DNA of 64,000 bases from an uncultured Desulfobacteraceae bacterium (lineage in GTDB: Bacteria; Desulfobacterota; Desulfobacteria; Desulfobacterales; UBA5852): assembly GCA_913060875.1 (NCBI GenBank), contig CAJXSL010000001.1, forward strand, positions 1,012,464 through 1,076,463. The letters run 5' to 3'. Below, in pieces: positions 1-64,000 of this stretch. The number at the start of each line of letters is the position of its first letter. Position 1 is the stretch's first letter. Position numbers and translations under genes: made by a program. The notes under the pieces are model-generated. The model saw nothing but the letters and a program-made list of their open reading frames with translations. It was not told where the DNA came from and made no database searches.

Positions 1-870
1 AACCGCCGCCCGGTCAACCTGATTTTCCAGCACCTGGCCCTTTTTCCCATGATGACGGTGGCCCAGAACATTGCCTTTGGGCTCCAGCGTCGCAAGGAAA
101 ACCGCAGCGATATCCAGCGTAAGGTGACCCGTATTCTGGAGCGCGTGGATCTCCCCGGCTTCGAGGACAAGACCATCGACCAGCTTTCCGGGGGCCAGAA
201 GCAGCGCGTGGCCATCGCCCGCTGCCTGGTGCTGGAACCCGCCGTGCTGCTGCTGGACGAGCCTCTGGGGGCGCTGGATCTCAAACTGCGGGAGCAGATG
301 AAGGTGGAGCTGAAAAAGCTCCAGGCCCAGGTGGGGACCACCTTTGTCTATATCACCCACGACCAGTCCGAGGCCCTGGTGATGTCCGACCACGTGGCGG
401 TTATGAACAAGGGACGCTTCGAACAGGTGGACACGCCCCAGAATCTCTACCATCAACCGCGCACCGCCTTTGTGGCGCGTTTTGTGGGGGACAACAATGC
501 CTGGTCGGGAGTTGTGCGCCGCTGTGATGGGGAGACGGTGGAGATCGAAACCGCTGCGGATCAATCATTCCGGACACGGATCACGACGCCGTTGGAACCC
601 GGTGCCCCGGTGGAACTCTTCCTGCGGCCGGAAGCCATGATCATTCAACCGGATGCAGACCTGCCCAACCTGAACCGCTTCGAGGTCATCGTGAAGTCGC
701 TGCTGTTCGACGGGGCCAACAGCCGTCTCCTGGCCCATCCGATAAACGACGAAACCGAGCTGCTCATTGCCCTGCCCCAGAACCGGCAATTCGATCACAT
801 CCGCCGTGACGACCGGATCGAGGTGGCCTGGGACGAGCAGTCCGGGATTTGTTTCCCGGCGGCGGGGTGA
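1..870 (+). CDS. potA: PotA-like ABC transporter ATP-binding protein (5' end outside window)
   Basis: The frame is open from base 1 and enters at the Q-loop (FQHLALFP), so the Walker A part lies upstream of the window. Visible are the signature LSGGQKQR, Walker B LLLDEPLGALD with the D-loop, the switch histidine in ITHDQSEA, and a C-terminal TOBE-like region from about residue 160 starting FVGDNNAW. This layout is typical of the PotA/CysA/UgpC class of importer ATPases, which hydrolyse ATP at the inner face of the membrane. The two following permeases and the close spacing support a spermidine/putrescine-type importer. The exact substrate cannot be read from the ATPase, and no binding-protein gene follows, so it may lie upstream. 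Confidence 0.9.
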   Translation, partial: NRRPVNLIFQHLALFPMMTVAQNIAFGLQRRKENRSDIQRKVTRILERVDLPGFEDKTIDQLSGGQKQRVAIARCLVLEPAVLLLDEPLGALDLKLREQMKVELKKLQAQVGTTFVYITHDQSEALVMSDHVAVMNKGRFEQVDTPQNLYHQPRTAFVARFVGDNNAWSGVVRRCDGETVEIETAADQSFRTRITTPLEPGAPVELFLRPEAMIIQPDADLPNLNRFEVIVKSLLFDGANSRLLAHPINDETELLIALPQNRQFDHIRRDDRIEVAWDEQSGICFPAAG

Positions 871-872
871 CC

Positions 873-1736
873 ATGCCGCGCCGATTCCACATTACCCTGC
901 CGTTGGTCTGCTTCCTGACGCCGGTGCTCCTCTGGCTGGTGCTGATGATCGTGCTGCCCCATGTGGATTTGCTGCGCATGTCCCTGCGGGTGGAGGACAT
1001 CGAGGGCAATGTCTCCTGGGGGTTTGCCAACTATCTCAATTTTTTCAAGGAGCCGATCTACTGGCTGACCTTTGTGCGCACGGCTGTCTATTCCATCATG
1101 GTGACCTTCATGACTTTCGTGGTGGCCCTGCCGGTGGCGTTCTACATTACGAAAGTGGCGGCGCCACGCTTCCAGGGCTTTCTCATGATGCTGCTCCTGA
1201 TGCCCTTCTGGGTCAGTGAACTGGTGCGGGTCTACGGGTGGATGATCCTGTTGCGGGAGAGCGGGGTGATCAATCATTTCCTGACGCGCCTGGGGATCCT
1301 GACCCAGCCCATCGAGATGCTTTACAACGATGTGACCATGGTCATGGGGCTGGTCTACACGTCCATGCTCTTCATGGCGGTACCCCTCGTGTCGGTGCTG
1401 GAGAGCCTGGACGACAGCCTGATCGAGGCGGCTTACGATTTGGGGGCCAACATGGGGACCATTCTTTTTCGCATCGTGATCCCCCATGCCATGCCCGGCA
1501 TCGTTTCCGGGTCCATCGTGGTGTTCATGCTGACCCTGGGCAACTACCTCACCCCCAATCTCATGGGTGGCAAGAACTCCCTGTGGTTTACCGAGCAGAT
1601 CTACAATCAGTTTATTGCCAGCTTCAACTGGAACCAGGGCTCGGCCTTCGGTTTTCTGCTCCTGGTCCTTTCCTCCCTCGTGATATGGGTGGGTTTGAAA
1701 CTCACCCGTCAGAAACTCAGCCGGGTGGTGCAATGA
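873..1736 (+). CDS. potB: PotB-like ABC transporter permease
   Basis: This is an inner-membrane permease with about six hydrophobic segments. It has the cytoplasmic EAA loop (IEAAYDLGAN...G, near residue 182) that contacts the ATPase. The pattern matches PotB/PotH-type polyamine permeases. ATG 873 is preferred; GTG 867 and TTG 849 are in frame upstream and overlap the end of the ATPase gene. Its TGA overlaps the ATG of the next permease (ATGA), which indicates translational coupling. The specificity for polyamines is inferred from family resemblance. Confidence 0.88.
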   Translation: MPRRFHITLPLVCFLTPVLLWLVLMIVLPHVDLLRMSLRVEDIEGNVSWGFANYLNFFKEPIYWLTFVRTAVYSIMVTFMTFVVALPVAFYITKVAAPRFQGFLMMLLLMPFWVSELVRVYGWMILLRESGVINHFLTRLGILTQPIEMLYNDVTMVMGLVYTSMLFMAVPLVSVLESLDDSLIEAAYDLGANMGTILFRIVIPHAMPGIVSGSIVVFMLTLGNYLTPNLMGGKNSLWFTEQIYNQFIASFNWNQGSAFGFLLLVLSSLVIWVGLKLTRQKLSRVVQ

Positions 1737-2587
1737 TCCGATCCCTGCCCAACAGTCGCCGCTACCTTTACAGCTATAAGCTCTACATGGGGCTCTACTT
1801 CACCTTCCTTTTCGCGCCCCTAGTGGTGACCTGCGTCCTGGCATTCAACGACTCCCAGTTTCCGGCCCTGCCCTGGAAGGGGTTTACCCTGGAATGGTTC
1901 ACTGCAGACCTGCCCCACCGGGTGGGCATCTTCCACGACCGCATGAACCTGGAGAGCATTTGGGTCAGCGCCCAGGTGGCTTTTTTTGTGACCATTCTTT
2001 CCGTCACGGTGGGGACCTGCGCGGCTTTTCTCTTCGAGCAGGAGGAATTCCCCTTCAAACCGGCACTCTATTTCCTCATGCTGTCCCCCCTGGTCATCCC
2101 GGGGGTAATCCTGGGGATTTCCATCCTGCTTTTCTCCAACACCCTGGGGCTGTATTGCGAAACCCGCTGGGGTCTGGATGTGCCCCTGTTCCGCCCCGGG
2201 TTCTGGCTGGTGGTGCTGGGGCAGTTTTCCTTCATCGCCACCCTGGTGACCCTGGTGGTCTCCGCCCGGCTGCGCAAGTTCGACCGCACCCTGGAGGAGG
2301 CGGCGCTGAACCTGGGCGCCAACCGCTTCGAAGCCATCTGGCACATCACCCTGAAGTTCCTGCGGCCGGCCATCGTCGGGGCGGCGGCCGTGGCGTTCCT
2401 GATGTCCTTCGAGAACTTCAACACGACCCTTTTTCTGACCGGCTCGGAAACAACCCTGCCCATCAATCTTTACCTCCAGGTGCGCGACGGCAGCACGCCC
2501 GTCATCAACGCCATCTCCTTCCTGCTGATCGTGGGGACGTCACTGGCCGCGGTGGCCAATTTGTATTTCAGCCGCAAGCAGGAATGA
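1733..2587 (+). CDS. potC: PotC-like ABC transporter permease
   Basis: This is the second permease of the importer, of the PotC/PotI type. The start is the ATG at 1733, inside the ATGA overlap with the preceding gene. A longer open frame upstream is only a shadow of potB. It has about six membrane segments and an EAA loop (EEAALNLGANRFEAIW, near residue 188). It is the last gene of the visible operon. No potD-type binding protein follows, and the next 550 bases hold repeats instead. Confidence 0.88.
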   Translation: MIRSLPNSRRYLYSYKLYMGLYFTFLFAPLVVTCVLAFNDSQFPALPWKGFTLEWFTADLPHRVGIFHDRMNLESIWVSAQVAFFVTILSVTVGTCAAFLFEQEEFPFKPALYFLMLSPLVIPGVILGISILLFSNTLGLYCETRWGLDVPLFRPGFWLVVLGQFSFIATLVTLVVSARLRKFDRTLEEAALNLGANRFEAIWHITLKFLRPAIVGAAAVAFLMSFENFNTTLFLTGSETTLPINLYLQVRDGSTPVINAISFLLIVGTSLAAVANLYFSRKQE

Positions 2588-2755
2588 CGGTTTTGTCAAA
2601 CGCCCAATTTCGTCTTTGACCTAAATTCCTATATCTGTCGCCCAATACAGGAAAAGTTTGTATTTTCGGCAACTGTTCTTACTTTCCCCAGCGTTCATTT
2701 TCTTCCACATGGAAGAAAAGATGGAACCGTAAAAAATACCATTTCCCGCTTGAAC

Positions 2756-2825
2756 GTCATTCCGGCGAAAGCCGGAATCTATTGATAACAGAAGGTTAGA
2801 GATTCCGGATCAAGTCCGGAATGAC
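2756..2825. repeat. REP-like palindromic repeat, copy 1
   Basis: Outer inverted arms GTCATTCCGG/CCGGAATGAC enclose a smaller inverted repeat (TTCCGGCGAAAGCCGGAA). The same left half recurs at 25065-25139. This resembles the 'GTCATTCC..GCGAAAGC..GGAAT' class of dispersed bacterial palindromes. It lies just after the transporter operon and could act as an mRNA 3' hairpin. Confidence 0.7.
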
Positions 2826-2852
2826 AGATAAAATACTTTTTACGAGACCGTC

Positions 2853-2960
2853 AAGAAAACGAACCAATCACGCCTTTGCTGGTAACGGCGTGACAGGCTT
2901 CAGACGCCTGTGTCCCGCAGCCCCTAAGGGGCTTCCCTGCGCGTCGTCGGTGCGGGACAA
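2853..2960. repeat. dispersed repeat, copy 1 (partner at 27964-28156)
   Basis: The segment shares the blocks AAGAAAACGAA, AATCACGCCTTT, GGCGTGACAGGCTTCA, TGCGCGTCGTCGGTG and GCGGGACAA, in the same order, with 27964-28156. The second copy carries an extra ~60 bp. The interval around it (2588-3238) shows no convincing gene. Confidence 0.55.
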
Positions 2961-3238
2961 AGTGAAAAAACATCGGCTTAACTGCGTTTTTAAGTGTCCT
3001 CCGCTAAGACATGAGCTTAGCTCATACCGTTGTTCTATGGAGCGAATTTCAAATCCGTTTTGCTATTGTGAATGATATCTGTTACCGAAACCCCCACCGT
3101 GGTTTCCCAGAAAAGTGCACTTGTATCAGGGCAGGGGGATGATTAAGATGAAGTCTGAATCGGTCCGTGGCGGTTTGATCGGGCCATGTATATCAATCGG
3201 ATAAGCGCGCGCCTAAGGCGCGGGAAAGCGGGGATGCC

Positions 3239-3373
3239 ATGGCGGATAAATCCAGCAAAAATGCCTGCAGCATCAAATGCGATACGGACTACAAAGACTG
3301 TATGCGCAGCCGGGAGCACGAATCGGTCTGTCGCATGAAATCTGCCCAGTGTCGCTGCGGCTGCAGTGCCTGA
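3239..3373 (+). CDS. Small cysteine-rich protein, 44 aa
   Basis: This short frame runs ATG GCG GAT ... TGC CTGA and encodes 44 residues with seven cysteines at 10, 14, 21, 31, 38, 40 and 42 (spacing 3, 6, 9, 6, 1, 1), rich in Lys, Arg and Asp. A GGGAAAGCGGGG stretch lies just upstream as a plausible ribosome site. The density of cysteine and the ending CRCGCSA suggest a metal- or cluster-binding or disulfide-rich peptide. No family is recognised. It could still be chance coding. Confidence 0.45.
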   Translation: MADKSSKNACSIKCDTDYKDCMRSREHESVCRMKSAQCRCGCSA

Positions 3374-3390
3374 CAACGAATAAGACGATC

Positions 3391-3607
3391 AGCTATCTCA
3401 AAAAAGTTTTTTCGCCCGATATCCGCGTTGTGCCCTCGTCTCAAGTCCTCGACATACTACAGTATGTACCCCAAGGGCACTTCCTTCGGGGCGCCTATGC
3501 GGGTTGCACCCACCGCTGAAGAATCGAGCAGATGGGAAGTCCCGCTTTACGGGAATTCTCGGCCACGCCGTATCTCGAACGAAAACCCTAATTTTGAGAT
3601 GGCTTCC
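3391..3607. mobile_element. MITE-like element family 2, copy A
   Basis: It begins AGCTATCTCAAAA and ends TTTTGAGATGGCT, which are near-perfect terminal inverted repeats. The interior blocks (CCTCGTCTCAAGTCCTCGAC, AGTATGTACCCCAAGGG, TTCTCGGCCACGCC) recur at 58848-59019, and its right half recurs inverted at 55510-55587. This copy has a ~45 bp internal segment lacking in the 58848 copy but partly shared with the 55510 copy. It contains no open frame of its own. Confidence 0.75.
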
Positions 3608-3612
3608 AACCT

Positions 3613-3649
3613 AAAAAGCGGTTGGACGGGGACGTCCAGCCGCTTTTTA
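3613..3649 (-). terminator. Rho-independent terminator, probably of degV (bidirectional form)
   Basis: AAAAAGCGG(T/C)TGGAC and its complement form a 12-14 bp stem with a short GGGGA-type loop, flanked by A5 on one side and T5 on the other, so it can work in both directions. It lies 25 bases past the stop of the minus-strand degV gene. Confidence 0.8.
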
Positions 3650-3674
3650 TCGTTTTACGAAACCGCCAACTATC

Positions 3675-4562
3675 TCAGGCAAAGTTCGGATAATGCATCA
3701 CCCTTGGCGACATGGCGATGCAGACCGCGCCGGGGCCGGTATGCACCGATATGGTGGCGCCGACTTCGGCCAGGTGGATGTCTTCGGCCCGGCGCGCCAG
3801 GCGGTTTGCCAGGCGGTCCCGGGTCACCATGGCTTCGTCCAGGTTGTCGTTATAGGCCACCCAGACGTCGCAGTTGCCGTCCAGCTTGCGGTACTGGGTT
3901 TCGGCCATGTCCACCAGGCGTTTCAGGGCCGGTTTCTTGCCCCGCATGCGATCCTTGGGGATGAGCTGGGCATTTTCCAGCCGGATGATGGGTTTGATGT
4001 CCAGCATGCCGCCCACGAAAGCGGCAAAAGCGCTCACCCGGCCGCCTTTTTTGAGCCAGTTGAGATCCTGTACGGTAAACCCCATGAACAGGTCCCGGAG
4101 ATAAGGCTGGAGGCGGGCATCCAGGGTGTCAACGTTGTCGTCTTCGTGCAGCAGTTCAACGGCTTTCTTGACCACCAGGCCCAGGCTGACGCTGACCCCC
4201 CGCAAATCCATGACCTTGATGCGCTGGGCTTCATCCTCGAACATGAGATTCAGGGCGGCGATGGCGCTGTTGTAGTTGCCCGAAAGTTCGGTCGAGAGGT
4301 GGAAGGAAACCACCCGATCGTATTGTTCCAGGAGGCTTTCAAAAAAGTCGGCGCATTCGTGGGGAAAGAAAGGTTTGGTGAAGACTTCCTTTTTTTTGCG
4401 AAGGGCCTCGACGACTTCCCGGTTACTGATGGTCCGGCCGTGGAGATGGTCCTGGCCGTCCACCATAATATGGACGGGCAGAATATGCAGCCCGAGTTCT
4501 TCTTCCAGCCCCTTGGGAAAATCCGCGGTACTGTCGCAAATCAATCCGATCCGTTTCAACAT
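3675..4562 (-). CDS. DegV family fatty-acid-binding protein
   Basis: At 295 residues this has the usual DegV length. The start (IGLICDSTADFP) holds the D-S-T-x-D signature of the family, followed by LPVHIMVDG and the FHLSTELSGNYNSA segment that lines the bound fatty-acid head group. DegV/FakB proteins bind acyl chains and, in Gram-positives, present them to a fatty-acid kinase. No FakA kinase is seen here. An acyl-CoA synthetase gene lies upstream on the same strand, which suits a lipid role. A 16-bp perfect palindrome sits ~115 bases before the start. Confidence 0.85.
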   Translation of the reverse strand: MLKRIGLICDSTADFPKGLEEELGLHILPVHIMVDGQDHLHGRTISNREVVEALRKKKEVFTKPFFPHECADFFESLLEQYDRVVSFHLSTELSGNYNSAIAALNLMFEDEAQRIKVMDLRGVSVSLGLVVKKAVELLHEDDNVDTLDARLQPYLRDLFMGFTVQDLNWLKKGGRVSAFAAFVGGMLDIKPIIRLENAQLIPKDRMRGKKPALKRLVDMAETQYRKLDGNCDVWVAYNDNLDEAMVTRDRLANRLARRAEDIHLAEVGATISVHTGPGAVCIAMSPRVMHYPNFA

Positions 4563-4675
4563 GAGTTGGCGATCCTCCAGAGTCCTGTAAGTGCCTGATA
4601 TGCCGCTGCCAGGATAGTTTATTATTATCAGTGAGATGTGGCGAGTTTAGCTCGGAAAAGGGCGGTCGTCAACAC

Positions 4676-4691
4676 CTAACGTTAACGTTAG
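4676..4691. promoter_or_regulatory. Perfect 16-bp palindrome (CTAACGTTAACGTTAG)
   Basis: CTAACGTT is followed directly by its reverse complement. It lies upstream of degV on the minus strand. The size and symmetry fit the operator of a TetR-type repressor, but no repressor gene is adjacent. The rest of 4563-4956 contains only the dispersed 'GGATTCAAGGGGCC' type sequence. Confidence 0.5.
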
Positions 4692-4956
4692 CGTAAGGTT
4701 TGGGAATTTTGAGGCATATTGGATTAATGCGCTGGTTGGTACCGATAGGGGTGGGAAAATGCCGGGATTCAAGGAAGGAAGGGGCAATGGTCAATAACGG
4801 CAGGATTCAAGGGGCCAAGAAGCCAAGGGGGCGTGTGAAAATAGAGAGGCAAAAGTCCGCTGCCAGCCCTTGGATCGAAGCCGGTAAGCTATCCATGTCG
4901 ATGTTACGTTCACTTGAACCCCAGGCCCCTGGGATCCTGGAACCGTCAATATTCGA

Positions 4957-4987
4957 AAGCCGGAGGCATAGACCGCCTCCGGCTTCG
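4957..4987 (-). terminator. Hairpin terminator after acyl-CoA synthetase
   Basis: AGCCGGAGGC pairs with GCCTCCGGCT over a 7-base loop. It lies 27 bases beyond the stop of the minus-strand acyl-CoA synthetase gene. The T tract on the minus strand is short (TTTCG), so termination may be weak. Confidence 0.6.
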
Positions 4988-5013
4988 GTGATTACGATTG
5001 TGCCGGTCTCCAG

Positions 5014-6807
5014 TTAATCCACCGGGTACATGCTGTTGATGGTGTCTTCGTACTGTGTCGCCACCACGTTTTTCTTGACCTTGAGGGTGGGGGTGATCAG
5101 GCCGTTGGCGATGGTGAATTCCGGCACGACGGTCACCTTTTTAACGCTCTCGAAACTGGCAAACTGGCCGTTTTTGGCGGCCACTTCGTCTTCGATCAGC
5201 TTCTGGACCTGTTCGTTGGTGGTCAGTTCGTCAACGCTCTTGAAGGCAATACCCTGCTCCCCGGCCCAGGCCGTGATGTTTTCCTCGTCCAGGGTGATGA
5301 GGGCCGAAAGGAATTTACGCCGGTCCCCGATGACAAAGACCTGGTTGATGTATTTGGAGGTGGCGATGACACCCTCGATGGCGGCCGGGGCGATGTTTTT
5401 GCCGCCGGCCGTAATGATCAGCTCTTTCTTGCGGCCGGTGATGCGGAGAAATTCCTCGTTGTCGATTTCGCCGATGTCGCCCGTCAGCAGCCAGCCGTCT
5501 TCGGTGATGTTGGCCGCCGTCTCTTCGGGCATCTTGTAGTATTCCTTCATGACGTTGCGCCCCCGGATCATTACTTCGCCGTCATCGCCGGTTTTCTGTT
5601 CGATGCCGGGTCCGGGCTGACCCACCCAGCCAAAGCGGTAGTTGTCGTAGCGGTTGAGGTGGCTGAAGGAGGTGTCCTCGGTCATGCCGATGCCTTCGAC
5701 GATGAGAACGCCGGCGGCATGGAAAAATTTGCCGATGTCCGGGTTGAGGGGCGCGGCCCCGCTGATGCACCAGCGCACCCGGCCCCCGAGGGCGGCCTGG
5801 ACCTTTGAAAACACCAGCTTGTTGGCCAGGGCGTATTTCAGCCCCAGGGCGAAGGGTACCGGTTTTTTGGCCAGCTTGAGGTCGCCGACCTGTTCCCCCA
5901 CGGCCCGGGCCCATTGGAAAATCTTGAGGGCGGCGCCGCCTTTGGCTTCCGCGCCGCTGATGACTTTGGAGTAAACTTTTTCGTAGATGCGCGGGACGCT
6001 GGCGAACCAGTGCGGGCGCGTGGCCTGCATGTCCTCCACCACGGTTTCCATGCTGCGGGTGAACGTTGTCGGGCAGCCCACCAGCAGGGTTGCGTAGGCG
6101 CAGGTGCGGGCAAAGACATGGGCCAGGGGCAGGAAAAGGAAGACCTCGTCGCCGTCCTTTATGGTCGTGCTGCCCTTGACCGACTGGGCCGTGAAAGTGA
6201 TGTTGTCGTGGGTCAGGACGGCGCCCTTGGGAACGCCGGTCGTCCCGGATGTGTAGACGATGCCGGCCGCATCCTGGGGGGTCATGGACCGGGCCCGCTC
6301 GTCTAAATCCTTGTCCGACACATCCTTGCCCAGGGCCATAAAATCCTCAAAACTGATGGCCCAATCGTCGTCCGGCGCCTCGCCATTAAAAAGGACCACC
6401 TTGCGCACGTCAGGAATCTGGGCACGGATTTCCATAACCTTGTCGAGCTGCACGTTGTCCTGAACGAAGACCACCACTGCGTCCGAGTGGTCGATGATGT
6501 ACTGGCAGTCCTTGGGAAGGTTCGACTGGTAGATGCCCACCGTGGCGGCTCCGGCGCTGTTGATGCCCATGTCGGCCAGAATCCATTGGTAGCAGGAATA
6601 GCTGATGATGTTGACTTTGTCGCCCTTCTCCACGCCGAGGGCCATGAGGCTTTTACCCACCTGGCGGACCTGGTCGTAGAATTCTCCCCAGGTAACGGAT
6701 TCGGTCTGACCGGGGGCTGTGAACCAGCGGTAGGCGGCTTGATCCCGGTGGCGGTCGACAGTGGCCAGCAGCATGGCGTGCGTGTTCTGAAAATCCACAA
6801 ATTGCAT
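5014..6807 (-). CDS. Long-chain acyl-CoA synthetase (AMP-forming)
   Basis: The enzyme activates fatty acids to acyl-AMP and then acyl-CoA at the expense of ATP. Seen are the P-loop-like AMP-binding motif YTSGTTGVPKGA, the FLPLAHVFAR segment, the WLLTGDIGE adenylate motif and GRKKELIITAGGKNI near the hinge. The ATG at 6807 (MQFVDFQ) is chosen because GGGGAGGAG stands just before it; the frame is open 54 codons further upstream without such support. The 597-residue length is typical of FadD15/FAA-type synthetases. It would feed beta-oxidation or lipid synthesis, along with the acyl-CoA dehydrogenase at 9118. Confidence 0.9.
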   Translation of the reverse strand: MQFVDFQNTHAMLLATVDRHRDQAAYRWFTAPGQTESVTWGEFYDQVRQVGKSLMALGVEKGDKVNIISYSCYQWILADMGINSAGAATVGIYQSNLPKDCQYIIDHSDAVVVFVQDNVQLDKVMEIRAQIPDVRKVVLFNGEAPDDDWAISFEDFMALGKDVSDKDLDERARSMTPQDAAGIVYTSGTTGVPKGAVLTHDNITFTAQSVKGSTTIKDGDEVFLFLPLAHVFARTCAYATLLVGCPTTFTRSMETVVEDMQATRPHWFASVPRIYEKVYSKVISGAEAKGGAALKIFQWARAVGEQVGDLKLAKKPVPFALGLKYALANKLVFSKVQAALGGRVRWCISGAAPLNPDIGKFFHAAGVLIVEGIGMTEDTSFSHLNRYDNYRFGWVGQPGPGIEQKTGDDGEVMIRGRNVMKEYYKMPEETAANITEDGWLLTGDIGEIDNEEFLRITGRKKELIITAGGKNIAPAAIEGVIATSKYINQVFVIGDRRKFLSALITLDEENITAWAGEQGIAFKSVDELTTNEQVQKLIEDEVAAKNGQFASFESVKKVTVVPEFTIANGLITPTLKVKKNVVATQYEDTINSMYPVD

Positions 6808-7168
6808 AGGTGCTCCTCCCCTTGGGTTTTCGAAAGAGGCGCCTCCCGGACCGGATGTCCGCTGTATTCGGCCGGAACTTGCCCCGCGCAACGGTTGGTC
6901 GATACCCCTGGCGTCAGGCTTCAGGCGTCTGGGCCCGGGGCGCATTGTTTGTATGCGAACGGGGTTCATCCTGTCAAGAACGATTCAGGGGTTTAATCGA
7001 AAAACAGAGAAAAGAGGGGCCAAGAAGCGTCAAGCTCAAAGCTCTAAGGTGAAAGGGAATTCAGAAAATCAGGGAATAGGAAATTGGGGGAAAATAAGGT
7101 TAACGAACCAAGCCCAAAGCTGAAACGGAAAGTTGCGAAGAAGGACGATTGGCGGCGGTGGCCGTTTC

Positions 7169-7225
7169 TTTCAGCTTTGAGCTTTGAGCTTGGCCCTTTT
7201 TCATACAAGCTTGGCGCTTTTTTTT
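7169..7225. repeat. 'TTTCAGCTTTGAGCTTGGCGC' family repeat
   Basis: Related sequence (GTCAAGCTCAAAGC) also occurs inverted at 7026-7054, and the family recurs at 11672-11708, 36966-37062 and 42206-42400. The gap 6808-7234 holds only this material; short open frames there, rich in KAPSSKxxAE, are translations of the repeat. Confidence 0.65.
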
Positions 7226-7234
7226 CTTCGTGCC

Positions 7235-8086
7235 TCATGCGCAGCGAATGGTGAAGCGTTTATTTTTGAAGGCCTCCTGGAGCTTGCGGGTGACCGGTCC
7301 GGCGGGCCATTCGCGGTCGACGCCCAGCACCTTGACCACCGGCGCCACTTCGAAGGTCGTGCCGGCCTGCAAGAGTTCGTCGGCCTCTGCCAGGCGATCC
7401 TGGTAGATGGGGCGGGCCGCGAAGGGGATGTTTTCCTCCCGGCACAGGGTTTCCACCACCTGGCGGGTGATGCTGCCCAGGATGTAGTTGGTCAGCGGCG
7501 GGGCGATGACCGTACCCCGGGAAACGACCAGGAAACTGCTCTTGGCGCCTTCCATGATGCAGCCGTCCCGGACGAGCAGGGCTTCCGCCGCCCCCATTTC
7601 CCGAGCCTGCTGGACGGCCAGGACATTGGCGGTGAGGCCGACGGTTTTAATATCGCAGCGTGCCCAGCGCTGGTCCGGGACGAGGGTGACGGTAAGGCCT
7701 TTCTGCGGGATGTCCGGATCCGGCGTAAAGGGCTGGGCCGTAGCGTAAACGGTCAGCGGTGTTTCGGCATCCGGGAAATAATGAAGGCGGGTGGGCGGCA
7801 CGCCCCGGGTCACCTGGATATAGATGAGCGCGTCGGCGTCGGTCAGGTCGTTTTCCGTGACCAGCCGCTCGCATATTTTGCTCAGGTCGCCGTAGCCATT
7901 GCGGCTGAATCTCAGGTGTTCGGCGCCGCGTGCCAGGCGGGCCAGGTGGGCGTCCAACTGGAACAGACGCCCCTGGTAGCTGCGAATGACTTCGTAAAGA
8001 CCGTCCGCGAACAGGAAACCGCGGTCGTTGGGGGAGATGGCGATCTCGTCCCTGGGCATAAACTTGCCATTGAAATAAGCAATCAT
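7235..8086 (-). CDS. Class IV PLP aminotransferase (D-amino-acid/branched-chain type)
   Basis: The 283-residue protein has the class IV fold pattern. It begins with the N-terminal YFNGKFMP, then DRGFLFADGLYEVIRSYQG, R-H-L segments (LDAHLARL), and the phosphate-loop region (TNYILGSITRQVV) followed by E-rich ELLQAGTTFEVAPV. The DGLYEV/R pattern resembles D-alanine aminotransferase more than IlvE. It would move amino groups between D-amino acids, or branched amino acids, and 2-oxo acids using pyridoxal phosphate. It appears to be a single gene. The substrate preference remains open; aminodeoxychorismate lyase is a relative. Confidence 0.82.
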   Translation of the reverse strand: MIAYFNGKFMPRDEIAISPNDRGFLFADGLYEVIRSYQGRLFQLDAHLARLARGAEHLRFSRNGYGDLSKICERLVTENDLTDADALIYIQVTRGVPPTRLHYFPDAETPLTVYATAQPFTPDPDIPQKGLTVTLVPDQRWARCDIKTVGLTANVLAVQQAREMGAAEALLVRDGCIMEGAKSSFLVVSRGTVIAPPLTNYILGSITRQVVETLCREENIPFAARPIYQDRLAEADELLQAGTTFEVAPVVKVLGVDREWPAGPVTRKLQEAFKNKRFTIRCA

Positions 8087-8522
8087 TTGAATTCCTTAGG
8101 TTGTATGTTGTTTGACAGGCGCATACCATAATCGCCACGGGAAGTCCATCCGGGTACCGGGCCGGGTTTGTATTTTCAAGGCGATGCGGTCTCTGGTGCT
8201 ACCTTTCGTAATACCACATTTTCGGGTGAGGCCTTGACGCGCCTGTAAAATGAAATCATTATTTTAAAATAAGACGTTCAATAGCTTGCGCTTTTAAGAT
8301 AGCGGATGCAACCCATTCAAATCCCAGGACCGAATCGTAACGGTCTGATTGAAAAACACTTCCCGCCTGAAACGCTGCTTCTCCTTTGCTTGTCGCAATT
8401 TCATCCGCTCCAGCGCGATACGCTCTCATCCGCAGAATCCATCTGTATTGACACGTTGTTAAAAGCGAAAGGCTGTTGAAGGAAATGGCCGGAGCGATGT
8501 GTTGCCCGAAGGGTTTGGAACA

Positions 8523-8575
8523 TAACCCGTATATTTCACGCGTTTAGAAAAAATTTCATGAAATATACGGGCTAA
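8523..8575. mobile_element. MITE-like family 1, minimal copy (ends joined)
   Basis: TAACCCGTATATTTCACGCG and its partner TTTCATGAAATATACGGGCTA lie almost back to back. They match both ends of the ~260 bp elements at 33928-34187 and 54462-54723, so this is an internally deleted copy. It ends ~35 bases before the next start codon. The rest of 8087-8522 shows no gene. Confidence 0.7.
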
Positions 8576-8610
8576 CCATTGGCGCGCATTACAACAAAGG
8601 AGGGATGGAC

Positions 8611-9084
8611 ATGAAAACTCCCCGAAGTTTTAAGCGGCCTCAAAAAACACTTTTGGCGTTAGCGATGGTTGCCCTTCTCGGTCTAATCCACATGACGGCC
8701 GTGGCCGGGGACCGTTATGTGGACAACGGTGATGGCACCGTGACTGACACCCAAACCGGTTTGATGTGGGCCGCCAGGGATAGTGGCAGCCTCATCAACT
8801 GGAAGAACGCCCGTAATTATTGTCAAAGCTTCAATGGGGGCGGCCACACCGACTGGCGCATGCCGACATTGGCTGAACTTGCCAGTCTGTATGACCCGGA
8901 AGCCACGAACAAGCGTGGTTATCACATGACGAAATATATCGATACATCGGCCGAGACCTGCTGGGCGTCCGAAACACGCGGCTCAGAATCGGCGCGTTTC
9001 AATTTCACCCATGGTCACGAATTCTGGCTCCGCCAGTCCTACTCAGGCAGCAGCAGTGTTTTACCCGTGCGGGACAGCAAGTAA
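8611..9084 (+). CDS. Exported DUF1566-domain protein
   Basis: An N-terminal hydrophobic signal segment (LLALAMVALLGLIHMTAVAG) is followed by RYVDNGDGTVTDTQTGLMWA, the classic opening of DUF1566 (Lcl C-terminal) domains, then a DWRMPTLAEL core. ATG 8611 is preferred because AGGAGGG ends 6 bases before it; the in-frame ATG 8605 abuts that site. The protein is probably periplasmic or surface exposed. The function of DUF1566 is not established. The end SSVLPVRD is the usual final strand of the domain, so the gene is complete. Confidence 0.8.
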   Translation: MKTPRSFKRPQKTLLALAMVALLGLIHMTAVAGDRYVDNGDGTVTDTQTGLMWAARDSGSLINWKNARNYCQSFNGGGHTDWRMPTLAELASLYDPEATNKRGYHMTKYIDTSAETCWASETRGSESARFNFTHGHEFWLRQSYSGSSSVLPVRDSK

Positions 9085-9117
9085 ACAGTCTCCATTTTAC
9101 CCCCTTAAAAGGCGATT

Positions 9118-10935
9118 GTGAAAATGGCACAATTAATTGCGGATCGAAAAGACGTGGACTTTGTCCTGCATGAGCAGTTCAAGGCGGGAGAACTGAGCCG
9201 GCATGAGCTGTATGCCGAGTTCACCGGGAAAACCATCGACATGATCGTTACCGAGGCGCGCAACCTTGCCATTAAGGAAATCCTTCCCACCTATCAAGAA
9301 GGCGATCAGGAGGGGTGCATCTTCAAGGATGGCAAGGTGAGCGTTCCGGAATCATACCACAAGCCATGGGCGCTTTTTAAGGATGCCGGGTGGGTGGCGA
9401 TGACCGAAAGCCTTGCGTGGGGGGGGCAGGGGATGCCCGTCATTGTCTCCCTTGCGGCCTATGACTACCTGTCAGGTGCCAACCCCGCATTCGTGGGGTA
9501 CGCCTGGCTGACCTATTGGGCCGGACTCGTTCTGAACGCCTACGGTACCAAGCAGCAGAAAAAACTCTTTCTCAAGAAACTGTATACAGGGGAATGGACC
9601 GGCACCATGCTGCTCACCGAGCCCGAAGCCGGGTCGGATGTCGGCGCTATCACCACGCGTGCGGTTGCGAATCATGACGGCACCTATTCCCTGGCCGGTA
9701 CCAAGATATTCATTTCCGGGGGGGAAGCCGACCTGGCCGCCAACATCGTGCATACCGTCCTGGCCCGCATTGAAGGCGCGCCGGACGGAACCAAAGGTAT
9801 TTCGCTGTTTCTAGTTCCCAAAATATGGGTCCATGACGATGGAAGCCTGGGGGATTTCAACGATGTCGTCTGCACGGGAATCGAGCACAAGATGGGCACC
9901 CACGGGAGTGCGACCTGCTCCCTTGTTCTCGGGGGAAATGGAAAGTGTCGGGGAACGCTTGTCGGCGAAGAGAACAAAGGTATGCGCGCCATGTTCGTGG
10001 CGATGAATTCGGCCCGCCTCCTGGTGGGAATGGGCGGTTTCAATTATGCGAGCGCAGCCTATTTGTATGCCGCAAATTATGCCAAGGAACGCATCCAGGG
10101 GAAGCATCTTCTCCGGATAATGGACGCCACCGCGCCATCCGTCCCCATTGTCCAGCATCCGGATGTGCGCCGTCAGCTCATGACCATGAAGGTATACATC
10201 GAGGGCATGCGAAGCCTCCTTTATTATGTGGGGCTATGCAGCGACAAGGTGGCGACCTTGGAGGATGCGGATGCAAAAAGGAAATACCAGGGCCTTGTCG
10301 ACCTTCTCATACCCATCGCCAAAGGCTATGTGACCGACCGGGCCTTTGAGGTCTGCAACCACGCACTCCAGGTCTATGGGGGCTATGGCTACATAAGCGA
10401 GTACCCCCTGGAGCAGCTGGTCCGTGATTGCCGCTTGACCATGATCTTCGAGGGCACCAACGGTATCCAGGCCATGGATCTCCTGGGAAGAAAGCTGGGC
10501 ATGGACAAGGGACGATCTTTCTTGGACCTTATCGGCGAGATGCAGAAATCCATTGCCATGGCCAGGGAAACAGCCGGTCTGGAAGATGATGCCGCCAGGG
10601 TTGAAACGGCGGTGGATAAGCTCGGAGAAGCTGCCATCCACATCGGTACGACCGCCTTTTCGGACCGGGTCCTGAATGCCTTTTGTTTCGCATCCCCTTT
10701 CATGGAGGTTACCGGTGACGTGATCATGGCCTGGATGCTCCTGTGGCGTGCGACGATAGCTGCCCGCAAGCTGGAAAAGAAACTCCCGAAAAAGGATTCG
10801 GCTTTCTATCAGGGCCAGTTGAAAAGTGTGGAATTTTTCACGAATGCCATTCTTCCCATAACCCTGGGGAAGATGGAAACCGTTTTGAAAACCAACGGTG
10901 CCGCTTTGGAAACCCCCGAAGATGCGTTTGGGTGA
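9118..10935 (+). CDS. Acyl-CoA dehydrogenase
   Basis: The ~600-residue flavoprotein is of the long acyl-CoA dehydrogenase class with an added C-terminal domain. Seen are the middle-domain motif LTEPEAGSDVGA, the substrate/FAD segment near KIFISGGEAD, and QVYGGYGYISEYPLEQLVRDCRLTMIFEGTNGIQ, where the catalytic base and FAD-contact region lie. It would oxidise acyl-CoA to enoyl-CoA and pass electrons to ETF. The start is GTG 9118 or ATG 9124. It shares the window with an acyl-CoA synthetase, but the two genes are divergent and not one operon. Confidence 0.9.
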   Translation: MKMAQLIADRKDVDFVLHEQFKAGELSRHELYAEFTGKTIDMIVTEARNLAIKEILPTYQEGDQEGCIFKDGKVSVPESYHKPWALFKDAGWVAMTESLAWGGQGMPVIVSLAAYDYLSGANPAFVGYAWLTYWAGLVLNAYGTKQQKKLFLKKLYTGEWTGTMLLTEPEAGSDVGAITTRAVANHDGTYSLAGTKIFISGGEADLAANIVHTVLARIEGAPDGTKGISLFLVPKIWVHDDGSLGDFNDVVCTGIEHKMGTHGSATCSLVLGGNGKCRGTLVGEENKGMRAMFVAMNSARLLVGMGGFNYASAAYLYAANYAKERIQGKHLLRIMDATAPSVPIVQHPDVRRQLMTMKVYIEGMRSLLYYVGLCSDKVATLEDADAKRKYQGLVDLLIPIAKGYVTDRAFEVCNHALQVYGGYGYISEYPLEQLVRDCRLTMIFEGTNGIQAMDLLGRKLGMDKGRSFLDLIGEMQKSIAMARETAGLEDDAARVETAVDKLGEAAIHIGTTAFSDRVLNAFCFASPFMEVTGDVIMAWMLLWRATIAARKLEKKLPKKDSAFYQGQLKSVEFFTNAILPITLGKMETVLKTNGAALETPEDAFG

Positions 10936-10995
10936 TGGCGTCAATGCCTGTGGGGTGTGATCTATCACGGCCACTTCAGGTATTGTATTAAAAAA

Positions 10996-11021
10996 AGGCG
11001 AAGCCACGTATGGCTTCGCCT
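10996..11021 (-). terminator. Rho-independent terminator of the AbrB-like gene
   Basis: AGGCGAAGCCA and TGGCTTCGCCT form an 11-bp perfect stem with a CGTA loop, followed on the minus strand by a run of T. It lies 35 bases beyond the stop of the minus-strand gene. Confidence 0.8.
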
Positions 11022-11055
11022 GTGAACGTCATGGAAATGTTGTGCGCGGGACGTA

Positions 11056-11388
11056 TTAATAAAGCCTTTTCAACGAAATTCCCGCTTTGGTTTTACGGAC
11101 CAGGAAGCGGTCGTTTTCAACGAATCCCAGTTCCTCCACAAGCCCCTTGGGAATGATGATGCTGCCGCGTTTGCCCACGTTGACCTCGTTTGAATTGGCC
11201 TGCTTGGCTGCGCTGCGGCCGCTTTTAATGGCGGGCACCGCACCTTCTTCGATCAGGGCGCTCATGTAGGCGGTTTTCAATTGGGTCGAGGTTTTGAAAC
11301 CAAACGCCTTCATGATTTCCGGTTGGGGGGTTTCATCTTTGACCATTTTGATCAATTTTTTGGCATCGATTGTTTTTTTCTTGGGCAT
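11056..11388 (-). CDS. AbrB/SpoVT-like DNA-binding protein with helical N-terminus
   Basis: The 110-residue protein has a helical N-terminal half (KLIKMVKDETPQPEIMKAFG, resembling a helix-turn-helix) and a C-terminal swapped-hairpin AbrB-type domain (VGKRGSIIIPKGLVEELGF...DRFLVR). Such proteins bind DNA as dimers, often as transition-state regulators or antitoxins. TAAGGAG stands before the ATG. No toxin gene is adjacent, so a role as a stand-alone regulator is more likely. It has its own strong terminator. Confidence 0.75.
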   Translation of the reverse strand: MPKKKTIDAKKLIKMVKDETPQPEIMKAFGFKTSTQLKTAYMSALIEEGAVPAIKSGRSAAKQANSNEVNVGKRGSIIIPKGLVEELGFVENDRFLVRKTKAGISLKRLY

Positions 11389-11667
11389 TTTTGTTTCTCC
11401 TTAAACGTCAACAAATAATAAAAATTAAATTCAAAAGTGCCGCCCGCTAAATAACGATAAAACAATCAAATTGCAACTCTCATTGGCTATTTTTTATCGA
11501 TTTTTTTGTTTTTCATTGGTCATTTTTAAAAATGATTTTTATCAAATAGGCGATTTTTTCGAAACGCAAACGCATGAAAATTGGCATACAATGTTCGGGT
11601 TCATCATTCATGAAAATAGCGCCTGCCGCACGGGTCGCATTCTGTATTTCGATGTCGACGCGAAGCG

Positions 11668-12894
11668 TCACCCTTTCAGCTTGACGCTTTGAGCTTGGCG
11701 CTTTTTCATAAAAGGTGCCACGGCCCGGTCGTAGACACCCTGCACATAGGCAATGGCCATGCCGTAATTGCTGACGGGGATACCGGCCTGGATGGCCGGT
11801 TTGAGGCGGTTGCGCACCTGCCGCGGGGTGATCATGCAGCCGCCGCATTGCACCACCAGGGCATAATCGGTGATGGCTTGCGGCAGAGTGTCCAGGCCTG
11901 CCACCACTTCGAAGTGCAGGCGTTTGCCGGTAAAGCGGGAAATCCAGCGGGGGATTTTAACCCGGCCGATGTCTTCGCAGGACGTTTGGTGGGAACACGA
12001 CTCCAGCATCAGGATCCGATCGCCGTCCTGCAGGTCCGCGATTTGGGGGGTACCCGCCAGATAGGCCTCGAAATCCCCCTTGAAGCGCGCCAGCACCACA
12101 CTGAAGCCGGTGAGGGGAATATCCTTCGGAATCACGGCATCGGCTTCCCGGAAAATACTGCTGTCCGTTATGACCAGTTGGGGCCGGATACCGGTTTTCT
12201 TCAGGAAGGCCGCCACTTCACCCTCCTTCAGGGTGATCGCCACCGCGTCGTTGTCAAGGATGTCGCGAATGGCCTGCACCTGGGGCAGGATCAACCGCCC
12301 TTCGGGAGCTTCCAGGTCGATGGGGACGATCATCAGCACGATGTCGCCGCCGGAAAGCAGATCCCCAATAAGGGTCTGCTTTTTAAAGGCCGACGCCGGA
12401 ACGATGTCTTCCAGGGCCCGCAAGACCGGCCGTGGATCCTGGCCGGATATGCTTGAGAAGTCCACCACTCCGACGTCGGCCGGTATCCGGGCGGCGTCGT
12501 GCTCCCACGGGATCACGTCGCTTTTGTTGTGGACGATCAGGAAGGGGACGGCTTCGGATTGAAAGGCCGCCATCAGATGCCGGTCTGTATCGGACAGGCG
12601 GTTGTCCGTGATCAGCAGGATGGCAACGTCGATGATGTCGAAGACCTCCCGGGTGCGTTTGATGCGGCGCTTGCCCAGGGGCGAGCGGTCGTCAAAGCCG
12701 GCCGTGTCCACCAGCACGACCGGACCGATGCCGAGCAGTTCAACGCTTTTTTTGACCGGATCGGTGGTGGTCCCCGCCAGGTCGCTGACAATGGAAATGT
12801 CCTGGCCGGTGATGGTGTTGATAAAAGAACTCTTCCCCACGTTGGTGCGCCCGAAGATTCCAATGTGCGGTCGTGCTTCCCGCCCTCTGGTCAT
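11668..12894 (-). CDS. hydF: [FeFe] hydrogenase maturation GTPase HydF
   Basis: HydF is the scaffold that receives the 2Fe subcluster precursor built by HydE and HydG and delivers it to the apo-hydrogenase. The GTPase motifs are visible: GRTNVGKSS (P-loop), DLAGTTTDP (switch I), DTAGFDD (G3) and NKSD (G4). The C-terminal cluster region has CSHQTSCEDIGRVKIPRW and VQCGGCMI, the latter with Gln where many HydF proteins have His before CGGC. The final ~12 residues (KKRQAQSVKLKG) are encoded by a dispersed repeat, which supplies the stop codon. It is the last gene of the hydrogenase locus. Confidence 0.93.
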   Translation of the reverse strand: MTRGREARPHIGIFGRTNVGKSSFINTITGQDISIVSDLAGTTTDPVKKSVELLGIGPVVLVDTAGFDDRSPLGKRRIKRTREVFDIIDVAILLITDNRLSDTDRHLMAAFQSEAVPFLIVHNKSDVIPWEHDAARIPADVGVVDFSSISGQDPRPVLRALEDIVPASAFKKQTLIGDLLSGGDIVLMIVPIDLEAPEGRLILPQVQAIRDILDNDAVAITLKEGEVAAFLKKTGIRPQLVITDSSIFREADAVIPKDIPLTGFSVVLARFKGDFEAYLAGTPQIADLQDGDRILMLESCSHQTSCEDIGRVKIPRWISRFTGKRLHFEVVAGLDTLPQAITDYALVVQCGGCMITPRQVRNRLKPAIQAGIPVSNYGMAIAYVQGVYDRAVAPFMKKRQAQSVKLKG

Positions 12895-13189
12895 ATCCGT
12901 TTTTTACCTCCGGCGAATTGTCCCCCAAACGTTTTATCGGTGCCGGGGAAATTTCCCCGGGCGCGACAGGCATGGATGCCGAACAGGGCCGTGTCAGGGA
13001 TTTCAACGGAACCCACGGGATTCCGTTCGGTTCGATAATGGTGTTCGGTCATCACATGCCGTCTCACGCAAAGGGGGTACCGGTCTTGCCGGAAAGCGAT
13101 GCGGGCCCTCGCCGGGGCGGGGCCGTTGGGTTTTGAATCACCTGGGGATTCATCGCCTCCTCCAGACACGCTGCAAAAGGTCCCGGCCA

Positions 13190-14986
13190 TCAGCGGGCCT
13201 CGATTTCCTGCCAGATTTCTTTCATGGTGTGCCGGATAGTGCGTTGACGTGCCCGATAAGTGGTGTGGAGCAGGTCATGGGCTTTGTGGGAATTGGGTTC
13301 CTCCAGAAATTCGTCGTAGAGTTTGTTGATCAGCGGATTGTTGTGGGACTGGCGCACTTGGCGCTCCCGGTCGATGGTATAAAGCGCATTTTGGCGTTCC
13401 ACCCGGTTGGTCTGGTAGGCTTTTTTGCTGCGGGGTTGTCCGCCGCCGCCCATGCATCCGCCGGGGCAGGCCATGATTTCGATAAACTGGTAGGGGGCCT
13501 TGCCCTGGAGGACCATCTCGGCCATCTGCCGGGCCGCCTTCAGGCTGTGGGCCACGGCGACCCTGACCGGGGGCGTGCCATTGTTCAGATCCACTTCGGC
13601 CTCGCGCACGAGCGCGTTGCCGCGCACCTCCTGGAATTCGATGGCGGCCAGTTCGTCCCCGGTGACCACTTTGTAGACCGTGCGCAGAGCGGCTTCCATT
13701 ACGCCGCCGGTGGTGCCGAAAATGGCGGCCGCGCCGGAGTAGTCACCCATCAGCGGGTTGTCGTAGGCGGACGGTTCCAGGCCGGCAAGGTCGATCCCCT
13801 CCCGCTTCAGGAGCCGGGCGAACTCACGGGTGGTCAGCACCACGTCCACATCCGGGTGGCCCTCATGGATGAATTCCGGCCGATGGGCCTCTTCCTTTTT
13901 GGCCGTACAGGGCATGATGGACACCACCCGCATGGTTTTGGCGTCGATGCCCATGCCGTCGGCCAGGTAGGTTTTGGCCATGGCGCCAAAACACTGCTGG
14001 GGGGAGCGGGTGGTGGAGATGTGGGGCAGGATCTCCGGGTAGTTCTTCTCGGCAAAGGTGACCCAGGCGGGGCAGCAGGAGGTAAACATGGGCAGCCGTC
14101 CTCCCGGCTCCATGCGCCGCAGCAGTTCGGTGCCCTCCTCCATGATCACCAGGTCGGCGGTAAAGTTGGTGTCCAGCACCACGTCGGCCCCCAGGTGCTT
14201 CAGGGCGGTCACAATCTGGCCTTCGACATTGGCGCCGGCGGGCATGCGGAAGGATTCCCCTAAAGCCACCCGGACGGCCGGGGCGAACTGGAACACGGTG
14301 GTGATGCGCGGGTCGTAGAGATAGTCGATCACCTGTTCGGTGTCGTCCCGTTCGGCCAGGGCTCCCACCGGGCATACCAGGATGCACTGGCCGCAGGCCA
14401 CGCAGTCCGAATTCCCGAGGGGCAGGTTGTCACGCACACTGATTTCGGTGGCCAGCCCCTTTTCCGTAATCACCAGGGCATCCGTGCCCTGGATTTCCCG
14501 GCACACCTTGACGCACCGCAGGCAGCGGATGCACTTGCTCATGTCGCGCACGATGGCCCGGGATGATTCGTCGCGGGTGCGCTGTTTGTAGAAATGGGGA
14601 TAGTGGTAGCGGGACTGCCGCAGTCCCACGAATTGGGCCACGTCCTGGAGCTCGCAATTGCCGTGGCGGATGCAGACGGCGCAGTCCTGGTTGTGGTCGG
14701 CCAGGAGCAGTTCCACCTGGAGGCGCTGCTGCTCGCGCAGGGCCGGGGTGCGTGTCAGCACGGCCATGCCTTCTTCCATGGGGGTGTTGCAGGAGGTGAC
14801 CAGCTGCCGCGGCGCCCCCTTACGGCGCTCGATCTCCACCAGGCAGACCCGGCAGGTGCCGGGGGCGTGATCGAGATCCGCCATCTCGCACAGGGTTGGT
14901 ATGAAATGGCCGTAGCGTTTGGCCACCTGAAGGATGGTTTCATTTGCACTGAATTCCACTGGTTTGCCATTGATGGTACCGATCAT
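13190..14986 (-). CDS. hydA: [FeFe] hydrogenase catalytic subunit, group A2-like
   Basis: The 598-residue cytoplasmic enzyme reversibly converts protons and electrons to H2. Domains in order are an N-terminal 2Fe-2S domain (C33 and following CRVCLVE), the His/Cys 4Fe-4S segment (DHNQDCAVCIRHGNC), two ferredoxin clusters (CIRCLRCVKVC, CVACGQCILVC), then the H-cluster domain with TSCCPAW (~300), MPCTAKKEE (~357) and ACPGGCMGGGGQP (~504), and a C-terminal small-subunit domain. This is the same plan as HndD and NADH-linked HydA. It is 55 bases downstream of the NuoF/GltD fusion gene, its likely electron partner. Confidence 0.95.
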   Translation of the reverse strand: MIGTINGKPVEFSANETILQVAKRYGHFIPTLCEMADLDHAPGTCRVCLVEIERRKGAPRQLVTSCNTPMEEGMAVLTRTPALREQQRLQVELLLADHNQDCAVCIRHGNCELQDVAQFVGLRQSRYHYPHFYKQRTRDESSRAIVRDMSKCIRCLRCVKVCREIQGTDALVITEKGLATEISVRDNLPLGNSDCVACGQCILVCPVGALAERDDTEQVIDYLYDPRITTVFQFAPAVRVALGESFRMPAGANVEGQIVTALKHLGADVVLDTNFTADLVIMEEGTELLRRMEPGGRLPMFTSCCPAWVTFAEKNYPEILPHISTTRSPQQCFGAMAKTYLADGMGIDAKTMRVVSIMPCTAKKEEAHRPEFIHEGHPDVDVVLTTREFARLLKREGIDLAGLEPSAYDNPLMGDYSGAAAIFGTTGGVMEAALRTVYKVVTGDELAAIEFQEVRGNALVREAEVDLNNGTPPVRVAVAHSLKAARQMAEMVLQGKAPYQFIEIMACPGGCMGGGGQPRSKKAYQTNRVERQNALYTIDRERQVRQSHNNPLINKLYDEFLEEPNSHKAHDLLHTTYRARQRTIRHTMKEIWQEIEAR

Positions 14987-15041
14987 CAGGATTCTCCTTC
15001 ATATTGTGCCGGTTCCCCGCCGAGGAGGAATGTGCCCCCGG

Positions 15042-17024
15042 CTATTGTTCGGTAATCACCGAATAGACCCGGTAGCACCGCATGCAACGTTCCGCCTCGT
15101 GGTAGGCCTCTTCCACCGAGATGGGTTTTTCTACCTCCTCGAACATCCGTTTGCGCACCTGGGGGTCCAACTCCCGGACCTTGACCCGGTATTCGTGGCG
15201 GATGGGGATAGAGACGCCCTTGGAAATCATGGGCTGGATGGCCTGCACCAGGCTGCTCATGCGCTCGTCCGGGGCAAAGCGTACCCGGCCCAGGGTCAGA
15301 TAGTCGTCCATGCAGCGGGCGGCCTTGTGCCCCTGGGCCATGGCCTGGACCAGGGTGGCCGGCCCGGTGACGCAGTCGCCCCCGGCAAAAATGCCCTTGC
15401 GGCCGGTCATCAGGCTGTCCGGGTTCACTTCGATCAGCCCGTTTTTGCTGAAGGTGAGGCCTTCGTTCGGGGTGGTGAAACTGTGGTCCACCTGCTGGCC
15501 GATGGCCGGAACGATGCTGTCCGCCTCCAGGACGAACTCGGATCCGTCCACGGGAAAGACGCTGCGGCGTCCGCTGGTATCCATCTCCCCCAGTTCCATG
15601 CGTGTGGCCTCGACCCCGGTGACCCGTCCGTCGGCACTCAGGATGCGCACCGGGTGGGTCAGGTAGTGGAAGATGATCCCCTCCTTTTCGGCGGCTTCCA
15701 CTTCTTCGCTGTCGGCCGGCATCTCGTTGCGGGAGCGCCGATAGAGCAGGTGCACCTCCCCGACACCCATACGCAGGGCCGAACGGGCGCAGTCCATGGC
15801 CACGTTGCCGCCGCCCACCACGATCATTTTCTTTCCCAGGTCCATGGGGATACCGCGGTTGACATAGTCGTGGTTGATGTGCAGCAGCATGTTCACCCCG
15901 AACCGGTAGCCCTGCAGGCCGGCGTCTTCACCGGCGATGCCCAGCATTTTGCCCTTGTGGGCGCCCACGCCCAGGAAAACGGCCTGGTAGCCGTCGTTGA
16001 GGAGGCTTTTCAGGGTGATGGTCTTGCCCAGGCGGCGGTCGTAGAGAATGCGTCCGCCCAGGGTCTCGATGATGCTGATTTCGTTGCGCAGTACATCCTT
16101 GGGCAGGCGGTAGTTGGGGATGCCCGTGGCCGCCATGCCGCCGGGCACGGTTTTGGCCTCGTACACATCCACCGGGTACCCCCTGAGCAGAAGGTGATAG
16201 GCCGCCGAGATACTGGCCGGGCCGGTGCCGATGACCGCCACCTTCAGGTCGTCGGACTTCTTCTCCGCCATGGGGTAGCTGCGGAACCATTCATTGGTGA
16301 TGTACTTCTCCCGGTCGGCCACGAACCGCTTGAGGACCTTGATACCCACGGCTTCGTCCACCTGGGTGCGGCGGCAGGCCATTTCGCAGAAGCGCACACA
16401 GACCCGGCCGCAGGTGGCGGCCATGGGATATTTTTGCAGGATGACCCCCAGGGAGTGGGCGAATTTGCCGTCCTTGATGAAATCGATGTAGCGGGGCACG
16501 TCCACCTTGGAGGGGCAGGCCTCGATGCAGGGGGCCGTCACGTAGGTGGTGCAGGGCTGGGGCGGGTGACTGTTGCCGGCGGCGATTTCAGCCTCCAGCT
16601 CCGGGCGCATGTACCGGATCATTTCCAGCAGGGCCACGGGCGCGGTCTGGCCCAGGCCGCACAGGGAGGTGCTGCGGATGTGTTCGGCAATGGCGGCCAC
16701 TTCCTCCAGGACCCCGGCGTCCCGGTTGCCGTTGGTCAGGTCGCTTAGTTTGGAGGCGATGATCTGGGTGCCCACCCGGCAGGGGGTGCATTTGCCGCAG
16801 GATTCCCGGGCGACCCGCTCCATGTATTGCCGGCAGGCATCCAGCAGGTGAACACCCTTCTCAAATATGAAGAACCCGTGGCCGCCCAGGAAGGCCTTGA
16901 TGGGGTTGCCGGGGTTGAATTCGTCGAATTCCTGGAAGGCGGGGTCTTCTTCGATTTCGAAAATCTTCCGTTTCCTGTTGTCGATGACGGTACCGTCCCA
17001 CACGCCGAAAATTACTTTTGCCAT
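15042..17024 (-). CDS. NuoF-type 4Fe-4S domain fused to GltD-like NAD(P)H oxidoreductase
   Basis: Residues ~50-130 carry the C-terminal iron-sulfur part of NuoF/HydB (ESCGKCTPCRVGTQ...TSLCGLGQ), without the FMN and NADH-binding part. The rest is a GltD-type flavoprotein. It has a cysteine-rich ferredoxin-like region (CIEACPSKVDVPRYI, CGRVCVRFCEMAC), an FAD site (VIGTGPASISAAYHL), an NAD(P)H site (VVGGGNVAMDCARSA), a closing AGGDCVTGPATLVQA, and a C-terminal CMRCYRV motif. It probably links hydrogenase electrons to NAD(P)H. The pairing with HydA defines the glutamate-synthase-linked class of [FeFe] hydrogenases. No NuoE-like subunit is present. Confidence 0.88.
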   Translation of the reverse strand: MAKVIFGVWDGTVIDNRKRKIFEIEEDPAFQEFDEFNPGNPIKAFLGGHGFFIFEKGVHLLDACRQYMERVARESCGKCTPCRVGTQIIASKLSDLTNGNRDAGVLEEVAAIAEHIRSTSLCGLGQTAPVALLEMIRYMRPELEAEIAAGNSHPPQPCTTYVTAPCIEACPSKVDVPRYIDFIKDGKFAHSLGVILQKYPMAATCGRVCVRFCEMACRRTQVDEAVGIKVLKRFVADREKYITNEWFRSYPMAEKKSDDLKVAVIGTGPASISAAYHLLLRGYPVDVYEAKTVPGGMAATGIPNYRLPKDVLRNEISIIETLGGRILYDRRLGKTITLKSLLNDGYQAVFLGVGAHKGKMLGIAGEDAGLQGYRFGVNMLLHINHDYVNRGIPMDLGKKMIVVGGGNVAMDCARSALRMGVGEVHLLYRRSRNEMPADSEEVEAAEKEGIIFHYLTHPVRILSADGRVTGVEATRMELGEMDTSGRRSVFPVDGSEFVLEADSIVPAIGQQVDHSFTTPNEGLTFSKNGLIEVNPDSLMTGRKGIFAGGDCVTGPATLVQAMAQGHKAARCMDDYLTLGRVRFAPDERMSSLVQAIQPMISKGVSIPIRHEYRVKVRELDPQVRKRMFEEVEKPISVEEAYHEAERCMRCYRVYSVITEQ

Positions 17025-17060
17025 GGGGTTCTCCTTGCTCGCTTGGGTCCTATGCAGTTG

Positions 17061-18188
17061 TCAGGCGGCGCCCTCCCGCCGGGCTTGTCGAATTCTTACG
17101 TGGGGGGCATCCCCCCAGCGGTTGTATCCCACCATGAGACCCATCCCCCGGATGCGCCCTGCGAGGGCCTTCCGAAAGCCGGTTTCCGTTTCATCTTCGC
17201 AGGGTTTGGTGTCATACAGGGTGTAGTCTTTCCGGCAGCCGGGGGATGTCACCTGGGGCATGATGACATTGGCGCCGCAGGCCAGGCCCTGCTCCCGGCC
17301 CAGGGGGGCCAGGGCCTGCAGAGCCGTGGTGGCGGCGATGTTCACATCCCGCAGCACCAGGCGGACGACGGCAATCATGGTGAGGGCCCGCTCAAGCCTT
17401 GCCGCCGGCGGGTCCACGGCGCAGGCCGCCAGGGGTGCCGCGTGATGGGGGATGTAGGGCCCCATGCCGATCATGTCCACGTCCTGTTCCCGGAACCAGG
17501 CAATATCGGCTGCCAGGTCGGCGGTGGTTTGCCATGGGGCTCCGATCATGACGCCCGTGCCGACCTGGTAGCCGATGGACCGCAGGTGGGTGAGGCAGTT
17601 CAGACGATTTTCCAGGGTTTGATCGGCCGGATGCCACCGCTTGAACAAGGTCGGTGATCTCGTTTCGATGCGAAGAAGATAGCGGTGGCATCCGGCGTCA
17701 AAAAAACGTTGATAGGCCTCGCGGGACTGTTCGCCCACGCACAGGGTGATACCCAGCCCGTCGGGCAGGAGGGGCGAGCGGGTGGCCTGCTTGATGGCCT
17801 GCACCGCGGTGGTTACAAAATTGACAAACGATCGGTCACGGCGCTCCCCCGACTGGAGGATCACCGAGCCGAATCCCTGGCGGGCGCACCAGACCGCCTG
17901 GCGCAGGATCTCCGCCCGGGTGAGCTGGTAGCGTGTCAGTTTCCGGTTGCTCCGCCGGATACCGCAATAATAGCAGTCGCAGTTGCAGACATTGGAAAAT
18001 TCGATAATCCCGCGGAAAAAGACCGTGTGGCCACAGTGCAGATTGGCCGCCTGCCGGGCTTCCCGGCGGAGGGCCGCCACGCCTTCGGGGTCCGTCAGCT
18101 CCAGCAGGGAGCGGATCTGCCCGGGGGACAGGGCGGATTTCGGCATGGCATCCGGTATGGCAAGGGGCAGGGGCATCGCGTTTTCCAC
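17061..18188 (-). CDS. hydE: [FeFe] hydrogenase maturase HydE (radical SAM)
   Basis: The 375-residue radical SAM enzyme works in assembly of the 2Fe subcluster, in the branch that leads to the bridging dithiolate ligand. The CxxxCxxC cluster motif is CNCDCYYCGIR near residue 67, preceded by GIIEFSNVC. The body has GFGSVILQSGER and CVGEQSREAYQRFFDAGCHRYLLRIET, typical of HydE. It lies 46 bases after hydG and 36 bases before the fusion subunit, on the same strand. A start a few codons downstream (MPLPLA) is equally possible. Confidence 0.92.
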   Translation of the reverse strand: MENAMPLPLAIPDAMPKSALSPGQIRSLLELTDPEGVAALRREARQAANLHCGHTVFFRGIIEFSNVCNCDCYYCGIRRSNRKLTRYQLTRAEILRQAVWCARQGFGSVILQSGERRDRSFVNFVTTAVQAIKQATRSPLLPDGLGITLCVGEQSREAYQRFFDAGCHRYLLRIETRSPTLFKRWHPADQTLENRLNCLTHLRSIGYQVGTGVMIGAPWQTTADLAADIAWFREQDVDMIGMGPYIPHHAAPLAACAVDPPAARLERALTMIAVVRLVLRDVNIAATTALQALAPLGREQGLACGANVIMPQVTSPGCRKDYTLYDTKPCEDETETGFRKALAGRIRGMGLMVGYNRWGDAPHVRIRQARREGAA

Positions 18189-18234
18189 AGTTGCCGGCCG
18201 GGGCGATGCCGCGCTCCGGCCGTTTTCGAAGTCT

Positions 18235-19731
18235 TTAGAAGTAGAGGTCCCGCTCGCCGGCTTGAATTCGCCGATAGTAATCCATGAACAGGCGCAGCAC
18301 CTCGGGCTGCTCGCGGCCGATGGCCGCGATTTCGCTCTGGATCACGGGCTCGGCTGCCGCGGCCGTCTCGGGCGTGGCAAAGTCGTCGATCCATTCCCGA
18401 TAGGTCAGCACGGCGTTGAGCTTGCAGAAGCGGCCTTCCTTGCCGCTGCGCAGCAGGTCCATGATCCGCTTGCCCGTGCGGCCGCAGCGGTAGCCGGCCG
18501 TGCAAAAGGAGGTGATGGTGCCCATCTCGGCCAGTTGGCGAATCACCGCGTCCAGGCTGCGGGTGTCTCCCAGCAGGAACTGCTGACGGTTGTCCTGGAC
18601 ATCCGCTTCCCCGTTGGCGTAGGCCCCCACGCCGATGCGGCTGGAGGCATCCACCTGGGTGATCCCCAGGGGCAAAAGCTTCCGCCGGGTTTCCGCACTT
18701 TCCCGGGCCGTGAGAATCATGCCCGTGTAGGGCACGGCCAGGCGCAGCACGGTAATGGCCTTGCGAAAATCCGCCTCCGCCACCCGCAGGCGGGTATCCT
18801 GGATGAAGGGCGTGTTCTCGGCCGGCTCCAGACGCGGAAAAGAGATGGTATGGGGCCCGATGCCCACGGCCCGTTCCAGTTCGTGGGCGTGGGCCAGCAG
18901 GCCCAGGACCTCGAAGCGCCAGTCGGCCAGGCCGAACAGGGCCCCGATCCCGAAATCGTCCACTCCGGCCTCGTAGGCCCGGTGCATACAGTAAAGCCGC
19001 CACTGGTAATTGCCCTTGATGGTGTTTTTGGGGTGCATGCGGGCGTAGGTGGCATGGTGGTAGGTCTCCTGGAAAACCTGAAAGGTGCCGATGCCCACGG
19101 CGTGCAGCCGTTTCATGTCTTCGATGCAAAGGGGGGCGGCGTTGACGTTGACCCGCCGAATCTGGCCGCAGCCCCGGCGGGTGGGCACGGTGACGCCGTA
19201 GATGGTATCGATGGAGTTGACCATGTAGTCGATGTCGGACACCGGGTGTTCGCCGTACACCACGATCAGCCGCTTGTGCCCGATGTCGCCGCACAGCACC
19301 TCGGTCTCGCGCCGGATATCGCCCATGGAGAGGGTCAGGCGTTTGATGCCTTTGTTCTCCCGGCGGAAGCCGCAATAGCGGCAGTTGTTGACGCAAAGAT
19401 TGCTCAGGTAGAGCGGGGCGAAGGTGACGATTCGGTTGTCGTAAACCTTCTTCTTGATCCGGCCGGCCGCGGCCTCCATCTCGGCCAGCAGTTCGGGATC
19501 GCTGACATTGAGAAGATCGGCCGCCTCGTCGATGGTCAAAGTCTCGATGGCCAGGGACTTGGCGATGATCTCCCGGATCCGCACCGGGTCCGGGGAGGGG
19601 TTGATGGCCAGGGCCTCGAAAAGGGCGTGGTCGTCGATAAAATCCCGACTGCCCTGCATGTAGCGGTCAATCTCGTCCCACTTGATCTTGCGCTGTTGCC
19701 AGGAATCCTTTTTGACAGGTGAACTGAGCAT
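18235..19731 (-). CDS. hydG: [FeFe] hydrogenase maturase HydG (tyrosine lyase)
   Basis: HydG is a radical SAM enzyme that splits tyrosine to give the CO and CN ligands of the H-cluster. The radical SAM motif is LCVNNCRYCGFRR near residue 111, and the TIM-barrel signatures GVDDFGIGALFGL and FPRLEPAENTP follow. In the C-terminal auxiliary-cluster region the usual CX2C is changed: the sequence is CTAGYRC with a third Cys 20 residues later (~409-435). ATG 19731 is chosen for the GGAGG 6 bases before it; the open frame continues 34 codons upstream. First gene of the locus. Confidence 0.93.
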   Translation of the reverse strand: MLSSPVKKDSWQQRKIKWDEIDRYMQGSRDFIDDHALFEALAINPSPDPVRIREIIAKSLAIETLTIDEAADLLNVSDPELLAEMEAAAGRIKKKVYDNRIVTFAPLYLSNLCVNNCRYCGFRRENKGIKRLTLSMGDIRRETEVLCGDIGHKRLIVVYGEHPVSDIDYMVNSIDTIYGVTVPTRRGCGQIRRVNVNAAPLCIEDMKRLHAVGIGTFQVFQETYHHATYARMHPKNTIKGNYQWRLYCMHRAYEAGVDDFGIGALFGLADWRFEVLGLLAHAHELERAVGIGPHTISFPRLEPAENTPFIQDTRLRVAEADFRKAITVLRLAVPYTGMILTARESAETRRKLLPLGITQVDASSRIGVGAYANGEADVQDNRQQFLLGDTRSLDAVIRQLAEMGTITSFCTAGYRCGRTGKRIMDLLRSGKEGRFCKLNAVLTYREWIDDFATPETAAAAEPVIQSEIAAIGREQPEVLRLFMDYYRRIQAGERDLYF

Positions 19732-20122
19732 GGGGAACCTCCGCGGTGAAAAGTCACTGTCGCTGGGTCGTCCAAGGGTGCACAGGCAAGCCGGGCGAAT
19801 CCGACATGAAGACAAGAGCAAAGCTAATGCCATATCGAATGGAAGAACTGTGGAAAGTTTATTTTGATTTGGATATCGAGGTGTTAGCGCGGAGTGGCCA
19901 ATGGGGGCAATGACGGCATGACAGGGGGCGGATGTCAGTATTTTTTCCAGGCTGTAAACTGTGAGGAGACATTAATGGCGGCGTCAGGTGACACCCGTAA
20001 ACTTTTTGTCCGGGTAAGGGCAGGGGCGGCGCCAGTGTCATCATCGTGGATCATCTTTTAAGGAGCGGGGGAGATTGGAAGGATTCGAGGGGTCGGGGAT
20101 TCAAGGGGGCGAGTGAAGAGCC

Positions 20123-20306
20123 AACCTGGAAATTTCACGCTTTTGAAATGTTCATTGACAAGGCATTAGAGGCGCTGCTGTACTACTGCAACCGCAATCC
20201 CCAGGTAGCGTGGCCAATGGGCATCCTTGCCGCAACTTTCATTTAAAACACTGAGCACATTCATTAAAATAAATTGGCAAAAAAAAATCATGAAATATTG
20301 GGGTGG
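20123..20306. mobile_element. MITE-like family 1, decayed copy
   Basis: AACCTGGAAATTTCACGC at the left and TCATGAAATATTGGGGTGGA at the right correspond to the family ends. The interior GTTCATTGACAAGGCATTAG and GCGCTGCTGTAC match the 33928 copy. Upstream, 19732-20122 contains the hydG leader and a 'GGATTCGAGGGGTC' type repeat, without a convincing gene. Confidence 0.6.
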
Positions 20307-20311
20307 ACTCC

Positions 20312-20455
20312 ATGGGCAACTTCTCCATCCCTTTTGCCATGCTGGCGTATGGCAACACGCATCTCATCCTCGGCCTGTCCGGGTTCATGATTGTTTTGGT
20401 AACGATTTTGTCGGCATTGATATACAGGAAGAGGGGAGTGGTGGTGACTGTTTAG
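20312..20455 (+). CDS. Small single-pass membrane peptide, 47 aa
   Basis: This short frame starts MGNFSIPFAMLAYGN and continues with one hydrophobic helix (about residues 17-37) ending IYRKRGVVVTV. The basic residues after the helix suggest the C-terminus is cytoplasmic. The last 18 codons are preserved in a degenerate copy at 24508-24561, where substitutions mostly keep the protein (ILSALIYRKKEVVVPV), which supports coding. No family is recognised. It sits directly after a decayed mobile repeat. Confidence 0.4.
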   Translation: MGNFSIPFAMLAYGNTHLILGLSGFMIVLVTILSALIYRKRGVVVTV

Positions 20456-20505
20456 TCCAGAAGCGTTGCCAAATATAGAATGTTCCATTCAACTGATTTA
20501 CGCCT

Positions 20506-20651
20506 TATCTTGATTTTTAGGCTATTTTATAATACCTGAACCATCAGGCATTCAAAAATATTCCCTCCCAAGCCGGCATAGAATTAAAAAATCAAAAAAT
20601 AGCATTAGGTCATCGGACCCTATGGCGTTGTGCATTGTTGCGTTCAGTGCA
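20506..20651. repeat. Dispersed repeat R3, copy a
   Basis: Conserved blocks ATCTTGATTTTT, ATAATACCTGA, TTCAGGCATT, CCCAAGCCGGCATAGAATTA and TTGTGCATTGTTG recur in order at 45530-45676 and, in shorter form, at 24613-24690. In two places it follows the small membrane-peptide reading frame. 20652-20778 shows no gene. Confidence 0.6.
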
Positions 20652-20778
20652 GAGGTAATGCTCTGGCGGTTACCAGCATTAACAAGGGGGGAATTGGGTG
20701 ATTCTTTAGGTCGCCTGTAACAGCCGGAACGATGTCGAGCTTGACAAATAATTATCCATCTCCAATTGGAAATTGTGA

Positions 20779-21060
20779 ATGATTACTGATCTTGTTGGAT
20801 ATGCAGCGGGCTTGTGCTTGGCGCTTTGTTTCCTTCCACAAGTGATTTATACACTAAAGATTAAAAGTGCTGATGATGTTTCCTTTTCAATGCTATTCCT
20901 TTCATTTTTGTCTGCCTTGTTTTACGAAATATATGCATATCTTCTTGGCCTTGTGCCGGTGATGGTGATGAATGGTATCTTTTTGGCCTTAGTAAGCTGT
21001 GAACTCTTTCTAAAGATATACTACCAAAATGGTCACATTGTTCTAAAAAGGCAACGGTGA
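20779..21060 (+). CDS. SemiSWEET-type (MtN3/PQ-loop) sugar transporter
   Basis: The 93-residue protein has three membrane helices and the PQ-loop signature CFLPQVIYTLKIKSADDVSF of the MtN3/SWEET family. Bacterial SemiSWEETs work as dimers and move small sugars along their gradient. Its TGA overlaps the GTG start of the LuxR-type gene, so the two are probably translated together. The local sequence is AT-rich compared with the hydrogenase genes, which suggests acquisition. Confidence 0.8.
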   Translation: MITDLVGYAAGLCLALCFLPQVIYTLKIKSADDVSFSMLFLSFLSALFYEIYAYLLGLVPVMVMNGIFLALVSCELFLKIYYQNGHIVLKRQR

Positions 21061-21821
21061 AATGGACAAATTGCATGTTGAAATATCTGTCTAAAATCGA
21101 ATCTATATTTCTTTTGGAACAAATTAATGATCTTAATCATTGCAATCGTTTGGATGATTTTACGAATATTTTAATTTCATTCGGAAAACAATTCGATTTC
21201 GATTGTATTTCTTGCACGATTGTCAATGTTTCGGGGTTCTTATCTGACCCGAAAAATAATTCTCAAATATCACTAAATATACCGGATGAATTCTGGAAAA
21301 ACTATTTCAAAAACAAGCATTTTGAAATTGATGTCCCGCTTCAAGCATACTTAAAATCTGCTAAAGTAGTATCTTGGAGAGACTGCCTACATACATATGG
21401 TAATGACAAACCAAATATGGTTGATAAATCCTTCTATGACATTGGTATCAATGATGGCCATACCTATGGTTCATTCTATGAAAGAGAAAATTGCATGTCT
21501 GTATTTTCGTTCGGAAAATACAGGTTGGCAAAATCTAAAATTAATTCGGGGATTCTTTCTCTAATGGTCCCTCAGTTTTCGTGCTGTTATAAACAAATAG
21601 TAACGCAGTCTTCAAATGTTGTGTCCACTTTAACCAAAAGAGAAATCGAGGTTTTAAATTGGTTGAAAGAAGGGAAAACATCATGGGAAATATCAAGAAT
21701 ATTAACAATAAGTGAAAGGTGTGTTAATTTTCATGTGACCAATATTCAAACTAAGCTCGATGCGACAAATAGGACTCAAGCAGTCGCAGTTGCGTTAAAC
21801 CAAAATTTGATATCTTTATGA
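21057..21821 (+). CDS. LuxR-type regulator with autoinducer-binding-like domain
   Basis: The C-terminal GerE/LuxR helix-turn-helix is clear (LTKREIEVLNWLKEGKTSWEIS...VNFHVTNIQTKLDATNRTQAVAVAL). The N-terminal ~170 residues resemble the acyl-homoserine-lactone pocket: FWKNYF (W and Y), EIDVP, and VSWRD with the second conserved Trp, followed by a glycine-rich turn. GTG 21057 overlaps the SemiSWEET stop; ATG 21075 is an alternative. No LuxI-type synthase is in the window, so it is a solo regulator here. The ligand is unknown. Confidence 0.82.
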   Translation: MKWTNCMLKYLSKIESIFLLEQINDLNHCNRLDDFTNILISFGKQFDFDCISCTIVNVSGFLSDPKNNSQISLNIPDEFWKNYFKNKHFEIDVPLQAYLKSAKVVSWRDCLHTYGNDKPNMVDKSFYDIGINDGHTYGSFYERENCMSVFSFGKYRLAKSKINSGILSLMVPQFSCCYKQIVTQSSNVVSTLTKREIEVLNWLKEGKTSWEISRILTISERCVNFHVTNIQTKLDATNRTQAVAVALNQNLISL

Positions 21822-21851
21822 GAAAAGGCGTATATTCGCCAGGTTACTATT

Positions 21852-22424
21852 TTAGCTACGACTGTTTCCCTTAACATAACCATCGTTGAACATATCAATA
21901 ACCAAATTCGTCATAATGTGTCCAGCGTCCCAGCCGAAACCAGCGCTATCAGAGCTATCCCCTTCAATTTCGCACATTTTATGGTGCCCAGCATCATATA
22001 CAGCCATATTGCATATCATCCAGAGTTTCGTGTATCTGCCCTTATCAGTAGCCTTAAAATGTGTGATATGGACCACCAATACATTTTTCCCGTTAACTTC
22101 TGGCGTTTTCATATTTTCTGGTGATTGAAATACTTCATAGTCTTTCAGATTGAGTTTGTCGGCAATTACAGGCCCCCACTCTCGCCTCATTTGTATCATA
22201 GCCCGGCGGTTAAACTGTCGGCTAATTATGCAAATTTGCCATGGTTCATCAACACCTATGACAGAATCTCTTTGCATGACTTCATATCGATGCGTCGCGG
22301 GAATTGATGACGCGATACCATCCATTGCTAATCTGCAACCAGAAAGGCAGCTAAAGCAAAATAGAATTATTAGTAAAAGAAAAAAGGAGGAATTTTTACG
22401 AAGACTCAGGTTATGATTATTCAT
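21852..22424 (-). CDS. Putative lipoprotein
   Basis: The ~190-residue protein has a hydrophobic leader ending in a lipobox (SCLSGC). AAGGAG precedes ATG 22424; the frame is open 21 codons further upstream without such a site. The mature part (RREWGPVIADKLNLKDYEVF...HITHFKATDKGRYTKLWMICNMAVYD) has no motif recognised with certainty, but the alternating strand pattern recalls small outer-membrane-associated lipoproteins. It converges with the LuxR-type gene. Confidence 0.65.
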   Translation of the reverse strand: MNNHNLSLRKNSSFFLLLIILFCFSCLSGCRLAMDGIASSIPATHRYEVMQRDSVIGVDEPWQICIISRQFNRRAMIQMRREWGPVIADKLNLKDYEVFQSPENMKTPEVNGKNVLVVHITHFKATDKGRYTKLWMICNMAVYDAGHHKMCEIEGDSSDSAGFGWDAGHIMTNLVIDMFNDGYVKGNSRS

Positions 22425-22650
22425 TGATTCTCCTTTTAAATTGAAAAAATATTTGAAAACGAATATGAAACATTTAAACCACACCAAACGATAGAAATAC
22501 TGTAATAGTTTTAATAGTGTTTATCTGCTTAAGATATAGTGGGGAACAATTTCTTAAAGGAAATATTATACACCTGACATGATGTTCGTAAAATTCCAAC
22601 TATTCATCGGTTTGAAACTTCTACATGTCGGGTCGGCAATATACTCCTTA

Positions 22651-23373
22651 TTAAGGTTTTTGCCTCCATTGTTTTTTTATAGATGCTATCCCTATTAAGC
22701 CGGTGCCAAGAAGCCAAAAAGCTGCGGGAATAGGTACTGATGAAATTTGTTGAATCTCTAACAGTGAGAGGGCATGGTCGTAGATTCTAAGGTCATCAAT
22801 CAGTCCAATAAACTCTCTGCCAAGAAAAATTCCATCACCTGATAGCGCTGCATGGTTATTGATATATCCGGTATCTTGTCCTTCAAAGATTCCGTCAATA
22901 TATAGCTTGCCAACACCTGTAGAAGGGTCTTGGCCATTCTCGTATACGAAGGTATAGTTCACCCACTGATCTGTGATAATATCTGACGTGACGTCACCAA
23001 CATGATGGTGGCCTTCTGGAAAATTGCAGGCGTAAACAGTTCTGAAATTATTCTTTATTGGATAGAAATATACACTAAGGCCATCATTATGGAATTCAGT
23101 TAAATTGCTGATATTAACGCTCATGCTAACTGATCCGGTGCCGATTGGAAGGTACATATCTTTAAATAAAGCGTAGGAATCACCATCAAGCGATAAAGCT
23201 TGCCCATTAATACCTGTACTGTACCCAATACTGCCGAAAGATTCACCATTCACAAAATATCCGGTTGAATTGTCTAAATTACCTTCAAATTCATAATGGG
23301 CGATTAGAGCAGCATTTGCTGAACTGATAAAAATTGTAATCATCAAGAAGGAAATCATTAGACGCTTTAGCAT
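22651..23373 (-). CDS. LamG-like exported protein with VPLPA/PEP-CTERM sorting signal
   Basis: A signal peptide (MISFLMITIFISSANA) is followed by a concanavalin/LamG-type beta sandwich opening LIAHYEFEGNLDNSTG and ending LIDDLRIYDHALS, the typical last strand of LamG domains. The tail VPIPAAFWLLGTGLIGIASIKK is the tripartite anchor of the VPLPA type of PEP-CTERM signals: motif, hydrophobic helix, basic end. It is probably exported and processed by an exosortase, which is not encoded here. GAGGAG precedes the start. The downstream partner is 23406-24149, same strand and upstream in transcription. Confidence 0.8.
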   Translation of the reverse strand: MLKRLMISFLMITIFISSANAALIAHYEFEGNLDNSTGYFVNGESFGSIGYSTGINGQALSLDGDSYALFKDMYLPIGTGSVSMSVNISNLTEFHNDGLSVYFYPIKNNFRTVYACNFPEGHHHVGDVTSDIITDQWVNYTFVYENGQDPSTGVGKLYIDGIFEGQDTGYINNHAALSGDGIFLGREFIGLIDDLRIYDHALSLLEIQQISSVPIPAAFWLLGTGLIGIASIKKQWRQKP

Positions 23374-23405
23374 GTTGTCTCCTCAATAAACTATTTCTTG
23401 TTATT

Positions 23406-24149
23406 TTACCTTCGATTGACAGCAACTAATCCAACTAAGCCAGAACAAAGAAGCCATATTGCACCAGGTATTGGTACTGCAGCAACATCTCCGTCCATAA
23501 CTGCCCAAGCTACTCGGGTTGGATTACTTTTACCAATATCATTTTGGATCCCTCCCCAGATGTCAGTAAAAGTAAAGTACCATGCCATATCCACAGTAGT
23601 GGAGGGATTCGGACTTTCGCTGCCAGACCAATAAAAGCCTCCTAAGTTGAAGAATAAACCTGTATTATTGAGCCCCCCTCCATTTTGAATATCTCCAGTT
23701 AAATCAGTATAGCCAAGGTTACCTAAATTCACATAATACATATATGCCATTTCACTGGCAGTGCTATTTGGGTAAAATGAACCTGGTGCACTGATATTGT
23801 ATCCATTATCAGTGGATCCATTGTAGGAACGATCATAGTTGTAGTCGGCGCCATTTACTGGAAGCGTTTTTGGTAAACGCCAATCTGACCATGTAACATC
23901 GCGAACAGAGTCGTAGTAGGACAAATTCTCTGCCCAAGTAACCGCTTCATTCCAATTCATACCACTAATAAGGTCATACCCTGAAGTTTCGGCATAATTT
24001 GCATCCTGCAACCAAGTAACGTCGAGAACATCATCATATATCAGACCACCACCTCGGTCCCATAATGCCGCATTGATATTCTGTACAAGGGCCAAAGTTA
24101 GAAACAATAAAAAGGAAGATAGAATTATTGAAAGATTTGATTTTTGCAT
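23406..24149 (-). CDS. DUF1566-like exported protein with VPLPA/PEP-CTERM signal
   Basis: Signal peptide, then ALWDRGGGLIYDDVLDVTWLQDANYA, a DWRLPKTLP core and FYWSGSESP, which is the DUF1566-type domain. The end AAVPIPGAIWLLCSGLVGLVAVNRR is a sorting signal like that of the next gene. AAGGGAG precedes ATG 24149; the frame is open 61 codons further upstream. The opening block is nearly the same as in the protein at 61485-62138, so the two are paralogues with different sorting motifs. It lies 32 bases before the LamG-like gene and probably shares its transcript. Confidence 0.82.
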   Translation of the reverse strand: MQKSNLSIILSSFLLFLTLALVQNINAALWDRGGGLIYDDVLDVTWLQDANYAETSGYDLISGMNWNEAVTWAENLSYYDSVRDVTWSDWRLPKTLPVNGADYNYDRSYNGSTDNGYNISAPGSFYPNSTASEMAYMYYVNLGNLGYTDLTGDIQNGGGLNNTGLFFNLGGFYWSGSESPNPSTTVDMAWYFTFTDIWGGIQNDIGKSNPTRVAWAVMDGDVAAVPIPGAIWLLCSGLVGLVAVNRR

Positions 24150-24507
24150 ATGTTCTCCCTTTCTATTGATAAACTGAATTGCATTATTAATGATCTTTTT
24201 AAAAACTTTCTTGGTGTAAAGATCAAAATTGGTCTTAGGTGAACACTTGAAAAATATAAAAAGAAGAAATGACGAACTGTAAAAATGAACTATGTGAATT
24301 ATACGTAACAAAAAATATAATTGTGTTGACAACTGTTAAAAATTACAGGTTTTTTGAAAAACTATTAAAATAGTCTGTAAAATTATGTGGTTATATCAAG
24401 TTGCTATTTAAGCGAAGGGGAAATAAATAAAGCACGCAGCAGAAACCCCAAATTTATATTAAATATTGTGAAGCAGACAGGGGAGGGATATGTGATTATC
24501 GCTGCTA

Positions 24508-24561
24508 TCGATTTTGTCCGCATTGATTTACAGGAAGAAGGAAGTGGTGGTGCCTGTTTAG
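24508..24561 (+). pseudogene. Remnant of the small membrane-peptide gene
   Basis: Eighteen codons ending SILSALIYRKKEVVVPV-stop match the C-terminal end of the peptide at 20312-20455. A stop codon two codons before the matching part shows that the rest has been lost. It is followed at 24613-24690 by R3-type repeat sequence, as in the first copy. The region 24333-24507 shows nothing else. Confidence 0.5.
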
Positions 24562-24612
24562 TCTATAAGCCGTTTACAGCCGCAGAAAGCACCGCCCAGC
24601 TGTTTTGCGCAT

Positions 24613-24690
24613 TATCTTGATTTTCTGGCCATTTTGTAATACCAGATAGTTCAAGCATTTCAAAAACATCCCTTCCGAAGCCATAAATTA
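24613..24690. repeat. Dispersed repeat R3, copy b (short)
   Basis: ATCTTGATTTTCTGGCCATTTTGTAATACC..TTCAAGCATTTCAAAAACATCCCTTCCGAAGCC in separated blocks corresponds to the left part of R3 at 20506 and 45530. Confidence 0.5.
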
Positions 24691-24694
24691 AATA

Positions 24695-25021
24695 ATGATA
24701 AAATGTCCACAATGTAATCAATCTCAATCAATCATCAGTTCATTCGCGAGGTTTACCATTTGGATTGATCTGAAACCAAGGGTTTGGAATTGCCCCAAAT
24801 GCAATCGTACAATATCATTTACCCCAAAAGGCATTCTTCTTTTCTGGGGCATTTGTTTCCCAATGGCTATGGGAATTGTATTCCTGGCATTTAGAAATTC
24901 AGTCATAAATTTCCCGCCGTTGGTTTCTGTGGCAATAATATTTGTATTAATCCTAACTTTTTTGATCAGCAGCATTATGAAAAAAGCGATTTACAAAATC
25001 ATTGTAGTCGATGAAAGATAA
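24695..25021 (+). CDS. Hypothetical zinc-ribbon membrane protein
   Basis: The 108-residue protein has an N-terminal CPQC...CPKC pair (residues ~4-36), a likely zinc ribbon, followed by two hydrophobic helices (about 47-65 and 73-92) and a basic tail. The ribosome site is weak. AT-rich codon use like the flanking accessory genes. The function is unknown. Confidence 0.55.
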   Translation: MIKCPQCNQSQSIISSFARFTIWIDLKPRVWNCPKCNRTISFTPKGILLFWGICFPMAMGIVFLAFRNSVINFPPLVSVAIIFVLILTFLISSIMKKAIYKIIVVDER

Positions 25022-25064
25022 GAAAACACATCCTATTAACCCGGCAATTAATCACACCAGGGTT

Positions 25065-25139
25065 GTCATTCCGGCGAAAGCCGGAATCTATTGGCAAATG
25101 GGCGGTTTTCATGGAGATCCCGGCTTGCGCCGGGATGAC
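25065..25139. repeat. REP-like palindromic repeat, copy 2
   Basis: GTCATTCCGGCGAAAGCC at the left pairs loosely with GGCTTGCGCCGGGATGAC at the right. The left half is identical over more than 20 bases to the repeat at 2756-2825. 25140-25364 shows no gene. Confidence 0.7.
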
Positions 25140-25364
25140 GGGCGTTTGTATATTTTGTTGCCAAGTTAATAAGGACAGCGGACGGGACGGAGAGAAGAGC
25201 GCCGTGACGTCCATGTAATTATGCTTTGCCAAGCAACAACCACTCACTTGGCGTAGAAGGTTATAACCTGAAAAAGCGACCACCCCAATTGTATCTTAAA
25301 CAAGCTTAAAGCTGCCTTGAACTTATGAACTTGCCATGATGGGCTAAAAAGAGGAGACGACGGG

Positions 25365-26000
25365 ATGGCCAAGGACGAAAGCACCGCATTCTTACAGAAA
25401 GTGTATGCCGCCAAAGACAACCGCGATTTGGAAGCGGCTTACGACCAGTGGGCTGAGAAATACGACGCGCATGTCACGGCATTCGGTTATACGATTCCGG
25501 CTGTTGCCGCAGGGCTGTTGGGGAAATACGTGGCGCCGGAGACCACACCGGTTCTCGATGCAGGCGCCGGAACAGGCCTGATGGGAGCTATCCTCGATGC
25601 GCTGGGGTTCCGAGGGCAGGTCGGCATCGATATGTCCAGGGGCATGCTGGACAAGGCCAGCGCGCGTGGCGTCTACAAGGATCTCAATCAAATGGTCCTG
25701 GGCGAGACGCTGGATTTCCCCTCCGACCATTTCGGTGCCTGCCAGTCTATGGGGGTCTTCACCGCCGGCCATGCGCCTGCCGTCGCCTTCGATGAGCTGG
25801 TGCGCGTGGTGCGCCCGGACGGCTGTATCGTTTTCAGCCTGCTGGAAGATGTCTATGCGCCGAAAGGGTATAAAGACAAGTTCGAAGCGCTGGAAAACGA
25901 CGGCCAATGGCAGCTCGTGGAGAAAACCAAGCCATTTCCCGGGTTGCCGCTGGAAGACCCCGACCTGATGCATCGTGTTTATGTGTTCCGAGTGTGCTGA
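25365..26000 (+). CDS. Class I SAM-dependent methyltransferase
   Basis: The 211-residue protein has the Rossmann-type SAM site VLDAGAGTGLMG, the acidic end of strand 2 (GIDMSRGMLDKA), motif II-like FGACQSMGVF, and VRPDGCIVFS after it. The N-terminal helix YDQWAEKYDAHV is typical of UbiE/METTL27-like methyltransferases. The substrate is unknown. It appears to be a single gene with GC-rich codon use like the core genes. Confidence 0.8.
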   Translation: MAKDESTAFLQKVYAAKDNRDLEAAYDQWAEKYDAHVTAFGYTIPAVAAGLLGKYVAPETTPVLDAGAGTGLMGAILDALGFRGQVGIDMSRGMLDKASARGVYKDLNQMVLGETLDFPSDHFGACQSMGVFTAGHAPAVAFDELVRVVRPDGCIVFSLLEDVYAPKGYKDKFEALENDGQWQLVEKTKPFPGLPLEDPDLMHRVYVFRVC

Positions 26001-26025
26001 AAGAGGGAAAAACGGAAGGATTTCT

Positions 26026-26145
26026 GGGTTCAAGGATTCGAGGAGTCAAGTGAAAATAGAAAACGATAATTCTGAATATTTATAAAAACGCTCTCCATCT
26101 CTCGTTATCTGTTTCACTCGACCCCTTGAACCCTCGAATCCTTGG
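26026..26145. repeat. Inverted 'GGGTTCAAGGATTCGAGG' repeat
   Basis: The left arm GGTTCAAGGATTCGAGGAGT is complemented by ACCCCTTGAACCCTCGAATC in the right arm, about 60 bases away. Related strings occur near 4760-4830, 20070-20115 and 35045-35225. It appears to be a low-complexity dispersed family of this genome. Confidence 0.5.
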
Positions 26146-26327
26146 CCCCTTAGATTCCATTTCCCCTCGAAGCCTTTTTTCAAATTCTTGCTGCCATCAT
26201 CTGCTCATTTCATCTGATATCCTTCTGAAGCTCTCCGGCCGCGGCATTCCTGAGTTGATTATTGGGTGCGCAAAGCGCACTGCTAAAAAAAGCTTGCCAA
26301 TCGTCGAACCCGGGAAAGGTGTTTAAC

Positions 26328-27962
26328 ATGACTGCCATGGAAAGCTTTAAGCTCCGGAATCGGATGCTGTTCTATAATTTGTTCACCAATCTCGTTGGCG
26401 CCTGGGTCATTATCCTGCTGAGTTTTCGATCCATTTCGCCGCCCTTTTATGAGATTGCCGATTTTGCCCACCGCATCAACATGATTTGCATACCCGTCTT
26501 CTATGGGTTGATGGGGTTGGTACAGATCGTATACGAGCAACCCATTCGGCGTTATTTGAAGCATTGGCTCGCTGGCCCTGATGGATATGAAGCCGCAAGG
26601 ATCAGCGCCCAAAGACGCTTGCTGAATGCGCCCTTCGTGATTGTCGCGATTGATTTTGCTTTCTGGACAGCCGCCGCAATCCTATATTTTTCGCTTTACC
26701 GGCAATTTACAACCATTGAGCTGGCCGCTATACGCGTCTTTTTCCAGAACTTGCTCGTGGGGCTAATTTCCTCAACCGCAGCGTTTTTCGTATTGGAGCA
26801 GGTCCTCCAAAAATCCCTGGTACCGCGATTGTTCCCGGAAGGAGGACTGTACATGACGCCCGGGACCGCACGGATCCGCATCCGTACCCGTCTGACAGCC
26901 TATTTGTTCGCCGTCAATTTGATTCCCTTTCTGGCGTTGTTGTTTATCGTCCAGGGGACTTATGACACCCACCTTGCCGACGGCCAACTGCTCGTGCATA
27001 TGCGTTCGGCCGTGGTAACGAACAGCATGATATCGCTTTCCGTTGGGATTTGCCTGACGATCCTGGTGAGTATTGGCCTGAGCCGCCCCATGAGCGGCAT
27101 CATCCGGGCCTTGAAGTGTGTGCACCAGGGCGACCTGGAACAAAAAGTGCGTGTCACCACCAACGATGAAATCGGCTATGCCGGCGATGTCATCAATGAA
27201 ATGACCTACGGGTTGAGAGAGCGCGAGCGGATGCAGCATTCCCTCAGACTGGCGCGCGAAGTCCAGGTGAAATTGCTTCCCGGCAAGGCTCCCCGAATAG
27301 ATGGCCTGGATATTGCCGGCAAGAGTTTGTACTGCGATGAGACCGGTGGCGATTATTTCGACTACATCCGCTTGCCCGAGTTCAACGGGCAGAATGTCGG
27401 CGTTGTTGTCGGCGATGTTTCTGATCACGGTGTTCACGCCGCGCTGCTCATGACCACGGCCAGGGCTTTCATCCGGCTGCGCGCTTCCACGCCGGATGGC
27501 ATTGAAAAGATTCTGGCGGACGTGAACCGGCACCTGGCAATGGATATCGAAAACGGCGGCCAGTTCATGACCTTATTTTTCCTCGTCGTCGACCTGGAAG
27601 AGGGAACGCTGAACTGGATTCGCGCCGGCCATGATCCGGCCTTGCTCTACGATCCCTCGCGCGGGGAATTTTTCGAGCTCATGGGCAAAGGGATACCGCT
27701 TGGTATCGACTCGGAGTATCCCTTTTTACCCGAGAGGCGGGGGCACCTTCAAAAGGGACAGATCATCCTGCTCGGCACGGACGGCATCTGGGAAGCACGC
27801 AACCGAAAAGGCGAGATTTTTGGGAAGAAAAGATTTTATCAGGTCATCCGCCAAAATGCCGGATGCAACGCCCAGGCGATCCTCGATGCGGTATTCGATG
27901 CCACCGCGGTGTTTCAGGACGGTTTCCGAATCGAGGACGACATTACTTTTTCTTTCACGTGA
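26328..27962 (+). CDS. Membrane HAMP-SpoIIE (RsbU-type) serine phosphatase
   Basis: The N-terminal ~230 residues carry several membrane helices, then a HAMP linker (SRPMSGIIRALKCVHQGDLEQ, ~245-300) and a PP2C/SpoIIE domain. The domain starts AREVQVKLLPG and has metal-site motifs GGDYFDY, VVGDVSDHG and LLGTDGIWEA. Such proteins sense a signal at the membrane and dephosphorylate an anti-sigma-antagonist (STAS) protein. No partner STAS or anti-sigma gene is adjacent. ATG 26328 is preferred after GGAAAGG; the open frame starts 22 codons upstream. Confidence 0.85.
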   Translation: MTAMESFKLRNRMLFYNLFTNLVGAWVIILLSFRSISPPFYEIADFAHRINMICIPVFYGLMGLVQIVYEQPIRRYLKHWLAGPDGYEAARISAQRRLLNAPFVIVAIDFAFWTAAAILYFSLYRQFTTIELAAIRVFFQNLLVGLISSTAAFFVLEQVLQKSLVPRLFPEGGLYMTPGTARIRIRTRLTAYLFAVNLIPFLALLFIVQGTYDTHLADGQLLVHMRSAVVTNSMISLSVGICLTILVSIGLSRPMSGIIRALKCVHQGDLEQKVRVTTNDEIGYAGDVINEMTYGLRERERMQHSLRLAREVQVKLLPGKAPRIDGLDIAGKSLYCDETGGDYFDYIRLPEFNGQNVGVVVGDVSDHGVHAALLMTTARAFIRLRASTPDGIEKILADVNRHLAMDIENGGQFMTLFFLVVDLEEGTLNWIRAGHDPALLYDPSRGEFFELMGKGIPLGIDSEYPFLPERRGHLQKGQIILLGTDGIWEARNRKGEIFGKKRFYQVIRQNAGCNAQAILDAVFDATAVFQDGFRIEDDITFSFT

Positions 27963-27963
27963 A

Positions 27964-28156
27964 AAGAAAACGAAGCAATCACGCCTTTCCGTAAATCGGC
28001 GTGACAGGCTTCAAACGCCCGTGCCCCGCTTTATCCTGCGCGTCGTCGGTGTGGCCGGAGCACGCGGAAACTCGCCCGCCTTCGCTTGGGCTACGGCGGA
28101 CTCAGACAGTCCGCGCGCTTTAATCCGGCCACCCCGCCGATGCTCGGCGCGGGACA
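27964..28156. repeat. Dispersed repeat, copy 2 (partner at 2853-2960)
   Basis: It shares the ordered blocks AAGAAAACGAA, AATCACGCCTTT, GGCGTGACAGGCTTCA and TGCGCGTCGTCGGTG with the first copy. An extra segment (GCCGGAGCACGCGGAAACTC...) contains a further inverted part. It begins right at the stop of the phosphatase gene. Confidence 0.55.
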
Positions 28157-28261
28157 ATGGGAAACCCAAAACCAAAAGCATTATAACCGTTTGGTAGCCC
28201 CATCTTTTCGGGCTATCTGACACCTCCTGGTTCGCCTGAGTGCCCTCTATTACAAAAAAAA

Positions 28262-28287
28262 GGACGGTCCGCATTCGCGAACCGTCC
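28262..28287 (-). terminator. Rho-independent terminator of the flavoprotein gene
   Basis: GGACGGT and ACCGTCC close a stem around a small loop, followed on the minus strand by eight T residues. It lies 37 bases after the stop of the minus-strand gene. Confidence 0.75.
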
Positions 28288-28323
28288 CCTAATTTTTGTC
28301 CTATGAAAGTTACTTCAGGCTGA

Positions 28324-29691
28324 TTATTTCCCGCTCATCTTGGCCGTGGCATTCTCGGCCGCCAGCATCACGTGGTATCCTAAAGGTGATGCGGTCAGGA
28401 GCGGGTGGGTGGCGTACTGCATGGTGGCCAGTTCTTCGGCCGTGAGGCCGCCCTGGATGGCGGCGGCTACGATGTTGACCATATCCGCGGTCGAATCCCC
28501 GCCGCGCACGTGGCCGCCGATAATGCTGCCGGTGTCGCTGTGGAACAGGAGCTTGGCCTTCATGTCACAGACACAGCCCGGCAGGGCGCCCGGATGGCGG
28601 TTGGGGAAGACTGCCTCGCCGACCACATAGGGGATCTCGGCGTCATCGGCGGCTTTGGTGGTGAGACCCGCCGCCCCGATGGAGCTCTCGCCCACCGTGG
28701 TGCCGAAGGCCCCCACGGCCCCCATGCTCTTCCGCAGGGGATCATAGAGGTTGGACGCGGCGATCATGCCTTCGCTGCAGGCCACCGAGGCCAGGCGGAT
28801 GCCCGTGGGCTGGCCGTCGAAGAAGGAAAACTTGGTGGCGCAGTCCCCGGCCGCGAATATATCCGGGTCCTCGGTGCGCATGTAGGCGTCCACCTTGACG
28901 CCCAGGCGCGGGTCGGCCTCCAGGCCGATCTGCTGGGCCAGGTCGATGTTGGGCGTGACCCCGATGCCCACCACCACAGCATCCGCCGGGATCGTCTCGC
29001 CCGATGCCAGCTGGACGCCGGTGACCTTACCATTGCCCTGGATGGCCTGCACCTGGGCGTTGGTCATGACGTTGACGCCCAGGTGGCGCAGCTCGGTTTC
29101 CGCATCGGCGCAGAATTCCTGCTCGCAGGCCAGCATCAGGCAGTTGGGCAGCATCTCGACCAGGCTGACATCCTTGGCGGCATCCCCGTTGGCCGGGGCC
29201 ATTTTAGCGATCTGCTCGGCCATCTCCACGCCGATGAAGCCGCCGCCGATCACCACCACCTTGCGGGACGACTCCAGGGTCTTCTGGATCTGGGCAAGGT
29301 ATTCAGGCTCTTTTTTAATGCCGAAAACATTGCCGGTCTGCATCCCGGGGATGGGCGGCATGGCCGGCCGGGAACCGGTGGCCAGGATCAGCTTGTCATA
29401 GGCAATGCGGGTGCCGTCGGCCAGATCGGCGGTCTTGTTGCCCCGGTCGATGGATTCCACCGCCAGGGTGTGCATGCGGATGCCCTGCTTGATGAAGTTG
29501 TCGTCCGGGATAAGGTTTTTTTCCACCGCTTTCAGCGTGCCGTAGATATACGGAATTCCGCAGGGCACCGGCGTTTTGCTGGCCTTGCGCACAATGGTGA
29601 CCTCTTTTTCCGGGTGGCGCCGCTTGACGGTCAGTCCTGCCATCAGACCGGCGGCGGAACCGCCTACAATCAATACATCGGTTTTTTCCAT
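28324..29691 (-). CDS. CoA-disulfide reductase/NADH oxidase-like flavoprotein
   Basis: The 455-residue pyridine-nucleotide disulfide oxidoreductase has an FAD site VLIVGGSAAGLMAG, a single redox cysteine in PVPCGIPY as in CoA-disulfide reductase and NADH oxidase/peroxidase, the second dinucleotide fold VVVIGGGFIGVEMA, and the FAD-end motif DIFAAGDCA. It could reduce CoA disulfides, persulfides or oxygen using NAD(P)H. A -24/-12 sigma-54 promoter ~98 bases before the start and a divergent sigma-54 activator suggest inducible expression. GGAGGGAG precedes the ATG. Confidence 0.85.
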   Translation of the reverse strand: MEKTDVLIVGGSAAGLMAGLTVKRRHPEKEVTIVRKASKTPVPCGIPYIYGTLKAVEKNLIPDDNFIKQGIRMHTLAVESIDRGNKTADLADGTRIAYDKLILATGSRPAMPPIPGMQTGNVFGIKKEPEYLAQIQKTLESSRKVVVIGGGFIGVEMAEQIAKMAPANGDAAKDVSLVEMLPNCLMLACEQEFCADAETELRHLGVNVMTNAQVQAIQGNGKVTGVQLASGETIPADAVVVGIGVTPNIDLAQQIGLEADPRLGVKVDAYMRTEDPDIFAAGDCATKFSFFDGQPTGIRLASVACSEGMIAASNLYDPLRKSMGAVGAFGTTVGESSIGAAGLTTKAADDAEIPYVVGEAVFPNRHPGALPGCVCDMKAKLLFHSDTGSIIGGHVRGGDSTADMVNIVAAAIQGGLTAEELATMQYATHPLLTASPLGYHVMLAAENATAKMSGK

Positions 29692-29713
29692 ACGAATCTC
29701 CCTCCATGTGGTG

Positions 29714-29737
29714 ACCGGTTTTCGTCGCGAAACCGGT
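29714..29737. promoter_or_regulatory. Inverted repeat in the 5' leader of the flavoprotein gene
   Basis: ACCGGTTTTCG and its near complement GCGAAACCGGT face each other with a TC centre. It lies between the predicted sigma-54 start site and the ATG, so it may fold in the mRNA leader or act as an operator. Confidence 0.5.
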
Positions 29738-29788
29738 TAAGTTGCTGTGAAATTCATAACGCGTTTAAGGTGTAAGGGGCTGTAGAAT

Positions 29789-29804
29789 GGCAATAATGGT
29801 GCCA
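29789..29804 (-). promoter_or_regulatory. Sigma-54 (-24/-12) promoter for the flavoprotein gene
   Basis: Read on the minus strand it is TGGCACC-ATTA-TTGCC, with GG and GC separated by exactly 10 bases and matching TGGCACG-N4-TTGC. Transcription would start near 29778, giving a leader of about 87 bases to the ATG at 29691. Confidence 0.8.
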
Positions 29805-29904
29805 GGGGCCCGGCAGGGGCCGCCAAGAGGGCTCCATGCCTGCCAATGCCGCGCGGGCAGGGGGTTTGAAAAAGATGGAAATCAGACTCCGGGTGGTTGC
29901 CAGG

Positions 29905-29963
29905 ACGTTTAAAAGGGTGTAAAAAGCGTTAAAAAAATTTTAACGATCGTTAAGTTTTAACGG
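29905..29963. promoter_or_regulatory. Likely activator (enhancer) sites for sigma-54 control
   Basis: The 14-bp perfect palindrome TTAACGATCGTTAA (29940-29953) is flanked by further CGTTTAAAA, GCGTTAAAA and TTTTAACGG half-sites. It lies ~135 bases upstream of the -24/-12 promoter and just before the activator's start codon, where activator sites and autoregulation sites are usual. Confidence 0.65.
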
Positions 29964-29970
29964 AGCTTTT

Positions 29971-31341
29971 ATGCGCGAACAGGATCTCAATTTTCACTGG
30001 AAGACCGTGGTCAACACCATCCGTGACGGGGTTATGATTGTCGACCGGCAGGGGCGGATCGTTTCGGTCAACCGCGCTTTTGAAACGATTACCGGCTATA
30101 GCCGGGCGGAAGCCGTCGGCCAGAGCTGTCAGCTCCTGCGCTGCGATATCTGTGAAACGGCACGGAATCCCAAGGACCGCAGCTGGTGCGACCTGTTTAG
30201 CACGGGCCGCGTCAATGCCAACCGCTGCCGCATGACCCGCAAGGACGGGCGGCCGGTGTACGTCATAAAAAACGCGTCCCTTCTCGAGGGGGCCACCCGC
30301 AAGGTCATCGGCGCCGTGGAAACCCTGACCGACGTGACCGAGCTGGTGCACAAGGAAGACCAGATCGAGGCCTTTCGCCAGGAACGGCAGCAGGAAGACG
30401 GGTTCAGCGGCATTTTAGGGGCCTCGGCCGCCATCAGCCGGGTGTTCGAGCTGGTGAGGAACGCCGCCCGGTCCGACGCCCCGGTCATCATCCTGGGGGA
30501 GAGCGGCACGGGCAAGGAACTGGTGGCCCGGGCCATCCACGACGTGGGCATTCGCGGGGATAAGCCATTCGTCAAGGTCAACTGCGCCGCCCTGAACGAA
30601 TCCCTCCTGGAGAGCGAACTTTTCGGCCATGTCAAGGGTGCCTTCACCGGTGCTTTCCGGGATCGGGAAGGGCGGTTCGAAGCCGCCCATCACGGGGAAA
30701 TTTTCCTGGATGAAATCGGCGACCTGCCGCCCCACATCCAGGTCAAACTGCTGCGCGTATTAGAGGAAAAAGTGGTGGAGCGGGTGGGGGCCAATACACC
30801 AATTCCCATCAACGTGCGGATCATTTCCGCCACCAACCGGAACCTCGACGCATTGGTGGCGGAAGGGGGCTTTCGCAAAGACCTGTTCTACCGCATCAAC
30901 GTCATCCCCATATGGGTCCCGCCCCTGAGGGAGCGCACCGAGGACATCCCCCTGCTGGCCGAGGCCTTCCTGAAACGGATCAGTTTGAAAACCGGCCAAA
31001 CCATTCCGGCGGTCAGCCCGGAGGCCATGGCCCTGCTGATGAAATACCCCTGGCCCGGCAATGTGCGCGAATTGAAAAGCGCCTTTGAGTACGCTTGTGT
31101 GACCTGTCATGAAAACCGCCTGGAGTTCTATCATTTTCCCCCCAATATCGTGGGGCAGGGGGCGATCGCTACGCCGCACAGCGAGCCGCACGAAAGCCGC
31201 GAGGAAACCCAGCGGCGGCAGTTGATCACCGCCCTGCAGCAGACCGGCGGCAACCGGACCGCCGCCGCCCAGATCCTGGGGGTGACCCGCGTGACGGTCT
31301 GGAACCGGATGAAACGCTTTGGCATCCAGCTTCCCATATAA
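29971..31341 (+). CDS. PAS-domain sigma-54-dependent transcriptional activator
   Basis: The 456-residue bacterial enhancer-binding protein starts with a PAS domain (residues ~8-120) instead of a receiver. The AAA+ core has GESGTGKE (~176), GAFTGA (~223, sigma-54 contact), EIFLDEIGDLPP and the arginine-finger region, and the C-terminus is a Fis-type helix-turn-helix (NRTAAAQILGVTRVTVWNRMKRFGI). The PAS part carries a cysteine cluster (SCQLLRCDIC...SWCDLF...RC), which suggests redox or metal sensing. It is divergent from the flavoprotein gene with the sigma-54 promoter, its probable target. Confidence 0.9.
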   Translation: MREQDLNFHWKTVVNTIRDGVMIVDRQGRIVSVNRAFETITGYSRAEAVGQSCQLLRCDICETARNPKDRSWCDLFSTGRVNANRCRMTRKDGRPVYVIKNASLLEGATRKVIGAVETLTDVTELVHKEDQIEAFRQERQQEDGFSGILGASAAISRVFELVRNAARSDAPVIILGESGTGKELVARAIHDVGIRGDKPFVKVNCAALNESLLESELFGHVKGAFTGAFRDREGRFEAAHHGEIFLDEIGDLPPHIQVKLLRVLEEKVVERVGANTPIPINVRIISATNRNLDALVAEGGFRKDLFYRINVIPIWVPPLRERTEDIPLLAEAFLKRISLKTGQTIPAVSPEAMALLMKYPWPGNVRELKSAFEYACVTCHENRLEFYHFPPNIVGQGAIATPHSEPHESREETQRRQLITALQQTGGNRTAAAQILGVTRVTVWNRMKRFGIQLPI

Positions 31342-31387
31342 CCATTAGATTACATAAGATATATTTTGCATAATACGTTTATGCAAA

Positions 31388-31542
31388 AACGGTTTTCTAC
31401 AAAGCTCCCGTCAACAAGAATTTACCACGAAGAGCACGAAGAAAAATCGGCCAGAGCAGTTGAACCCCTTCGTGTCCCTCATGCTCTTCGTGGTTCAAGC
31501 TGTTGCATCTAGCCAAACACGGCCTTTTCGAATAACCGCATA
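31388..31542 (+). repeat. 'CACGAAG' repeat family, copy 1
   Basis: The order is AACGG, TCAACAAGAATTTACCACGA, AGAGCACGAAG, GGCCAGAGCAG, CCTTCGTGTCC, TTCGTGGTTCAAGCTGTTGC, AATAACCGCATA. The central CACGAAGA...TCTTCGTG part is palindromic. Five copies of about 160 bp are in this window. No further gene is seen in 31342-31820. Confidence 0.85.
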
Positions 31543-31820
31543 TGCAGATATTTAGACTAATCCAGATATTCCATGAGATATTCGGGCGCGGAAGAACCCG
31601 GAAATGGCGGCTGCCAAACAATTTCCCATTTCTGTAAAAGCAATTGCCTACTTAATTTACAAGTTTTCTGTATGGTTGATAGAATCGTGGATTAGTGAGG
31701 GGGAATACTTGTTTGATTCCGGATAATTAGAACCCTGCCGGGAATAGCTCCGTCAGATTGGCATAATAACTGCTTTAAGTCATCGGGATAAGCCCTCTTC
31801 GATTACTCTAAGGATAAGCG

Positions 31821-32171
31821 ATGACGAAAAAAGCAGCGGATGATATGGGCTCAGAGGGAAGTGAATTAGTAATAAGAAGCGTTACTGATATAGCTGCGGA
31901 TAAGGCCAGCCCGGGCAGCTATGTGGACCTGCGCTACAAAGAACACCGACATCCGGACTACATTCGCGTGAGTGCGCGGAATTGCCACCCGGACAAATCG
32001 ATTCAAGCGTATTTTTACATCATGACCGAAAAAAACGGCCGTTTTCTCCCGGCCAATCCCCAAAGCACCATTGAAGCCTGCCTGAATCCTTCCGAAAAAA
32101 CGGTCGTCTATTTTGCGGAAAAAAAGCACAATCCCCGTCTGTTCCTTTACTACGCGGCCTTTGCCGATTAA
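31821..32171 (+). CDS. Hypothetical protein, 116 aa
   Basis: The frame starts MTKKAADDMGS after a CTAAGGATA site. It has a mixed alpha/beta-like pattern with VDLRYKEHRHPDYIRVSARNCHPD and a C-terminal NPRLFLYYAAFAD. No known domain is recognised. It lies between two copies of the CACGAAG repeat. Confidence 0.55.
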   Translation: MTKKAADDMGSEGSELVIRSVTDIAADKASPGSYVDLRYKEHRHPDYIRVSARNCHPDKSIQAYFYIMTEKNGRFLPANPQSTIEACLNPSEKTVVYFAEKKHNPRLFLYYAAFAD

Positions 32172-32188
32172 CCCCGATATTTATTGAA

Positions 32189-32353
32189 AAACGGTTCTCT
32201 GCAAAGCTCCGGTCAACAAGAATCTACCACGAAGAGCACGAAGAGCACGAAGAAAAACCGGCCAGAGCAGATGAACCCCTTCGTGTCCTTCGTGATCTTC
32301 GTGGTTCAAGCTGTTGCATTTAGCCAAACTTGGTCTTTCCGGATAACCGCATA
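32189..32353 (+). repeat. 'CACGAAG' repeat family, copy 2
   Basis: Full-length copy (AAACGGTTCTCTGCAAAGCT to GGATAACCGCATA). It has one more CACGAAGAG unit in the left arm than copy 1. Confidence 0.85.
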
Positions 32354-32367
32354 TTGAAATATGCGGC

Positions 32368-32721
32368 TCAACCTGCGCGGGTCCCGTTGGGCACGGGGGC
32401 TTCCGGCATTGCCAGCACGGGCGTAACGCCGTCTTCATACCCCAGATCGAACAGCATGCCCTGGGACTCCTCGCCGGCCATTCGCCGCGGGGGTATGTTG
32501 ACCACGAACAACGCCTGTTTGCCCGCGATTGCTTGCGGGTCCTCCCGCTCCTGCTTGATGCCTGCCAGGATCGTTCGGGTGTGATCGCCAAAATCCACGA
32601 TGAGCTTGACCAGTTTTTTGGACCCTTCCACGTCCCGGACCGCATCGATGGTGCCGACCCGGATGTCCAGTTTTTGCAGATGGTCAAATGTAATTTCAGG
32701 TTTAACAGGTGCGGGTGTCAT
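32368..32721 (-). CDS. csaA: CsaA/Trbp111-like tRNA-binding-domain protein
   Basis: The ~117-residue protein consists of one OB-fold tRNA-binding domain of the EMAP/MetRS-C class (LDIRVGTIDAVRDVEGSKKLVKLIVDFG...ILAGIKQE...VVNIPPRRMAGEESQGML). Free-standing members (CsaA, Trbp111) are dimers that bind tRNA non-specifically or act as chaperones for exported proteins. ATG 32721 follows GGAGGG. The gene is framed by direct CACGAAG repeats on both sides. Confidence 0.82.
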   Translation of the reverse strand: MTPAPVKPEITFDHLQKLDIRVGTIDAVRDVEGSKKLVKLIVDFGDHTRTILAGIKQEREDPQAIAGKQALFVVNIPPRRMAGEESQGMLFDLGYEDGVTPVLAMPEAPVPNGTRAG

Positions 32722-32812
32722 TTGCCCTCCAAGATTCCACACAATAGGTTAATTAGGCCCTCCACATAGGTGGATAGCACGCAGAGGTCTTGTCAATTCA
32801 GGATATTTTGGA

Positions 32813-32938
32813 AAACGGTTCTCTGCAAAGCTCCCGTCAACAAGAATTTACCACGAAGAGCACGAAGAAAAACCGGCCAGAGTAGATGAATCCCTTCGTG
32901 TCCTTCGTGATCTTCGTGGTTCAAGCTGTTGCCCTTAG
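32813..32938 (+). repeat. 'CACGAAG' repeat family, copy 3 (right end missing)
   Basis: It runs from AAACGGTTCTCTGC to GTTCAAGCTGTTGC, lacking the final GGATAACCGCATA block. It ends at the 3' end of the argP gene. Confidence 0.8.
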
Positions 32939-32944
32939 CAATTC

Positions 32945-33835
32945 CTACGCTCCCACCAATCCTTTTGCTTCACGAATAAGGCACTGCGAAAGTTTTTCCA
33001 GTAAATCGGACTTCAAATTCCAGCAATGCCAGTAGAGCTCCACCGGGACATGAAAACCGGGGGCCAGGTCCACCATTTGGCCGGAGGCGACCATCGGCGC
33101 GCTTTGTTGATCCGGCAGCATGCCATGGGCCAGCCCCAGTGCAATGAAATCCGCGAATTTTTCGACGGATGGCACGTAGTGGGTCGGGATGGCGTCCGGC
33201 ACCGCCCCGAGGGCCTGGCGGAGGAGTTTGTGGTGCAGTTCATCATGCCGATCGAAGATAATGGCCGGGGCAAGACGCACGGCCCCGGCCGTGATGCCGT
33301 CAGGAAACCATTGGGCGGCAAACTCCGGTGTCGCCATCATGCGGTAATGCATGCGGCCGATATAGTCGATCCGGCAGCCCTGCATGGGCTGCGCCTGGGT
33401 GCTGATGCACCCCATGACTTTGCCGTCTTTCAGCAGTCGATGGGTCTGTTCCTGATCGTTGACCCGGATGTCCAGCAGTACCCTTTCATCGCGTAAAAAG
33501 GGGTGGAGCGCCTCCAGGAGCCAAAACGCAAGGCTGTCGGCGTTGATCCCGACGGCTATGGATGTAAATTCCTTATGGGCCGCCTTGTCGAACGCGACGG
33601 CCAGATCGTCTTCCAGCCGTTTGACCTGGAGGTAGTGCTTTAGAAGTTTCTGGCCGGCAATGGTCGCCCGGGGCGGGGTGGTGCGCGCGATCAACACTTG
33701 CCCGGTGACGTCCTCCAGCAATTTCACCCGCTGGGAAACCGCCGATTGGGTGATGTGCAAGGCCCTGGCCGCCTTGTCGAAACCGCCCTCCCGGGCCACC
33801 ATGGCCAGCGCTTCGATGAGTTTATAATCGAGCAT
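32945..33835 (-). CDS. argP: LysR-family regulator ArgP
   Basis: The 296-residue protein has an N-terminal winged helix (MLDYKLIEALAMVAREGGFDKAARALHITQSAVSQRVKLLE), the pattern of ArgP/IciA, and the ~200-residue effector domain. ArgP senses lysine and arginine and activates argO. The exporter gene argO lies divergently at 34377, which supports the assignment. A perfect 8-3-8 inverted repeat stands 8 bases before its ATG, where it could mediate autoregulation. Two mobile repeats now separate it from argO. Confidence 0.85.
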   Translation of the reverse strand: MLDYKLIEALAMVAREGGFDKAARALHITQSAVSQRVKLLEDVTGQVLIARTTPPRATIAGQKLLKHYLQVKRLEDDLAVAFDKAAHKEFTSIAVGINADSLAFWLLEALHPFLRDERVLLDIRVNDQEQTHRLLKDGKVMGCISTQAQPMQGCRIDYIGRMHYRMMATPEFAAQWFPDGITAGAVRLAPAIIFDRHDELHHKLLRQALGAVPDAIPTHYVPSVEKFADFIALGLAHGMLPDQQSAPMVASGQMVDLAPGFHVPVELYWHCWNLKSDLLEKLSQCLIREAKGLVGA

Positions 33836-33842
33836 GGATGCT

Positions 33843-33861
33843 AAATTAGCATAGCTAATTT
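33843..33861. promoter_or_regulatory. Probable ArgP operator
   Basis: AAATTAGC-ATA-GCTAATTT is a perfect inverted repeat containing the T-N11-A spacing of LysR-type sites (TTAGCATAGCTAA). It lies directly upstream of argP. Confidence 0.6.
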
Positions 33862-33927
33862 ATCATTAAAACAATTAATTTTTCTTTTTAATGCGTTTCC
33901 CCTATCTTGCGGGGAACGAAGACCATG

Positions 33928-34187
33928 AACCCGGATATTTCACGCGTTCGAGATGTTCATTGGTAAGGCATCAGGGGCGCTGCTGTACGCCTGTTACCGC
34001 AAGCCTCTGATAACGCGGCCGATGGGCATCTGGGGCGCGCCTGCAGGGTGACACTTTTTCTATGATTTTGGAAATCGGCCAAGGGTACAACGTGTCACCT
34101 GAAGATTATTTCCCGAATAGCGTTTATACCCCTGAAGAGTTGCATAAAATTTATTGTGTAGAAAAAATTTCATGAAGTGTTCGGGTT
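33928..34187. mobile_element. MITE-like family 1, full copy A
   Basis: About 260 bp with ends AACCCGGATATTTCACGCG and TTTCATGAAGTGTTCGGGTT, which are inverted to each other. The interior (GCATCAGGGGCGCTGCTGTAC, AGGGTGACACTTTTTCTATG, GAATAGCGTTTATACCCCTG in part) matches the inverted copy at 54462-54723. There is no conserved reading frame, so it is a non-autonomous element. It sits between argP and argO. Confidence 0.8.
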
Positions 34188-34352
34188 AAACGGTTCTCTG
34201 CAAAGCTCCAGTCAACAAGAATTTACCACGAAGAGCACGAAGAGCACGAAGAAAAACCGGCCAGAGTAGATGAATCCCTTCGTGTCCTTCGTGATCTTCG
34301 TGGTTCAAGCTGTTGCATTTAACCAAACTTGGTCTTTCCGGATAACCGCATA
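34188..34352 (+). repeat. 'CACGAAG' repeat family, copy 4
   Basis: Full-length copy directly abutting the MITE-like element on its left and ending 25 bases before argO. Confidence 0.85.
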
Positions 34353-34376
34353 CCATTATGTAAGAAAGGGGAAATT

Positions 34377-34991
34377 GTGACGGCATCATTTTTACAGGGT
34401 TTCGGGACCGGGGGCGGGTTGATCGTGGCCATCGGGGCCCAGAACGCGTTTGTCCTGTCCCAGGGGGTGCGGCGCAACCACCACCTGGTCATCGCCGCGA
34501 TTTGCATCATCTGCGATGCGGTTTTCATCACGGCCGGCGTCGCCGGTTTTGGATCGGTCATATCCGCGAACACCACCCTGTCGCACTGGGTGACATGGGG
34601 CGGGGCCGGGTTTCTTATCTTTTATGGTCTGGGATCGCTGCGGTCCGCTTTGAAAGGCGGGCGTCTGGATACGAACGACCAGACCGTGCGGTCATTGCGG
34701 GCCGCCATCATCGCGACCCTGGCCGTCACCCTGCTGAATCCGCATTTCTATCTGGATACGGTGGTTCTCCTGGGCAGCGTGAGCAGCCAGTTCCAGGGGG
34801 ACCACCGGCTGTATTTCTGGACCGGGGCGGTTTCGGCGTCCACCTTATGGTTTATCAGCCTGAGCCTGGGCGGACAGATGCTGGCGCCCCTGTTCCGGAA
34901 GCAACTATCCTGGCGCATTCTCGACACCCTGGTTTGCGCCACCATGTGGACCATTGCCGGGTCGTTGGTGATGCATGGAATCGGGGCCTAG
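34377..34991 (+). CDS. argO: LysE/ArgO family arginine (lysine) exporter
   Basis: The 204-residue inner-membrane exporter has five or six hydrophobic helices and the family opening GGGLIVAIGAQNAFVLSQGVRR, then DAVFITAGVAGF and LLNPHFYLDTVVLLG. The start is GTG 34377 with AAAGGGG before it; the frame is open 16 codons further into the repeat upstream. With ArgP nearby it probably exports basic amino acids under lysine/arginine control. The repeats between the two genes may have changed the spacing of the original control region. 34992-35230 holds dispersed-repeat sequence only. Confidence 0.87.
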   Translation: MTASFLQGFGTGGGLIVAIGAQNAFVLSQGVRRNHHLVIAAICIICDAVFITAGVAGFGSVISANTTLSHWVTWGGAGFLIFYGLGSLRSALKGGRLDTNDQTVRSLRAAIIATLAVTLLNPHFYLDTVVLLGSVSSQFQGDHRLYFWTGAVSASTLWFISLSLGGQMLAPLFRKQLSWRILDTLVCATMWTIAGSLVMHGIGA

Positions 34992-35230
34992 AATGGACGT
35001 TTTAACTATTGTCCGTCCAGAAACGGCATCTTTTGGCCCCGAGCGGGCAAGGGTTCAAGTGAAGGATAAGAAGAGGACCTAAGGATTCCGATGAAATAAA
35101 TCACCAGGGCTCAAAGAGATGGAAACGTTGCAGGGGGTCTTAAGATTTACAGCTTTTGGTTTTCACGGGACCCCTCGGCCCCTTGGCTCCTTGAACCCTG
35201 CTTTTCTCGACCCCTGCAATCCTTAAATCT

Positions 35231-35740
35231 CTATCCTCTTTCCGCCAGCATCTCATGGAACCGTTCTTCCAGGAAGCCGTAATACCGGATGCCGAACTCC
35301 AGGGTGGCCATTTTCCAGGGCTCGATATCGCTGGATGAGAAGCGGTCCCGAATGGCCCCCAGGGTTTGGATATGCTCCCTCAGATCATTGATATAGGCTT
35401 CCATCTGGGCCATGCGTTGCTCATTGTCAAGATAATCGAAAAAGAAAATCTTGAGCATGGCCTCATCCCGGATGCGGCCGATTTCAGGCTTGATGGCCAG
35501 CCAGTCCAGAAAAGCCCTCTTTCCCTCATCCGTCAGGGCGTAGACCTTGTTGAGCTTCCCGTTTTTTACGGTCTGGCTGACGCTGACAAAGCCCTGTGTT
35601 TCCAATTTCCTGAACTTGGGGTAAATGCTGCTGAAACCGGTGTTGAAAAAATAACTGGTGCTGTTGTCCATATACTTTTTGATCTGGTAACCGGTCTTTT
35701 CCCCATCCATGAGAAAGCCCAGGAGCATCATTTCAATCAT
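35231..35740 (-). CDS. PadR-family transcriptional regulator
   Basis: The 169-residue protein has a PadR winged helix (IEMMLLGFLMDGEKTGYQIKKYM...SIYPKFRKLETQGFV...YALTDEGKRAF) and a C-terminal helical Vir-type dimer domain (~residues 85-165). Start and stop arrangement puts it 1 base after the ferredoxin-like gene, so the two form an operon. It probably represses that operon in response to an unknown ligand. Confidence 0.85.
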   Translation of the reverse strand: MIEMMLLGFLMDGEKTGYQIKKYMDNSTSYFFNTGFSSIYPKFRKLETQGFVSVSQTVKNGKLNKVYALTDEGKRAFLDWLAIKPEIGRIRDEAMLKIFFFDYLDNEQRMAQMEAYINDLREHIQTLGAIRDRFSSSDIEPWKMATLEFGIRYYGFLEERFHEMLAERG

Positions 35741-35741
35741 A

Positions 35742-36833
35742 TCAACCTTCTTTTTGCTGCATCTTGAGCGGCATCAGGGAGGTTCCCCTTTTCTCTGCGG
35801 TCATGGCCATGAGTTCCTGACCGGTTGACGGCGGGGGCACCTGGAGTTCCTGGGGTTTTTCTTCCAGCCGGATCGCCTCCACGGGGCAGGTGGTGACGCA
35901 GAGGCCGCACCCGATGCACCGGGCCGTGTCGATTTTGGCGGTATCATCCACCGTAATGGCGTTCATCTGGCAGCGGTCCAGGCAGGCTTCGCATGCGGTG
36001 CAGTCTTCCTCTTCGACGACCGCCCAGAATCGGTTGTGGACCAGCTGGCCGGGGTTGGGCAGGCGGTTGAGGGCCCTGAGCACGCCGCAGCAGTCGCCGC
36101 AGCAGTTGCACATGCCGCCGGGGTTGACCATGTTGGCCGGTTGGTTGACCAGGCCGGCTTCCTCGCATTGGTCCAGGATCTTGCAGGCCTCGTCACTGGT
36201 GATATAGCGGGCCATCTTGTTTTCCACGTAGTAGGCGGCGTGGGACCCGAAGAGCAGGCAGACTTCCTTGGGCTTGTCGCAGCCCTGGTCGAGAAGGTTC
36301 TGCTGGGTCCGGCAGATGCAGTTGGTCACGGCGATCTTTTCCTTGCCCTTGACGATGGCCTTGGCATCCTCGAAAGCCGCCACCCGATGGACCACATCCA
36401 CGGATTTCCCCACCGGGATGGTGCGCAGCGGCGGTATGTTGTCGCCCATGCTGTCGAGATACGCCTCTTCCATGTAGGCGTCGGTCAATTCGGCAAACTC
36501 CTTGTCCATGTGTCCGATCTGGAATTCGTAGGCGCCGATGACAAAGGGAATGGCCGAATAGCGTTTGTTGCCGTTTTTGACGTGACGAAAGACCAGTCCG
36601 CGCTGGGCCATGCTTTCCAGCTTGGCGGCCGTTTCCTCCGGTGAGCGGTTGGTCCTTTGCGCCAGGTCGGCGGGGGACTCCAGGAGCATGGAAAGATCCA
36701 GGTAGAGTTCGGCATCTTCCTCGGTGTAAAGCTTTTCAAGGATTTTCAGCTCCACCCCGGACTTGGTGGACGGAAACCCGGTGGAATACTGGTCCATCTG
36801 TTTGCGCAGGTCATGATAAATCGGGGCTGCCAT
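35742..36833 (-). CDS. 4Fe-4S ferredoxin-like protein with winged-helix N-terminus
   Basis: Residues ~40-95 look like a winged-helix fold (LESPADLAQRTNRSPEETAAKLESMAQRGLVFR). Further on are CICR, a CDKPKEVC pair, a CNCCGDCCGV run, and two C-terminal ferredoxin clusters (CTACEACLDRC and CIGCGLCVTTCPVEAI). This is a known deltaproteobacterial type of unknown task. It may transfer electrons to an oxidoreductase outside the window or serve as a redox sensor. It is co-transcribed with the PadR regulator. Confidence 0.8.
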   Translation of the reverse strand: MAAPIYHDLRKQMDQYSTGFPSTKSGVELKILEKLYTEEDAELYLDLSMLLESPADLAQRTNRSPEETAAKLESMAQRGLVFRHVKNGNKRYSAIPFVIGAYEFQIGHMDKEFAELTDAYMEEAYLDSMGDNIPPLRTIPVGKSVDVVHRVAAFEDAKAIVKGKEKIAVTNCICRTQQNLLDQGCDKPKEVCLLFGSHAAYYVENKMARYITSDEACKILDQCEEAGLVNQPANMVNPGGMCNCCGDCCGVLRALNRLPNPGQLVHNRFWAVVEEEDCTACEACLDRCQMNAITVDDTAKIDTARCIGCGLCVTTCPVEAIRLEEKPQELQVPPPSTGQELMAMTAEKRGTSLMPLKMQQKEG

Positions 36834-36949
36834 GCTCTCTCCTTTTGTCTTTTCAGGTTTAAAAAAACGGTGGCCAGCAAAGCCGCCGGCCGGGGCCGGT
36901 TCGACCCTTTATGAAACTAACTCCCGTAGCGCCGAGGCCTGCTTGGCGA

Positions 36950-37062
36950 GGTTGCCTTGAAGCCGTCCCTCTTTCAGCTTGACGCTTTGAGCCTGGCGCT
37001 TAGAGGTTGCCTTGAAGCCGACCCCCTTTCAGCTTGACGCTTTTAGCTTGGCGCTTTTTTAG
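36950..37062. repeat. 'TTTCAGCTTGACGCTTTGAGC' repeat, two tandem units
   Basis: The unit GAGGTTGCCTTGAAGCCG..CCCTTTCAGCTTGACGC is present twice, about 57 bases apart. It is the inverse orientation of the four-unit array at 42206-42400. 36834-36949 shows no gene. Confidence 0.7.
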
Positions 37063-37086
37063 CGTATCACTGAAATCACATTGGCT

Positions 37087-37105
37087 ATATATCAAAGTGA
37101 TATAT
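37087..37105. promoter_or_regulatory. Likely ArsR operator upstream of arsR
   Basis: ATATATCA-AAG-TGATATAT is a perfect 8-3-8 inverted repeat. It lies ~108 bases before the arsR start and resembles the AT-rich dyads bound by ArsR/SmtB repressors. A second palindrome ATATCGCGATAT occurs at 37586-37597 before the permease gene. Confidence 0.6.
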
Positions 37106-37212
37106 GTTTGTATGTCAATATCGGCTTCTTGAGTCAAGTGCTTTTTTACAAAGAGCGGTTGACATGGGCGAAGTGGAACTATATATTCCTGAAAAACGAT
37201 ATGGAGGGTGCT

Positions 37213-37560
37213 GTGAAAGAATTTATCCGGGTCATGAAGGCCCTTTCCGATCCGACAAGGGTCAAGATACTGAAAATTCTGGAAAAACGTCTGATGTGCG
37301 TCTGCGAGATTCAGACCGCCATTGGCGCCGCCCAGTCTACAACCAGTAAGCATCTGAAAATGTTGGAAGATGCGGGGCTTGTGGAGTCCCACAAGGATGG
37401 CTTGTGGGTCAATTATACCCTTGCCGACGGAAGGCAGAGCCCTTATGCCGCCTCCCTTCTGGGCAATCTGCGGCACTGGCTGAATGACGAAAAGGACATA
37501 TCCGCAATCCTGGAGAGCATCGATCAAATCGACCGTTTCCAAATTTTGAACAAGGCCTGA
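37213..37560 (+). CDS. arsR: ArsR-family repressor
   Basis: The winged-helix protein (KEFIRVMKALSDPTRVKILKILEKRLMCVCEIQTAIG...TTSKHLKMLEDAGLV) has the CVCE motif in the DNA-recognition region that binds As(III) in ArsR. GTG 37213 is chosen because GGAGGG stands 4-5 bases before it and the resulting start (MKEFIRVM) is usual for the family; ATG 37201 is in frame. It heads the arsenic island, with a dyad operator upstream. Confidence 0.82.
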   Translation: MKEFIRVMKALSDPTRVKILKILEKRLMCVCEIQTAIGAAQSTTSKHLKMLEDAGLVESHKDGLWVNYTLADGRQSPYAASLLGNLRHWLNDEKDISAILESIDQIDRFQILNKA

Positions 37561-37585
37561 TTTTTTTTAACCTTAGTATATCATA

Positions 37586-37597
37586 ATATCGCGATAT
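37586..37597. promoter_or_regulatory. Palindrome ATATCGCGATAT before the permease gene
   Basis: A 12-bp perfect palindrome within TATATCATAATATCGCGATA, similar in style to the dyad before arsR. It may be a second site for the same repressor. Confidence 0.45.
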
Positions 37598-37621
37598 ATA
37601 GAATTATGAACCAAATCTCAT

Positions 37622-37766
37622 TAGTGTCCGTCCATAAATGGTAGGTTTTGGTTCCTGGCAAGGCCCGAGCGAGATTTCAACCGGAGGAATAGTCCGCTAT
37701 TGCGAGGATTGAAAACGAGCGAGAACGCCGCCAGGGGCCGAAAGATACCGTTTACGGATGGGCACT
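37622..37766. repeat. Dispersed repeat G, copy 1
   Basis: It carries GTCCGTCCATAAATGGTA, CAACCGGAGGAATAG, GGATTGAAAACGAGCGAGAA, CGCC and GGGCCGAAAGATACC. The same middle and right blocks recur at 55610-55700, and the left end recurs near 35013. The two ends (TCCATAAATGGTA and TACCGTTTACGGA) are roughly inverted. Confidence 0.6.
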
Positions 37767-37816
37767 CATTACCAAAGACGCCACATTTGCTGGCGGAAAT
37801 TTAGGAGTCCGGAATC

Positions 37817-39205
37817 ATGAGCGAAACCCTTTCACTGGGCAACAACGGTCGTTCTTTGGACGCGTCGTATGATGAAAACAAGGAAATGGAAGCGGAACCG
37901 AGCCAGATTGACTGGAAAAGCATTATCAAACCGCTGAGTCTCATCGTCGGCGGGTTTCTTTTAATCTTTTTCCTGCCCATGGAAAGCGGGCGATTCACCA
38001 ATGCGGTGATCGAATCGCTGGCTTTGGCCAAATGGTATGCCCAGGAGCACGTGCTGCTGTGCCTGGTGCCGGCCTTTTTTATTGCCGGTGCGGTGGCCGT
38101 CTTCGTTTCCCAGGGAGCGGTGATGAAATACCTGGGCGCCGGTGCGAACAAGGTGCTCTCTTACGGTGTGGCAAGCGTATCCGGTTCCGTATTGGCGGTT
38201 TGCTCTTGCACCATCCTGCCGCTGTTCGCCGGCATATGGAAACGGGGGGCCGGATTGGGACCGGCCATCGCTTTTCTCTATTCCGGCCCGGCCATCAACG
38301 TTTTGGCCATCATCCTGACCGCCCGCATCCTGGGGCCTGAGATCGGGGCGGCCCGCGCTGTTGGTGCGATCATTTTCAGTATTGTCATCGGCCTGTTCAT
38401 GCACCTGATGTTCAGGAAGGAAGAAGAAGCCAAAGCGGCTGCCGCCATGCATATGCCGGAGCCGGAAGTCGAGCGGCCTCTCTGGCAGACCACACTGCTT
38501 TTTGCCGTTATGGTGGGCCTTCTGGTATCCGCGACATGGGGGAAACCGGAACAGGCGGGCGGTTTCTGGTCCGCTGTATTTGCCGTGAAATGGCTTTTGG
38601 CCGGCGGGTTTGCAGCACTGTTAGGCATCCTGATGGTGCGTTGGATGCGTGTCCGACTATACAAACTGATCGTTGCCATTGCGGCGGTCCTGATGCCTGC
38701 CGTGCTTCTTCCCCAACACCCCCTGATCGCATTTTCCGTGGGTCTGGTCGCATTTGTCAGCCTCTTGACCACAACCCGGGGCGAAACCGAAACCTGGTTC
38801 ACGGCCTCATGGGATTTTGCCAAGCAGATCCTGCCGCTTTTGCTGGCGGGCGTTCTGGTGGCGGGCCTGCTTTTGGGCCAGCCCGGCTCTGAGGGCTTGA
38901 TTCCTTCCGCCTGGATCAGCGGCCTTGTGGGCGGCAATTCTTTCTGGGCCAACCTGTTCGCCTCTGTGGTGGGGGCCTTCATGTACTTTGCAACCCTTAC
39001 GGAAGTGCCCATCCTGCAAGGCCTTATTGGTGCCGGCATGGGCAAGGGACCGGCGCTGGCCCTGCTTTTGGCCGGACCCGCCCTGAGTTTGCCGAACATG
39101 CTTGTCATTCGCAGTGTCTTGGGGACTAAAAAGACCGCCGTTTTTGTCTTGCTCGTGGTGGTAATGGCCACCATCAGCGGTCTGATTTTTGGCCACTTTT
39201 TTTAG
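37817..39205 (+). CDS. ArsP/SO_0444-type permease (DUF318 family)
   Basis: The 462-residue membrane protein has about ten helices in two halves. The first half has the family core CSCTILPLFAGIWKRGAGLGPAIAFLYSGPAINVLAI in the fourth to fifth helix region, and the second half ends with TEVPILQGLIGAGMGKGPALALLLAGPALSLPNM. Members export trivalent organoarsenicals or related metalloids. The neighbours (ArsR, thioredoxins, ArsC, Acr3) fit. AGGAG precedes the ATG. Confidence 0.8.
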   Translation: MSETLSLGNNGRSLDASYDENKEMEAEPSQIDWKSIIKPLSLIVGGFLLIFFLPMESGRFTNAVIESLALAKWYAQEHVLLCLVPAFFIAGAVAVFVSQGAVMKYLGAGANKVLSYGVASVSGSVLAVCSCTILPLFAGIWKRGAGLGPAIAFLYSGPAINVLAIILTARILGPEIGAARAVGAIIFSIVIGLFMHLMFRKEEEAKAAAAMHMPEPEVERPLWQTTLLFAVMVGLLVSATWGKPEQAGGFWSAVFAVKWLLAGGFAALLGILMVRWMRVRLYKLIVAIAAVLMPAVLLPQHPLIAFSVGLVAFVSLLTTTRGETETWFTASWDFAKQILPLLLAGVLVAGLLLGQPGSEGLIPSAWISGLVGGNSFWANLFASVVGAFMYFATLTEVPILQGLIGAGMGKGPALALLLAGPALSLPNMLVIRSVLGTKKTAVFVLLVVVMATISGLIFGHFF

Positions 39206-39246
39206 GATCGCAGAAAACCAATTTGAATCTACCACGGTATAACCGA

Positions 39247-39406
39247 ATGCGGTTATCCGGAAAGACCAATTTGGGTAAAATGTAACAGCTTGAACCACGA
39301 AGATCACGAAGGACACGAAGAGGTCAACTGCTCTGGCCGGTTTTTCTTCGTGGCCTTCGTGCTCTTCGTGGTAATTCTTGTTGACTGGAGCTTTGCAGAG
39401 AATCGT
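39247..39406 (-). repeat. 'CACGAAG' repeat family, copy 5 (inverted)
   Basis: Read on the minus strand it has the same order of blocks as copies 1-4. It separates the permease gene from the small thioredoxin gene and could act as a processing or attenuation hairpin within the operon. Confidence 0.85.
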
Positions 39407-39431
39407 TATTGTTAATGAAAAGGAGAAAACC

Positions 39432-39665
39432 ATGGACATCAAAGTATTGGGGCCCGGGTGCCCGAAATGCCAGCAGGCCGAAAAAATCGTTAAAGACGCC
39501 GTGGCCGAAAGCGGCGTGGACGCATCGGTGGAGAAAGTCACCGACACGCTGGCCATTGCCGAATATGGGGTGTTCGGAACCCCGGCGGTCGTTGTGGATG
39601 GCGACGTCAAATCGGTGGGCAAAATTCCCAAAAAGGAAGATGTGATCGCCTGGATCGGAAAATAG
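39432..39665 (+). CDS. Small redox-active thioredoxin/glutaredoxin-like protein
   Basis: The 77-residue cytoplasmic thioredoxin-fold protein has the active site GPGCPKCQQ and the cis-Pro loop FGTPAVVVDG. It matches the TM0996/MTH895 family often next to ArsP-type permeases. It probably supplies electrons to reduce arsenicals or keeps the permease cysteines reduced. ATG 39432 follows AAAAGGAG; a longer frame upstream reads into the repeat. Confidence 0.85.
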   Translation: MDIKVLGPGCPKCQQAEKIVKDAVAESGVDASVEKVTDTLAIAEYGVFGTPAVVVDGDVKSVGKIPKKEDVIAWIGK

Positions 39666-39681
39666 CAAGGGGAGGGGTGAT

Positions 39682-40080
39682 ATGAAGAATCGATCCGGAT
39701 GGTTTACCCATTGCTTTTTGCTAATGGCCGGCCTGGCTCTTTTTGCACCGGCTGGCAGTCACGCGGAGGCCGATGTGGATTTTAATGCGCTTCCGGTCAA
39801 GGGCATGGTGACCATGATCGATCTGGGGGCCAAAAAGTGCGTTCCCTGCAAAATGATGGCGCCCATCATGGAAAAAATGGAAAAGAAGTATGATGGCAAA
39901 GCCGCCATCGTGTTCATCGACGTGTGGGAGCACAGGGACCAGGCCAAGCGTTTTGGTATCAGGGGTATCCCCACACAGATATTTTATGATGCCGACGGCA
40001 AAGAAGTGACACGCCATGTGGGCTTTATGCCCGAAGAGAATATCATCGAAACGCTTCGACAGTTGGGCGTCGAGCCGTAA
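39682..40080 (+). CDS. Exported thioredoxin-family protein
   Basis: A signal peptide (about residues 1-28) precedes a thioredoxin fold with CVPC active site (GAKKCVPCKMMAPIMEKM) and cis-Pro loop IRGIPTQIFYD. It probably works in the periplasm and receives electrons from the CcdA-like membrane protein encoded next. It starts 16 bases after the preceding small thioredoxin gene. Confidence 0.87.
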   Translation: MKNRSGWFTHCFLLMAGLALFAPAGSHAEADVDFNALPVKGMVTMIDLGAKKCVPCKMMAPIMEKMEKKYDGKAAIVFIDVWEHRDQAKRFGIRGIPTQIFYDADGKEVTRHVGFMPEENIIETLRQLGVEP

Positions 40081-40095
40081 CGCCGGGAGCCTCGA

Positions 40096-40812
40096 ATGCT
40101 GGATTCTTTTTTCATCACCATCAACATGTGGATGACCAGCGCTTCGGCCGTTGCCTTTATGGGCTGTTTTCTCTGGGGCATGGTGAGCGTCATGTTCAGC
40201 CCCTGCCATCTGGCTTCCATCCCCCTGATCGTCGCTTATGTTGCCGGCCAGGAGAACGCCGTAAATCCCAGGCGGGCAAGCATTTATGCCGGTGCGTTTA
40301 CCGCCGGGCTGTTCGTCACCATTGCCCTGGTCGGCATTGTCTGCGCCTGGCTGGGGCGCATGCTCGGGGATGTGGGGCTGTGGTGGCAACTGCCGGTGGG
40401 CCTGATTTTGATATGGGTGGCATTGGGGATGCTGGGGGTTCAGGCCTGCACCATGTCCGGGTCGATGCTGTATCGATGGAACCTGCGCGGCGTTCACGGT
40501 GCTTTTGGTTTGGGGCTGGCCTATGGCATTTTATCCGGTTCATGCACGTTCGGGTTTATTGCCCCCATTCTGGCCGTGGTCACCGTCCAGAAAGCGGTGG
40601 CCACCGGATCGCTGATGATGATCCTGTTTGCCCTGGGGCATTGCCTGCCCATCGTGATCGCCGGCAGCTCCACCGCCTTCGTGAGAAAATTGACCGAAAA
40701 TCACGCCTGGCAGGGCGCCGGCAACTGGTTCCGCAAAGGCGCCGGTGTGGTCGTCGGTTTGATGGGCCTGTATTTCGCGATCCGTCCCTTCATCGATGCC
40801 GGCAATACCTGA
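40096..40812 (+). CDS. CcdA/DsbD-like transmembrane electron carrier
   Basis: The 238-residue membrane protein has six hydrophobic helices. The redox cysteines are in the first helix (FSPCHLASIPLIVAY) and the fourth (LSGSCTFGFIAPIL), as in CcdA. It passes electrons from cytoplasmic thioredoxin to a periplasmic acceptor, presumably the exported thioredoxin encoded 15 bases upstream. The trio looks like a relay added to the arsenic genes. Confidence 0.87.
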   Translation: MLDSFFITINMWMTSASAVAFMGCFLWGMVSVMFSPCHLASIPLIVAYVAGQENAVNPRRASIYAGAFTAGLFVTIALVGIVCAWLGRMLGDVGLWWQLPVGLILIWVALGMLGVQACTMSGSMLYRWNLRGVHGAFGLGLAYGILSGSCTFGFIAPILAVVTVQKAVATGSLMMILFALGHCLPIVIAGSSTAFVRKLTENHAWQGAGNWFRKGAGVVVGLMGLYFAIRPFIDAGNT

Positions 40813-40864
40813 TGGAAATTAAATCAAGGGGGAGAAGATTCTTCTCGAATCCAATTGAGAGCAT

Positions 40865-41674
40865 ATGGTAAACCGAACGTCCTTGCTTGCAGCGCTAATT
40901 TTTACATTGATCGGGTCAACAGCCACCACTGCCGCTGCCAGGCAGTTCAACAATGTCGTGATCATTTCCATCGATGCCCTTCATCCTGAGGCGCTTAAGT
41001 CAGCCCAAATTCCAACCATAAACAAACTAATGCAAACCGGGGCTTACACCCTGGATGGACGCAGCACCGAGCCTCCCAAAACACTGATTGCCCACACGGC
41101 AATGTTTACCGGACTGTTTCCGGTGGAAAGCGGTAAGCTGGATAACGACTGGATGCCTGGCGAGGCGACCGTAAAACATGAGACCATCTTCGACGATGCC
41201 AAAGGCAAAAATTTCAAAACCGGCTATTTCTTTTCCAAAGAGAAGCTTGGGTATCTGGTCAACAAGGCCATCGATGTGCAGGCGTGGTCGCCGGACGGCG
41301 CTGTCGATTTGGCCGAGACGTTTATCAAAACCGATGGCCGCCATTTTGTTTTTCTGCACATAAGCGGTTTGGATCAAGTGGGACCGGAATATGGATGGCT
41401 ATCGCCGGAGTATCTGGAGGAGCTGTCCTTCATCGATGACTACCTCACACCGCTGGTGGAAACGGTGATAGGGAAACAAAATTATTTATTGATCGTTACC
41501 AGTGACCATGCCGGGCACGATAAAATCCATGGCAGCGATCATCCGGAAGACTACCGATTGCCCTTGCTGATCTGCTCCGATACGGTTGTCGTCCAACCGG
41601 TTAAGGATAGGCCCTTTTCGATAGTGAACTTCAGGGAAATGCTTGCGGGTATGATAAATGCGCCGGGGCATTGA
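40865..41674 (+). CDS. Exported type I phosphodiesterase/alkaline-phosphatase-like protein
   Basis: The 269-residue protein has an N-terminal signal peptide and the nucleotide pyrophosphatase/phosphodiesterase pattern: a metal-binding VVIISIDALHPEAL, a likely nucleophile Thr in PPKTLIAHTAMFTGLFP, and TSDHAGHD with a further His in HGSDHPED. It hydrolyses phosphate esters or diesters in the periplasm; the substrate is unknown. It follows the ccdA-like gene by 52 bases on the same strand. Its link to arsenic is only by position. Confidence 0.75.
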   Translation: MVNRTSLLAALIFTLIGSTATTAAARQFNNVVIISIDALHPEALKSAQIPTINKLMQTGAYTLDGRSTEPPKTLIAHTAMFTGLFPVESGKLDNDWMPGEATVKHETIFDDAKGKNFKTGYFFSKEKLGYLVNKAIDVQAWSPDGAVDLAETFIKTDGRHFVFLHISGLDQVGPEYGWLSPEYLEELSFIDDYLTPLVETVIGKQNYLLIVTSDHAGHDKIHGSDHPEDYRLPLLICSDTVVVQPVKDRPFSIVNFREMLAGMINAPGH

Positions 41675-41690
41675 GATTCGCATTTGTCGC

Positions 41691-41796
41691 GACTAACCCG
41701 AATATTTCACGTGTTCGTATCAAATTTCTTGACATGCCAACGTCGCCTGAATTAGTGGATTAGTTCAATTCGTTAATTCACGAAATATAGGAATTA
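41691..41796. mobile_element. MITE-like family 1, short remnant
   Basis: CTAACCCGAATATTTCACGTGTTCG at the left (in part) and CACGAAATATAGGAATTAGCCC at the right resemble the family ends, with an unrelated ~60 bp between. It ends 6 bases before the second arsR start, so its sequence may contain that gene's promoter. Confidence 0.5.
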
Positions 41797-41801
41797 GCCC
41801 A

Positions 41802-42164
41802 ATGCGCCACATTGTCAGGACTACCAAAGCCCTTGCCGATGAAAGCAGGCTCCGGATCATCGGTGTCTTGAGGGGGCGCGAATTGTGCGTCTGCCAGTTG
41901 ATCGAGCTGCTTGGCCTTGCGCCGTCCACCGTATCCAAACATCTGTCGATCCTGAGAAGTGCGCGGTTGATCGACAGCCGCAAGCAGGGACGCTGGATGT
42001 ATTACCGCCTGGCCGACCCGGCGGGCGCATCCCGCCATATTATCGGGGCGCTGGATTGGACGGTTCGGTCGGTTGCGGCAACCGACCAGTTTGTTTGGGA
42101 CAATGAGCGGATGGAAGCGATTCTTGCAATCGATCCGGAAATCCTTTGCAGCCGGCAGCATTGA
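41802..42164 (+). CDS. arsR: Second ArsR-family repressor
   Basis: The 120-residue winged-helix protein (TTKALADESRLRIIGVLRGRELCVCQLIELLGLAPSTVSKHLSILRSA) has the CVCQL arsenic-type cysteine pair in the recognition region. It is only distantly similar to the ArsR at 37213. It probably controls arsC, acr3 and the iron-sulfur gene that follow. A four-unit repeat array separates it from arsC. Confidence 0.85.
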   Translation: MRHIVRTTKALADESRLRIIGVLRGRELCVCQLIELLGLAPSTVSKHLSILRSARLIDSRKQGRWMYYRLADPAGASRHIIGALDWTVRSVAATDQFVWDNERMEAILAIDPEILCSRQH

Positions 42165-42205
42165 TCCGGTGCCTGTGAAAACGGAAGCTGATGGGAAAGC
42201 TTGTA

Positions 42206-42400
42206 TGAAAAAAGCGCCAAGCTCAAAGCGTCAAGCTGAAAGGGTAACTGCTTCAAGTCAACCCCTAAGTGCCGAGCTCAAAGCGTTAAGCTGAAAGGGT
42301 GGGCTGCTTAAAGGCAACTTCTAAGCGCCAAGCTCAAAGCGTCAAGCTGAAAGGGTGACTGCTTCTAGGCAACTACTAAGCGACAAGCTCAAATCGTCGC
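42206..42400. repeat. Tandem array of the 'AAGCTCAAAGCGTCAAGCTGAAAGGG' repeat
   Basis: Four units of about 60-67 bp, each with GC(C/G)AAGCTCAAAGCGT(C/T)AAGC and TGAAAGGG(T), then a variable CTGCTT..AA..CAACT(T/A)CTAAG. The last unit is truncated. It is the opposite orientation to the two-unit array at 36950-37062. It is not CRISPR-like, because the 'spacers' are themselves related. Confidence 0.8.
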
Positions 42401-42453
42401 CATGCCTGCCGCAGTCGGCGGTTTTGCTGAAACCTTAAAATAATCAAGTCATC

Positions 42454-42915
42454 ATGAAACAAACGCTGAACATCCTGTTCTTGTGCACCGGCAATTCCTG
42501 CCGCAGCCAGATGGCCGAAGGGTGGACCCATCACCTGAAAGACGACGTGATCAACTGCCGGTCGGCCGGCATCGAGACCCACGGGCTCAATCCGCTGGCG
42601 GTCAAGGCCATGGCCGAGGCAGGGGTGGACATTGCCCACCACACGTCCCAACTTGTCGACGAATATCTTGATGAGGCGTGGGATTTTGTCGTCACGGTGT
42701 GCGGCCATGCCCATGAAACCTGCCCCATGTTTCCGGGCAAAGCCCAGGTCATTCATGTGGGGTTCGACGATCCCCCGGCCCTGGCCAGGGACGAAGCCAC
42801 CGAAGAGGGCGCCATGGCCCACTACCGCCGGGTGCGGGACGAGATCCGTGCCTTTGTGGAATCCCTGCCCGGGTCGCTGCCCGACAACCCCAAACCCAAT
42901 GGAACCGAACCATGA
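42454..42915 (+). CDS. arsC: Arsenate reductase ArsC, thioredoxin-coupled type
   Basis: The 153-residue protein has the low-molecular-weight phosphatase fold. The P-loop is CTGNSCRSQ with the catalytic Cys, and a further cysteine pair in [11 protein letters not shown] provides the disulfide relay. It reduces arsenate to arsenite with thioredoxin. Its stop overlaps the acr3 start (ATGA), so the pair is coupled. Confidence 0.92.
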
Positions 42916-44111
42916 GCACAGAGGCTGGCAATACCAACGAACGTAAAATGACCAGTATCTTCGAGCGCTACCTTTCCGTCTGGGTGCTCTTGTGCATCGG
43001 CGGCGGCATCCTGCTGGGCAAGATCGCTCCGGGTGTGGCCCGGGCCCTGGACGGCATGGACATCACCGTGAACGGCGCACCCGTGGTGTCGATCCCCATT
43101 GCAGTGTGCCTTTTCTTCATGATGTATCCCATCATGGTGAAGATCGATTTCGGCGAGGTCATCAAGGCGGGCAGGAGCGGCAAGCCGGTATTCCTGACCC
43201 TGTTCATCAACTGGGCCATCAAGCCCTTTACCATGTACGGCATTGCGTTGTTTTTCCTGGGCACGCTGTTTTACGGCTTCATCGGCCCGGAGGCAGTGGA
43301 TCAGGTGAAAATGCCCTTTGGCCTGGATCTTCCCGTGGGCGCGATCCATGGCTCCGGCACCGTGGTGCTGGTGGACGGTCTCAAGATGCTGGAGGTGCCC
43401 TTGTGGCGCAGCTACCTGGCCGGCTGCATCCTCCTGGGGATCGCCCCCTGCACGGCCATGGTGCTGGTGTGGGGCTACCTCTCACGGGGCAATGACGGCC
43501 TTACCCTGGTGATGGTGGCCATCAATTCGCTGACCATGCTGCTGCTGTACGGCGTTTTGGGCGGTTTTCTGCTGGGGGTCGGAAGACTTCCCGTGCCCTG
43601 GCAGGCGCTGCTGCTGTCCATCGGCGTCTACGTGGCCCTGCCGTTGTTCGCCGGGTACTTGTCGCGCCGCTGGATCATCGCCGCCAAAGGGGAGGCGTGG
43701 TTCCGGGAGCGGTTTCTGCACGTGCTGACGCCCATCACCATCGTGGCCCTGCTGATCACCCTGGTGCTGCTCTTCTCCTTCAAGGGCGAGGTCATTTTGG
43801 GCAACCCCCTGACCATCCTGTGGATCGCCGTGCCCCTGTTCATCCAGACCGTCCTCATTTTCGGCCTGGGATACGCCCTGGCCAGGTTTTTCAAACTGCG
43901 CTACGCGGACGCGGCCCCCGCCGCCATGATCGGCGCGTCGAACCATTTCGAGGTGGCCATCGCCACATCGACCATGCTCTTCGGCCTGAGCTCCGGCGCC
44001 GCGCTGGCCACGGTGGTGGGGGTTCTCATCGAAGTGCCGGTCATGCTCATGCTGGTGAAGATCTGCCTCAATACGCAGTCCTGGTTCCGTTACGAGGGTC
44101 ATGGAAGCTGA
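42912..44111 (+). CDS. acr3: Arsenite efflux transporter Acr3
   Basis: The 399-residue, ten-helix inner-membrane exporter has the Acr3 opening ([25 protein letters not shown]), [16 protein letters not shown], the conserved cysteine segment [19 protein letters not shown] and the closing [16 protein letters not shown]. It expels the arsenite made by ArsC. The next gene begins 11 bases before its stop. Confidence 0.94.
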
Positions 44112-45459
44112 TTTCGAAACAATCATCCGCAGCGTGATGGAAGCCTGCGCGGACTGCGACACCTGCCGGTTTCTCATGCACGAGGACTGCCTCTTTTTCC
44201 CGGAGCTGTACCGGCTTGTGGACCAGGAGAAGGAAGATGGAAAGCCCGCCGGCGACCGTCAGTTGCAAAAGCTGGTGGCCTTGTGCACGCTCTGCGGGTT
44301 GTGCCCCTGCCCGGATATCCGCAACGATGTGATCCGCGCGAAAGCGGCGCGTGTTCGAAAAAACGGCCTGCCCTTGGGCCATCGCCTGCTGGCGGATGTC
44401 CAGCGATTCGGACGCACCTGCGGCATGGCGCCGCATCTGATGAATGCCGCCTTGTCCAACAGTGCTTTCAAAGGGATCGCTAAACAGGTCGCAGGCATCC
44501 ACCCGGCCAGGGATTTGCCGAAGCTGCCTGCCGAGGATTTTTTCTCCTGGGCCAAGGCGCGTGGCTTGTGCGAGACGCGGGCCAACGGGGAGGGCGTTGC
44601 CTATTTCGCCGGCTGCACGGCGGGCTATCTTTATCCCGAGGTGGCCCGGGCCGCGGTGGCCGTGCTGGAGAAAAACCATGTAAGGGTCGTCGTGCCCCCG
44701 CAACAATGCTGCGGCATGCCGACCCTGGTCGAAGGCGATCTTGGCACGACCCTGAAACGCGCCCAGTCCAACCTGGATGCGATGACAGCGGTCCAGGAAA
44801 TGGGTTTCGAGCCTGTCAGTTCCTGCCCCACGTGCGGATTCCTGATGAAGGTGCTGCTCAAGGAGGGGGCTTATCATTCGGAAGCTTACCAGCAGTCGAT
44901 TGGCGCGGGTGACGATGAGATCAGGATCCCGGATAACCGGGGAGCCGGCCAATTCACCGCTTTGAAAAAATCAACCTACGGCAACATTCTCAAGGATGAC
45001 GGATTGCTCAGTGCGTTGAACCCGCTGGATCGGATCGGGGTGTCGGACGGCTTTCGCGATATCGGGGAATACCTTGGCCGGATGCTCGATCAAAACAAGT
45101 TTGACGACCGGTTCCGCACGGTCGCCCAACGGATGGTTTATTATGCGCCCTGCCACCAGCGGGAGCAAAAAATCGGCAGCCCCTATGTGCGCCTTCTGGC
45201 CCTGATCCCCGGCCTTGAAATGGAACCGGTCGGCGGGGCCATGGATTGCTGCGGGATGGGGGGAAGCCTGGGCTACAAAACGGAATTCCACGAAACCGCC
45301 CTATCCCTCGGCGCATCGATTGCCGCTAAAATCCGCGACAGCGCGCCCGATATGGTGGTCACCGATTGCCTGAGCTGCCGCCTTCAGTTTCAACACCTGC
45401 TCCCTTTCCCGGTGTACCACCCCCTTGAGATACTGGCCGATGCGTATGGTCAAAGTTGA
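44101..45459 (+). CDS. GlpC/HdrD-like iron-sulfur oxidoreductase in the ars operon
   Basis: The 452-residue protein has N-terminal cysteines (CADCDTC...EDC and [12 protein letters not shown]) for 4Fe-4S clusters and two CCG domains: FAGC...QQCCGMP...SCPTC and YAPC...DCCGMGG...DCLSC. This is the pattern of GlpC, the glycolate oxidase iron-sulfur subunit and HdrD. It probably takes electrons between quinone or another carrier and a partner. Its start overlaps acr3, which ties it to arsenic metabolism; its exact task is not known. Confidence 0.85.
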
Positions 45460-45529
45460 TGGTTGAAAAGCCATGCATCCAAGAACCCACCGGCTGCGAT
45501 ACCATCCAAAATCAACTCATTTGGGCAAT

Positions 45530-45676
45530 CTCTTGATTTTTTAACCATTCTATAATACCTGATTGTTCAGGCATTTCAGACACATCCCTCCCCAAGCCGG
45601 CATAGAATTAAAAAAATCAAAAATAGCACCGGGCCATTAAGCCTTCGATGTTGTGCATTGTTGTGTGCAGTGCAAT
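45530..45676. repeat. Dispersed repeat R3, copy c
   Basis: TCTTGATTTTTTAACCATTC, ATAATACCTGA, TTCAGGCATTTC, CCCAAGCCGGCATAGAATTA and TTGTGCATTGTTG as in the copy at 20506. 45677-45928 shows no gene. Confidence 0.65.
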
Positions 45677-45928
45677 GCAATGAAGCTTCGCGCCCTATTA
45701 TCAATAGGGAGAAAGGTGGGTGTCATAGGATAGGCTGTATAAGAATGGTTCCTATCTGGTTGTGATTCCTTGACTTTTCTTGATTGATTTGATTAGACGA
45801 GCAATAATAGTATATGCTCAAAATTGCATAGCAAAGAGTCTTTAAACCGATTTAACCATTCATTTTGTCGATAGATACGAATGTAGTTCATGATTTTGCT
45901 GCTGTTTTCTTCACACTGGAGAAACACC

Positions 45929-46255
45929 ATGGCGGAATTTCAGTCTACAATCACTTCATTTCTCCCTGTTATCGACGGCCCTTCTATTTCCCAATTGCAA
46001 TTCCAAAAATTTTTTAATCCAGCCTTAAAGCAAAATATGCCTAAGAATATTCAGGAAGCCCTCGCCCTGAAGTCTGCCCAAGTTGAAAACTACATAGAAT
46101 ATGCCAATGCCACTCGACCTTTAGGTTTTACTGGTGAGGAAACGAAAAGATACCCGATGCAAAAATATGGAAACCGCTCGACGCTAACGTTTTTGTACGC
46201 GTTGTCAACAACGTCCCTTAAATGCCCCCGTTGCGGTATCGGTTGGATGGGGTGA
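45929..46255 (+). CDS. Hypothetical protein, 3' end formed by a repeat
   Basis: The frame starts MAEFQSTITSFLPVIDG after GGAG and runs ~73 residues as a plausible helical protein (FQKFFNPALKQNMPKNIQEALALKSAQ). From about residue 75 the coding sequence is the family 3 repeat, which gives a tail RYPMQKYGNRSTLTFLYALSTTS. It is therefore probably truncated. No family is recognised. Confidence 0.35.
   Translation: MAEFQSTITSFLPVIDGPSISQLQFQKFFNPALKQNMPKNIQEALALKSAQVENYIEYANATRPLGFTGEETKRYPMQKYGNRSTLTFLYALSTTSLKCPRCGIGWMG
46149..46224. mobile_element. MITE-like family 3, right-hand part
   Basis: GATACCCGATGC, AAAAATATGGAAACCGCTCG and TTGTCAACAACGTCCC match the right ~75 bp of the element at 60488-60606. 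The left terminal repeat is missing here. Confidence 0.65.
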
Positions 46256-46268
46256 GAGTTTTAGTGCA

Positions 46269-46344
46269 CAAATAAAATGAAGGAATCTGATGGGAAATTT
46301 CGTCACTGCCCAAATAAAATGAAGGAATCTGATGGGAAATTTCG
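46269..46344 (+). repeat. Direct tandem duplication, 42-bp period
   Basis: A 34-base string beginning CAAATAAAATGAAGG and ending GGGAAATTTCG occurs twice, at 46269-46302 and 46311-46344, identical by eye. It lies immediately before the DUF262-HNH gene and contains possible start codons followed by stops. Confidence 0.8.
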
Positions 46345-46386
46345 CTGTTACTTTTTGATATGAATAAGCTGCCTGAGGTTTAAATT

Positions 46387-47931
46387 ATGGTCAAAGTTAA
46401 TTTAGATGCTTTAATTCAACGAGAAGATTTTGAAGTGATAGAGGGATCAGCAACGTCTCAATTTGGTGCAACATTGCAGATTAGGGATTTAGAGAAAAAT
46501 TCATTTTTTTTCCCGGTAATAAGAAAACCAGACTTCCAAAGAGAAACAGCAGATTGGAGCCCAGAAAGAATAGTTGATTTTATAAAAAGCTTTATAGACG
46601 GAGACTTGATTCCTGCAATTATTTTGTGGCAGGCAGGTTCAAACATTTTTGTTATTGACGGTGCTCATCGGCTAAGCGCACTAATAGCATGGGTTCATGA
46701 TGATTATGGAGATGGGAAAATATCAAAATTGTTTTTTGATTTGAAGATTTCTGATGAGCAGTTAACAACGGCGGAAAAAACAAGAGTATTAGTAAAAAAA
46801 GTGATTGGTACTTATAGAGATATTCAACATGCGATTCAGTATCCTGATAAATCTGAAAGAATGCATGTCGAAAGAGCTAAGAGGTTAAGCTATTTGGCTC
46901 TTCAATTGCAGTGGGTGCAGGGAAATGCAGAAAAAGCAGAAGAATCATTTTTCAAAATTAATCAGCATGCTGCACCAATAGATAAAACTGAATTGCGAAT
47001 TCTTAAAGCAAGAAAAAAACCAAATGCAATATCGGCTAGGGCAATTTTACGATCTGGTAAAGGGCATAAATATTGGTCAAAATTTGACGATGAAACAAGA
47101 GAGTATATTGAAGAATTAGCGACTGAAATTGACGATCTTCTTTTCATTCCACGGTTAAGGACTCCAATTAAAACATTAGATTTACCAATAGCTGGAAAAG
47201 GCTATTCCTCAAATGCACTTCCTCTTCTTTTGGATTTTATAAATATTGTTAACGATGTTAGCTCTGGGTCAAGACTCAAAGAAGATAAAAATGGCAAAGA
47301 AACAGTCTCTTTTTTGCAGAAAACAAAAACTATTTTAAACCTAATGACGGGTACAAGTCCTTCTTCTTTAGGTATACACCCAATTGTATTTTTTTATAGC
47401 GCTGCGGGAAGATACCAGCCAACAGCTTTTTTGGCAATGGTCTTCTTTTTAAAAGAACTGGTCGACAGAAATGATATGAAAAATTTTATTAAAATTAGAA
47501 AAAATTTTGAAGATCATTTTTTAATATATAAATCAATACCTAATCAGATGAATGTTAAGCTTGGAAGCGGGATGAAAGGCGGCTCAAAAAGACTTGCTGA
47601 ATATTATAGCTTTATTTTTAATAGCCTCTCTTCCGGTGAAAAAATAGAAAGCCTGCCTGCAATTTCGAAAAGGAACGCAAAATTTTCATTTATAAATTTT
47701 GACCCACAGTTTCTTTTAACAGAAAGAGATTCGTTTTCAGAAAAAGTTAAATCGGCAGCATTTATCAAAGAAGCTCTTGAAAATCCAATTAGATGCAAAA
47801 TTTGCAATGGAATGATTCATACAAAATCAATATCAATAGACCATATCAATAGAAAAAGGAGTGGCGGTAAAGGAATTTTAGAGAATGCACAACTTACACA
47901 TCCATTCTGTAATAGTACGATAAAAAACTAA
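46387..47931 (+). CDS. DUF262 (ParB-like)-HNH endonuclease-like protein
   Basis: The 514-residue protein starts with a DUF262/ParB-type domain. Visible are FPVIRKPDFQRETADWSPERIVDFIKSFIDGDLIPAIILW and IDGAHRLSALIAWVHDDYGDG, where the DGxHR-type motif is the nucleotide-binding or hydrolysing site. It ends with an HNH-type zinc region (CKICNG...SIDHINRKRSGGKG...LTHPFCN, ~470-512). The combination recalls GmrSD-type modification-dependent restriction and other defence nucleases. AT-rich codon use, unlike the ars genes, suggests recent transfer. It is the first gene of a same-strand block. Confidence 0.75.
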   Translation: MVKVNLDALIQREDFEVIEGSATSQFGATLQIRDLEKNSFFFPVIRKPDFQRETADWSPERIVDFIKSFIDGDLIPAIILWQAGSNIFVIDGAHRLSALIAWVHDDYGDGKISKLFFDLKISDEQLTTAEKTRVLVKKVIGTYRDIQHAIQYPDKSERMHVERAKRLSYLALQLQWVQGNAEKAEESFFKINQHAAPIDKTELRILKARKKPNAISARAILRSGKGHKYWSKFDDETREYIEELATEIDDLLFIPRLRTPIKTLDLPIAGKGYSSNALPLLLDFINIVNDVSSGSRLKEDKNGKETVSFLQKTKTILNLMTGTSPSSLGIHPIVFFYSAAGRYQPTAFLAMVFFLKELVDRNDMKNFIKIRKNFEDHFLIYKSIPNQMNVKLGSGMKGGSKRLAEYYSFIFNSLSSGEKIESLPAISKRNAKFSFINFDPQFLLTERDSFSEKVKSAAFIKEALENPIRCKICNGMIHTKSISIDHINRKRSGGKGILENAQLTHPFCNSTIKN

Positions 47932-48057
47932 AGGAATTTTAAACTTATCCGTTCGCATTCTCAATATCGACAAATGCTACTTTATTTCGATCAAACCCGA
48001 TTATTCTGAAAAACAGAATTCAACATAATAATTAAGATAGGTTCTAAAGGAAAAACA

Positions 48058-49047
48058 ATGGTGGCGACAACTGAATCAACAAATCCTGATGCATATGGGC
48101 GTCTTGATGTTACAGTTCGCGAAGCGTCTTTCGAAGCGGGCAAAATATCGCCTGTAACAATTATCCTGCGGAATCCATTCGATGTACCAGTCGAAGTTAT
48201 TGAAATTCAAGGGCCTCGTTCATATCACCTGCACGAAATAGACAAGGCAAGAACGCCATCTCTAACTGGAGTAGACAGTGATCAGTTTCAAGGTTCGTCA
48301 CCTGCACCTAAAGAAAGCTTTGTACGAAGGTTACTCAGAGATATAGGTAAAATTCAGGTTGCGGAAATAAGTATGGGACCAATTACCGCCCACTTGCCAA
48401 CAGCTGAGAGATCATTCAACATTAAAGCTGATCCACAATCTGAAATTGTTATTGACAGAGATGTTTCCACCTATGAGTCAGTGAACGTCAAGGCATCAGA
48501 GGGTGCAAAAGTACATTTCACTAGATATGAGGTGGAAGAAGATTCACCTCATCTATATTCGGAACAGCCTGATAATAAGAAAACATTCATTATTGAGCCT
48601 CATTGTGAGACTGTTGCTTATTTTGAAATATCAACTACTGGGTGGTTGTTTTTCACACCCTCTCGACAGTCACTTAGCACACTGGTGAAGTACCGTATTG
48701 GCGGACGTGAAAAAACACAGGTAACAACTTCCGAATTTGAGGTTAAGCCACCTTTAGCGGCCATGGTGATAGGTGCAATTATTGGCGCAGTTTTGGGCAG
48801 TTTGGCGAAGGTTTTGAACTCCAGTGGTTCTCTAGAATGGCAACCAGTTTTAGTCGCTGTTGGTGGCTCGGTCGTAATGAGCCTAATTGCCGCAATAGCT
48901 TTGTCGAGAAAAACTGGAACTCAAGGATTTATTACAGTAGAGGACTTTTTTGGCGGCTTTGTCATTGGAGCATTGATCGGATACGGTGGGTCTGAGTATT
49001 TCGAAAAAACCATCGTGTCCCCTGATATCCCCAAAGTTTCTGGGTAA
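48058..49047 (+). CDS. Membrane protein with beta-rich N-terminal domain
   Basis: The 329-residue protein has a ~235-residue beta-rich part (GRLDVTVREASFEAGKISPVTIILRNPFDVPVEVIEI resembles an immunoglobulin-like sandwich) with no signal peptide. Three hydrophobic segments follow near the C-terminus (about 240-260, 268-285, 298-312). The large domain is probably cytoplasmic. AAAGGAA precedes the ATG. No family is recognised. It lies 126 bases after the DUF262-HNH gene. Confidence 0.6.
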   Translation: MVATTESTNPDAYGRLDVTVREASFEAGKISPVTIILRNPFDVPVEVIEIQGPRSYHLHEIDKARTPSLTGVDSDQFQGSSPAPKESFVRRLLRDIGKIQVAEISMGPITAHLPTAERSFNIKADPQSEIVIDRDVSTYESVNVKASEGAKVHFTRYEVEEDSPHLYSEQPDNKKTFIIEPHCETVAYFEISTTGWLFFTPSRQSLSTLVKYRIGGREKTQVTTSEFEVKPPLAAMVIGAIIGAVLGSLAKVLNSSGSLEWQPVLVAVGGSVVMSLIAAIALSRKTGTQGFITVEDFFGGFVIGALIGYGGSEYFEKTIVSPDIPKVSG

Positions 49048-49153
49048 TCTGAACCTAAACACGGCATTGAGAGCGACGACAAAAGCGCCGCGCCTCAAGC
49101 AGACCCACCGGTTTCAATAAATAGTATATTTGAGTATTGAAACGGAATAAATC

Positions 49154-49684
49154 ATGAAGAATAAATATGATAAAAAATCGCGTCAAATGAGGATGGACCC
49201 TATTCTATCTGGCCTTCTAATTTTTGGATCTATTGTTGTTGCAGCTGTTTTTGCTGTTGTTTCATCTGACAGGCCTTTGACGAACCTTGAAGCTGTTCTC
49301 CTACAATCATTCGGTTTAGGCGCTGGTCTTATCGGGTCATTCATTTTTGGGAGGCAATCCACCCAAAAAGCTGCTGTTGAGTTGGTTAAACCTCATGCTC
49401 GTTCTGCATTTCGTCGTTTATGGTCACTTTATCAAAGTCTTTCAAGACTTGCTGAGGTGGTCCAATCGGCACAAAGGGCACGTTTTGATAATGAAAACAG
49501 CGAAAAACAAATTAGCAACAATGAATGCATTGCAGTTATTGAGGCCATAATTTCTGAACAATTATCAACTGCTGATGATGCGTTAGAAGATTGGAGAGAC
49601 CTAATACCTGAAGATATTGAGGTCCTTGAACAAAGAATGAACACTCGGCAAAATAATAAAAATAGGATGAAAGGTAATGAATAA
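49154..49684 (+). CDS. Small membrane protein with coiled C-terminal part
   Basis: The 176-residue protein has two hydrophobic helices (about 17-37 and 47-65) followed by a charged helical region (AFRRLWSLYQSLSRLAEVVQSAQRARFDNENSEK...DWRDLIPEDIEVLEQRM), probably coiled and cytoplasmic. The next gene starts within its last codons (8-base overlap), so the two are coupled. No family is recognised. Confidence 0.6.
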   Translation: MKNKYDKKSRQMRMDPILSGLLIFGSIVVAAVFAVVSSDRPLTNLEAVLLQSFGLGAGLIGSFIFGRQSTQKAAVELVKPHARSAFRRLWSLYQSLSRLAEVVQSAQRARFDNENSEKQISNNECIAVIEAIISEQLSTADDALEDWRDLIPEDIEVLEQRMNTRQNNKNRMKGNE

Positions 49685-50123
49685 TAACGACGGATTAATT
49701 CGTGGTAAGGTTGCTCGGATTTTATCATCCAGGCAATTAGTAATTAACGTTGGTTCAGAAAATGGGGTTGTGAACGGAATGAAATTTGACGTTCTTGACC
49801 CTAAAGGCGATGATATAAAAGATCCTGATTCTGGGGAAATTTTAGGTTCAGTAAATAGGCCGAAAGTTAGGGTTGAAATAATAGAGGTTCAAGAGAGACT
49901 TTCAGTCGCACAAACGTATAAAAAAAGAACTGTAAATGTTGGTGGTACAGCCGGATATTTTGGCCATACAATTTCAGATATGCTTAAACCACCCAAATAT
50001 ATCGAGCGATATGAAACTTTAAAGACAACTGAAAAAACCTGGGAAGACATTGATGAAAGCGAGAGCTATGTAAAGACAGGTGATCCAGTTGTTCAAGTTT
50101 CAGTCAGTAAAGCTGAACGGTAA
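49677..50123 (+). CDS. FlgT C-terminal-like beta-domain protein
   Basis: The 148-residue soluble protein is dominated by strands: GKVARILSSRQLVINVGSENGVVNGMKFDVLD, DPDSGEILGSVNRPKVRVEIIEVQERLSVAQTY. The order VxxV..INxGS.xGV..GxxFxV..DPxTGExLG is that of the FlgT C-terminal domain found in several envelope proteins, here without a signal peptide. It is translationally coupled to the preceding membrane protein. The function is unknown. Confidence 0.55.
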   Translation: MNNNDGLIRGKVARILSSRQLVINVGSENGVVNGMKFDVLDPKGDDIKDPDSGEILGSVNRPKVRVEIIEVQERLSVAQTYKKRTVNVGGTAGYFGHTISDMLKPPKYIERYETLKTTEKTWEDIDESESYVKTGDPVVQVSVSKAER

Positions 50124-50258
50124 AAATAGAAAGACATATAGAAACCTAAGAATAATCGCATCTTAATTATTATCTATCCGGACGATCAAGGATTTTGAAA
50201 ATAAAAGTAGGTTGGGCATGCAACTGAGATGAAACCCTAATGAAGAGGAGAATTGAAT

Positions 50259-50555
50259 ATGGAACAACCGTTGATTGAAATTGTTCCAGCGCAACCTGGA
50301 TTTTTTACTGTATATGAATTCGAAAAAAATAAAGAATTTGAAGTGGGAGAACCAGTTATAGCTTGGAGAATTAAAACAGTAATAAGAGATTACAGTTCTG
50401 AGGCATTCTCTTCATGCTTTCCTATTACTGCAGACGGTGATGCTGCAGACAACTGTGTTGGTGTACAGAATCCAGATATGACAGTCACGATTTTTGATCA
50501 TACTACGTATGGATCAATAAAAGAAGCTCAGGAGGATAAATACTCAAAAACGTAA
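50259..50555 (+). CDS. Small hypothetical protein of the AT-rich block
   Basis: ATG 50259 follows GAGGAG by 8 bases. The ~98-residue product has a strand-rich pattern (IVPAQPGFFTVYEFEKNKEFEVGEPVIAWRIKT) and an acidic tail. No family is recognised. It is the last gene of the same-strand AT-rich block. 50556-50713 carries a GGGGTCAAACAAGGGGTCAA direct repeat and the promoter of the next small gene. Confidence 0.55.
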   Translation: MEQPLIEIVPAQPGFFTVYEFEKNKEFEVGEPVIAWRIKTVIRDYSSEAFSSCFPITADGDAADNCVGVQNPDMTVTIFDHTTYGSIKEAQEDKYSKT

Positions 50556-50713
50556 GAGAATCTTGATAGGGCCATATCTTAACTCTTAACTGTTAGTATA
50601 AGGGGTCAAACAAGGGGTCAAGTCTACATTTGACCGTAGCTTATCTATCAACAGCGAATAGGTGGGCTATGTTATTATACTTTTCTATCTTTTTGTGAAA
50701 GTGGGCTCTAACT

Positions 50714-50953
50714 GTGACTCATGATGATGTTAAAACTGCTGGTTTACAAAGGCTTTTTCAAAAAGGTGCCTATAATTTCGTACTCTTACACAAGAGTGGA
50801 AACGCTGTTGCCTTCCGATTAGATCAAAATGGGGATGTAGCGATCGTGGATCGTCAAACTGACGTAAGCTTCAGATCGACGGGTCTCCTATTGATCGATG
50901 ATGGTTGGAAATGTGTCGGGCCTGGATTGGAATACAGCTGGCTGTTTGAATGA
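50714..50953 (+). CDS. Orphan 79-aa protein, copy 1 of a local family
   Basis: The protein (start GTG, MTHDDVKTAGLQRLFQKGA; end GWKCVGPGLEYSWLFE) is predicted to be mostly strands, with GNAVAFRLDQNGDVAIVDRQ in the middle. It differs from the copy at 56133-56372 at 9 of 79 residues. The upstream ~45 bases (TTTTCTATCTTT..TGAAAGT.GG) are also shared, so the promoter is duplicated with the gene. A third, broken copy lies at 54756-54917. The function is unknown. Confidence 0.65.
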   Translation: MTHDDVKTAGLQRLFQKGAYNFVLLHKSGNAVAFRLDQNGDVAIVDRQTDVSFRSTGLLLIDDGWKCVGPGLEYSWLFE

Positions 50954-51042
50954 CACAGTCGGTTTATAAACGGATAAGAGATTTTTAGACCAAAAAAACA
51001 GACTATTTAAAGGTATCTTCAGTTTGGAACCGGGAAAGAGGC

Positions 51043-54000
51043 CTATGTTTCGGGCAATTGCGCCAGTTCCTCTCTGACCCCGTCGGGTGCCAGCAGAGTT
51101 CCCAGGCGTTCAAAGATTTTCAGAGCGCGGTTCAGATAATCACGGGCCGCAGCAACGTCTCCCTTATTCCCATAGCAACGGCCTAAACCCGCATAGGCCA
51201 GGGCCAGGAGATTCTCCGCCTTGATTTCGCTAAAAATGGCGATGGCTTTTTCAAAGCAAGTGTCTGCGGATGGCTTCTTTTCCTGGGCCGGGTCAGCTTC
51301 CAGCGAAATTGAGCCCAATAAAAGGTGGTGACATGCGGCATTATATTTCATTCCCCTTTTTTCGGCGAGTTTTAAAACCTCTTCAAGCTCTTCTTGAGCT
51401 TTATCAAACTGATGGTTCAGCCGATAGCCATCAGCGAGCAAAGTACCAAAAGTTACCGAAAAAGCATGCGCACCCGTCATTCGAAACCCCGTAACACCTT
51501 CGACAAGATAGTCGAGGCCCTTTTCCGGCTCACCTGAGTGACATAATGCCCAACCCAGAGCAGATCGAGCCCATAGATATTCAAGAGGACTGGATGCTTT
51601 TGCGACAGCCAGTTGGGCCAGTTCAACCGCCCGCGCCATGTCGCCTTTCATGACATAAGCGAAACTTATTTCCATGGCGGAGAAGGATGAAAGGCTCAGG
51701 TCAGAATGCGCATCGGCGGCTTTAAGCGCATGCTCTCCCTCCTTGACCGCGGCATTCCAATGGCCCATATAGGCATAGGCTTGTGAAACCGTACAGAATG
51801 ACATTACGTAGGGTCGCAAGGAAAAGGCTTTTTGATGTGCTTGAATGACCTTTTCTCTTAGCGCCAGCACCGCTTCAAAGTTTCCTTTCCATAGCTGGGC
51901 CCACTGACAGACCATATAGGCGTACCCTGCGTAAAATTCATTGCCGCAGGCCTCGCACAAACGGATTGCCTCCCCGGCGGTTTCAAGGGATTCGTCAATG
52001 CGTCCAAATTGCCATTCGCAGAGCCCTTTTCGGGCATAAAAGCCGCCCAGAAGGCCGGGATTGTCCAGATCGACGGCCACGGGCTCGTATTTCAGCAGCA
52101 GGGCATAATAATCTGGAAATTTGTCCAGCAGCTGAAAGGCAAGGGCATTTTCGACCAGCATGGATATACGCAGCCGCCGGTGTTGGGGGGTATCCGGCAG
52201 GGTGTCCAACAGCCCCATGGCCGTCTCGAAATACCCCATAGCATCCACAAGTGCATATAGTTTTATGGCTTTGCGGTTGGCCAGAACGAGGTATTCAATG
52301 GCTTTTTCCTTATCGTCGCTGCGGCCGTAGTGGTAGGTCAGCATTTCGTAGAACTCTTCCAGGTTGCCGGCATAAAGCTCTTCGATGGCCTGGCCGATTT
52401 GCTGGTGAATCTCTTTGCGTCGGGCAGAAAGCAGGCTGTTGTAGGCGACCTCCTGGACCAGGGCGTGCTTGAAAATGTACTCCAGCTCGGGAAACAGGCT
52501 TTTTTCATAGATGAATTCCAGGCCCTGGAGGTTCAAAAGCTGATGTTTCAGGTCTTCACGCATGCCGCTGATGGCCTGCAGCAATCGGAACGCAAATTCC
52601 CTGCCGATCACGGCGGCCACCTGCATGATCCGCTTCAGGCTCTCTTCCAGGCGGTCGATGCGCGCGGCAATGATCCCCTGAACCGTGTCGGGCACCTTAA
52701 GGTCCGTAGAAGCCCGGCGGAGAACATAGCGTTGGTCTTTGATTTCGATGGTGCCGTTTTCCAAAAGCGAATGGGTCAGCTCCTCCATGAAGAGCGGGTT
52801 GCCGGCGGCCCGGTTCAAGATGAGCTCACTTAGCTCCGGGGCCGTCTCGCTGCCTTCGAGAATGGACTTGACCAGCTCGGCGCTGGATTTGAGGGTAAGC
52901 TGGTTCACCCCGATGCGGTTAAAATAGGATTTGCCGCCCCACTGGTGGGTGTACTCCGGCCGGTAGAGCAAAATCAGCATGACCCTGGCGGTGGCCAGCC
53001 AGCCGATGAAATAGTCCAAAAACGCCTCGCTGGTCTTGTCGACCCAGTGAAGGTCATCAACCGCCAGAATCAGAGGCCGCTGTTGGCTGCCCCGGACGAT
53101 CAGGTTGCGCAGGGCTTCAAAAAGCTTTTCCCTTTTGACCCGCGGATCGAGCCTGAGGTAGGTTTCATCCGTCACCTTGAGTGATAAAAGATCGAAAATC
53201 GGCGGCAGGACGCCTTGAAGCTTTTCGTCAAGGGCCATTATCTTTTCGCTGACCTGCTTTCTGATGGCAGGTTCGCTGCCACCCTCCGTGATCTCAAAAA
53301 AGGAATTTAAAATGTCAAGGATGGGCAGATAGGGAATGGCGCTGCCAAAGTGAATGCAGCGGCCTTCGAGATACCCGAATTCGCCCCTTGGAAGTCGCTT
53401 CATGAACTCCAACAGCAACCGCGATTTGCCCACGCCGGCCTCGCCGACCACGCCCACCACCTGGCCGGTGCCGGATTTAACTTTCTCGTAGGCCTCCATG
53501 AAAGCCGCCATGGAGTTTTTGCGGCCCACGAATCGGGTAAGGCCCTTGGCTGCGGCGGCCTCGATGCGGGTGGCCGCGCCGCCGGCACCTAAAAGCTCAA
53601 AAACCTCCTGGGGTTCTTCTTTGCCTTTCACCGGCAGCTGGCCCAGCGCTTTTAGATCGAAATAGTCTTTGACCAGCCGCTGGGTATTGCGGGAGATCAG
53701 CACCGTTCCGGGGTGCGCCAGGCTTTCCATGCGCGCGGCCAGGTTGGTGGTGTCTCCCACGGCCGTGTAATCCATGCGCAGGTCGTCGCCGATGGCCCCC
53801 ACGATCACCGGCCCGGAGTTGAGACCCAGGCGCATCTTAAACGCGATCCCGTAATCACGGCTTACCTTTTCGCCAAAGCGCCTTACAGCCTGCTGGATGG
53901 CAAGGGCCGCGTGGCAGGCCCTCTGGGCATGGTCCTCGTGGGCCAGGGGGGCGCCGAAGAGCGCCATCACCCCGTCGCCGGTAAACTGGTTGATCGTGCC

Positions 54001-54396
54001 CTCATGCTTGTGGATCTCGTCCATCAGGATCTTGAAACAGCCGTCCATGATTTCATGGATCTGCTCCGGGTCGAGTTTTTCGGCAAGTCGGGTGAAGCCG
54101 GCCACGTCGGCAAACAGAACGCTCACCAGCTTGCGCTCGCCCTCGATCGCAGATCGCATGGTAAGGATTTTCTCTGCCAGGTGCCTTGGGGTGTAGGTCT
54201 GGGGTTGCTCATAGCTAACCGATTTAAGATCTTTTGATTTCCGCAAGTCATGACCGCATTCACTGCAGAATTTACTGCCAACCGGGTTCATTTTTCTGCA
54301 TTCCGGGCATTCAAGCTCTAACTTGTTGCCGCATTCGCTGCAGAACTTGGCATTCTCCAAATTATCAAATTGGCATTTCGGGCATTTCATAAGCAT
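51043..54396 (-). CDS. Class III adenylate cyclase-AAA ATPase-TPR protein with zinc ribbons
   Basis: The 1117-residue cytoplasmic protein starts with two zinc ribbons (CPKCQFDN...CSECG; CPECRKMN...CSECG). A class III nucleotide cyclase domain follows (~85-265; VLFADVAGFTRL and TGDGVMALFG hold the metal-binding Asp residues), then an ATPase with Walker A VGEAGVGKSRLLLEF and Walker B-like LAVDDLHWVD, and a long TPR-like C-terminal half. This layout is known in many soil and marine bacteria; it probably makes cAMP under control of the ATPase. It stands alone on the minus strand. Confidence 0.87.
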   Translation of the reverse strand: MLMKCPKCQFDNLENAKFCSECGNKLELECPECRKMNPVGSKFCSECGHDLRKSKDLKSVSYEQPQTYTPRHLAEKILTMRSAIEGERKLVSVLFADVAGFTRLAEKLDPEQIHEIMDGCFKILMDEIHKHEGTINQFTGDGVMALFGAPLAHEDHAQRACHAALAIQQAVRRFGEKVSRDYGIAFKMRLGLNSGPVIVGAIGDDLRMDYTAVGDTTNLAARMESLAHPGTVLISRNTQRLVKDYFDLKALGQLPVKGKEEPQEVFELLGAGGAATRIEAAAAKGLTRFVGRKNSMAAFMEAYEKVKSGTGQVVGVVGEAGVGKSRLLLEFMKRLPRGEFGYLEGRCIHFGSAIPYLPILDILNSFFEITEGGSEPAIRKQVSEKIMALDEKLQGVLPPIFDLLSLKVTDETYLRLDPRVKREKLFEALRNLIVRGSQQRPLILAVDDLHWVDKTSEAFLDYFIGWLATARVMLILLYRPEYTHQWGGKSYFNRIGVNQLTLKSSAELVKSILEGSETAPELSELILNRAAGNPLFMEELTHSLLENGTIEIKDQRYVLRRASTDLKVPDTVQGIIAARIDRLEESLKRIMQVAAVIGREFAFRLLQAISGMREDLKHQLLNLQGLEFIYEKSLFPELEYIFKHALVQEVAYNSLLSARRKEIHQQIGQAIEELYAGNLEEFYEMLTYHYGRSDDKEKAIEYLVLANRKAIKLYALVDAMGYFETAMGLLDTLPDTPQHRRLRISMLVENALAFQLLDKFPDYYALLLKYEPVAVDLDNPGLLGGFYARKGLCEWQFGRIDESLETAGEAIRLCEACGNEFYAGYAYMVCQWAQLWKGNFEAVLALREKVIQAHQKAFSLRPYVMSFCTVSQAYAYMGHWNAAVKEGEHALKAADAHSDLSLSSFSAMEISFAYVMKGDMARAVELAQLAVAKASSPLEYLWARSALGWALCHSGEPEKGLDYLVEGVTGFRMTGAHAFSVTFGTLLADGYRLNHQFDKAQEELEEVLKLAEKRGMKYNAACHHLLLGSISLEADPAQEKKPSADTCFEKAIAIFSEIKAENLLALAYAGLGRCYGNKGDVAAARDYLNRALKIFERLGTLLAPDGVREELAQLPET

Positions 54397-54461
54397 GGCC
54401 CCCCTATTTGAATTTAGGGGACAAAGGCGGGACGTCCGTTGATATGTAAATTGCTAATTGG

Positions 54462-54723
54462 TTAGCCCGAACATTTCATGAAATTTTTTCTACGCATTAA
54501 ATTTTATGCAAATATTCAGGGGTATCAAAGCTATTCGGGATCTAATTTTCAGGTGACACTTTGTACCCTTGGTCGATTTCCAAAAAGGCAGAAAAAATTT
54601 CACCCTGCGGGCGCGTCCGAGATGCCCATTGGCCGCGTTATCAGGAGCTTGCGGTACAGGCGTACAGCGGCGCCCCTGATGCCTTGCCAATGAACATCGC
54701 GAACGCGTGAAATATCCGGGTTA
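54462..54723. mobile_element. MITE-like family 1, full copy B (inverted)
   Basis: TTAGCCCGAACATTTCATGA at the left and ACGCGTGAAATATCCGGGTT at the right are the family ends in inverted order relative to 33928-34187. The interior blocks GGTGACACTTTGTACCCTTG and GGCGCCCCTGATGCCTTGCC are shared in complement. Confidence 0.8.
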
Positions 54724-54755
54724 GCAAGTAAATCAATTGCGCAGCGAAGATGTGG

Positions 54756-54917
54756 GGTGCCCATAATTTCATACTCTTACACAAGAGTGGACATGCTGTT
54801 GCCTTCCAATTAGATCAAAATGGGGATGTTACGATCGTGGATCGTCAAACTGACGTAAGTTTCAGATCGACAGGTCTCCTATTGATTGATGATGGCTGGA
54901 AATGTGTTGGGCCTGGA
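54756..54917 (+). pseudogene. Broken third copy of the 79-aa orphan gene
   Basis: It matches the family from GAHNFILLHKSG to WKCVGPG. The first ~18 codons are missing, and the last ~8 are replaced by RPVPELNPNIS followed by a stop. It lies between a full and a minimal copy of MITE-like family 1. Confidence 0.7.
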
Positions 54918-54933
54918 AGGCCCGTTCCTGAGC

Positions 54934-54967
54934 TTAACCCGAACATTTCATGAAATATCCAGGTTAA
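54934..54967. mobile_element. MITE-like family 1, minimal copy (ends joined)
   Basis: TTAACCCGAACATTTCATGA is directly followed by AATATCCAGGTTAA, so only the two terminal repeats remain. Its right end provides the stop codon of the minus-strand gene at 54964-55407. Confidence 0.7.
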
Positions 54968-55407
54968 TCCTCGATATCGTTATTTTCTATTGGGCTACGT
55001 GGCAAGATATACACGCCCGCAGGCTTAATATACCCACCAGCGCCGTCCCTCATAACCGATCCCTCAGGCGTGTCATAGCCCCCTTGGTCGTTTGGTGTGG
55101 CCATAAGACCTGAATTCTTGCTATTCGCCGCGCTGCCACCTCCTTCTTGCGGCGTGTAATGGCCGCTTGGGCAATACCAACCACCCGCACCATCCGGGCT
55201 GCAAATTCCTCCACCCGGCAGGCGTATGCGGCCATCGGGAAGGGGGATAATCGCGCCCTCATTGGTATCCCACCCGCCGCCGGGCCTTATGTGTTGCCGG
55301 CTTTGCTCCGCATTTACCGGGGATAATGTTAAAAGCCCCATAATTAAGCTCAAGCCCATAATGCAGACAAATAATGTAACGGCCGTATGTGGAATAATAG
55401 TCTTCAT
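54964..55407 (-). CDS. Exported glycine-rich hypothetical protein
   Basis: The 147-residue protein has a signal peptide (residues ~1-34) and a Gly/Pro-rich mature part with short repeated themes (IRPGGGWDTNEGAIIPLPDGRIRLPGGGICSPDGAGGWYCPSG and MRDGAGGYIKPAG). Two cysteines flank DGAGGWY. It may be cell-surface associated. The TAA stop comes from a mobile repeat, so the original protein may have been longer. Confidence 0.6.
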   Translation of the reverse strand: MKTIIPHTAVTLFVCIMGLSLIMGLLTLSPVNAEQSRQHIRPGGGWDTNEGAIIPLPDGRIRLPGGGICSPDGAGGWYCPSGHYTPQEGGGSAANSKNSGLMATPNDQGGYDTPEGSVMRDGAGGYIKPAGVYILPRSPIENNDIED

Positions 55408-55509
55408 CCCGTCACCTTTACCTTCCGGACCTTAAATGGGCGCAATGGGTTGGGCGTCCATTGGGTCCTACGAAGTCCGTGCGTCCTGATGTCGCCCGAA
55501 ACAATCACT

Positions 55510-55587
55510 AGAAGCCATCTCAAAATTAGGGTTTTCGTTCGAGATCAAGGCGTGGCCGAGTATTTCCGTAAAGCGGGACTTCCCGTC
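55510..55587. mobile_element. MITE-like family 2, partial copy C (inverted)
   Basis: AGAAGCCATCTCAAAATTAGG is the family end, followed by CGAGATCAAGGCGTGGCCGA and AAAGCGGGACTTCCCGTC, which match the complement of the right half of 3391-3607. Confidence 0.7.
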
Positions 55588-55609
55588 TAATCGATTCCGA
55601 TCGGTGGGT

Positions 55610-55700
55610 GTCAACCGGAGGAATAGTAGGCTATTTCGAGGATTGAAAACGAGCGAGAACGCCGCAAGGGCCGAAAGATGCCATTTGTGGATGGAGACCA
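55610..55700. repeat. Dispersed repeat G, copy 2
   Basis: CAACCGGAGGAATAG, GAGGATTGAAAACGAGCGAG, AACGCCGC and GGGCCGAAAGATGCCATTTG as in 37622-37766. 55701-55887 shows no gene. Confidence 0.6.
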
Positions 55701-55887
55701 GGTAGCTCATCGTAGAGGCGGTTGGAATCGTAGCGGAGAAGGCAGGCAGTTAATCCGATGTGGAGGGTGGAAGTCACTACAGAAAGTTGCTTCAACGTTA
55801 CAGTGATGCCACTGTGATCGCTTATTCAATAACAATAATCATGCAAAGCTGATTCGCAATATTGGCCCCACTTGTTGTCACCCCTCA

Positions 55888-56064
55888 TCACAAGCATGAC
55901 GTTGGCGTGTTGTAGTACCACTCATCGATACAATTGAAATATTGCCCCAGGGCTTCGGGGGTGTGGGAATCAGAACTCAACACGATCGGTATGCCCATTG
56001 CGGCGGCTTCGTGGACGATCCAGGGACTGGGATAGGGGGCGTTGACGGGATGGTTGATACCCGC
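55888..56064 (-). pseudogene. C-terminal fragment of a PHP-family (histidinol-phosphatase-like) protein
   Basis: Translated on the minus strand: NHPVNAPYPSPWIVHEAAAMGIPIVLSSDSHTPEALGQYFNCIDEWY then a stop. The YPSxxIxxEAxxxGIPIxLSSDSHxPE pattern is the C-terminal metal-binding part of PHP phosphoesterases. No upstream part of the gene is present. A shorter piece of the same gene lies at 60394-60487. In no position is an intact copy seen. Confidence 0.7.
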
Positions 56065-56132
56065 TGGGAAACAAGGTCGGGACGTCTACATTATTATGCT
56101 TTCCTATCTTTCTATGAAAGTAGGATCCAACT

Positions 56133-56372
56133 GTGACTCAGGATGATTGTAAAAATGCTGGTTTACAAAGGCTTTTTCAAAAAGGTGCCCATAATTTCGT
56201 CCTCTTGCACAAGCGTGGAAACGCTATTGCCTTCCAATTAGATCAAAATGGGGACGTTGCTATCCTGGATCGTCAAACTGACGTAAGTTTCCGATCGACG
56301 GGTCTCTTATTGATTGATGAAGGTTGGAAATGTGTTGGGCCGGGATTGGAATACAGCTGGTTGTTTGAATGA
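56133..56372 (+). CDS. Orphan 79-aa protein, copy 2
   Basis: It is 70 of 79 residues identical to the product of 50714-50953, with the same GTG start and shared upstream sequence (CTATCTTTCTATGAAAGTAGG). The intact frame in both copies, with changes that mostly keep residue type, suggests selection on the protein. It is followed at once by a convergent minus-strand lipoprotein gene. Confidence 0.65.
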   Translation: MTQDDCKNAGLQRLFQKGAHNFVLLHKRGNAIAFQLDQNGDVAILDRQTDVSFRSTGLLLIDEGWKCVGPGLEYSWLFE

Positions 56373-56380
56373 CACTCCTT

Positions 56381-56911
56381 CTACTGCGTGTTCAAAAGAT
56401 AGTTGATGACCTCCTGGTTGCTTAAAATCCGGCTTGCGGCATCGGCAATCGCTGCATCTACCGCTTTTTCAATAGAGGTCGACCACTTGGCATTCGTGGC
56501 GAGGCCAAGTCTCTGTCCATTAATCCCGATCACCATATCGATATCGCAGCGTGGCATTTTGGGCCAAGCCATCGCTACGTCAATGACTTCGATTTGGATC
56601 ACTTTCTCGGCCTGCGGGGAGATCTGGAAGCCATTCTTGACGAACTCATGCTCAAGTGTGGACGTTATCGCTTCACCGAAAGCGGATAATTTAGCCTTGT
56701 AGATTTTATCTGTGCACGGACTAGTGATTATAAGATCCTTGTCGGTGACATCCTCAATGCGGATCGGCTCGAAGACGCCAGACTTGCCATCGAAATGATA
56801 GGGTGCGGCCGGAATATCGGTGGGTGGTTGGTGAGCCACCTGCTTGCTGCAGCCAGCTAATAGCAGGGCCGTTGCCAGCATCAGTAATGCAGCGATCATC
56901 CGTCTGCTCAT
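56381..56911 (-). CDS. Putative lipoprotein, second gene of a pair
   Basis: The ~176-residue protein has a lipobox (ALLLAGC) after a hydrophobic leader. The mature part has DKIYKAKLSAFGEAITSTLEHEFVKNGF and SIEKAVDAAIADAASRILSNQEVINYLL, recalling small outer-membrane lipoproteins that bind partners through an alpha/beta fold. The start at 56911 is set by the GAGGAGG that lies within the end of the upstream gene. It is 1 base after that gene's stop. Confidence 0.72.
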   Translation of the reverse strand: MSRRMIAALLMLATALLLAGCSKQVAHQPPTDIPAAPYHFDGKSGVFEPIRIEDVTDKDLIITSPCTDKIYKAKLSAFGEAITSTLEHEFVKNGFQISPQAEKVIQIEVIDVAMAWPKMPRCDIDMVIGINGQRLGLATNAKWSTSIEKAVDAAIADAASRILSNQEVINYLLNTQ

Positions 56912-56912
56912 T

Positions 56913-57365
56913 TTACACCTCCTCTGCTTCGGTGTTGAAGAGCCCCAATAGAGCCTCCTGAACCATAATTTGAACAGACTTGCGCGCCAGGCTCGTTCGG
57001 ACCGACTGACCACGAGCAATCAAGATATTGTTCGAGGCATCTCGAAACTGGACCTTGAACATTAAGAGGTAGTTGGTGATGTCCCACATCCAGCGGTCTT
57101 CAAACAAGACGATTACATCCGTGTCATCCGGCATGTCCTGCTCAAACCCGGATGTAACATTGGCCAGACCCATGGCATTCATTTCTTCGACGAGGGTCAA
57201 GTCGATATGGCGCGCATCATCTTCATGACACAACACGAAGTAATTTTTTTCTGGGCTGATGGCGGCATTCGGCATAATTCGCGAGGAGGTGTATTTTATT
57301 GAGCATCCCATCGTGACAGTAAGCGCCGGCACCAGAAAAAATAAAGTGAAAAAGTTGCGTTTCAT
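56913..57365 (-). CDS. Putative lipoprotein, first gene of a pair
   Basis: The 150-residue protein has a leader and lipobox (VTMGC). The mature part includes TDVIVLFEDRWMWDITNYLLMFKVQFRDASNN and LARKSVQIMVQEALLGLF, again a small alpha/beta fold of unknown role; the pair may form one envelope complex. 57366-57535 shows no gene. Confidence 0.72.
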   Translation of the reverse strand: MKRNFFTLFFLVPALTVTMGCSIKYTSSRIMPNAAISPEKNYFVLCHEDDARHIDLTLVEEMNAMGLANVTSGFEQDMPDDTDVIVLFEDRWMWDITNYLLMFKVQFRDASNNILIARGQSVRTSLARKSVQIMVQEALLGLFNTEAEEV

Positions 57366-57535
57366 CTCTCCTCCCCCTGCAAGATGGTAATCGCACTATT
57401 GAAATGTTATAATCCAACTTTTTGGACTGCTAAGTTTGCATAAACAAAGAGGCACATACAGCCATGGCAATACCTCCAGAAACACAAGGAGGCATGGCGT
57501 GATATCGATCCATCATTATCGATACGAATTCCTAT

Positions 57536-58801
57536 TCAATCCCCAGCAAAATTGACAATCGGCAGGACTGCATATGAGGAATAATACTTTTTTACCGCTT
57601 TAGCTACTTTTAGTAGATGGCTATGTTTAATTTTTGCGTTTGTCACCAGCAAGATCGCATTTTTAGTTTTCGGATCGACATAAACTTGTGCTGTAAATGA
57701 CGTTCCTTGTCCATGGTGCCAAAGTAAATAATGCCCATCATTTTCCTTTTTCGTATTCCAGCCTAAAGCATAATTCAAAGCATCAGCGTCCAAATGATAA
57801 TGTAACTTGAAAAGCAACCTACTGAAATTACCGAGATTAGATACCCAATTCCAATTTGCTGAATTGGGTGGCCTATGCATTCGGTTAAGTGTGTTTGATT
57901 CTATCAAGGTCATGCTGGTTACTTGATAAGCCTTAAGGTGAAAAAGAACGAATTTGGACCAATCATCTATAGTGATAGCCACATTACCCATCGGAGCAAT
58001 AAAATCTGGTAAGTCCTGCCTTATTGCTTCAAAAGTGTCGTTCTTCAAGTGGCCATAAGGTTGCGAAATTGGGTCTTTTGCAGCTGGTGATCCATATCCG
58101 GCACTATGTAGCTTCAATGGGTGAAATAGTTTTGCTTCCATGAGGTCCTCAAATGCTTGGTTCTCTATCTTTTCAAGCATTACCCCGGCTATTAAAAATC
58201 CGCTATTCGAGTAGACGACTCGTTTGTCAGGAGGATGAGTTGGTTCATGATGAATAGCACGTTTCAAATAGAGAAACCGTATATCCATAGGAAGGCTTTT
58301 GGAAATCAATAAATCTTCAAGTTCTTCCGAGGGAAGCCCCGATGTCTCTTTATCATCAACGTAGCCCGACCTGTTCGATAACAATTGCCGGATGGATATA
58401 TTCTCCCATTTGGCATCCATTTCAAGGTCAGGAAAAACGTTCCGGACAGTTGAATCCCACTTTAAGTTTCCCTTTTCAATTAATATGGCTGCCAGGGTCG
58501 CCGTGAACGCTTTTCCACATGATCCGATCAAAAATTTATCATCGACTGTCACCCAATTATCGGTTCCATATACTCGGGTCCCAACAGCGGCTTTAGAATA
58601 GATTTCTCCATTGATGATTACAGACGCAAATATAGCTGGCAATTGTTCTTTTTGGCGAATTTTTTCTAAAAAAATCGCAAAATCAGCGTCACCGGACCTA
58701 TTAGTTACCGGAGCTGGGGTTGTGGCACATCCTAAGAAGGATAGCCATGAAAATACGAATCCCAGATAGACAAGAACAAATCTCTTTTTGGTTTTATGCA
58801 T
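57536..58801 (-). CDS. Class C beta-lactamase-like serine hydrolase lipoprotein
   Basis: The 421-residue protein has a leader with lipobox (SFLGC). It has the serine-hydrolase motifs SCGK (catalytic S-x-x-K), YSNSG (Y-x-N) and HHGQGTSF in place of KTG. This is the family of esterases, D-aminopeptidases and class C beta-lactamases; members with HxG are mostly esterases or peptidases. It is anchored at the periplasmic side. No operon partner is seen. Confidence 0.82.
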   Translation of the reverse strand: MHKTKKRFVLVYLGFVFSWLSFLGCATTPAPVTNRSGDADFAIFLEKIRQKEQLPAIFASVIINGEIYSKAAVGTRVYGTDNWVTVDDKFLIGSCGKAFTATLAAILIEKGNLKWDSTVRNVFPDLEMDAKWENISIRQLLSNRSGYVDDKETSGLPSEELEDLLISKSLPMDIRFLYLKRAIHHEPTHPPDKRVVYSNSGFLIAGVMLEKIENQAFEDLMEAKLFHPLKLHSAGYGSPAAKDPISQPYGHLKNDTFEAIRQDLPDFIAPMGNVAITIDDWSKFVLFHLKAYQVTSMTLIESNTLNRMHRPPNSANWNWVSNLGNFSRLLFKLHYHLDADALNYALGWNTKKENDGHYLLWHHGQGTSFTAQVYVDPKTKNAILLVTNAKIKHSHLLKVAKAVKKYYSSYAVLPIVNFAGD

Positions 58802-58847
58802 TTTTTTATTATTAAGATGCCGTTATAAACTGCGGGATGTTTAGAAT

Positions 58848-59019
58848 AGAAGCTATCTCAAAAAAGTCTTTTTGCCCGATATCGGCGTTGTGTCCTCGTC
58901 TCAAGTCCTCGACATACTTGAGTATGTACCCCAAGGGTACTTCCTTCGGGGCGCCTACGGTATTGATTCTCGGCCACGCCTTGATCTCGAACAAAAAGCC
59001 TAATTTTGAGATGGCTTCT
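58848..59019. mobile_element. MITE-like family 2, copy B
   Basis: A 172-bp element with 16-base terminal inverted repeats AGAAGCTATCTCAAAA and TTTTGAGATGGCTTCT (1 mismatch). It shares the interior of 3391-3607, but is shorter. No coding frame. Confidence 0.8.
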
Positions 59020-59206
59020 AGCCTATACCGCAAGAACAGGATAATATTACGACAGCGAACCGGTCTTTAAAAATTCAACCTGGCAGTCTTGTCGGTTGGC
59101 TGCCTAAATCTGCGGTTATCATTTGTCTGAAACAACGTACATTTATTGGCAACAAGTTTGCTATTTTCGCCACGCCACTGGAGTAACGTGGCATATCTTG
59201 TATTGA

Positions 59207-60094
59207 TTAATCTGTCGCAGGCATGTGGCGCTGTAGAAACTCACCAACGAGACGAATGGACTCACGGCCCTCCTTGAGGATTCGGGCTGCAAGTTGGAAA
59301 TCATGGATCATGCCCTCCCATTCGTATAATTCTGCATCTATGCCTGCACTCTGAGCGCTTTCGGACAAACGCTTTGCGTCATCAAACAACATTTCCTCTG
59401 TTCCAATATGAATCTGCAAAGGTGGATAGCCTGATAAATCAGCGAAAAGGGGTGATGCGTCGGGGTCTTTTCCCGAATGGTCTCTCAGATACATTTGCAC
59501 CGCAGATTCGAGGGCCTGTCGACGAAATAACGGATCACGACCTGCTCTCTCCTCTATACTTCTACCACTTAGGGTCAGGTCAACCATGGGGGACAACAAA
59601 ACCCCAGCAACAGGCAGAGCCAATTCTGAGTCTGTCCGCATGATTGCCATTGCCAGACCTGCGCCCGCAGAGTCCCCTATAACGGCTGTTCGATCGTAGA
59701 TACTATTGATATGCGTGAAGGCAGCTCGTGCATCTTCAACTGCTGCCGGGAACGGATTTTCCGGTGCCAGCCGATAATCAACGGAATAGATAGGACAATT
59801 ACATGCAACGGATAGTCTTGCTACCATCTCTCGGTAGTCGTGCGGTCGGCCGCCGACATACAGTCCGCCATGATAATAGACAGCGGCACAGTTTTGCAAC
59901 GGATCGACAGGATAGAAGTGCATGGCCCTGGTATTTCCGAAATCGACGGTCTCTACTGTAATTCCTTTTGGAATACGCGCAAACATTCCGAGGCTCTTCA
60001 TGAATGTACGCCACCCATTGAGATCAAAGCCACCTGCATGAGCTTTACGCACCTGGAATCGGATAGCCGTTTTCACCAACCAATTGGCGAACAT
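59207..60094 (-). CDS. Alpha/beta hydrolase of the hormone-sensitive-lipase type
   Basis: The 295-residue esterase has the oxyanion HGG (YYHGGLYVGG), DYRLAPENPFPAA, the nucleophile elbow GDSAGAG, the Asp in the DPDASPLFADLSG region (about 215), and the His in GMIHDF. This is the HSL/family IV esterase pattern, for short-chain acyl esters. It lies alone on the minus strand. 60095-60393 shows no convincing gene. Confidence 0.87.
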   Translation of the reverse strand: MFANWLVKTAIRFQVRKAHAGGFDLNGWRTFMKSLGMFARIPKGITVETVDFGNTRAMHFYPVDPLQNCAAVYYHGGLYVGGRPHDYREMVARLSVACNCPIYSVDYRLAPENPFPAAVEDARAAFTHINSIYDRTAVIGDSAGAGLAMAIMRTDSELALPVAGVLLSPMVDLTLSGRSIEERAGRDPLFRRQALESAVQMYLRDHSGKDPDASPLFADLSGYPPLQIHIGTEEMLFDDAKRLSESAQSAGIDAELYEWEGMIHDFQLAARILKEGRESIRLVGEFLQRHMPATD

Positions 60095-60393
60095 ATACCT
60101 TGTCCCTTTTCTTTTCGCATGTTCAGGCCACTCGGGATCGCACCATTTCGGAATATGTGACTTATGGGGGCGTCAGGTAGGAAAAGTAGTATAAGTGGTG
60201 AAGGAGCAGCGTCTCAGATAAATGCCAATAATAAGCATGGGGGCGGCTCAGATCGGGTATCTGGCTCTAAGAATAATACAAGCTACCAAGGCAAAACACG
60301 TATTGTCAAGATTTTAAGTATGTTACAGCGAAATAAGAGAGGTTGATTGCGATTGACTGATTTAATTGGAGATATCCTATCTATGGATTCATG

Positions 60394-60487
60394 TTATGGT
60401 GTCATTTCTCCTGAGTCAAACCTGCCGTACCACTCATCGATACAATTGAAATATTGCCCCAGGGCTTCGGTGGTGTGCGGGTAAGAG
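60394..60487 (-). pseudogene. Short C-terminal fragment of a PHP-family protein
   Basis: The minus-strand frame HTTEALGQYFNCIDEWYGRFDSGEMTP-stop matches the end of the fragment at 55888-56064. Its open side stops exactly where the MITE-like family 3 element begins. Confidence 0.65.
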
Positions 60488-60606
60488 GGGGACGTTGTTG
60501 GCAAGCTACACCAACTTGTCCTTCGGAGAATCTGACAGATTCCCGATGCAAAAATATGGAAACCGCTCGACGAATATGTTTTTGTGCGTGTTGTCAACAA
60601 CGTCCC
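60488..60606. mobile_element. MITE-like family 3, full copy
   Basis: A 119-bp element with 16-base ends GGGACGTTGTTGGCAA and TTGTCAACAACGTCCC, inverted with one mismatch. The right ~70 bp recur at 46149-46224. It stands between two broken genes. Confidence 0.7.
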
Positions 60607-60616
60607 TTAAATGGCA

Positions 60617-61405
60617 TCTTTTTTTCACCCACCGGAACCACGCAAAAGGTATTGGAAAGCATCGCGAAAGGCATTGCCGTTGAAAATGTCGGGCAGGTGA
60701 ACCTGACACTCCCGGAAGGCACGCAGCAAACCACCCCTCCTTTTTCAGATGAACTGGTGATTATCGGGGCGCCTGTTTACGGGGGGGCGTCTGTCGGTTG
60801 ATGCCGTCAAGCGGTTCAAGCAGCTGAAAGCCAACCGAACCCTGGCAATTATCATCGTTGTCTACGGTAACCGGGAGTTTGAAGATGCCTTGCTGGAATT
60901 GAAAAATCTGGCCAAAGAATTGGGCTTTAATCCGATTGCCGGTGGTGCCTTCATCGGGGAGCACTCTTTTGCCACCGAGGATATCCCCATTGCCAATGGC
61001 CGTCCGGATCGCCAGGATGTTGAAATGGCAATGGAATTCGGTGCCAAGATCAGGGCCAAAGTCGCGGCGCTGTCATCTCAGGATGCGCATACGGATTTGG
61101 AAATCCCCGGTCGTTTCCCCTACGAATCAGGCGGCGCGGGTCCCATGAAGGTTGCTCCCGTGACCAACGAGGACACCTGCACGGTCTGCGGCACCTGCGC
61201 CAGTGTATGCCCAACAGCGGCCATTTCGATCAACGGCAGTGTGGCAACCGATATCCCGCTGTGCATCCGCTGTTGCGCCTGTGTCAAAAACTGCCCCACC
61301 GGCGCACGGGTGTGGGAAGACAGCAAGATGAAGGAAATTGCCAACTGGCTGAATGAAAAATGCCGTGCCCGGAAAGAGCTTCAGCTTTTCGGGATCGGCT
61401 TGTAG
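60617..61405 (+). pseudogene. Broken EFR1-type flavodoxin-ferredoxin fusion
   Basis: The first frame begins at FFSPTGTTQKVLESIAKGI (flavodoxin phosphate loop) directly after the family 3 element, without its own start. It runs to GAPVYGG, where a run of seven G causes a +1 shift. The next frame continues LSVDAVKRFKQLKANRTLAIIIVVYGNREFEDALLELKNLAKELGF and ends with two 4Fe-4S clusters (CTVCGTCASVCPTAA and CIRCCACVKNCPTGA). With one G removed the protein is continuous, so a sequencing slip is possible for the shift, but the missing start is not explained by it. Confidence 0.75.
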
Positions 61406-61484
61406 GGTCCGGCGATGTGCCAAGAAGAGACCTCGCTACTGAATGGTTACGGGGTCCTCCTTCCTGAAGCTTATACGCAGGTTG

Positions 61485-62138
61485 CTATTTCCTGAACTTT
61501 CTCCGACCAAAACCAGCTAAACCAACAAGACCCAATCCCATGAGGACGATAGTGGAGGGCTCGAAAACAGGGCTCGAGTCTCCGTTGCGAAGAGCCCATG
61601 CTTTGAACTCAGGTAATGGACCGCCTGGTAGAATAGCTATTATATACTCGCGTCCGTCACTAAAGTCGAAAGCAGTGTAACCTCCATTATTGAGCCAGAA
61701 TAAATCCGGAGTCAAACCCGTAAAATCTCTCACTTCCCCGCTGGAACTGTCTGTAAAGGACGTGCCTGGAAAACTATATTCAACTCCACCAAGATTATTA
61801 TAAAACATGTAATCAAGTTCGTAATCATTCGGCGTCTCGTCTCCTGGCATTATTACAACGCTAAATGACGTGTTTGGGAGACGCCAGTCATCATATCCCT
61901 GAAAAACCAGCGACTCAGCCCAGTCATTTGCGTTATCCCAAGACATAAGACCGTCACTGTTCGATAGCCCATCGTCGTATACAGACCCGGCACCGTAGTT
62001 AGCATTTTGAAGCCACGTGACATCTAAAACATCATCATAGATTAGCCCCCCACCACGGTCCCATAATGTGGCATTGGCCACTCCCAACATTCCCAAAACA
62101 ACTAACAGGATACATGAAAAAGATAAAAAAATTTTCAT
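61485..62138 (-). CDS. DUF1566-like PEP-CTERM exported protein
   Basis: The 217-residue protein has a signal peptide, then TLWDRGGGLIYDDVLDVTWLQNANYG, DDWRLPNTSF and a PEP-CTERM tail (FEPSTIVLMGLGLVGLAGFGRRKFRK). Its first domain is very close to the start of the VPLPA-type protein at 23406-24149. It lies 2 bases after the next PEP-CTERM gene, so they are co-transcribed. It is probably processed by an exosortase and linked to extracellular polysaccharide. Confidence 0.85.
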   Translation of the reverse strand: MKIFLSFSCILLVVLGMLGVANATLWDRGGGLIYDDVLDVTWLQNANYGAGSVYDDGLSNSDGLMSWDNANDWAESLVFQGYDDWRLPNTSFSVVIMPGDETPNDYELDYMFYNNLGGVEYSFPGTSFTDSSSGEVRDFTGLTPDLFWLNNGGYTAFDFSDGREYIIAILPGGPLPEFKAWALRNGDSSPVFEPSTIVLMGLGLVGLAGFGRRKFRK

Positions 62139-62140
62139 AT

Positions 62141-62848
62141 TTAATCCCCCTCTCCCCGCTTCTTAAACTTTTTCCTCCCAAATACTGCAAGTCCTGCAAG
62201 TCCAGCACCTAAAAGGAAAAGGGTGGCAGGTTCGGGAACTGGATTCACGGACAGCGATTCAATACTTAAACCATACAAGGACATAGCGCTTCCGCCTACA
62301 TAACCGTCGACACCGGTCCATTCGTTCGCTGCCACTGATACGGGAAAATCAAACGGTAATGTATCCGTGAGGCCGGGGCCGTACGGGGGCACCCCACCCA
62401 ATTCGAACCTCACATATGGCGCATACTCTTGCACGGTGAACGTCATGCCGATGCCTTGGCTGACAAATGTTCCTTGTGTTGTATTGATAGTGCGGTAAAC
62501 CGTGATACCTCCATGCGTGTTTGATATGGGGACGTCAACACCATCCAATGTCAACGAAACGTTATCCCACAGGTATTGAGTGTACTCAGTTAGATAGATG
62601 TCTACAGAGCCACCCGGTTGCGGATAGCCCGTGGAATAATCTCCTGTGTAGCTATACTCTTTCTCCGAATCAATTAGGGCATGTATCGTAAAGTCCGAAT
62701 TCAACCAACCCAAGCCATCGTAGGTATATCCTGGAAACAGCTCGACGACTTGCCCTTCTGCGTGATAATCTACCAAAATGGCATAAGCAGGAGTTGTGCA
62801 AAAAAAGACACATAACAAACCTATAGTAACGAAATTAAGTTTCTTCAT
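62141..62848 (-). CDS. PEP-CTERM exported protein
   Basis: The 235-residue protein has a signal peptide (LCVFFCTTPAYA) and a beta-rich middle (VDIYLTEYTQYLWDNVSLTLDGVDVPIS) and ends VPEPATLFLLGAGLAGLAVFGRKKFKK, the typical tripartite sorting signal. The mature domain is not recognised. It is 33 bases downstream of the next gene on the minus strand. Confidence 0.83.
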   Translation of the reverse strand: MKKLNFVTIGLLCVFFCTTPAYAILVDYHAEGQVVELFPGYTYDGLGWLNSDFTIHALIDSEKEYSYTGDYSTGYPQPGGSVDIYLTEYTQYLWDNVSLTLDGVDVPISNTHGGITVYRTINTTQGTFVSQGIGMTFTVQEYAPYVRFELGGVPPYGPGLTDTLPFDFPVSVAANEWTGVDGYVGGSAMSLYGLSIESLSVNPVPEPATLFLLGAGLAGLAVFGRKKFKKRGEGD

Positions 62849-62881
62849 TAGTCCTCCTTTCTGAAGCTTATATGCATATCG

Positions 62882-63556
62882 CTATTTCCAGGACTTTCTC
62901 CGGCAAAAACCAGCCAAACCAACAAGACCCAATACCATAAGGACGATTGTTGACGGCTCCGGAACTGGAGTACTTTCGCCAATGATGCTCTCTGAAAACG
63001 CATTGGCTAAACTGATATTCGCCGATGTGATAGTTGGGACCCCATTCTCTTCAACATTCGGTAAAGTGATATTGAAGTACAGGCCGTAGTATCTGAGCTT
63101 TGGGTTATTCTGGTCGCCAGCAGCAAAAATATTGTATTGAGCCGTGTCCGTTCCGTTCGAAACACCCGTGTCAAATACCCCCGTACCTGATATTGGATCT
63201 CCGTACATATCGGTTAGGTACATTATTTGAGTGCCCACGATCGGACGCTGAAAGGGAACACAGTCCGGCGAATTGCAGAAATCTGCTCCAAAGTCTAGCA
63301 TCAGATTGGCTGCTGATTTTTTGCTGTCTGCAGAAAACGGATTAGTTAACTCTACATACTTCATGTCAGTGAAGATAAATTGCCACTCGACGGTTTGACC
63401 ATCCGCAGGAAGGCCGAGAATTTCTGTAGATGTAATGCTCAAGACACCTGCCGGATCACCCACATTGCCTGGATTAATTTCGATAATAGTGGCTCCGGAT
63501 GGTGTGACGGCGAGTGCCAGCGTAGCGCAGACCACTAAAAAGAGAAACTTTCTCAT
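62882..63556 (-). CDS. PEP-CTERM exported protein preceded by a structured leader
   Basis: The 224-residue protein has a signal peptide (FLFLVVCATLALAVTPSGA), a beta-rich middle (EINPGNVGDPAGVLSITSTEILGLPADGQTVEWQFIFTDM) and the tail VPEPSTIVLMVLGLVGLAGFCRRKSWK. The tail is nearly the same as that of 61485-62138. GGAGGAGG precedes the ATG. The leader upstream ends in an intrinsic terminator (see 63583-63752), which suggests riboswitch control of this three-gene unit. Confidence 0.85.
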   Translation of the reverse strand: MRKFLFLVVCATLALAVTPSGATIIEINPGNVGDPAGVLSITSTEILGLPADGQTVEWQFIFTDMKYVELTNPFSADSKKSAANLMLDFGADFCNSPDCVPFQRPIVGTQIMYLTDMYGDPISGTGVFDTGVSNGTDTAQYNIFAAGDQNNPKLRYYGLYFNITLPNVEENGVPTITSANISLANAFSESIIGESTPVPEPSTIVLMVLGLVGLAGFCRRKSWK

Positions 63557-63582
63557 TTTTTCCTCCTCCTTTTCTTTTAAAT

Positions 63583-63752
63583 AAAAAAACCGAGCTAAAC
63601 CGTATGTGACCTTGACGATGTCACACTCGGCAGCTCGGCTATCTATTCCAAAACCAGTTGAGTTTTAGAGGATTCTAAATAACAAGAAAATCAGTCCGCG
63701 CTTTTAGACCCGCGGCTTTCCGCCCCCTTAAAGCGGGTTGGCTTTACACACA
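63583..63752 (-). promoter_or_regulatory. Candidate c-di-GMP-I (GEMM)-like riboswitch with terminator
   Basis: Read on the minus strand, GGGGCGGAAAGCCGCGGGTC then TAA resembles the GACGCAAAGCC..CGGGUCUAA core of GEMM-I. It is followed ~60 bases later by GATAGCCGAGCTGCCGAG, similar to the GUAGCCGGGUUACCGA arm. CCGAGCT of that arm can pair with AGCTCGG, which is followed by seven T just before the gene (hairpin 63590-63638). The first conserved part (AGGGCAAACC) is poorly matched, so the aptamer class is uncertain; the terminator is clear. 63753-64000 shows no gene. Confidence 0.5.
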
Positions 63753-64000
63753 ATTTTGATTGGGAAATGATATAAGTTATGCAAAAATTATGCATAAAGT
63801 TACGATTTCAAAAAGTTGCATAATTCTAGTGAGATGTAAATTGGGGAAATTTTTTTTTGGGGCGATTCGGCAATAAGTTGCCCAATTTTTTAATGCATCG
63901 AGTGCCTATTGGGAAAATCAGGTAACAGTTGCCGGTAACGCACACGAGTTGAAATCAATTGATTTATCCCATCATCGGAGTAGCCCTGAAATAGAGTAGC

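Follow-up and report, generated by a model that had tools for sequence, protein, structure and literature searches.

A conserved membrane protein and FlgT_C-like barrel gene pair beside an unconnected DUF262-HNH nuclease in an AT-rich patch of a Desulfobacteraceae genome

The window considered here, a 64,000-nucleotide stretch of DNA from an uncultured Desulfobacteraceae bacterium, contains a block of five open reading frames that are all read from the + strand and encode proteins of 514, 329, 176, 148 and 100 amino acids, as the first-pass annotation had listed them. The first (46387-47931) specifies a DUF262 (GmrSD_N) and HNH protein, the second (48058-49047) an orphan with a predicted beta-rich N-terminal part followed by three C-terminal hydrophobic, transmembrane (TM) helices, the third (49154-49684) a protein with two N-terminal TM helices and a helical cytosolic tail, and the fourth (49677-50123) a cytosolic beta-barrel protein of the FlgT_C/MreC type. 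A small orphan (100 residues from a TTG at 50253; 50259-50555 from the ATG at 50259) completes the set; no family could be detected for it and it is not assigned to the cassette. Genes 1 and 2 are separated by 126 nt, genes 2 and 3 by 106 nt and genes 4 and 5 by 129 nt, whereas genes 3 and 4 overlap by 8 nt, with AAAGGT placed immediately 5' of the gene 4 ATG, so that translational coupling is likely. Given gaps of 106-129 nt elsewhere in the block, only genes 3 and 4 resemble one transcriptional and translational unit. No convincing RNA features were found in the block, and sigma-70-like promoters are no more frequent there than in shuffled sequence.

Two further observations made at first pass hold up well. 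The block is AT-rich, with a GC content of 0.32-0.43 across 45.5-51 kb against ~0.50-0.64 in the flanks, and debris of mobile repeats is present on both sides of it. Two tandem 38-nt direct repeats (46265-46344) lie immediately 5' of the nuclease gene, 46148-46224 matches 60537-60613 of the same window at 91%, 45512-45674 matches 20489-20651 at 76%, and the 22-nt GGGGTCAAGTCTACATTTGACC (50614-50635, + strand) is a solo copy of an element end, the same 22-mer terminating two ~1.06-kb elements on contig C6. A search for an empty site in sibling genomes returned, for the adenylate-cyclase/AAA protein of the right flank, only paralogues of ~28-38% identity, rendering synteny unusable for this purpose.

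The 514-residue protein matches PF03235 (GmrSD_N) with E 4e-12 (47 bits against a cut-off of 33.2) and belongs over its full length to phrog_29172 (E 2e-137); its HNH match is weak (E 5e-4), HNH PF01844/HNH_5 being all that was found at the C-terminus at E up to 1. Homologues with 39-51% identity occur on viral contigs and on plasmids of Microvirga, Enterobacter, Pantoea and Burkholderia; more remote relatives are carried by many plasmids of Acinetobacter. In seven homologues the residues D91-G92-x-H94-R95 are invariant, as are the HNH residues C470, C473, H486, N500, H505, C508 and N509. No partner gene is common to the loci of nuclease relatives that were inspected, and a profile search of eleven fetched loci, ten from nuclease relatives together with one from Rhizobium, recovered nothing related to the 176-aa protein or the 148-aa protein, and a relative of the 329-aa protein only in the Rhizobium locus.

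The 329-aa protein has no family match in Pfam, PADLOC or PHROG, and its AF2 model is unreliable (pLDDT 36). It contains a conserved motif, SRKTG-Q-FITVEDFFG-F-IGALIGYGG, and has a single known relative (Rhizobium calliandrae, L003:5992-6930) with ~38% identity, best in the C-terminal membrane part, that has a cytochrome gene and an RND efflux operon as its neighbors and no other block gene beside it. We take the 329-aa protein to be separate cargo. A link between it and the overlapping gene pair was considered and rejected, there being no second case and the only other locus lacking the pair.

It is the overlapping pair, genes 3 and 4, that recurs. The product of gene 4 matches the phrog_27728 profile over residues 9-132 (E 4e-10) and, more faintly, FlgT_C (E 7e-4; 20.4 bits, under the curated cut-off of 27), a model that is also weakly matched by 13 of 16 barrel homologues; a profile in addition matches the FlgT_C-type domain of TsaP. 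Within its 148 residues there is no hydrophobic or TM segment and neither the N-terminal nor the middle domain of FlgT. An AlphaFold model has a confident barrel core, with pLDDT ~81-94 across most of residues 10-80 and a strand that returns at 137-140; its loops are poorly modelled. The top structural matches are to FlgT (8z5n/3w1e, Z ~11); MreC comes next in Foldseek, and the N-terminal barrels of F1/V1-ATPases in a second comparison. The 176-aa product of gene 3 has TM helices at residues 14-40 and 47-66 according to a TM scan and found no match in the plasmid search. SLATT domains are two-TM (2TM) effector domains; against Pfam models the 176-aa protein gave no match at E up to 1.

Full or partial homologues of the barrel protein are carried by plasmids of Glutamicibacter, Ca. 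Megaera, Haladaptatus, Latilactobacillus and Psychrobacter, by phages P7.1, phi575, DatBoi and OneUp, by the satellite phage Javan321 and by viral contigs. The pair itself was found on small actinobacterial, rickettsial and Psychrobacter plasmids, on a haloarchaeal plasmid and in the lysogeny regions of temperate phages, where it lies between repressor and integrase. Carrier plasmids measure 6.6, 7.2 and 11.5 kb, and on the small plasmids the cassette is the near-sole cargo. Among 19 stand-alone barrel genes of this discovery set, 12 are immediately preceded by a gene for a TM protein, which in most cases overlaps the barrel gene or lies no more than 11 nt away, compared with ~15% of other ORFs from the same loci (P ~2e-6, on what is a rough background); six barrel genes have no assigned TM partner and the partner at L060 falls under the TM threshold. 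Because these cases had themselves generated the pairing idea, it was retested on new genomes by searching phrog_27728 against 329 genomes of the Rhizobium phylum. A partner with two TM helices and a predicted beta domain (2TM+beta) stands immediately upstream in 5/5 stand-alone barrel genes, at +4 to -4 nt; two of the five loci are near copies, leaving four independent ones. On the longer contigs these cassettes are flanked by ordinary genes, for example ilvA, bioA, recQ and apbE, so that the pair forms a self-contained unit.

The membrane partners fall into three main kinds, 2TM with a helical tail (the window, Glutamicibacter and L054), 2TM with a beta-like pattern predicted from sequence (Megaera, Psychrobacter, L056, L057, L068 and L090-L094) and TM with a coiled coil (P7.1, L058 and L060), with two further kinds in Haladaptatus and Latilactobacillus. 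The 2TM+beta partners form one homologous family, spanning Alpha- and Gammaproteobacteria and a Bacillota-like gut phage, with E down to 3e-13. The 176-aa protein of the window shares architecture, length and gene overlap with its counterparts in L026 and L054; the three are only weakly alike in sequence (best E 0.02-0.07 in a set of 13 sequences), and it is by architecture and gene position that they are judged to be kin. In the tree of barrel proteins the 2TM+beta kind makes up one clade (support 93/89, present in 94% of bootstraps), and the partner labels require 7 changes against a mean of 12.3 for shuffled labels, never as low in 200 shuffles. Partner type therefore tracks the barrel tree, from which we conclude that the membrane and barrel genes are inherited together. 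Over the whole sampling, ~330 genomes of one further phylum together with plasmids, phages and viral contigs, the overlapping pair at 49154-50123 is a conserved unit found in unrelated mobile elements and in chromosomes, from bacteria to archaea.

The first-pass annotation had proposed a five-gene defence module led by the DUF262 protein, and this part of it did not survive. Both results that it had named as refuting were obtained: the DUF262 gene is alone in relatives, and the membrane and FlgT_C-like genes have homologues with no DUF262 gene, such a domain being absent from all 12 whole records carrying barrel genes (mostly pairs). A nuclease-led module is thus not supported. What does stand of the defence reading is that the nuclease is plausibly of type IV-like character and that the membrane and FlgT_C-like pair is conserved on mobile elements. 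The AT-rich patch is best explained as an acquired region with separate cargo, namely a nuclease, an orphan membrane protein, a two-gene cassette and one or two small orphans, and it serves as a caution that neighboring genes in such a patch need not form one module, the conspicuous nuclease being unconnected here.

For the pair we found no name; neither Pfam nor the PADLOC library tested gave a usable match, and a search of open-access papers returned nothing relevant on FlgT_C, PF16538, phrog_27728 or FlgT in connection with antiphage defence. Its features are compatible with defence, exclusion or a toxin-antitoxin function, and on our best reading it is a candidate membrane-acting cassette of one of these kinds in which the barrel would control the membrane protein. 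The 2TM protein would reside in the inner membrane, and the barrel protein would bind its cytosolic domain and so keep the 2TM protein inactive or gate it. Infection or superinfection would alter this interaction, and the 2TM protein would then alter or permeabilise the membrane, such that the invader is blocked or the cell killed; the cassette may in this way shield cells or its own carrier elements. Taken as a whole, a patch of separate cargo with an independent nuclease and a barrel that restrains or gates a membrane-acting 2TM protein has, in our estimate, nearly an even chance of being correct. We attach a substantial chance, clearly short of even, to the broader proposition that the two genes form an undescribed membrane cassette for immunity or exclusion, shared by bacteria and archaea and distributed over temperate phages, small plasmids and chromosomes, with a conserved FlgT_C-like barrel in control of 2TM proteins that have exchanged their cytosolic domains (helical, beta or coiled-coil) several times. 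Were the pair a defence or exclusion unit it would constitute a compact (~1 kb) two-gene system, broad in its hosts and overlooked by the PADLOC library tested, and phrog_27728 would gain a first role.

A precedent for a partner gene that restrains a toxic 2TM-beta effector is provided by Panoptes, where c-di-AMP from mCpol blocks oligomerisation of the toxic 2TM-beta protein (PMC12657230). The commoner of our partner types (L053, L056, L057, L068 and L090-L094) resembles the Panoptes 2TM-beta protein and CBASS Cap15 in combining two TM helices with what is predicted to be a cytosolic beta domain, and in belonging to a two-gene unit. However, the conserved neighbor is a FlgT_C-like barrel and not a nucleotide cyclase, and the 2TM protein of the window has a helical tail. 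Cap15 did not appear when the 2TM+beta partners were searched against Pfam and PDB sequences, nor was any effector of known structure matched; a distant kinship with Cap15 is possible.

Location on mobile elements is also compatible with plasmid maintenance, exclusion or neutral cargo. The pair could be a superinfection- or plasmid-entry-exclusion or maintenance device in which the 2TM protein changes the envelope or the entry of DNA but leaves the cell alive and the barrel is its assembly subunit, an explanation suggested by the place of the pair in temperate phages, between repressor and integrase, and by the near-sole-cargo status on small plasmids. The pair is, however, also chromosomal, beside ordinary genes, and no entry machinery is linked to it, so that we regard this account as somewhat unlikely. 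Less probable still is an ordinary envelope function, in ring or scaffold assembly, with the pair picked up by mobile elements by chance. The nearest solved relatives of the barrel, TsaP, FlgT and MreC, are indeed envelope-assembly proteins, and they share with it the barrel fold and a weak sequence similarity. Yet these are large exported or anchored proteins, whereas the barrel proteins (103-172 aa) stand alone, have no TM or hydrophobic export segment and are coupled to a 2TM gene; PHROG 27728, to which the barrel protein belongs, gives neither function nor partner information in its entry. The patchy distribution on mobile elements, extending to an archaeal plasmid, speaks further against an envelope role, as does the near absence of the stand-alone barrel from the sample of the window's own phylum, in which nearly all matches are domains of larger proteins.

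Immune-type genes next to the pair are few, and their association with it is suggestive. A CAP12/Pycsar-type TIR protein directly precedes the Glutamicibacter pair, and an Abi_2 gene is situated 3' of the barrel gene, across gaps of ~88-106 nt, in four unrelated mobile elements, recalling the AbiF/AbiD (Abi_2) systems; there is, however, no Abi_2 among the proteins of the block, and AbiF is not recorded as having the barrel among its components. From such neighbors it might be argued that the barrel is a shared regulator of adjoining immune effectors and not of the membrane protein. This appears decidedly unlikely, since most pairs are without such an effector, the Abi_2 gaps contain promoter-like and hairpin-like sequence (as read from sequence), by which Abi_2 may be an independent unit, and a search for an abiF RNA in three of the gaps between barrel and Abi_2 gave no Rfam abiF hit (E up to 1). 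That all five genes, from the nuclease through both membrane proteins and the barrel to the orphan, act together is very improbable, their common strand and shared AT-rich patch notwithstanding, in view of the stand-alone nuclease relatives, the 0/12 count for DUF262 and the isolated 329-aa relative.

The nuclease itself is a stand-alone phage/plasmid gene, unconnected with the cassette, and plausibly a type IV-like restriction enzyme, for which family membership argues that restriction would be modification-dependent. It would act independently of the cassette, cutting modified foreign DNA as type IV restriction enzymes do. With the DUF262-DUF1524 type IV enzymes GmrSD, BrxU and SspE it has in common a DUF262 domain with a D-G-x-x-R motif and a C-terminal HNH-type nuclease in one chain. 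GmrSD proper is characterized by DGQQR, as defined in PMC4619093, and by DUF1524 (PMC4619093, PMC10952713). The window protein, in contrast, is without the exact DGQQR sub-motif and reads DGAHR, no C-terminal DUF1524 (GmrD) was found in it, its HNH groups with PF01844, and it belongs to a phage/plasmid family of its own, phrog_29172. The sub-motif and the HNH domain thus point to a related stand-alone nuclease rather than GmrSD. A PADLOC search covering PD-T4-2 and related DUF262 systems gave short partial matches only (NsnA, residues 45-107; PD-T4-2_A, residues 47-130). On one Burkholderia plasmid a relative of the nuclease adjoins a CBASS-type operon that is carried on the opposite strand.

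Directly before the DUF262-HNH nuclease gene lie two tandem 38-nt repeats (46265-46344), and a 22-mer, GGGGTCAAGTCTACATTTGACC, is present at 50614-50635. On contig C6 the same 22-mer occurs in inverted pairs separated by ∼1.06 kb that form the ends of two elements, and the copy in the window is therefore a solo end.

In four mobile elements (L029, L033, L055 and L063, the last being the Streptococcus satellite phage Javan321) the gene for the FlgT_C-like barrel protein is followed, after ∼100 nt, by an Abi_2 gene. The intervening gap contains promoter-like and hairpin/T-run sequence and is possibly a small RNA antitoxin; the three gaps that were scanned closely gave no match to the Rfam family abiF. 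Javan321 also carries two skipping-rope RNAs (RF02924; L063:7933-8014 and 6419-6498). At a further locus the pair formed by the two-helix membrane (2TM) and barrel proteins is separated from a phage integrase by a reverse transcriptase gene (RVT_1, L057:2450-3553), which is encoded on the opposite strand and might be a retron. In a haloarchaeal plasmid (L028:2989-8243) the 2TM partner is 334 aa long, with a tail resembling a second barrel, and a large PD-(D/E)XK + AAA_11 protein follows the pair.

A homologue of the DUF262-HNH nuclease on a Burkholderia glumae plasmid (L011:3089-6590) adjoins, in opposite orientation, a CBASS-type operon comprising a DncV-like cyclase, a ThiF-like protein and Mov34/MPN. 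In the window, 51043-54396 encodes a 1117-aa protein with zinc ribbon, adenylate/guanylate cyclase, AAA and TPR regions that has several paralogues in the source genome and its relatives.
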